A stretch of 22,973 nucleotides of DNA. Origin: a virus. Made by a program: the position numbers and the translations under genes. The notes under the pieces were generated by a model. That model made no database searches. It had not been told where the DNA came from and was given only the letters and a program-made list of their open reading frames with translations. Positions 1 to 22,973 of the stretch are shown here, piece after piece. Every line of letters begins with the position of its first letter. The first letter of the stretch is position 1. The stretch covers positions 1 to 22,973 of the IMG/VR virus record IMGVR_UViG_3300031576_001269. The stretch is one strand, 5' to 3'.

Positions 1-122
1 GGTTCTCCCTACGTGCGTGTTCCCGAAACCGACGAGCTCCCTTGTCCATCATCGCCCCTCCTCTCGAGGAAACAACGATGACGGATCAGATCATGTGCGT
101 CGAGACGGGGTCGGGCGAGGAG

Positions 123-635
123 TTACGGATGATCCGTCAGGCGGGGCGGCTTGACGATCAGCCAGTCGAGACCGCTCTCCTGGACGATCTCCTCTTGTCT
201 GGCGCGGTCCGCAGCCACGGCCGGGTAGCGACGGGCGACCACGCGGGTGAACAACTCCATCACCATGCTCCGACAGCCGGCGCCGTCGCCGATCATCGCT
301 CCCGTCACGCAGACGAGCCTCCCGATCACGTTCCGTCTCATCTCCTCGACGATCACGGCCGTCGCATCCGCGCAGAACGCGTCGGGCACCGTGACCCGAG
401 GGCCGAATACGCACACGACGGCCTTCGCGACGGCGAGCGTCCGACCCACATCGACCGCTGTCCGGAGATCTCCTGCGATGACGGACACATTCGGCGCCGA
501 GATCTGCGGGGCGCTCTGGGGCCGATAGAGAGCCCGAACGAGCACGCCCTCGGCCTTCGCGACGGCGAGGAGGGCTCGTCCCGTGCGTCCTGATGCGCCG
601 AACACGGCGACTGTGCGTGGGGCCGAGGTTGTCAT
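123..635 (-). CDS. NAD(P)-binding Rossmann protein (NmrA/atypical SDR type), C-terminally short
   Basis: The 170-aa protein opens with a beta strand and the dinucleotide-binding loop GASGRTGR (about residues 13-20). It continues with the pattern of NAD(P)H-binding NmrA-like/atypical short-chain dehydrogenase proteins: an acidic turn after the second strand, V-x-G-D-L near residue 55, and a late GLDWLIVKPPRLTD block near residues 155-168. In relatives that last block is usually followed by some 35-40 more residues closing the fold; here the reading frame stops two codons later. I see no obvious continuation in the other two frames, so the 3' end looks lost rather than frameshifted. The substrate cannot be told. 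No clear Shine-Dalgarno site precedes the ATG. It is probably a chromosomal gene beside the element rather than a phage gene. Confidence 0.75.
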   Translation of the reverse strand: MTTSAPRTVAVFGASGRTGRALLAVAKAEGVLVRALYRPQSAPQISAPNVSVIAGDLRTAVDVGRTLAVAKAVVCVFGPRVTVPDAFCADATAVIVEEMRRNVIGRLVCVTGAMIGDGAGCRSMVMELFTRVVARRYPAVAADRARQEEIVQESGLDWLIVKPPRLTDHP

Positions 636-721
636 GGGATAGTTGGCGGATTCGGGTCGGCGTGACGCTCGGCCGCGCCGCGATCGGGAGGGAGACGGGC
701 CGGTCGCCCACCGCGAGAAGT

Positions 722-1198
722 CTACGTCAGCGCGACGGTGGCGGCAACGCTCGCGACGCTGTGCAGATACTGCGACGTCGTAACGATCGACGCATGCCCG
801 AGCATGTCTCGCACCTCGTGCAGCGGGACGCCCCGTGTGAGCGCGTGGCTCGCGGCGCAGTGCCGCAGTAGATGCGGATGGACGCCCGCCATCCCGGCCA
901 CGCGGGCGGAGCGGCGGGTGATGTAGTCGACGGAGTGGACCACCAGCCCGCGGAGAGTCTCACCGTCCACGGGCCTCCGGGCCAGCAGCCAGGGGGCGTC
1001 GGGGGCGGCATCCCCGCGAGCACGGGCCCACGCCCGCAGCGGGGCGGCGGGACGACCGGCGAGCGCCACGACTCGCCGGCGGTCGCCCTTGCCGGTGACG
1101 CGGAGGAGAACGCGAGTGGGCCCGATCTCGACATCGCGGACACGGAGCCCGGCGACTTCCCCGGCTCGGAGCCCGCCAACACCGAGACACACGAGCAC
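722..1198 (-). CDS. Tyrosine recombinase/integrase, catalytic domain only (5'-truncated)
   Basis: The 158-aa frame contains the whole catalytic set of the phage integrase/XerCD family: Arg11 in GGLRAGEV, Lys37 in TGKGDR, His109-x-x-Arg112 in HLLRH, His135 in LGHAS and the nucleophile Tyr144 in SQYLH. The N-terminal core-binding (SAM-like) domain, normally about 100-150 residues, is missing. Upstream in the same frame about 17 more family-like codons can be read (ELVARTASKRDL...), then an in-frame TGA is met just past the stop codon of the neighbouring PIN-like gene. The start given is a GTG without a good ribosome site, so translation is doubtful. Most likely this is an integrase remnant whose 5' half was replaced when the neighbouring gene arrived. 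A catalytic domain alone would not be expected to bind its att core normally. Confidence 0.85.
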   Translation of the reverse strand: MLVCLGVGGLRAGEVAGLRVRDVEIGPTRVLLRVTGKGDRRRVVALAGRPAAPLRAWARARGDAAPDAPWLLARRPVDGETLRGLVVHSVDYITRRSARVAGMAGVHPHLLRHCAASHALTRGVPLHEVRDMLGHASIVTTSQYLHSVASVAATVALT

Positions 1199-1236
1199 CG
1201 CGAGGTCGCGCTTGCTGGCAGTTCGCGCGACGAGTT

Positions 1237-2415
1237 CTATAGTGTATCAGACTCCCTCTCGAACGCTGAGATCAGGGCATCCAGGGATTGCTCGACGGCA
1301 ATGGGACGGCTCAGCTGCGGCCAGAACCGAAACTCGGGATGTCGCTGCCGAACCTGCTCTGTATACCTGGCGATGCGCTTGTCCGCGAAGAAGAGATCCA
1401 CATAGGGGAGATAAGTGAGATGCCACACGTCGTACTCATTCCCAGCCTTCGCGCTGCTCTCGGCCCTCCTGATCTCCTGGCCGACCTGGAAGCTCAGCCA
1501 TCTCCCAGGGCAATCCTCCAATTGGATCTGCCCGGCGAGCCAATGAGCAAATGTCGTATCCACGGTCGGGCACAATTGCGCGAGAAGCCTCAGGACATGC
1601 TCTTTCAAGGCCGAGCGTGCCTGCAATTCCTCAACAGACTGCCGAAGAACCGCCTTGTCAGATGCATCGACCCTCAGCTTTTCAGCCATAGCGCCCCTTG
1701 GCCCGAGAGCAACCATTTCCCTGAACAGCTCGTCGAGACCGGCGCGGGCTTCCTGCCGGATCGTTTCTGATTCTCCGGGGGCAATCCTCTCAAATAGTTC
1801 ATTCTGTTCAGGATCGGCCTCGTTCAGCGCCCTCAACGAGCGATCCGTCAGGCCGTCGATGTTCTGCAGAACATCCTCCGCACCAACGCCAGCGGGAAGA
1901 GTCCCTGGGAGGTCACGGAGCTTTGTCACAGCTGCGCCTCCGGGTGGAGATTGATTCACAATTCGGCACCACGTGCTGACTACGGCTTCTACTGTCAGGA
2001 ATGCTTGCCTGAGGTCGTCGCGTTCGAAAGTTTGTCCTAGCTCCTCGACATCACGCTCATCGAGGATTCTCGGGAAGCCGAGGTCTGATAGGGCGGGGGG
2101 CTCTCGGTTGCCATTCCGTAGAATCGCAACGAAGATCTCGCGCGCCTGAACGTTGACCAACCCCGCTTTCAACATGGCCTCATTCATCGGCAGATCACAC
2201 CTGATCGGGGCAAGACGCTTGAGCGCCTCGAATCTCAACCCCCGACTCTCAGCGAACTCCGAGCGTGCCATCTCCGCGAAATGGGGAAAGCCGAGCGCGA
2301 GGATGAAGTCACCCGTGCGCAGTCGTTGCGCGAAGCGCTCGGAGTCCGAGGCACCGGCCTTCAGGGCCTTCTCGAGGAGCACGAGATGACTGCTGTCTAG
2401 GTAAACGAGGCGCAT
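1237..2415 (-). CDS. PIN-like nuclease domain protein with long central insertion
   Basis: The 392-aa protein starts with a PIN-like first strand, VYLDSSHLVLL (Asp7), followed by HFAEMAR (Glu48). The other expected acidic residues come only near the C terminus: Asp329 in EYDVWHLTYLPYVDLFFADKR, plus Asp340 and Asp345. PIN domains are metal-dependent ribonucleases of about 130 residues with three or four conserved acids; here the middle (about 75-320) is a mostly helical insertion. The assignment rests on this acid pattern, not on overall similarity. The DNA is visibly less GC-rich than its neighbours, and no antitoxin gene is adjacent, which argues for independently acquired cargo, possibly a defence or toxin gene. 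The ATG at 2415 lacks a Shine-Dalgarno site but has a TAATAT box 9 nt upstream. Its stop lies at the break point of the integrase fragment. Confidence 0.65.
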   Translation of the reverse strand: MRLVYLDSSHLVLLEKALKAGASDSERFAQRLRTGDFILALGFPHFAEMARSEFAESRGLRFEALKRLAPIRCDLPMNEAMLKAGLVNVQAREIFVAILRNGNREPPALSDLGFPRILDERDVEELGQTFERDDLRQAFLTVEAVVSTWCRIVNQSPPGGAAVTKLRDLPGTLPAGVGAEDVLQNIDGLTDRSLRALNEADPEQNELFERIAPGESETIRQEARAGLDELFREMVALGPRGAMAEKLRVDASDKAVLRQSVEELQARSALKEHVLRLLAQLCPTVDTTFAHWLAGQIQLEDCPGRWLSFQVGQEIRRAESSAKAGNEYDVWHLTYLPYVDLFFADKRIARYTEQVRQRHPEFRFWPQLSRPIAVEQSLDALISAFERESDTL

Positions 2416-2424
2416 CGCTGACCG

Positions 2425-2430
2425 ATATTA
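2425..2430 (-). promoter_or_regulatory. Candidate -10 box of the PIN-like gene
   Basis: On the minus strand TAATAT ends 9 nt before the ATG at 2415. Transcription starting the usual 6-7 nt after it would leave only 2-3 nt of leader, so the mRNA would be nearly leaderless, in keeping with the missing ribosome site. No clear -35 box is visible. Confidence 0.35.
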
Positions 2431-2483
2431 GCATGCGGAGTGTCTCGTGTGTGCCTCAGGACGCCTACGAGCGAGACGCTCCT

Positions 2484-5400
2484 TCAGATCCACCCATCCA
2501 CCCATCTCCCCGTGCCCGAACTCCACCCATGCACCCATGAGTTGCGACGCCTGAGATACTCTTCGATCGCCGGGTCGCGGGGGGCACGCCGCGCGGGCTC
2601 AGGCTCTTTCGTCTCTCCCCCCTTGGGCACCGGCACCGCAAGCCTGGCCGCACGCTCCGGTAGACTCTTCACGAAGTGTGGGCCTAGGATGTAGAGCGCG
2701 GCCAGGCAGTAGACCTCGAGGTCCAACGCCTCATTTCGCTCCCGGGTCTTCACCCACTCGCGCACGGTGCCCCTTCCCTTCACGTACTTCCGCACGGCCT
2801 TCTCGGCGGTGAGTTGCGCCACGTACTCCTCGTCGACCCACTCAGGGAGGTGGCAGTACCCCGGGCCAGCCGCGCTGATCCGCAGGCGGGCCATCACGAT
2901 CTCCTTGGCGGTGTCCGTGCACAGCGTGAACAGCGGCGTGCGGTACCGGTTGTGCCGCGTGGGCTCCCCGACCACGGGCTTCCCGCGCTCGTTCCCGCCA
3001 CGGACGGCGAGCACGCGGCGGTGGGATCGCAGCTTGCAGAACCGGTAGACCTCCTCGGAGTGATGCCCGCCCGAGTCAACGGCGACGCACTCGACGTGGA
3101 TCTTCCGCCCGGACTCGTGGGTGAACGGCTGCTTGAGGAACGCATCGAGTTCATGCCACACCTTCTCGCGGCCGGGGTCCCCGTGGATCTGGGTGTGCGC
3201 GATGAGCCAGGACTCTTCGCTCGCGCCGTAGCCCTTGACCTGCGCTTCCAGGCGATCCCCCTGAACGTCCACCGAGGCCACGAGCACGCCCACGCCGTTC
3301 GGGACCTCGGCCGCGTATCGCTCCGCACGCTCGAGGATCGCGTTCGGGTCCGCGGAGTCCCCACGTTCCTCCCAGGTCTCCCCGAGGATGGTGTTCACCC
3401 AGGTCTTCAGTCGATACGGATCTTCCTTCCCCGCGAGGAACTCCCCCACGCATTGCGGCCAGGAGCGCCAGCCAAGCGGGGAATAGAGCGAAGAGACGTG
3501 GAACCCCACGGTCCCCGTGTCCGATGCGGCCGTGGCCCGCCACTCGCCTCGCGCGAGCATCTCGGGCTTGTGGTGCTCTTCGATCAGCACGCCGCACCCC
3601 ACGCACACCAGACGCGCGGTCTTCGGCTCGTTCGGCTCCCAGCGGATGTTCTCCCACCGGATCCAGTCCATGCGGCCACAGGCAGGACACGGGACGAAGT
3701 ACCGGCGCTGGTCGCTGGCGAGGTACTCCTTCTCGATCCGCGAGAGGTGCTTGGTGGTCGGCGTGGACACGAGGAAGACTTTGCGGCGTGGGAACGTCGT
3801 GGTCCGCTTCTCCGCGAGCCCCACGGGGTCACCCTGACCTTCGACATCTCCGGGGTACTCGTCGACTTCATCGCAGAAGAGATACCGGATCGGCATGCTC
3901 TTGAGCCCGGCCGCGCTGTTCGCACCCGTGAGGATCACGATGCCGCCGGGGAATTCCTTGGAGGTCATCGTATTCCCCGAGTCGCGCGACCTCGCCTCCC
4001 GCACCCGCTCGCGCAACACGGGCGTCCCGCGGATCGCCGGGTCGAGCCGCTGCCGCGAAAACCTTCGCGCGACTTCGACGGTCGGCAAGAGAATGAGCGT
4101 CGGCGCGGGGGCGTGATGGATGATGTAGCCGAGCCAATTCGACCCTGCCTCCGTGTTGTGCGTCGGGATCATCCCGGCCCCTGCAAGGTAGAGATGGCTG
4201 GGTGCATCAACGGCGATACAACGGACGGGCACGCTGGCGAACGGCTGCACTTCGACGATCCGGCGTCGCTCGGCTTCCGTCGGCCGACCGGTCAGCCGAT
4301 TCCGCATGCGTTCCCGCTTCCTTCTCAGCGCGAACACCGGCCGGTCATCGTAGGCCTGGAAGCCGAGAGAATGATGCATCGTGCTGGTCTCCGTCTTGCC
4401 CGAGAAGCCGCGGCCCTCGCGGATCTTGAGGGCCGGCTTGAAACCAAGGCCACGCAGCAGATCGAGCACGTCGGCGACGAGACAGAGGTCGGCCGAGTCG
4501 AAGGAGCACCACCCAGTCTTGGTGATCGTGCCGTCCGTATCCATCAGGCCCCGGAGCAAGTCCATCCTTTGCTCGGAGGAGGCCCGGAGATACGTCTCCG
4601 GGATCCGCTTGTTGCGGACCAGCCCGAGCGTCTGAAGCCGCGAGAAGAACGAGGGTGCGCGGACGACGGGATCACGAGCTCGTCCATACTTCGCGGCCAT
4701 CGCGGCCTGACGAGCGCACTCTGCACAACGCTCGGCCGGCTTCCCACGTTTGAGAACCCGGTAGACGCCGACCTTCTCCTTGTCGTGTCCTCGGCGACAG
4801 ATTCCCGACAACAGCGCCGGCTCGATGATCAGGTTCATGCAGCGTCCCTTGATCCACTGAGGCCGCCGGACAACGACGCGGTGGCCGCCCGCGGCGATTT
4901 GCTGACCTATCTCACCGGCATCGTCCTCGAACGCCGTGATCTGGTTCGAGGCACCATTCCCGTCGCCGAGCCAGGCACCGAGCGCGTAGGGAGCGATGGG
5001 AAGCTCTCGCTCCGGAAGATCAAGCGGTCGCGTGATGGGAATCGCGTATCGATTCCGGTTCTTCCCATGACGATAGGTCGCGGCAATCTCCTGAGTGGTG
5101 AGAACGCGGCGCTTGATCCGCTTCTGTCCGTGGATGTCGTCGTCGACGGCCCAGCGGTGCTCGGCGTCTGCGATGATCGAGGTCCTGTCGCTAAATCGGA
5201 TCTCGTAGCAGCGATGGCCGAGCATCACGGGAGAGACGTACGTGACGGACCGGACTTGGCCTCCTTCGTCGAAGACCTGATCGCCCACCCGGATCTCGCC
5301 CATGGTCGTCCACCCATCGGGCGTCGGGATCGGAGTGTCGAGCGCGAGGGGACCTCCGAGTTGGCTCCCTTTCACGAACACGACGCGCTGAGCCGGATGC

Positions 5401-5588
5401 GAAGGGCTCAGCGCATCCATGATCTCCCGGAGATAGGGAGTCCGCTCCGTGCGCCAGTGTCCGGGCTCCGCGGAGGACTTCCCGGTCAACATGCGATGCT
5501 GGTCCGCCCACTCGCTCACGGTGAGTTTCGGTTCAGGCGTCCACGCTGCCGCGAGCGCCTCGGTGACGACGTCAGACCGTTGGGACAC
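2484..5588 (-). CDS. terL: Phage terminase large subunit, GpA family, interrupted by an intein
   Basis: ATPase/nuclease motor that cuts concatemeric phage DNA and packs it into procapsids. From the GTG at 5588 it is 1034 aa. The start is chosen because GAGGAG sits 7 nt upstream; an in-frame TTG at 5666 lacks such support. N-extein 1-79 ends in VKGSQLGG, the C-extein resumes TEAGSNWLGY at 479, and the join restores a GpA-type Walker A (K..QLGG/TEAG). Further family features: Walker B FCDE (Asp573-Glu574), a zinc ribbon (Cys634, 637, 662, 665), and nuclease acids Asp774 (SVDVQGDR), Asp838 (VAVDSGGHH) and Asp956 (EALDLEVY). Residues 80-478 are the intein (separate entry). Without it the mature protein would be 635 aa, normal for the family. 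The C-terminal tip WVHGW is repeated as WVDGW. It overlaps the small terminase gene by 17 nt. Confidence 0.95.
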   Translation of the reverse strand: MSQRSDVVTEALAAAWTPEPKLTVSEWADQHRMLTGKSSAEPGHWRTERTPYLREIMDALSPSHPAQRVVFVKGSQLGGPLALDTPIPTPDGWTTMGEIRVGDQVFDEGGQVRSVTYVSPVMLGHRCYEIRFSDRTSIIADAEHRWAVDDDIHGQKRIKRRVLTTQEIAATYRHGKNRNRYAIPITRPLDLPERELPIAPYALGAWLGDGNGASNQITAFEDDAGEIGQQIAAGGHRVVVRRPQWIKGRCMNLIIEPALLSGICRRGHDKEKVGVYRVLKRGKPAERCAECARQAAMAAKYGRARDPVVRAPSFFSRLQTLGLVRNKRIPETYLRASSEQRMDLLRGLMDTDGTITKTGWCSFDSADLCLVADVLDLLRGLGFKPALKIREGRGFSGKTETSTMHHSLGFQAYDDRPVFALRRKRERMRNRLTGRPTEAERRRIVEVQPFASVPVRCIAVDAPSHLYLAGAGMIPTHNTEAGSNWLGYIIHHAPAPTLILLPTVEVARRFSRQRLDPAIRGTPVLRERVREARSRDSGNTMTSKEFPGGIVILTGANSAAGLKSMPIRYLFCDEVDEYPGDVEGQGDPVGLAEKRTTTFPRRKVFLVSTPTTKHLSRIEKEYLASDQRRYFVPCPACGRMDWIRWENIRWEPNEPKTARLVCVGCGVLIEEHHKPEMLARGEWRATAASDTGTVGFHVSSLYSPLGWRSWPQCVGEFLAGKEDPYRLKTWVNTILGETWEERGDSADPNAILERAERYAAEVPNGVGVLVASVDVQGDRLEAQVKGYGASEESWLIAHTQIHGDPGREKVWHELDAFLKQPFTHESGRKIHVECVAVDSGGHHSEEVYRFCKLRSHRRVLAVRGGNERGKPVVGEPTRHNRYRTPLFTLCTDTAKEIVMARLRISAAGPGYCHLPEWVDEEYVAQLTAEKAVRKYVKGRGTVREWVKTRERNEALDLEVYCLAALYILGPHFVKSLPERAARLAVPVPKGGETKEPEPARRAPRDPAIEEYLRRRNSWVHGWSSGTGRWVDGWI
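2489..2538. repeat. Short direct duplication at the terL 3' end
   Basis: TCCACCCATCCACCCAT (2489-2505) is repeated with one mismatch at 2522-2538, an offset of 33 nt or 11 codons. It duplicates the C-terminal WVHGW/WVDGW tip of the large terminase. Homologues tend to end near the first copy, so the extra 12 residues look like a small in-frame duplication. Confidence 0.6.
4155..5351 (-). mobile_element. Class 3-type intein with LAGLIDADG homing endonuclease, in the TerL P-loop
   Basis: The 399-residue insert runs from Pro80 to Asn478 of TerL (numbered from the GTG start). Seen: N-terminal block PLALDTPIPTPDGW, block B ADAEHRW (Trp146), block F VRCIAVD (Cys457), C-terminal PTHN (Thr476, His477, Asn478) and Thr479 as first C-extein residue. 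A non-nucleophilic first residue together with the Trp-Cys-Thr triplet and Thr/Ser at +1 defines class 3 inteins (prototype: mycobacteriophage Bethlehem DnaB), which start splicing from the block F Cys. The homing part has two LAGLIDADG-type helices, ALGAWLGDG (202-210) and LLRGLMDTDG (344-353). Between them lies a zinc-knuckle-like element, Cys264-x3-His268 and Cys288-x2-Cys291. All motifs look intact, so splicing and homing activity are both plausible, by inference. Confidence 0.93.
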
Positions 5589-6111
5589 GCGCCAACTCCT
5601 CACACACTCGGTCGATCTCCTCGGCCAGGATCCGCCGGCATGTCGCCTCGTCTTTCCCGGCGGCAACGCTGGCGGCCACGCGATCGGGGATCGCCAGCAG
5701 GAGATCCCGGCACCGGCGCTGCCAGTTGAACACGACCGTCTTCACGTGCTCGGTCTCGACGTACTTCCCCTTCCGGACCTCGTAGTCGAGTTGCCGGAGC
5801 CGCGCCTCGAAGCTCTCGCGCACAGCGCGGGACGCCGCATAGCCGCCCGCGATCCCGGTCATCCCTCCGTGCGTGACACCGAGCGTCGGCCTCGAGGGCT
5901 CATCCGGGACCCGTCGGCGGCGGGGCTCTCCGGAGACGCTGTTTCGGGGCTTCGCCTCGTTCGTGTTCTGAGCCCACTCGCGATCAGCGACGTCCGAGTC
6001 GATCCTCCCATCAGTCGACTTGTGGATCCGACCCGTGGCGAGCGCCTTGAGCACGGCCGGGTGCGTCACGCCGCGGTGGCGCGCGTAGGCGCGGATCGAC
6101 ATCAACGGCAT
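5572..6111 (-). CDS. terS: Phage terminase small subunit (Nu1-like, HTH)
   Basis: DNA-recognition subunit of the packaging enzyme. From the ATG at 6111 it is 179 aa; GAGGAG lies 7 nt upstream, and a second in-frame ATG three codons on overlaps the preceding stop (TGATG). The N terminus is a winged-HTH-like element, SIRAYARHRGVTHPAVLKAL followed by GRIHKSTDGRID, the arrangement of lambda Nu1-type small terminases. A basic, Pro/Arg-rich linker follows, then a helical region (about 100-179, ESFEARLRQLDYEVRKGKYV...) of the kind used for oligomerisation and TerL contact, with the family phrase LRQLDYEVRKGKYVE. It lies directly before terL with a 17-nt overlap and after the ParB/methyltransferase gene with a stop/start overlap, so the three are translationally coupled. 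Confidence 0.87.
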   Translation of the reverse strand: MPLMSIRAYARHRGVTHPAVLKALATGRIHKSTDGRIDSDVADREWAQNTNEAKPRNSVSGEPRRRRVPDEPSRPTLGVTHGGMTGIAGGYAASRAVRESFEARLRQLDYEVRKGKYVETEHVKTVVFNWQRRCRDLLLAIPDRVAASVAAGKDEATCRRILAEEIDRVCEELARVPTV

Positions 6112-7493
6112 TCGGCGACTCCTCGGTCGACCGCGACCTCGGCGAACGTCTGGCCGGTGGCCTCGAACGTAGCGGCCCCGCCCGTGAGGTTCATCCACCT
6201 GGTGACGATCACGTCGACGTAGGCGGGGTCCAACTCAACCGCGGCACACCGCCGACCGAGTTGCTCGGCCGCGACCACGGTCGTGCCGGACCCGGCGCAC
6301 ACATCGAGTACCGCGTCGCCCCGGAGCGAGGAGTTCGCGATCGCTCGGGCCACGAGCTCGACGGGCTTCGAAGTGGGATGCAGAGGGCTCGCCGCCGGCC
6401 GGTCGATCGACCACAGGTTCGACTCGCCGTCCCCGCCGTTGAAGACTCTCTCCGAGCCCTCCCGCCAGGCATACGCGATGAGTTCGAACTGCGGGTTGAA
6501 ATCTCCACCCCCAAGGACGAAATGGTTTTTCGCCCAGCAGATGACCGTCGAGACGTGTCCGCCAGCCGCGACCAACACGTCGAGCAGAGTTCCGAGGCGC
6601 TGCCAGCCGATGCAGATGTACACGCCACCCCGCGTGCTCGCGAGGACGTTCGCGAGGACCTTCCCGATGAACGCCGGCCAGTCGGCCCCCAAGTTGTCGT
6701 TCGCGATGGGCGCCCGCTGATTGCCTTCGGCCACTTGCCGCCCGCTCCCTCGATACGCGATGTCGTACGGTGGGTCCGTGAAGCACATCGTCGCAGGCAC
6801 GGGGACGACGCGCCGGACGTCATCCAGAACGGTCGCATCCCCACAGAGCACGCGATGCTCGCCCAGGCACCAGAGGTCGCCCGATCGCGATACCGGCTCC
6901 TCGGGCGGCGCGGGGGCCTCGTCCTCGACGACCGTCGCGTGCGCGTCCGCGAACTCGGAGAGGATCGCCTCGACCTCCTCCTCCGAGAAGAAGGTCATCG
7001 CCGCGGGGTCCAGCCCGAGCCTCTCGATCTCCGTGAAATACTCCGCGAGGACCTCCTCATTCCACGTGGCGTGCGTCGCGATGGTGTTGTCCGCCACGAT
7101 GAACGCCAGCTGCTCGGCTTCGGAGAGGTGCCCCACCCCGACGACGGGAACCTCGCGCAACCCGAGCCGCTGGGCTGCAGCGACGCGTCCGTTCCCGGCC
7201 AGGACCTTGCCCTGCTTCTCGTTCACGATCACCGGCACGAGGAACCCGTACCGGCGGATCGACTCGGCGATCTCCTCGATCTGCTCGGGAGAGTGCTCCC
7301 GCGGGTTCCTCGCCAGCGGGTGGAGGCGATCGATGGACCACATCGCGATCCGCGCGACGACGGGGGGCGCGGCTGTGGTTACCCCGTCTTCCACCCCACC
7401 AGCCCGGTTACCACGCCCCCCAAGCGCTTGTGCCGCCTTCTTCGCGCCTTTCCGGCTCGATCCGGTTACCGCTCGCCCTCTGGTTACTTGCAC
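6102..7493 (-). CDS. ParB-like nuclease domain fused to a DNA (N4/N6) methyltransferase
   Basis: The 463-aa protein has two modules. Residues about 50-120 form a ParB/Srx-type domain (NPREHSPEQIEEIAESIRRYG, PVIVNEKQGKVLAGNGR, LGLREVPVV). Residues about 205-440 are a beta-class amino-methyltransferase: motif IV DPPY (240-243) precedes the SAM-binding motif CAGSGTT (399-405), with HPTSKPVEL just before it. Such fusions are common in phages beside terminase genes and are thought to methylate phage DNA; the target sequence cannot be read from the protein. The start is a GTG with GGGAGGG about 5 nt upstream. It is the first gene of the leftward packaging operon and overlaps terS. Its first 40 codons are basic and low-complexity and contain several GGTTACC repeats, so a slightly later start is possible. 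Confidence 0.9.
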   Translation of the reverse strand: MQVTRGRAVTGSSRKGAKKAAQALGGRGNRAGGVEDGVTTAAPPVVARIAMWSIDRLHPLARNPREHSPEQIEEIAESIRRYGFLVPVIVNEKQGKVLAGNGRVAAAQRLGLREVPVVGVGHLSEAEQLAFIVADNTIATHATWNEEVLAEYFTEIERLGLDPAAMTFFSEEEVEAILSEFADAHATVVEDEAPAPPEEPVSRSGDLWCLGEHRVLCGDATVLDDVRRVVPVPATMCFTDPPYDIAYRGSGRQVAEGNQRAPIANDNLGADWPAFIGKVLANVLASTRGGVYICIGWQRLGTLLDVLVAAGGHVSTVICWAKNHFVLGGGDFNPQFELIAYAWREGSERVFNGGDGESNLWSIDRPAASPLHPTSKPVELVARAIANSSLRGDAVLDVCAGSGTTVVAAEQLGRRCAAVELDPAYVDVIVTRWMNLTGGAATFEATGQTFAEVAVDRGVAECR

Positions 7494-7680
7494 GAAAACC
7501 CTCCCACCGCATGGGCTCCGGGGTCGCCGTCACCCGAGGCGCATAACCCCGCACAGTACCTTGCGTTAGCGCGTTGAGCGTTGGTGTCACCTATCGCCCA
7601 CAAATCGCGCATAGTGTTACCAATTGGCTTATCGTGCTGCCACGCCCCCCGTTCCACCTCAGCGCTGGTGTTGGGTTACC
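7377..7680. repeat. Direct GGTTACC repeats (iteron- or operator-like)
   Basis: GGTTACC occurs in the same orientation at 7377-7383, 7406-7412, 7464-7470 and 7674-7680, with one-base variants at 7482-7488 (GGTTACT) and 7615-7621 (TGTTACC). Several start-to-start distances are close to multiples of 29 (29, 58, 59). By chance about 0.04 copies of a given heptamer would be expected in 300 nt of both strands. The cluster spans the 5' end of the ParB/methyltransferase gene and its upstream region. It could bind a repressor or an initiator; no binding protein is identifiable. Confidence 0.5.
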
Positions 7681-7730
7681 GCCCGCAGGAGCGCGCCCGC
7701 CATGACCGCCAAGCACGTAGCGCGCCGCCG

Positions 7731-7877
7731 TCACAGCGCCCCCTCCCACGCGGCGCCGACCTTCGCGACGACCCGTCGCACGGCCGCCGGGCTCCGCACC
7801 ACGGCCGTAAGCACGCAGCGGAGCATCCTCCGGAGCGTGCCCCTGAGGCCCGACGCGTTCACTACGGTCACCCGCAT
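7731..7877 (-). CDS. Small ORF, 48 aa, unknown function
   Basis: An ATG at 7877 opens 48 codons, starting MRVTVVNASGLRG and ending AAWEGAL. Nearly every third codon position is G or C, in contrast to the frames around it and to the ORF that follows it toward 7591. GGAAAGG lies about 9 nt upstream. The product is small, basic and rich in Val and Arg, with no recognisable domain. It lies between the divergent control region and the packaging operon and has the same direction as that operon. The codon bias is the main support; it could still be chance in GC-rich DNA. Confidence 0.35.
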   Translation of the reverse strand: MRVTVVNASGLRGTLRRMLRCVLTAVVRSPAAVRRVVAKVGAAWEGAL

Positions 7878-8014
7878 CGGCTTCTACCTTTCCATGGGTG
7901 GCCAGAACATCTGTGCGCTTGCGTGGGCACAAAAGCAGAAGCCGGCGCACCACGCGTCGATCGAATCATGCGCGGCGCCCCGGCTGCCGGGATCGCCTGG
8001 AAGGCGAGTCGTAG

Positions 8015-8055
8015 ACTGCTAGAGCAGTGTTGAGCCGCCTCCTCGCTCTTGTCAA
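8015..8055 (-). promoter_or_regulatory. Candidate leftward promoter with overlapping palindrome
   Basis: The minus strand has a perfect TTGACA at 8055-8050. The best -10 at 17-18 nt spacing is poor (CAACAC or AACACT, about 8032-8026). That weak box overlaps a perfect palindrome, ACTGCT-AG-AGCAGT (8015-8028), the shape of a dimeric repressor site. It would drive the packaging operon leftward. The rest of 7878-8179 holds no convincing gene. Confidence 0.3.
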
Positions 8056-8179
8056 GAGAGAACGAGAAGCGGTCTCGGCTCAGCGCCGCGCTGCGATAAG
8101 ATCGCGGCAGCCCGCCCGTCGTCGCGCATGGAGCGGGATCATGACTTGTCTGTCCCCCAGGTCTGGAGGGAGGGACCGC

Positions 8180-9160
8180 ATGCCCAGGAAGGCCCCGGAG
8201 AGCATCGAGCAGCACATCCGGTATGAGCGCTGGTTCGTAGTCCAATGCCTCGCTCGGAACAGGGAATACCTAGCGCTCTACGAAAAACACGACCAACTTG
8301 CGAAGGAGTGGACCGACGCCCGTAACAGATCGGAGGTGTTCCTCTTCCCGCACCAGTGGGCAGAGCTGAGGCGCTGGCAGAGGAGGCGATCACCCGAGTC
8401 GCCACCGAAGGGACTTCGGAACGTCTTGAGGCACCTGTATCGGACTTCGCCCGAGAGAGGCGATGTCGAAAGAATGCTGCGGAAGTCGCGACATGATAAC
8501 AAGGCAAGGAAGTCTCTCGTGGATCTCCTCAGGGTCGACCGGCCTCATCAGCCGAGCGTCGAGGAGGAACAGTTAGCTGATAGGATCAAGGCCCTTCACC
8601 GTCGCGCCAAGTTGCGCTTCGGAGTCTTCCATGTCTGGGATCCCCGACCGTACGTCGACAAGTCTCCGAAAGAGTTGGGTCGCCTGAACGGCATCATCTT
8701 CGATTCGATCGGGATGATCCGAGACATGGTTCCGACGAAGGGGGACGTCGGGCCCATCGACCGAGGCTTCGCGGAAGGCGGCCGGCCCGAAGGCCCACGG
8801 TACGAGGACGAGCGGTTTGCCACGTTTTGCAATGGCGGAGTTGACCTCTATCTCATAGTCGACGTTCGACACCCGGCCGCCCGACTCCGCTACGACTTCG
8901 AGAGGATCATCAGGAAGGTTGAACGCCTCAAGAGGGCGCAGAAGCTGAAGACCCTGCCCGAAAGGCCCTCCCCTGACAGGTGGGAGATGTATCTCAAGGT
9001 CTGGGATCTTCGTGAGAGGGGAAAGACTTTCAAGGAGATCGCGCGGGATGTTCTGCCTGGCCCTTTCAGGCATCACGGGGACAAGGCGAAGAAGCTGACG
9101 CATTACTACTACAAGCAGGCACAGTTCTGGATCACGCTCGACTGGGCCCGTCTAGGCTAA
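8180..9160 (+). CDS. Unrecognised 326-aa protein with possible C-terminal HTH
   Basis: The start is the ATG at 8180 because GGAGGGAGGG lies just upstream; the frame is open further 5' but reads as low-complexity. I do not recognise the family. The N-terminal half is highly charged and helical (YERWFVVQCLARNREYLALYEKHDQLAKEW). The middle has a strand-rich part ending DLYLIVDVRHPAARLRYDFERII. The C terminus, YLKVWDLRERGKTFKEIARDVLPG followed by a Tyr-rich helix, looks like a helix-turn-helix of the kind that ends some phage regulatory proteins. It sits alone between the divergent control region and the replication module and its DNA is less GC-rich than that module. A regulator is possible, but this is inference from position and the C-terminal motif only. 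Confidence 0.7.
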   Translation: MPRKAPESIEQHIRYERWFVVQCLARNREYLALYEKHDQLAKEWTDARNRSEVFLFPHQWAELRRWQRRRSPESPPKGLRNVLRHLYRTSPERGDVERMLRKSRHDNKARKSLVDLLRVDRPHQPSVEEEQLADRIKALHRRAKLRFGVFHVWDPRPYVDKSPKELGRLNGIIFDSIGMIRDMVPTKGDVGPIDRGFAEGGRPEGPRYEDERFATFCNGGVDLYLIVDVRHPAARLRYDFERIIRKVERLKRAQKLKTLPERPSPDRWEMYLKVWDLRERGKTFKEIARDVLPGPFRHHGDKAKKLTHYYYKQAQFWITLDWARLG

Positions 9161-9177
9161 GGGACATCCCTTAGCCT
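9154..9177 (+). terminator. Perfect inverted repeat over the stop codon, possible terminator
   Basis: AGGCTAAGGGA and TCCCTTAGCCT form 11-bp perfect arms with only CA between them. The left arm includes the TAA stop of the 326-aa gene. No T-run follows, so it may be a processing or attenuation hairpin, or a protein site, rather than an intrinsic terminator. Confidence 0.45.
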
Positions 9178-9210
9178 GGATCGACCGCTCGTGAGGGGCG
9201 CGACAAACTT

Positions 9211-9232
9211 GAGGCGTCATGACCGACGCCTC
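9211..9232. repeat. Inverted repeat in the leader before the Sak4-like gene
   Basis: GAGGCGTC (9211-9218) and GACGCCTC (9225-9232) are perfect 8-bp arms around a 6-nt loop. Together with the hairpin at 9154-9177 it occupies the first part of a stretch (9178-9569) with no convincing gene. The rest of that stretch is C-rich leader DNA in which I see no clear promoter. Confidence 0.4.
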
Positions 9233-9569
9233 GACTCGCTCATGTAGATCGCGTCCCCCCGGACGGCTCCTCTCTCCGGAAGCCTCCCTCCAGAGACCCA
9301 CCTCCCCGCGCAACGATCGCATCCATGCCGCGCCACGTTCGCACGGGGCGGTGCCGCTGTACCTCGACTCCGAGAACGACTTTTCAGTCGCCACCTCTCC
9401 ACCCACAGCCCTCCTTCCCGGCATCGACGGCGAGGCGCCTCTTGAGCGGTCGGGCGCCCGTCGCCATCCCATCAGGATCCTCCACGAAGGCCAGCGCCTG
9501 TGCCTTGCGCTGTTGCTTTTCTTCTCACTAACCGCGGCGCTCCTCGTGGGCGCCCAAGGAGGTAGACCG

Positions 9570-10559
9570 ATGAATGATCAAACCACCCAACCCCGCGCGA
9601 TCTCCGGAAGCGACCCGCCGGTAGAGCGCGGCCCGGACAGCGAGCGCCCGGGTGACTGTCCATTCGAGAGAGCCAGCGCCCGGCCGAAGCGATTCAAGGG
9701 ACTGGCACAGGGTCCGGCTGGGGCTGGGAAGACCCTTCTAGGTCTCCAGTGCCCAGGCCCTGTCTTCATCGATATGGAAGCCGGGACGGATCTGTACGGA
9801 TCCGCCTTCGAGTTCGACGTGCTTCCGGCGACGACGGCCGACGCCGTCATGGTCGCGGTCGACTGGCTCGGGTCCCACCCACACGGTTACCGAACGTTGG
9901 TCATAGACCCGATCACCGTGTACTGGGAGGCACTCCAGCGCAAGTGGAGCGCGATCTTCCTCAAGCGCAACAAGGGCGCGAAGGGCCATCGATTCGAGTA
10001 CTTCGATCTGGGTCCGAAGGAGTGGGCGACGATCAAGGCCGAGTGGCGCGAGCTCATGAGGAAACTGAGCGCCCTCGACATGAACGTGATCGTGACGGCG
10101 CGGGAGAAGCCGTTGTACGCAGAGGGCGGCTTCATGCAGACCATCGGTACGACTCACGACGCCGAGAAGAGCCTGCCCTATCTCTTCGACGTCGCCCTGA
10201 AACTTTTCCGGGACAAGAACGGCCGGTTCATGGCGGAGGCGCTTAAGGACCGGTCCAACAAGCTTCCCCAAGGGGAATTCGAGATCTCCTACAAGGTACT
10301 CGCCGACGCATTCGGGCACGACCTCCTCACGCGTGAGGCACGTCCCGTGGTTCCCGCGTCGGAGGAGCAGGTCCGCGAGGTGCGAGCATTGGTCATTACG
10401 CTCGGGCTCAGGGACACCCTCGTAACGCAGCGGCTCGCGGCGTACGGCGCCGATCGCATCGAAAACCTCACCGCCGAAGCCGCGACCGAGATCATCGAGA
10501 AACTCAAGGCGGCTCGTGACGCGAAGGCGGCCGCCACCAGCCACGGAAAGGAGGCATGA
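9570..10559 (+). CDS. RecA-fold AAA ATPase, Sak4-like recombination protein
   Basis: The 329-aa protein has a P-loop GPAGAGKT (48-55) following KRFKGLAQ, a Walker B TLVID (109-113), and a compact RecA-type core with FIDMEAGTDLYGS after the first strand. This arrangement matches phage Sak4/AAA_24 proteins, RecA-like factors that promote single-strand annealing with a phage SSB. The C-terminal ~90 residues (after about 240) are a helical tail with SEEQVREVRALVITLGLRD, often seen in this group. The ATG at 9570 is chosen because AAGGAGGT lies 6 nt upstream; the frame is open another 117 codons 5' but that part is not protein-like. The next gene, an ssDNA-binding protein, starts 1 nt after its stop, a typical pairing that supports the call. 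Confidence 0.85.
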   Translation: MNDQTTQPRAISGSDPPVERGPDSERPGDCPFERASARPKRFKGLAQGPAGAGKTLLGLQCPGPVFIDMEAGTDLYGSAFEFDVLPATTADAVMVAVDWLGSHPHGYRTLVIDPITVYWEALQRKWSAIFLKRNKGAKGHRFEYFDLGPKEWATIKAEWRELMRKLSALDMNVIVTAREKPLYAEGGFMQTIGTTHDAEKSLPYLFDVALKLFRDKNGRFMAEALKDRSNKLPQGEFEISYKVLADAFGHDLLTREARPVVPASEEQVREVRALVITLGLRDTLVTQRLAAYGADRIENLTAEAATEIIEKLKAARDAKAAATSHGKEA

Positions 10560-10560
10560 C

Positions 10561-11025
10561 ATGCCACGCATCAACTTCAGCACGGTCGACGACGCGACGG
10601 ACTTCACGCCACTCCCAGAGGGCACCTACGCGTGTCGAATCGACTCAGTCGAGGAGGCGCGGACGAGCCGGGGAGACGAGATGTGGAAGCTCCGGCTCGT
10701 CGTCACCGAGGGCGAATACGCGGGCCGCCTCATCTTCGACAACTTGGTCTTTTCGGAGAAGGCGCTCAAGCGGGTGAAGTTCGTCTGCTCCCGACTCGGA
10801 CTGGACGTCTCCGGAGAGCTGGATCTCACGCCCGCCATGATCCACGGAAAAACCTGCCGTGTGCGGGTCGAGATCGAGGAGTACGTCGACGAGGAGGAGA
10901 AGGAGAAGACGCGCAACCGCGTCCCGTTCGCCGGATACGTGGCCGCGGCGAGCGACGTGGACGGTGCCGCTGGTAGCGAGGAGGGCGCGACGGATGGCGA
11001 TGGGGACGACGACCTCCCCTTCTGA
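10561..11025 (+). CDS. DUF669-type single-stranded DNA-binding protein with SSB-like acidic tip
   Basis: The 154-aa protein begins MPRINFSTVDDATDFTPLPEGTYACRIDSVE, the typical opening of DUF669 phage proteins, and has the family's GRLIFDNLVFSEKALKR segment (about 60-80). These proteins act as phage SSBs with an OB-like fold. The tail is acidic and disordered and ends DDDLPF, nearly the DDDIPF tip by which bacterial SSB recruits partner proteins; that tip is the strongest functional hint. AAGGAGG lies 6 nt before the ATG. It directly follows the Sak4-like gene, and the ERCC4 nuclease gene starts inside its 3' end, so the three form one recombination cassette. Confidence 0.85.
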   Translation: MPRINFSTVDDATDFTPLPEGTYACRIDSVEEARTSRGDEMWKLRLVVTEGEYAGRLIFDNLVFSEKALKRVKFVCSRLGLDVSGELDLTPAMIHGKTCRVRVEIEEYVDEEEKEKTRNRVPFAGYVAAASDVDGAAGSEEGATDGDGDDDLPF

Positions 11026-11530
11026 AACGAACGCGGGTTTCGTCGTCGTGATCGATTCCCGCGAACAAAGGCCGTACCGGTTCCGGGGAGCGGTCACCAA
11101 GCCGCTCCCCACCGGGGACTACAGCATCGCTGGCCTCGAGGACCGGATCGCGATCGAACGAAAGTCGAAGAAGGACGCCTACGCATCGCTCGGTCACGAC
11201 CGCGCGCGCTTCCTGCGCGAGGTGGAGAGGCTGTCGCAGCTCGAGTACGCGGCGATCGTAATCGAGGCGTCGCTCCCGAGCTTCTTGCAGGCTCCCGAGT
11301 TCACCAGGATGAGCGCGCGGTCAGCGGTGCGCTCGCTCTTGGCGTGGTCTGTTCGGTTTGGTGTCCCCGTCCTCTTCGCGGGAGACCGGCGCCATGGGCG
11401 GGCGGTCACGCTCTGCCTCCTTGAGCAGTTGTGGCGGTACCGAGGCGCTGGAACCGGCACCAGTGAGCCGCCGCGTCGCACTATTGGTTTCGGCAGGAGG
11501 GTCGACGATGTCGGCGCTGGTACCCGCTGA
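10994..11530 (+). CDS. ERCC4-type DNA repair nuclease
   Basis: The 178-aa protein carries the XPF/ERCC4 nuclease signature: VIDSREQRPY (Asp and the REQ turn, about 17-26), GDYSIAG near 45, and the catalytic IERKSKKDAY (about 56-65). This is the stand-alone nuclease seen in phage recombination modules, expected to cut branched or flap DNA. The ATG at 10994 has GAGGAGGG 8 nt upstream and lies 32 nt inside the ssDNA-binding protein gene; a second ATG two codons on is equally in frame. The C terminus overlaps the primase start by 23 nt. No helix-hairpin-helix domain is present, so a partner may provide DNA binding. Confidence 0.85.
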   Translation: MAMGTTTSPSETNAGFVVVIDSREQRPYRFRGAVTKPLPTGDYSIAGLEDRIAIERKSKKDAYASLGHDRARFLREVERLSQLEYAAIVIEASLPSFLQAPEFTRMSARSAVRSLLAWSVRFGVPVLFAGDRRHGRAVTLCLLEQLWRYRGAGTGTSEPPRRTIGFGRRVDDVGAGTR

Positions 11531-14063
11531 GCATCCGAACGATCGGCTCGAGGCCGCGCTCGCCTACGCACGCCATGGGTGGCGCGTCCTCCCGATTCAA
11601 AGCGCGGAAGACGGGATCTGCTCGTGTGGCCGGAAGAGCTGCGATAGCCCGGCCAAGCACCCGCGCACCGCGCGCGGACTGAAGGATGCCACGACGGACG
11701 AGCGTCGGATCCGCGCGTGGTGGAGGAAGTGGCCGAACGCCAACGTCGGCATCGCGACGGGAGCCAAGAGCGGCCTGGTGGTCCTCGACGCCGACGCACG
11801 CCACGGCGGCGAGGAGTCGCTCCTCGAGTTGAAGTCGCGCTTCGGCCCACTCCCCGACACGGTTCAGGCGCTCACCGGAGGAGGGGGGCGCCACCTCTAC
11901 TTCCAGCACCCAGGCGGTCAGACCCGCATCCGGAACGCCGTGCGCCTCCTCGGCCTCCCCGGAATCGACGTGAGGGGCGACGCCGGTTACGTCGTCGCTC
12001 CGCCGAGCCGGCACGCGAACGGCCGCGAGTATCTGTGGGAGCTGTCGAGCGCGCCCGACGACGTGCCGGTCGCGCCGCTACCGCCTTGGCTCCTCGATCT
12101 ACTCGTGCCCCCGCGGGTCCCCACCGACACGCCACGCCACGACGGGAGCGGCGACAACCCCGCGACCGATACGCCCTATGGGCTCGCTGCGCTGGAGGCC
12201 GAGGCCCAGCGCGTCCGCTCCGCCGCCAAGGGGACGCGCAACGACACCCTGAACCGCGCCGCGTTCGTCATCGGACAACTCGCCGCAGGCCATCAACTCG
12301 AACCGCACCCGGCCGCCCGGCGCCTCCTCGAAGCCGCTCTCGCCACCGGGCTCACGGAGCGGGAGGCGGAGGCGACGATCCGGAGCGGCTGGCGCGCAGG
12401 ACGCCGGGAACCCCGCGAACCCTCGCCGCCCGCAAGCCAGGACACCTCCCAACCCAAGGGCGCACCCCAGCCGGGCCCCTCCCCGGCCCGCCATCGGGAT
12501 GGCTACATCCTCGTCCCCGGTCAGCACACGACGGACCGCGGCCAGCGCTTCGAGATCGGCAACGACGACTTCGCGTCCGCGGTTCTCGAGGCACTCCCGG
12601 AGGGCCTCCTCTACCGCTGGGATCGCGTCGTCGGGGATATCTCCGGAGTCCCGGGGGATCGCCGGTTCATCGAGATCGGGGTGGACCGAATGCGCCTGCT
12701 GGTCGACGAACATGTGCAGCTCGCCAAGTGGCTCAGGAAGCGGAAGGCGGAGAAGCCCGCTCGGATCTTCGTCGCCTCGTCGCGAGACCACGCAGCACTT
12801 GTCCTGGCCGCCGCCGCTTGGTCAGAGCGTGTTCGCGCGCTCCGGCTCCTCACGCACTACCCCGTCTTCGCCGAGGAGGGCCTCAACCTCGTCCGGCCTG
12901 GCTGGAACGCGGGGAGCAGGATCTACTACGACGAGCCGCCCGATCTCGTCGGTCTCGTGCCCGAGCGCATCGAGCCGAGCCAGATTGCCGCCTTCATCGA
13001 CGACCTCTTGGTCGATTTCCCGTTCAAAGACTCCGCGTCGAAGCAGAACTTCCTCGGGCTCCTCCTGACGCCGCTCCTCGCCCCGGCCATCGAAGGCTGT
13101 ATCCCGATGCACCTCGTCATGGCCTCGCTCGAGAGGACGGGCAAGGGACTTCTGATCTCGTCGCTCCTTGGCCGCGGCATCTGCGGCCGTCCGATCCCGA
13201 CGCTCCAGATCGGGATGTCCGAGGAGGAACGCGAAAAGCGCATCACCTCGCTCATCCTCGAAGGAGCGACCGTCACTCACCTCGACAACATTCCGACCCG
13301 GGCCGCACTGGATTCCGCCGCGCTCTCCTCGCTCCTGACGTCCCGCATCTGGAAGGGACGCCAGCTCGGGGAGTCCCGCACCCCGGAGCTTCCCAACAAC
13401 CTGATCCCGGTCGCCTCTGGCAACAACGTCCGCGCGACGGGCGAGGTCGCGAAGCGGTGCGTCCCCATCTGGCTCCAGCCGCTCGACGACCATCCTGAGG
13501 ACCGCGCGGACTTCGCCCACCCAGACATCCAGAGGTACGCGCGGGAGAACCGCCGCCGCCTTCTCGCCATCCTCCTCGGCCTGGTGCTCGCTTGGAAGGA
13601 GGCCGGCCAGCCCCCGGGCACCGCGCGACTCGGCGGGTTCGAGGAGTGGGCGAGGACGATCGGCGGGATCCTCCACCTCGCCGGCTTCGACGCGTGGATG
13701 ACGAACTACCGCGCCTGGGTCTCGGTCGCCGACGACTGGACCGCCGACGCTCAGGCCCTCGCCGAGCGCTGGTGGGCACGCCACGGCGGGGCGCCAATAT
13801 CCGCATCCGACGCCCTGAGACTTCTCGTTTCGCTGCCCCCCATCTTCCCCTGGGTGACCGCCCGTCACGAGTCCAGCCAGCTCATGACCTTCACCAAGGG
13901 CGTCCTCCTCCAGATGGTCGACCGCCCGCTTCGGGGTCACCGACTCGAGAAGGAAAGGTCTGGGAACAACTCGCTCTACCGGATGACATACGACCCGGAC
14001 GCGGAACGCGTTGCAAACACAGGCCATCCGGGAGGTCCGGGAGGTCACCGGGAGGTCAAATGA
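11508..14063 (+). CDS. Primase-polymerase (prim-pol) fused to a C-terminal ATPase/helicase-like domain
   Basis: The 851-aa protein starts at ATG 11508, with AGGAGG 7 nt upstream. The N-terminal ~200 residues are a bifunctional primase/polymerase domain: YARHGWRVLPI, a Cys-rich CSCGRKSC..PAKHPRT element, GLVVLDADARHGG with the catalytic DAD, GGGGRHLYF, and IDVRGDAGYVVAPPSRH. A Pro-rich linker lies near 310-335. The C-terminal part resembles phage and plasmid replicative ATPases: LERTGKGLLISSLLG is in the P-loop position and THLDNI in the Walker B position. The P-loop is atypical, with no leading Gly and Gly rather than Thr/Ser after Lys. It is the replication core of the element. Its last codons run into GGGAGGTC repeats. 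Confidence 0.88.
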   Translation: MSALVPAEHPNDRLEAALAYARHGWRVLPIQSAEDGICSCGRKSCDSPAKHPRTARGLKDATTDERRIRAWWRKWPNANVGIATGAKSGLVVLDADARHGGEESLLELKSRFGPLPDTVQALTGGGGRHLYFQHPGGQTRIRNAVRLLGLPGIDVRGDAGYVVAPPSRHANGREYLWELSSAPDDVPVAPLPPWLLDLLVPPRVPTDTPRHDGSGDNPATDTPYGLAALEAEAQRVRSAAKGTRNDTLNRAAFVIGQLAAGHQLEPHPAARRLLEAALATGLTEREAEATIRSGWRAGRREPREPSPPASQDTSQPKGAPQPGPSPARHRDGYILVPGQHTTDRGQRFEIGNDDFASAVLEALPEGLLYRWDRVVGDISGVPGDRRFIEIGVDRMRLLVDEHVQLAKWLRKRKAEKPARIFVASSRDHAALVLAAAAWSERVRALRLLTHYPVFAEEGLNLVRPGWNAGSRIYYDEPPDLVGLVPERIEPSQIAAFIDDLLVDFPFKDSASKQNFLGLLLTPLLAPAIEGCIPMHLVMASLERTGKGLLISSLLGRGICGRPIPTLQIGMSEEEREKRITSLILEGATVTHLDNIPTRAALDSAALSSLLTSRIWKGRQLGESRTPELPNNLIPVASGNNVRATGEVAKRCVPIWLQPLDDHPEDRADFAHPDIQRYARENRRRLLAILLGLVLAWKEAGQPPGTARLGGFEEWARTIGGILHLAGFDAWMTNYRAWVSVADDWTADAQALAERWWARHGGAPISASDALRLLVSLPPIFPWVTARHESSQLMTFTKGVLLQMVDRPLRGHRLEKERSGNNSLYRMTYDPDAERVANTGHPGGPGGHREVK

Positions 14064-14214
14064 CGACCTCCCGCCTCGCAACTTCTTTCATACCAAGACC
14101 GCGGGACGAACCGCGGGAGGTCCGGGAGGTCTTTGGCATTCTCGCGCGTGAGAAGGGAACTGGACTCTCCTATAAAACCCGGAGGAACACCCCCCGGACC
14201 TCCCGGACCTCCCG
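14028..14214. repeat. Direct and inverted GGGAGGTC repeat region at the primase 3' end
   Basis: GGGAGGTC occurs at 14030, 14039, 14050, 14115 and 14124; its complement GACCTCCC at 14065, 14197 and 14206. The pairs are 9 nt apart. CGGGAGGTCCGGGAGGTC (14114-14131) and its exact 18-nt complement (14197-14214) can form a long stem around a 65-nt loop, followed by TTTT. The loop holds a smaller TTCTC/GAGAA hairpin. Within the primase gene the copies are read in two different frames, so selection is likely on DNA or RNA rather than protein. A terminator, an origin or a translation-control element are all possible. Confidence 0.6.
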
Positions 14215-14308
14215 TTTTGCCCCCGTGGCATGCCTGCGCGCCAGGCCCCGGGCGCCGCGACCCCACTCACCAAACCCAACCCGAAAGGAGGCGATGACAA
14301 ATGGTTAG
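14060..14308 (+). CDS. Doubtful 82-aa ORF overlapping the repeat region
   Basis: An ATG overlaps the primase stop (ATGA) and opens 82 codons, with GGGAGGT just upstream. The product is low-complexity (REVREVF near the N terminus, TPRTSRTSR later) because it simply translates the GGGAGGTC repeats and their complements. Third-position GC is mixed, unlike the neighbours. The remaining DNA up to 14300 holds only the ribosome site of the next gene. I consider it more likely untranslated, but the coupled start means it cannot be dismissed. Confidence 0.2.
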   Translation: MTTSRLATSFIPRPRDEPREVREVFGILAREKGTGLSYKTRRNTPRTSRTSRFAPVACLRARPRAPRPHSPNPTRKEAMTNG

Positions 14309-14621
14309 CCGCAGTCCGGTGGAGCGCGATGAAGCTCCCCGGATCTCCGAGGTCCGGTTCCGGTTCGTCCCCGATGGCCGCGATGGCTTGCTCGCGTACG
14401 CGTCGTGTCGCTACCACGACGTCGTGTTGAACGACATCGCGATCCGGCGAGACGAGACGGGGAGGCTCTTCCTCACGTTCCCGAGGAAGCTCTCGTCGAC
14501 GGGCCACCCGCACCCGATCCACTTCCCCCTGAGCCGGGAGGCCACAGCGGAGTTCGAGCGGGCGATCCTGGGGCAGCTTCGGCGGCTGGTCGGGGTGGAC
14601 GGGAGGCGCGCTGAGGGGTGA
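14301..14621 (+). CDS. SpoVG-like protein
   Basis: The 106-aa protein follows the SpoVG pattern: ISEVRFRFVPDGRDGLLAYASCRYHDVVLNDIAIRR, then an F-P segment (LFLTFPRK), a conserved P-I-H step and a C-terminal helix (REATAEFERAIL). SpoVG-family proteins are small nucleic-acid-binding regulators, first described in Bacillus sporulation and also found in phages. Compared with SpoVG proper the central MP of the loop is FP. AAAGGAGG lies 9 nt before the ATG; another ATG 7 nt upstream in a different frame opens only four codons. The next gene, of apparently the same fold, overlaps its stop codon. The role in this element is unknown; control of replication or late genes is a guess. Confidence 0.7.
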   Translation: MVSRSPVERDEAPRISEVRFRFVPDGRDGLLAYASCRYHDVVLNDIAIRRDETGRLFLTFPRKLSSTGHPHPIHFPLSREATAEFERAILGQLRRLVGVDGRRAEG

Positions 14622-14908
14622 TGAGAAGGGCCGTCAGCATCTGGCTCGTCCCCTACCGCGGTGACTCGCTCCTGTACAGGGCGACGTGTCGGCTCGGGCT
14701 GAGGTTCGTGAGGGGCATCGAGGTCCACGCGGGTCCCGAGAGGACCTTGATCGTCAGACTCGCGCGTCAGAAGCCACCGCTTTACCGGGAAGAGATCGAA
14801 GCGGTTGAGCGAGCCGTTGTGGGGCGCGTGCTCGACGTGCTGGAAGAGATCGAGGGGGAGGTGTTCCCGAACGGCGACCACGATCCGGAATGGAACGAGG
14901 CTTCATGA
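14621..14908 (+). CDS. Second, divergent SpoVG-like protein
   Basis: The 95-aa protein has the same order of elements as the preceding one: a first strand ending in VP (VSIWLVPYRG), LLYRATCRLGLRFVRGIEVHAG aligning with the neighbour's LLAYASCRYHDVVLNDIAIRR, a short strand (TLIVRLAR) and a long final helix (EEIEAVERAVVGRVLDVLEEIE). The similarity is weak and was judged by eye. The ATG at 14621 overlaps the previous stop (TGATG); a GTG one codon earlier is possible. The close pairing suggests an old tandem duplication or a heterodimer. Confidence 0.6.
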   Translation: MRRAVSIWLVPYRGDSLLYRATCRLGLRFVRGIEVHAGPERTLIVRLARQKPPLYREEIEAVERAVVGRVLDVLEEIEGEVFPNGDHDPEWNEAS

Positions 14909-15111
14909 TCGAGGCGGCAGGGCGCTCCTCCCACGGGGCGACGTCGAGCGAGGAGAGGATCTGCAAACTGGCGGCCCTTCTCGCCGTCGGCCTCGTGCGT
15001 GTCCTGGCCAATCGTTGCCGTGGAGGGGCCCGGTGCGAGGACGTGGAAGGGATGAACCGCAACGAGCGCATCCCGCTCAAACGGAGGAGCCCACATGAAC
15101 GAGAACCATGA
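14905..15111 (+). CDS. Small protein of unknown function, 68 aa
   Basis: The ATG overlaps the preceding stop (ATGA), the coupling typical of this gene chain. The protein has a mildly hydrophobic helix (ICKLAALLAVGLVRVLAN, about 23-40) and a basic C terminus (IPLKRRSPHEREP). It is not hydrophobic enough to be a confident membrane segment. Its 3' end overlaps the next start by 17 nt. No family is recognised; support comes from context and frame. Confidence 0.5.
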   Translation: MIEAAGRSSHGATSSEERICKLAALLAVGLVRVLANRCRGGARCEDVEGMNRNERIPLKRRSPHEREP

Positions 15112-15511
15112 ACAGGGGAAGTTCGTGATCCAGGTCAGGCAAGACAGCGATCCTCTCGCCGTCGTGCTCACCCCCGTCGTCAGGACGGCCTGCGTACCTT
15201 GCGACGAGGTGCTCGCGGAGGGATACGACCCGCACAACAGTCCGCTGCGGCGCCCTGTCTGGTGGCGCGTGGAGCGCCGGGGCGACAGGAAGGTCTACTG
15301 CAGCGATTACATCGCCACCAGGGAAGAGATCCATGCCCACTTCGGCGAACGCACGGACTCACTTCTTCGACCTGATCAGCAACGCGCGCGCGTCACCATC
15401 GAGACGGAGCTCCCTGATAACGAAACGATGGAAGCGCTGATGAGCGCGACGAGGGCCTACCTTGCCGAGGGAGAAGAGGGGGCGTCCCCTGCGCCTCCGT
15501 CAGAGGGATGA
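15095..15511 (+). CDS. Hypothetical protein, 138 aa
   Basis: GGAGGAG lies 6 nt before the ATG. The protein begins MNENHEQGKFVIQVRQDSD and has a strand-rich middle with VVRTACVPCDEVL (a CxxC without partner), RRPVWWRVERRGDRKVYCSDYIA and an acidic C terminus. I do not recognise the family. The segment from PVWWRV to EEIHAHFGE reads like a compact alpha/beta fold. It is the last gene before the hairpin at 15545 and ends this transcription segment. Confidence 0.65.
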   Translation: MNENHEQGKFVIQVRQDSDPLAVVLTPVVRTACVPCDEVLAEGYDPHNSPLRRPVWWRVERRGDRKVYCSDYIATREEIHAHFGERTDSLLRPDQQRARVTIETELPDNETMEALMSATRAYLAEGEEGASPAPPSEG

Positions 15512-15544
15512 GGGGGCTCGCCGGCGCCGCACCGCCCGCTGCCG

Positions 15545-15575
15545 CCACAACCCCCGGACGTGTCGGGGGTTGTGG
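15545..15575 (+). terminator. Hairpin terminator candidate
   Basis: CCACAACCCCC (15545-15555) and GGGGGTTGTGG (15565-15575) are perfect 11-bp arms; the loop can add a short GAC/GTC pairing. It lies 33 nt after the stop of the 138-aa gene. There is no U-run directly after the stem, so it may need a factor or may only attenuate. The remaining DNA up to 15684 holds no gene. Confidence 0.5.
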
Positions 15576-15684
15576 GCTCGGAAGAATCTGCGCCTCTCCC
15601 TCTCTTTCGAGTGGATGTGTCTCCCCGAAGAGAGCGTGAATTGGTGTGCGGCCGAACTAACCAACGACCGGAGAGGAGACACTA

Positions 15685-16038
15685 ATGAGCACCAAGAAGA
15701 AGGCGGAGGCGAAGCCCGAGGGCGCTGCGCCGAGCGAGAAGCCGAGGCGTGTTCGCGGGCGGGCGCGTGCGGAGATCGCGGGGAAGGTGATCGAGGGCCC
15801 GGCGAGCGGGAAGCCGGCGGTGCTGACGCCTGGTACCAAATTGGTGAGGGAATACAAGGGCAAGAAGATCGTGGTGACTTGCATGGAGGGTGGTCGGTTC
15901 GAATACGACGGGCGGTTCTACACCAGCCTCAGCAAACTCGCCTGCGAGATCACCAAGTCGCATCTCTCGGGGCCGCGTTGGTTCGGATTGGTGAGGCCTG
16001 GTGGCCGGAAGCCCGGTCGCGCGAAGGGGAAGAAATGA
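15685..16038 (+). CDS. DUF2924-family protein
   Basis: The 117-aa protein has a Lys/Ala/Glu-rich N terminus (about 1-35) and a C-terminal DUF2924 core: LTPGTKLVREYKGKKIVVTCMEGGRFEYDGRFYTSLSKLACEITKSHLSGPRWFGL. In the family this reads L-x-PG-x-x-LVRE-(W/Y)-KG ... YRSLSxIAxxITG ... SGPxFFGL. DUF2924 genes are commonly found next to large serine recombinases in prophages and integrative elements, and one lies about 1.4 kb downstream here. Function is unknown; the basic surface suggests nucleic-acid contact, which is inference. GGAGAGGAG lies 6 nt before the ATG. Confidence 0.8.
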   Translation: MSTKKKAEAKPEGAAPSEKPRRVRGRARAEIAGKVIEGPASGKPAVLTPGTKLVREYKGKKIVVTCMEGGRFEYDGRFYTSLSKLACEITKSHLSGPRWFGLVRPGGRKPGRAKGKK

Positions 16039-16484
16039 ACGCGCCGATGACACGCGACGACGCGCTCGCGGAAGCCCGGAGTCTCCTCGGGCCGACCGCC
16101 CAGGTGATCGAGCGCCGGCACGCCTGGGGAACCGTCGGCTACATCGTCTCCCGGCGGAGGGGCGGGGAGACCGATGTGCTCGCCTACGGCACGAACCTGA
16201 AGGACATGCTCGCTCGCCTTCGGGCGGACCGGGAGCGGGCCCGGCAGGGACTCGCGCGGTTCGTCGAGGCCGTGGCGACCGTGGAGGCGATCGACGACGG
16301 GGCGACGATCACTCGGGTCTGGCGTGGGGTGACCTACACGGTCCGGCGGGCGGGGGACGGGTTCACGTGGAACGGGAGGCCGTACACGAGCCTGACGGCG
16401 GTGGCGCGTGCGATCACGGGGGCGAAGTCGATCAACGGGCGGGCGTGGTTCGGGGTGGCCGGCAGGAAGGAGGTGGCGCCGTGA
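16035..16484 (+). CDS. Second DUF2924-like protein with an extra N-terminal domain
   Basis: The ATG overlaps the stop of the previous gene (ATGA). The 149-aa protein has an alpha/beta N-terminal part (DALAEARSLLGPTAQVIERRHAWGTVGYIVSRR, then YGTNLKDMLARLRADRERARQ) and a C-terminal half that parallels the neighbour's core: GATITRVWRGVTYTV, FTWNGRPYTSLTAVARAIT and INGRAWFGV. The two genes are thus likely tandem paralogues of the DUF2924 fold, this one more diverged. Partnership in one complex is possible but only inferred. Confidence 0.7.
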   Translation: MNAPMTRDDALAEARSLLGPTAQVIERRHAWGTVGYIVSRRRGGETDVLAYGTNLKDMLARLRADRERARQGLARFVEAVATVEAIDDGATITRVWRGVTYTVRRAGDGFTWNGRPYTSLTAVARAITGAKSINGRAWFGVAGRKEVAP

Positions 16485-16708
16485 ACGCGGCCCGAGAGTA
16501 CCGGCGCGTCCAGGGGGACGTGCGGGCCATCATCGACCGCCTCCCCGCCGTGCTCAACGCCCACGTGGCCCGGCAGGAGGCGACCCCGCAGTACTGGAGC
16601 CACGTGGCGGATCTCAAGAAGGCGCGCGTCGACCTGCTCCACGTGGCCGCCTTTCTCGGCGACCTCGAAGCGAAGGAGCAGTTGCTCGGGGAAGGAGAGG
16701 GTCGATGA
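16481..16708 (+). CDS. Small helical protein of unknown function, 75 aa
   Basis: A GTG start overlaps the previous stop (GTGA), with AAGGAGGT 6 nt upstream. The product is almost wholly helical (REYRRVQGDVRAIIDRLPAVL, then VADLKKARVDLLHVAAFLGDLEAKEQL), which suggests a helical hairpin. No family is recognised. Its place inside the overlapping gene chain supports its being real. Confidence 0.6.
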   Translation: MNAAREYRRVQGDVRAIIDRLPAVLNAHVARQEATPQYWSHVADLKKARVDLLHVAAFLGDLEAKEQLLGEGEGR

Positions 16709-16929
16709 CCGACACACCGAGGGTCGAGCGCCCCGAGTGCGTAGAGGAGGAACATATCCTGTTCCTCGACGCGCTTCGGGAGAGCGGCGTCTGCAATATG
16801 TGGGGCGCGTCGGTCCCGCTGCTGGAGATGTATCCCGAACTCGGCCCCGCAAACGCTCGCGTGGTGCACGGCTACTGGATGCGCTCGTTTGGGGAGCGGC
16901 ATCCCAGGACAGAGGAGACGACGCGATGA
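16705..16929 (+). CDS. Small conserved-looking phage protein, 74 aa
   Basis: The ATG overlaps the previous stop (ATGA). The protein reads VEEEHILFLDALRESGVCNMWGASVPLLEMYP and ends with a YWMRSFGER motif. I have seen similar small phage proteins of the pattern 'LDxLRESGxxNM ... YWMxTFGER' but none has an assigned function. It is compact and probably cytoplasmic. It is linked to both neighbours by stop/start overlaps. Confidence 0.65.
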   Translation: MTDTPRVERPECVEEEHILFLDALRESGVCNMWGASVPLLEMYPELGPANARVVHGYWMRSFGERHPRTEETTR

Positions 16930-17138
16930 CAGCCAGGGATCTCGTGGGCGGGAGGATCGCGCAGGTGTTCGATGTTGAAGACGAAATCATCCTGGTGGTC
17001 GAGAAGGACGGGCGCGTGCTGCAGGCTGAGGTCTGGCGACCCGAAAAGAACGGTCCCATCTCGCTCTTCGTGAGCCTGATCCCGGGCGCAACCTCCGGGA
17101 ACCAGGTCCGACTCGCCGACAGGAGGCGCGTCCGATGA
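16926..17138 (+). CDS. Small beta-rich protein, 70 aa
   Basis: The ATG overlaps the previous stop (ATGA), with AGAGGAG upstream. The protein starts MTARDLVGGRIAQVFDVEDEIILVVEKDGRVLQAEV; the alternation of hydrophobic and charged residues suggests a small beta barrel. No family is recognised and no catalytic motif is visible. Confidence 0.55.
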   Translation: MTARDLVGGRIAQVFDVEDEIILVVEKDGRVLQAEVWRPEKNGPISLFVSLIPGATSGNQVRLADRRRVR

Positions 17139-17386
17139 CGCCCTACGAGGCCCTGATCGTCCAGGCCGCGGGCTGCCCCGAGGACCGGGCCGACGAGGTC
17201 GAGGAGGTAATGCGCGACGTGCTCGGCCACGGGACGCTCGACGGCCTCTCCCGCGCGGCGTTCGACCGGGAGGCGAGGAAGGCGTGGGCGCTCGTCCAGA
17301 AGGGCTGCCCGACCCACGCTGGCGTGAAGAAGGGCACGGTCCGGCTTCCCGAGGGCAGAGGGCGGCGGGCGAGGGGGCAGCGGTGA
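17135..17386 (+). CDS. Hypothetical protein, 83 aa
   Basis: The ATG overlaps the previous stop (ATGA) and follows an AGGAGG site. The protein is helical and acidic first (AAGCPEDRADEVEEVMRDVL), with LSRAAFDREARKAWALVQ near the middle, and very basic at the end. It is the last gene of the overlapping chain before the serine recombinase. No domain is recognised. Confidence 0.55.
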   Translation: MTPYEALIVQAAGCPEDRADEVEEVMRDVLGHGTLDGLSRAAFDREARKAWALVQKGCPTHAGVKKGTVRLPEGRGRRARGQR

Positions 17387-17414
17387 GCGGGCGGGGCACG
17401 GGGGGCGCGGCGTA

Positions 17415-18947
17415 GTGGCCACGGTCCTCGTCAACGGGCGGCGGAACGGGGGCGGCAACGGGTCGTCTGTGGCCGCTCCCACCGTCGTTCGGTGTGCCGT
17501 CTACTGCCGGCAGTCGGTCAGCGAGGGGAATGGCGAGTCCGCGAGCATCTCGGTCCAGCGGGAGGCCTGCGAGGCGTTCATCGTCGCCCACAAGGCCGAA
17601 GGCTGGCTCAACGTGTCCGACACCTACTCCGACCAGGGGATCAGCGGTGCCACCCTCCAGCGGCCCGGGATGCAGCGGCTCCTCGCCGACATCGAGGCGG
17701 ACCGCGTGGACGCGATCGTCACGTACAAGTTGGACCGCGTGTCGAGGAACCTCGCCGACTTCGCGGCCCTCGTGGCCATGCTGGAGCGCCGCGGGATCCG
17801 GCTCGTCTCCGTCACGCAGTCGTTCGACACGAAGTCGGCGGTCGGGCGGCTCACACTCGGGATCCTGATGTCGTTCTCGGAGTTCGAGAGGAGCCTCGTG
17901 AGCGAGCGGACGCGGGACGCGGTGGTCTCCGCGAGGAAGAAGGGCCGGTGGACGGGCGGGGTGACGCCCTGGGGGTACACGCTCGTGTCCGGGAAGTTGA
18001 TCCCCGACCCCGTCGAGGCTCAGCGCGTAAAGGAAACTTTCGCTCTGTACCTTCAGCACGAGAGCCTCATCGACGTGGCCGAGGCCCTCAACGCCCGTGG
18101 CTGGAAAACGAAGGTCACGGGGACTCGGGATGGCGGGACACGGGGCGGGGTCGCGTGGTCGAAGTCGAGCGTCCACCGCGTGCTCTCGAACCCCGTCTAC
18201 GTCGGGCGCGTGGTGGTCGACGGCGCGGCCTTCAAGTCCGAGTCCCCGGCGATCGTCGACCGGGCCACGTGGACCGCCGTGCAGGAGCGGTTGGAGCAGA
18301 ACGGCGGGGAGCACACCCGGGCGGCGAGGTACGAGAGCGGGGCGTTGCTCCGAGGGCTGCTCTACTGCGGCTCCTGTGGCTCCGCGATGTCGCCAAGTTG
18401 CGCGAGGAAGGGGCCGAGGGTGTATCGATATTACCGGTGCTCCCGAGCCCTCAAGCAGGGCCGCGCCGCGTGCCCCTCCCGCCACGTCTCCGCCCCCGCC
18501 ATCGAGGCCCAGGTCGTCGCGGAGATCGCGAAACGGGCGAACGACCCGGCCGTGGTCGAAGCCATCACGCTCGCCGCCAAGGAGCAACTCGCCGAGAAGC
18601 GCCGGGGGCTCAACGCGGAGAAGCGGGCCATCGACCGGGCCATCCGGGATGCAGCCAAGGAACGGGCCGAGACGACCCACGATCGCATGCCCGCTCTGGA
18701 CCGCCGTGTCAGCGAGCACGAGGCGCGCCTGGCCGCGATCAAGCAGGAGGCCGCCTCCCTGGCCGCCATGGAGGTCGACCCGGAGCAGGTCGCCCGGACC
18801 GTGGCCGACTTCCCGACCGTATGGGGCGCTCTCCTACCACGCGAGCGCCGCCGTGTCTCTGAGATCTTGATCGCCCGCGTTGTCGTCGACGGGAGCCCTG
18901 GCTGTCCAGCCGTCACTCTCCGCGAGGTCATCCCAGCTAGCGCGTGA
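17415..18947 (+). CDS. Large serine recombinase
   Basis: The 510-aa protein has the resolvase catalytic domain (about 25-175) with the nucleophile Ser34 in YCRQS, the ISVQ(R) and YSDQGISG motifs, and YKLDRVSRN near 104-112. The recombinase domain follows (about 185-300; ARKKGRWTGGVTPWGY, then VHRVLSNPVYVGRV). Next come a zinc ribbon (Cys318, Cys321, Cys342, Cys353) and a coiled coil (about 385-450). This is the layout of serine integrases that join attP and attB. The start is a GTG with no strong ribosome site. The stop overlaps the next gene's GTG (GTGA). It could be the integrase of the present element or of a smaller one nested in it; no att site could be identified. Confidence 0.93.
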   Translation: MATVLVNGRRNGGGNGSSVAAPTVVRCAVYCRQSVSEGNGESASISVQREACEAFIVAHKAEGWLNVSDTYSDQGISGATLQRPGMQRLLADIEADRVDAIVTYKLDRVSRNLADFAALVAMLERRGIRLVSVTQSFDTKSAVGRLTLGILMSFSEFERSLVSERTRDAVVSARKKGRWTGGVTPWGYTLVSGKLIPDPVEAQRVKETFALYLQHESLIDVAEALNARGWKTKVTGTRDGGTRGGVAWSKSSVHRVLSNPVYVGRVVVDGAAFKSESPAIVDRATWTAVQERLEQNGGEHTRAARYESGALLRGLLYCGSCGSAMSPSCARKGPRVYRYYRCSRALKQGRAACPSRHVSAPAIEAQVVAEIAKRANDPAVVEAITLAAKEQLAEKRRGLNAEKRAIDRAIRDAAKERAETTHDRMPALDRRVSEHEARLAAIKQEAASLAAMEVDPEQVARTVADFPTVWGALLPRERRRVSEILIARVVVDGSPGCPAVTLREVIPASA

Positions 18948-20647
18948 CCATCCCCATGGCCCCCGACACGCCTTTCCGCCTCTACTCCTCCGGCGTGGTA
19001 AGATCGGCCTTCGGACCCATCTACAACCGCGAGGGCCACTTGGCCGAAAACCTCCTCTTCTACGGCGACAACCTCGACGTCCTCCGTCGGCACATCAAGG
19101 ACGAAACGGTCGACCTCGTCTACCTGGACCCGCCGTTCAAGAGCAACCAGGACTATAACGTGCTGTTCGCCGAGCAGAACGGGTCGCGCTCGGCCGCGCA
19201 GTTCGAGGCGTTCGAGGACACGTGGAGGTGGGATCAGGGAGCAGAAGCAGCGTACCAGGAAGTCGTGGAGGCTGGGGGACCTGTCTCCGCTGCGATGCAG
19301 GCATTTCGACTGTTCCTGGGCGAGAGCGACATGATGGCGTACCTGGCCATGATGGCCCCTCGTCTGGTGGAGCTTCGCCGGGTGCTGAGGACGTCCGGAT
19401 CGATCTACCTTCATTGTGATCCAACCGCATCTCACTACCTGAAAGTTTTGATGGACGCTGTCTTCGGGCCCCCCGCATTCAGGAACGAGCTCGTCTGGAA
19501 GCGGACGCCCTTCTCGGGGAGCAGCAAGGCCCGGGCGCGGCAGTACCCTCGGTCGCACGACGTGATCCTCTTCTACTCTCGTGGGGATGACTGGACGTGG
19601 TCTCCTCCAACTCGCCCCTATTCCGATGAGTATCGCGCTCGCTTCAAGTGGGATGATAGCGATGGTCGCGGACCCTACAGGAAGACTCTGCTCAAGACCT
19701 TCTCCAAGGAGACGTTCGATCGACTGAAGGCCGACAACAGGCTCATCGCTCCTCAGAGGACGGGCGCCAAATGGTCATACAAGCAGTATCTCTCTGAAAG
19801 CTCCGGGACTACCCAGATCGATGACACCTGGATGGATGTGAATGCCATCAACCCGGTTGCCAAAGAGCGCCTCGGATACCCTACGCAAAAGCCCGAGGCT
19901 CTACTCGAACGCATCATCACGGCGAGCAGCAACGAGGGCGATACCGTCCTCGACCCCTTCTGCGGCTGCGGGACCGCCGTGGCCGTCGCTCAGCGCCTTA
20001 ACCGCCGCTGGATCGGGATCGACGTCACTCACCTGGCAGTCACGCTCATCAAGAGCCGCCTGCGCGACACCTTCGGGGACGGCGTGTCGTACAAGGTGAT
20101 CGGCGAGCCGGTCTCCATCCCCGATGCCGCAGAACTCGCTGAAGATGATCCCTACCAGTTCCAGTGGTGGGCCCTCGGCTTGGTCGGGGCGCGTCCTGTC
20201 GAGCAGAAGAAGGGCGCGGACAAGGGCATCGATGGCCGGCTCTACTTTCACGACGAGTCTGCGACCGGAGGCAAGACGAAGCAGATCATCCTGTCGGTGA
20301 AAGCCGGGAACCTCACAGCCAACCACGTCCGAGATCTCCGAGGGGTGATCGAGCGGGAGAAAGCCGAGATCGGTGTTCTCATGTCGATGGAGGAGCCGAC
20401 TCAGCCGATGCGGAAGGAGGCCGCCACCGCGGGCTTCTACTCCTCTCCATGGAACACGAAGCATCCGCGGATTCAGCTTCTTACCGTGGCTGAACTCCTC
20501 GACGGTCGAGGGATCGACTATCCATCGCGCCAGGGCAACGTGACGTTCAAGAAGGCCGCCCGGGTCAAGGAGAAGGCGAAGGAGCAGCTGACGCTCGTGG
20601 CGGAGGGCGACTCAGACTACCGGCCACGACGGAAGCGTCCCCGATGA
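18944..20647 (+). CDS. DNA methyltransferase fused to a restriction-endonuclease-like domain
   Basis: The 567-aa protein starts at a GTG overlapping the recombinase stop (GTGA). Residues about 35-370 form a beta-class N4/N6 amino-methyltransferase: LVYLDPPFKSN (DPPF 62-65), YPTQKPEALLERI and then the SAM motif DPFCGCGT (337-344). Residues about 400-525 add an endonuclease-like fold: DPYQFQWWALGLVGA, GADKGIDG with Asp430, then IILSVKAG with Lys453, giving the D...(S)xK active-site layout of Mrr-like nucleases, and a final IQLLTVAELLDG. A single chain able both to methylate and to cut is therefore possible. The middle of the gene is less GC-rich than the recombinase gene. Whether the nuclease part is active is not known. 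Confidence 0.88.
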   Translation: MTIPMAPDTPFRLYSSGVVRSAFGPIYNREGHLAENLLFYGDNLDVLRRHIKDETVDLVYLDPPFKSNQDYNVLFAEQNGSRSAAQFEAFEDTWRWDQGAEAAYQEVVEAGGPVSAAMQAFRLFLGESDMMAYLAMMAPRLVELRRVLRTSGSIYLHCDPTASHYLKVLMDAVFGPPAFRNELVWKRTPFSGSSKARARQYPRSHDVILFYSRGDDWTWSPPTRPYSDEYRARFKWDDSDGRGPYRKTLLKTFSKETFDRLKADNRLIAPQRTGAKWSYKQYLSESSGTTQIDDTWMDVNAINPVAKERLGYPTQKPEALLERIITASSNEGDTVLDPFCGCGTAVAVAQRLNRRWIGIDVTHLAVTLIKSRLRDTFGDGVSYKVIGEPVSIPDAAELAEDDPYQFQWWALGLVGARPVEQKKGADKGIDGRLYFHDESATGGKTKQIILSVKAGNLTANHVRDLRGVIEREKAEIGVLMSMEEPTQPMRKEAATAGFYSSPWNTKHPRIQLLTVAELLDGRGIDYPSRQGNVTFKKAARVKEKAKEQLTLVAEGDSDYRPRRKRPR

Positions 20648-20725
20648 TGCAGAGGGGCCAGGAGCCTGCCGTCGCCTGTGTGTACGTTGGCTCTCCAGTG
20701 AACTAGCACGATTGCCGGGCGGCCC

Positions 20726-21301
20726 ATGATCCTCGATCCCCTTCTGAATGCAGCGACGACGATCGCGAGGTTCCTGGCCAGCCTACTGGGACTTTCCCGA
20801 GAGATCCGGCAGGGGACAACCGATCGTGGCAGGCACGGGGTTCCCGCCACGCCTGGTGCGCGCATTCTCGCAGAGAGGTCGCGCCCTCTGGAGCTGGAAC
20901 TTTTGCTCATCTCCTTCGACATCAGTCTCAACCGGACTCCCCCCGAGATCGGAGTTTGGTTCCACGCCGTCAACTATTTGAGGCGCCCGCTTACGATCAC
21001 GTCCTTGCAAGTGACCCAGTTCAAGCTGTCCGGGTGCCCCGCGCTGGAGAACATCGGCCTGCCATCGGAGATCCAGATTCCCGCTCGTCGCTCGCGTCTC
21101 GTCTACTGCAGGCGGGCGCTCGCCGACTCTGAGGCCAGGGTCTTTGCCAACGCTCGGCGTGATGACCGACTGAATGCCTCCGTGAACCTCGCCTGCACGG
21201 CCCGGATCGGTTCCAAGTTCATCACCTATGGTCCACTCGTGGGCCAGGGCGTGAACGGTTGGATCGAGGGACTGCTGGCGCCCTCAGCGGGCACACGGTA
21301 G
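20726..21301 (+). CDS. Hypothetical protein with N-terminal hydrophobic helix, 191 aa
   Basis: The ATG at 20726 has no good Shine-Dalgarno site. The first ~22 residues (ILDPLLNAATTIARFLASLLGL) could be an amphipathic or membrane-inserted helix. From about 60 on the protein is strand-rich (LELELLLISFDISL, IGVWFHAVNYLRRPLTITSLQVTQF, EIQIPARRSRLVYCRR), suggesting an immunoglobulin-like sandwich. No family is recognised. It stands alone between the methyltransferase gene and a zinc-ribbon gene, in the accessory part of the window. Confidence 0.6.
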   Translation: MILDPLLNAATTIARFLASLLGLSREIRQGTTDRGRHGVPATPGARILAERSRPLELELLLISFDISLNRTPPEIGVWFHAVNYLRRPLTITSLQVTQFKLSGCPALENIGLPSEIQIPARRSRLVYCRRALADSEARVFANARRDDRLNASVNLACTARIGSKFITYGPLVGQGVNGWIEGLLAPSAGTR

Positions 21302-21359
21302 GACGTTCGCGACAGCACGTGATGGCCGGTTGCCGGAGTGCTTTGAGGGTGGCGGAGGA

Positions 21360-21599
21360 ATGACGAAGAGAATTCCGAAGCCGATTCCCTGGGAGAGATT
21401 CCCGCTCGACGCTCGACTCGCGTGGATGAGACTCTCGCCCGATAGAGAGAGCGAAATTCTTTCCGCAGTTTGGTGCGAGGCGTGCGGCAACATGTCGAGC
21501 ATGACCGTGGACGGTGGCCGGCTCGAAGGGAAGATGCTCACCCTCGAGGGGCGTTGCGACCGTTGCGGAGCCTCCCTCATCCGTCCGGTCCAAGAGTAG
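21360..21599 (+). CDS. Small zinc-ribbon protein, 79 aa
   Basis: The protein has two CxxC knuckles, CEACG and CDRCG, about 26 residues apart, separated by strands (MSSMTVDGGRLEGKMLTLEGR). This is the layout of a zinc ribbon. The N terminus is basic and Pro-rich (TKRIPKPIPWERFPLDARL). GGAGG lies very close to the ATG at 21360, so an upstream in-frame start (TTG at 21330) cannot be excluded. Zinc ribbons of this size serve as nucleic-acid or protein adaptors; no more specific role can be given. Confidence 0.65.
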   Translation: MTKRIPKPIPWERFPLDARLAWMRLSPDRESEILSAVWCEACGNMSSMTVDGGRLEGKMLTLEGRCDRCGASLIRPVQE

Positions 21600-21603
21600 G
21601 CGC

Positions 21604-21711
21604 GTGGGCAGAGGGTATCCGTGGAGCCTCGGCGGCAACATCTTCGCGGGCGCCCCCACCCCCACGACGTCCACGTCCTGGGGGGAGGTGAAAGGCAAGA
21701 GCGGAAGGTGA
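21604..21711 (+). CDS. Doubtful 35-aa ORF
   Basis: A GTG four bases after the zinc-ribbon stop opens 35 codons ending in STSWGEVKGKSGR, in the same direction as its neighbours. The ribosome site is weak. The remaining DNA to 21763 contains only the -10 box of the next gene. It may simply be read-through sequence. Confidence 0.15.
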   Translation: MGRGYPWSLGGNIFAGAPTPTTSTSWGEVKGKSGR

Positions 21712-21750
21712 TACGTCTCGTCGCTTCATCGCCGGCGAGCCCCGCTGCGA

Positions 21751-21756
21751 TATACT
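21751..21756 (+). promoter_or_regulatory. Candidate -10 box giving a leaderless transcript
   Basis: TATACT ends 7 nt before the GTG start at 21764, so transcription would begin at or next to the start codon. No Shine-Dalgarno site is present, which agrees with a leaderless mRNA. The -35 region is poor (near ATCGCC). Confidence 0.45.
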
Positions 21757-21763
21757 CCCTCCC

Positions 21764-22387
21764 GTGACGAGGAATCGGACACTGCGCGGTCAGGGCCTGA
21801 CGTGGGCGCCCACCCGGTCCTCTGCGGCTTCGGACCGATCGACGAGCCCGATCTATCAGCTGAAGGTCACGCTTGCCAACATCCGGCCTCCGATCTGGCG
21901 AAGGCTCCAGGTCCGCGGGGACATCTCCCTCTTCCGGCTTCACGAGATCCTCCAGCGGGCCATGCCGTGGACCGACTCCCACATGCACCAGTTCATCGTC
22001 GGGAGGACGTACTACGGCCGGGCGGATAGCCAGCTGCGTATGGAGATCCTGAGCGACAGGTCGAACACGCTCGCGGAGGTCGCCCCGGCGCCAAGGAGGC
22101 GGTTCATCTACGAGTACGACTTCGGGGACTCCTGGGAGCACGAGATCGTCGTCGAGAAGATCTTGCCGTCCGATGCTCCGGCCAGGTGCCCCGAGTGCCT
22201 GGCTGGCGAGCGCGCCTGTCCGCCCGACGACTGCGGAGGCTTCCCGGGCTACGAGCATCTCCTCAAGGTGCTGGGCGACTCGAAGCATCCCGATCACGAA
22301 GAGATGAGGGAATGGCTCGGCCGCCTCTTTGACCCCGAGGCGTTCGACCTCGTGTCCGTAAACCGAAGGCTCGGCAGGCTCCGATGA
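21764..22387 (+). CDS. Plasmid pRiA4b ORF-3 family protein
   Basis: The 207-aa protein has all the family landmarks: YQLKVTLANIRPPIWRRLQV (about 31-50), LHEILQRAMPWTDSHMHQF, FIYEYDFGDSWEHEI, a Cys-containing CPECLAGERACPPDDCGGFPGYEHLL and a final EWLGRLFDPEAFDL. The family is widespread in bacteria and mobile DNA; its function is unknown. The first 30 residues are a basic, disordered extension not usual for the family; the GTG start is kept because of the TATACT box just upstream. The next gene overlaps its stop (ATGA). Confidence 0.88.
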   Translation: MTRNRTLRGQGLTWAPTRSSAASDRSTSPIYQLKVTLANIRPPIWRRLQVRGDISLFRLHEILQRAMPWTDSHMHQFIVGRTYYGRADSQLRMEILSDRSNTLAEVAPAPRRRFIYEYDFGDSWEHEIVVEKILPSDAPARCPECLAGERACPPDDCGGFPGYEHLLKVLGDSKHPDHEEMREWLGRLFDPEAFDLVSVNRRLGRLR

Positions 22388-22839
22388 CTCGGCCACGGCG
22401 CCGGTCACGACGCGAGCCCCAGAAGAGCGACTCGATCTTTCCCCTGTCTCTGGGGCCAGTCGTGAAGCCTCTGCCCGTTCCTCCCGACGCGCCGAAGATC
22501 CACCGCGTGGTCTACCGCCACGGGTTTCTCGAGGATCCCGGCGACCTCAGCCCGCTTCAGACGGTCGAACTCTCAGGGGAGCGCCTCCCCGAGGAGATCG
22601 TCCGGTCCATCCACGAGAATGGGCTCCTCTCGCTGGGCGGCGTGCACGGCTACCCGGACGTCGGCGAGCCGATCCAGTTCGACGAAATCAGGATCGACTA
22701 CGAGGGCGGTCAAGTCGAGATCGGGGTTTTCAACCGCGCGATCATGCTCTTCAAGACGAACGACGAACTCTACGTGCGGGTCCATCGCGTGTGCTGCAAG
22801 ATCGAGCCGCGCCCCAGGTACACGGATCCGCGCGAGTGA
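22384..22839 (+). CDS. Hypothetical protein, 151 aa
   Basis: The ATG overlaps the stop of the pRiA4b ORF-3 family gene (ATGA), so the two are co-translated. The N terminus is strongly basic (TRPRRRSRREPQK). The body has ELSGERLPEEIVRSIHENGLLSLGG and a strand-rich end (FDEIRIDYEGGQVEIGVFNRAIMLF). I recognise no family and no catalytic motif. The coupling suggests that it works with its neighbour. Confidence 0.6.
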   Translation: MTRPRRRSRREPQKSDSIFPLSLGPVVKPLPVPPDAPKIHRVVYRHGFLEDPGDLSPLQTVELSGERLPEEIVRSIHENGLLSLGGVHGYPDVGEPIQFDEIRIDYEGGQVEIGVFNRAIMLFKTNDELYVRVHRVCCKIEPRPRYTDPRE

Positions 22840-22859
22840 CCCCCCACCCCCACCCCGCC

Positions 22860-22973
22860 GTGCGACCAGGCAATGCTGGTCGGGAAGGAGGAAGCGATGT
22901 AGCCTTCTGAAATCCCGTGAGTCGTCCAGCGGGTGCGAAACCCGCCCGGTCAAAGCTGAGCCCGGCAGGCCGG
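22860..22973 (+). mobile_element. Probable 5' end of a group II intron (runs off the window)
   Basis: The DNA switches at 22860 to GTGCGACC, the usual 5' boundary (GUGYGAC) of bacterial group II introns. It then shows a chain of short stems as in intron domain I: CGACCAG/CTGGTCG (22863-22882), and later GCGGGT-GCGA-ACCCGC followed by an unpaired GGTCAAAG. It lies 21 nt after a stop codon, in non-coding DNA. The catalytic domains V and VI and any reverse transcriptase would lie beyond the end of the window, so the call rests on the 5' end only. Confidence 0.5.

Follow-up and report, generated by a model that had tools for sequence, protein, structure and literature searches.

A bipartite iteron array at the 3' end of a Prim-Pol/helicase gene as the most likely replication origin of a phage-like element

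Iteron origins beside the gene of their own initiator are already known from SaPI/PICI elements, SCCmec Cch2 and plasmid pWTY27. In pWTY27, a 300-bp non-coding sequence (ncs) beside repA is needed for replication in S. lividans (PMC3583192). It contains five GTGGGAAC and five TTCCCAC repeats, and binding of RepA to it was demonstrated by gel shift and DNase I footprinting. Replication, which is bidirectional, was restored when the 300-bp sequence was added back, while a 149-bp part was insufficient (PMC3583192). The Prim-Pol of this plasmid is a separate protein, RepB, and RepA is the shown binder (PMC3583192), which suggests that it is the RepA-type protein that recognises the repeats. The C-terminal domains of SCCmec Cch2 and SaPI Rep bind downstream iterons, in the case of Cch2 just 3' of its own gene. 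Binding by Cch2 required direct and not inverted repeats, and for the partner primase-polymerase, CCPol-MP, the iterons of the putative origin are efficient priming sites (PMC7581432). The pri-rep-ori region of SaPI/PICI elements (PMC6092414) is also among the closest known systems: two iteron sets flank an AT-rich region 3' of rep.

A different description was given for pRN1, where an essential 100-bp stem-loop lies 3' of the Prim-Pol/helicase gene and iterons are said to be absent; a similar stem-loop was proposed for phage BIP-1 (PMC4234260). Both the symmetry of the pRN1 stem and the loop were needed in vivo, and a stem mutation was rescued when symmetry was restored, which for pRN1 speaks more for a folded structure than for iterons alone. 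The GTG priming motifs of the stem-loop were dispensable (PMC4234260). Finally, the alpha protein of phage P4 is a fused primase-helicase with an origin-binding winged-helix domain (PMC4234260), but its primase is of the Toprim type.

The window, which is the whole stretch of 22973 bases analysed here, a virus record, encodes a protein consisting of a Prim-Pol domain (PF09250, E 3.6e-48) and, at the C-terminus, a half that is a putative helicase or P-loop ATPase (11508-14063, + strand). The frame opens at TTG 11358 and ends with the stop codon at 14061-14063, ATG 11508 being a guess for the start. Residues 436-817 match phrog_10537, a family of unknown function. The C-terminal half could be aligned with pWTY27 RepA and other proteins. 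It is labelled a putative helicase on the basis of GSGKS-type motifs in some relatives and the putative-ATPase annotation of some of its tblastn matches; a Pfam search of this half gave no helicase match. Its P-loop-like stretch (residues ~156-162 of the part encoded by 12663-14060) reads RTGKG, and seven aligned relatives mostly have GSGKS/T; the ATPase of the window may be unusual or inactive. AlphaFold2 on the helicase half with six sequences gave no usable model (pLDDT 34.5). A search of solved structures with A1 returned 11 matches, mostly to designed proteins (the "Cake" series, matched over 26 positions, and P-loop designs) and none to a natural helicase.

As for the neighbouring genes, a recombination cluster (Sak4-like ATPase, DUF669, ERCC4 nuclease) was found 5' of the primase at 9219-11530. 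On the 3' side of the repeats lies a SpoVG-like gene (14301-14621, + strand; 27.6 bits, under the Pfam cut-off of 29.6). A serine recombinase (Pfam) occupies 17415-20647 together with the gene directly after it, in which a DNA methylase is joined to an Mrr/REase-like domain; a PRiA4b ORF-3-like gene lies at 21764-22387.

The motif GGGAGGTC occurs ten times across the window, against a mean of 2.17 and a maximum of 8 in 100 dinucleotide shuffles. Eight of the ten copies lie within 14030-14213, five forward (starting at 14030, 14039, 14050, 14115 and 14124) and three reverse (14065, 14197 and 14206), confirming the Shine-Dalgarno (SD)-like and complementary copies that the original prediction had placed near the primase end. 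The array straddles the primase stop, with three copies before it and five after it. The left iteron group (14030-14057, + strand; steps of 9 and 11 bp) belongs to the coding sequence of the primase, its three copies falling within the final 34 bases of the gene, and a single iteron (14065-14072, - strand) follows just past the stop codon. Further downstream, an inner left pair (14115-14131, + strand; step of 9 bp) and an inner right pair (14197-14213, - strand; two reverse copies) enclose a spacer at 14132-14196, which is a candidate melting region. The exact 18-bp stem that had been predicted is present as an inverted pair (14114-14131/14197-14214) with a gap of 65 nt and two 9-bp units per side, and TTTT follows directly after its last arm (14215-14218). 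The predicted frame change within the primase gene was also observed, the three in-ORF copies having phases 2, 2 and 1 relative to 11358, a single change.

The record was scanned for canonical 7-mers on both strands, each strand having to contribute two or more copies to a 400-bp span. The array was its strongest cluster, with 8 copies versus 5 for the next best and at most 5 in 10 dinucleotide shuffles. As RNA, the array stretch folds with a z value of -4.63, a good fold, as inverted repeats would give. The spacer has an AT content of 0.43 compared with 0.34 for the record, and 9.5% of the record's 65-mers are equally AT-rich; for its sub-stretch 14132-14181 the AT content is 0.48 and the proportion 2.6%. 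Two inverted pairs enclose this spacer, as iteron sets would in a PICI origin, but its AT content of only 43% makes the likeness uncertain. An open frame of 82 aa (14060-14308) was also noted, whose ATG at 14060 overlaps the primase stop as ATGA. The third GGGAGGTC copy (14050-14057) ends 2 nt before this ATG, in the position of an SD sequence, and the translation includes REVREV, derived from the repeats. A Pfam search of this ORF gave no match. The frame is probably not a gene, and the third iteron could act as an accidental SD for it.

The helicase half matched pWTY27 by tblastn with an E value of 3e-16 (79% coverage, 28.8% identity), and in multiple alignments the window protein and RepA are ~25% identical. 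In both elements a gene for a RepA-homologous initiator has at its 3' end ~8-bp repeats in both orientations, and in pWTY27 the Prim-Pol is encoded adjacently (PMC3583192). The two differ in that Prim-Pol and RepA are two proteins in pWTY27 and one in the window, in the repeat core, and in the start of the array, which in the window lies inside the gene. The SCCmec system differs from the window in its three 5-nt iterons and its separate primase (PMC7581432). The cumulative GC-skew minimum of the window, at 14529, lies ~400 bp from the array. In four of seven records, namely the window and six complete plasmids, this minimum was less than 600 bp from the array (the window, the S. cyaneofuscatus plasmid at 1 bp, pWTY27 and pCM32), and it was far off in the other three. 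The probability of this coincidence was ~2e-4, or 2e-3 without the window, with a 600-bp limit that was fixed after the data had been seen. Because the window is possibly incomplete, less weight attaches to its skew than to the skew of the plasmids.

In order to locate relatives, tblastn was run with the helicase half, which gave 59 phage and 10 plasmid records. The window and 16 records chosen from these 69 were submitted to the 7-mer scan, as whole records or as 29-50 kb. In nine of the 17, the top both-strand cluster had its midpoint 58-233 bp 3' of the primase/helicase stop: the window, Methanosarcinales virus vir525, Nonomuraea, pWTY27, three other Streptomyces plasmids, pCM32 and an Azospirillum element. 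The chance expectation was 0.39 records (P ~3e-11), for a 650-bp target that was fixed after the data had been seen. The eight records missed by the scan were Methylobacterium, Rctr197k, Legionella and five large phages. In Methylobacterium the two-letter core was removed by the filter and the array is visible by eye; with the filter relaxed it reached four copies, level with background places. A weak array could be seen by eye in Rctr197k. In the large phages with a related protein (Mesorhizobium, CcrBL10, RcXuper, Bambus and phiAsp2), no array above background was detected. The phage records outside the scan are, by name, nearly all kin of large Caulobacter, Brevundimonas and Ruegeria-type phages, and plasmid record H62 was outside it as well. 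The expectation that repeats would be found at the same place in related elements held for many relatives and failed for the large phages. The same layout was observed at the same place in actinobacterial plasmids, in alphaproteobacterial and viral elements and in an archaeal virus.

Loci from IMG/VR and genomes that carry arrays with new cores (L001, L003-L005, L007 and L073-L078) were added. An array score of at least 6 was obtained for 16 of 28 primase/helicase ends and, among the remaining ORF ends of these records, for 11 of 554; with a score of at least 5 the counts were 18/28 and 41/554. The control ORFs were those of at least 150 aa in any frame, and the 28 ends are not independent, as close relatives (L059/L076/L077 and L003/L005) are included. 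Twelve ends scored below 6. Seven of them scored 0 (Rctr197k, Legionella, Mesorhizobium phage, RcXuper, Bambus, L074 and L075, the last two having short arrays seen by eye), three scored 4 (Methylobacterium, CcrBL10 and phiAsp2), a value common among the controls (133/554), and two scored 5 (L073 and L004). Omitted from this comparison were 16 Bacillota Prim-Pol loci (L041-L056), L002 and L051, whose frame runs off the locus. Both-strand clusters of at least 5 were found in two of the 16 Bacillota loci, which is an unfair test since these loci extend only ~1.5 kb beyond the domain and often stop before the gene does. In L002 the array is absent from a contig that ends ~600 bp after the match.

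The anatomy of the arrays was tabulated for 23 loci, many of them array carriers known beforehand, so that the table describes anatomy and is not a test. The relatives have cores of ~8 bp, usually at steps of 9 bp, in both orientations around a spacer. Among 80 neighbour steps in 18 arrays, counted with one mismatch allowed and up to a step of 14, 38 were of 9 bp and 72 of 8-11 bp. The cores are specific to lineages and include GGGAGGTC, GCGGGTAT, TGCGGGTAT, GCGGGGTTT, GCGGGTAGT and GTGGGAAC, as well as GCAGGGA, AAACCCGG, AGTGGGTTT, CGGCAAA, TGGAAGGA, TGCGGACAA and GGTGAAC. The GGTGAAC repeats of L051 are presumably the P4 iteron. The cleanest array is that of Azospirillum, in which three AGTGGGTTT units are followed by an AT-rich spacer of ~70 bp and three reversed units. 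The cores of L074 and L075 have changed between helicases that are 72% identical, and over 14 elements core similarity tracks helicase identity (rho 0.34, reached in 45 of 5000 permutations and in 42 of 5000 without two close relatives), with core strings that were written out by hand.

The position of the array varies: it lies 3' of the gene in most cases, straddles the stop in the window and L001, and falls within the 3' coding end of the primase in L007 (6348-6540) and L078 (1290-1481), on both strands. In L051 (3238-3415) it lies in the frame that runs off the locus. Since the array may thus come after the gene, across the stop or inside the tail, the peptide that it encodes looks like a passenger; in L007, L078 and L051 the initiator would have a tail coded for by the very sites to which it binds. 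Together, the large phages with no array above background, the many relatives with arrays and these gene-internal arrays gave a mixed outcome for the refuting conditions set with the original prediction.

Two candidate common features were rejected. GGG is present in 11 of 12 helicase-type 7-mers and in none of the six other loci; the exception among the former is the scored 7-mer of the window, whose 8-mer GGGAGGTC does have GGG. An alternating purine-pyrimidine tract in the spacer (35 nt in Nonomuraea, 14 in BIP-1, 8 in the window, p 0.36) was not general over 20 arrays. By eye, alphaproteobacterial-type arrays contain AACTGTCA within the spacer, in most cases together with TGACAGTT as a complete or partial inverted counterpart (L067 15910-15945, L073 2060-2110, L075 4700-4725, L037 3485-3565), and GCAGGTCAGA or its reverse is common to the arrays of pWTY27, S. 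rubiginosohelvolus and Nonomuraea. Such shared spacer motifs are possibly a site for a second factor. Triples of GGGAGGTC were present in 14 stretches of other viral contigs, several of which look by eye like collagen-like or tandem coding repeats. The only triple-bearing contig with both orientations was L026 (5753-6035, a GACCTCC cluster of 4+2 copies), where no ORF of at least 200 aa runs into the array, the nearest being at 4465-5220.

The pRN1 group resembles the window in having a Prim-Pol and SF3 helicase protein with an inverted-repeat origin of ~100 bp just downstream in pRN1, pRN2 and BIP-1 (PMC4234260), but these origins were published as stem-loops without iterons. The window fits their layout of a ~20-bp inverted repeat around a ~58-nt loop, with its 18-bp arms and 65-nt gap 3' of the Prim-Pol gene, and unlike pRN1 it has four more copies outside the stem. 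The 21-bp arm of pRN1 contains TGTCCA twice at a 9-bp step (58-nt loop), and the 20-bp arm of pRN2 contains GGAC twice at the same step (57-nt loop). Compared with shuffles, the 9-bp lag gave 0.011 and 0.062 for the two arms, jointly 0.002. These repeats are suggestive only, since in pRN2 a 5-bp lag (9/15) outscores the 9-bp lag, and in pRN1 the arm repeat is outnumbered by a 6-mer located elsewhere, the array ranking second with 6-mers. In BIP-1, two TTGCCTCGT units and their reverse complement flank a 64-bp spacer (64% AT versus 34% in the surrounding stretch), 467 bp past the stop of the replication gene, at 4791-4894 of the reverse complement of AY526909. This array has the same layout as that of the window, and competes with the published stem-loop as a candidate origin. 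It was the top cluster with 8-mers and the second with 7-mers; in plain 7-mer scans neither the BIP-1 nor the pRN1 array was the top cluster. A tentative reading, for which we see slightly less than an even chance taken as a whole, is that the stem-loop origins of pRN1, pRN2 and BIP-1 are inverted 9-bp iterons too. A single architecture would then serve Prim-Pol/helicase replicons across bacteria and archaea: a ~60-nt spacer with an inverted set of ~9-bp iterons on either side, placed where the initiator gene ends. Its repeats would drift with the helicase, may enter the initiator coding sequence and may double as primer starts.

We consider it very likely that the repeats of the window are the iterons of a theta-type origin belonging to the Prim-Pol/helicase gene that they overlap. 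The most likely form is a bipartite iteron origin that adjoins its initiator gene and extends into it. Its position, the repeat structure, the recurrence of the layout with lineage-specific cores and the nearby GC-skew minimum were observed in the window and its relatives. By analogy with the pWTY27 homologue, the array would be required for replication and bound by a helicase-type protein. The helicase half, probably through its C-terminal domain, would bind the ~9-bp units in both orientations, assemble over the spacer, perhaps as a ring, and melt it, and the Prim-Pol domain would prime both strands for bidirectional replication. An origin next to the primase, one of the roles originally predicted, is well supported by the arrays at the same place in relatives and by the pWTY27 experiments. 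What speaks against this reading are the eight records missed by the scan, the twelve low-scoring ends, the spacer of only 43% AT, the skew minima far from the array in three of seven records, the identity to RepA of ~25%, the RTGKG stretch, the negative Pfam search for a helicase and the rescue of the pRN1 stem by symmetry.

A DNA stem-loop (cruciform) recognised by its fold and not by the repeat sequence, comparable to pRN1 and to IR2 of pWTY27, would agree with the exact 18-bp pair and its 65-nt gap, with the RNA fold (z -4.63), with the in vivo requirement for stem symmetry and loop in pRN1 (PMC4234260) and with the fold-back proposed by the pWTY27 authors (PMC3583192). It is nevertheless unlikely, because direct repeats at steps of ~9 bp, which a stem does not need, recur in most lineages read, unequal copy numbers such as those of pCM32 (8 versus 2) give no single clean stem, and SCCmec Cch2 needs direct and not inverted repeats (PMC7581432). 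It is likewise doubtful that the repeats are template start sites of the Prim-Pol on both strands, besides or instead of being bound by the helicase. The occurrence of GGGAGGTC in both orientations and the priming of CCPol-MP at SCCmec iterons (PMC7581432) are in line with this function, but the binder in pWTY27 is RepA and not the Prim-Pol RepB (PMC3583192), and pRN1 can dispense with its GTG priming motifs (PMC4234260).

An SD/anti-SD translational switch, decoy or terminator on the primase mRNA had also been predicted, and we regard it as highly improbable. In its favour are the agreement of GGAGG/CCTCC with the 16S tail, the distance of 2 nt from the third copy to ATG 14060 and the TTTT after the last arm. 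Against this, GGAGG was found in the core of the window and in none of the 17 other tabulated cores (those of L003-L005, with GGAAGG, are loosely SD-like), the C-rich orientation comes first in vir525, S. cyaneofuscatus and pCM32, and the 82-aa ORF lacks a Pfam match. A terminator scan of 13900-14350 gave none on the + strand and two on the - strand (mean of shuffles 0.7), a 65-nt gap is not terminator-like in spite of the TTTT, and an Rfam search of the array stretch gave no match at gathering scores. Since relatives keep the array with non-SD cores, the likeness of GGGAGGTC to the 16S tail is probably a coincidence. Iteron arrays can bind repressors too, and the repeats could be operators for autoregulation of the operon that play no part in an origin. 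This explanation is scarcely credible, as the array lies at the 3' end and not on the promoter side, and as the 300-bp sequence restored replication in pWTY27 (PMC3583192).

With the repeats read as iterons of the initiator, what is new is the repeat of the window and the lineage of fused Prim-Pol/helicases to which it belongs. Among the titles and abstract openings listed in searches of open-licence papers, none states a general rule for Prim-Pol replicons, and the present arrays question the claim that PICIs are the only elements known to have this origin layout. They are also a candidate for the sequence motifs that the pRN1 authors expected the replication protein to bind and had yet to identify. 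The suggested rule for finding origins is to look for a both-strand array with a 9-bp step at the 3' end of a Prim-Pol/helicase gene; applied to the window, it points to an origin that can be tested by experiment, in a phage-like element still uncharacterised.
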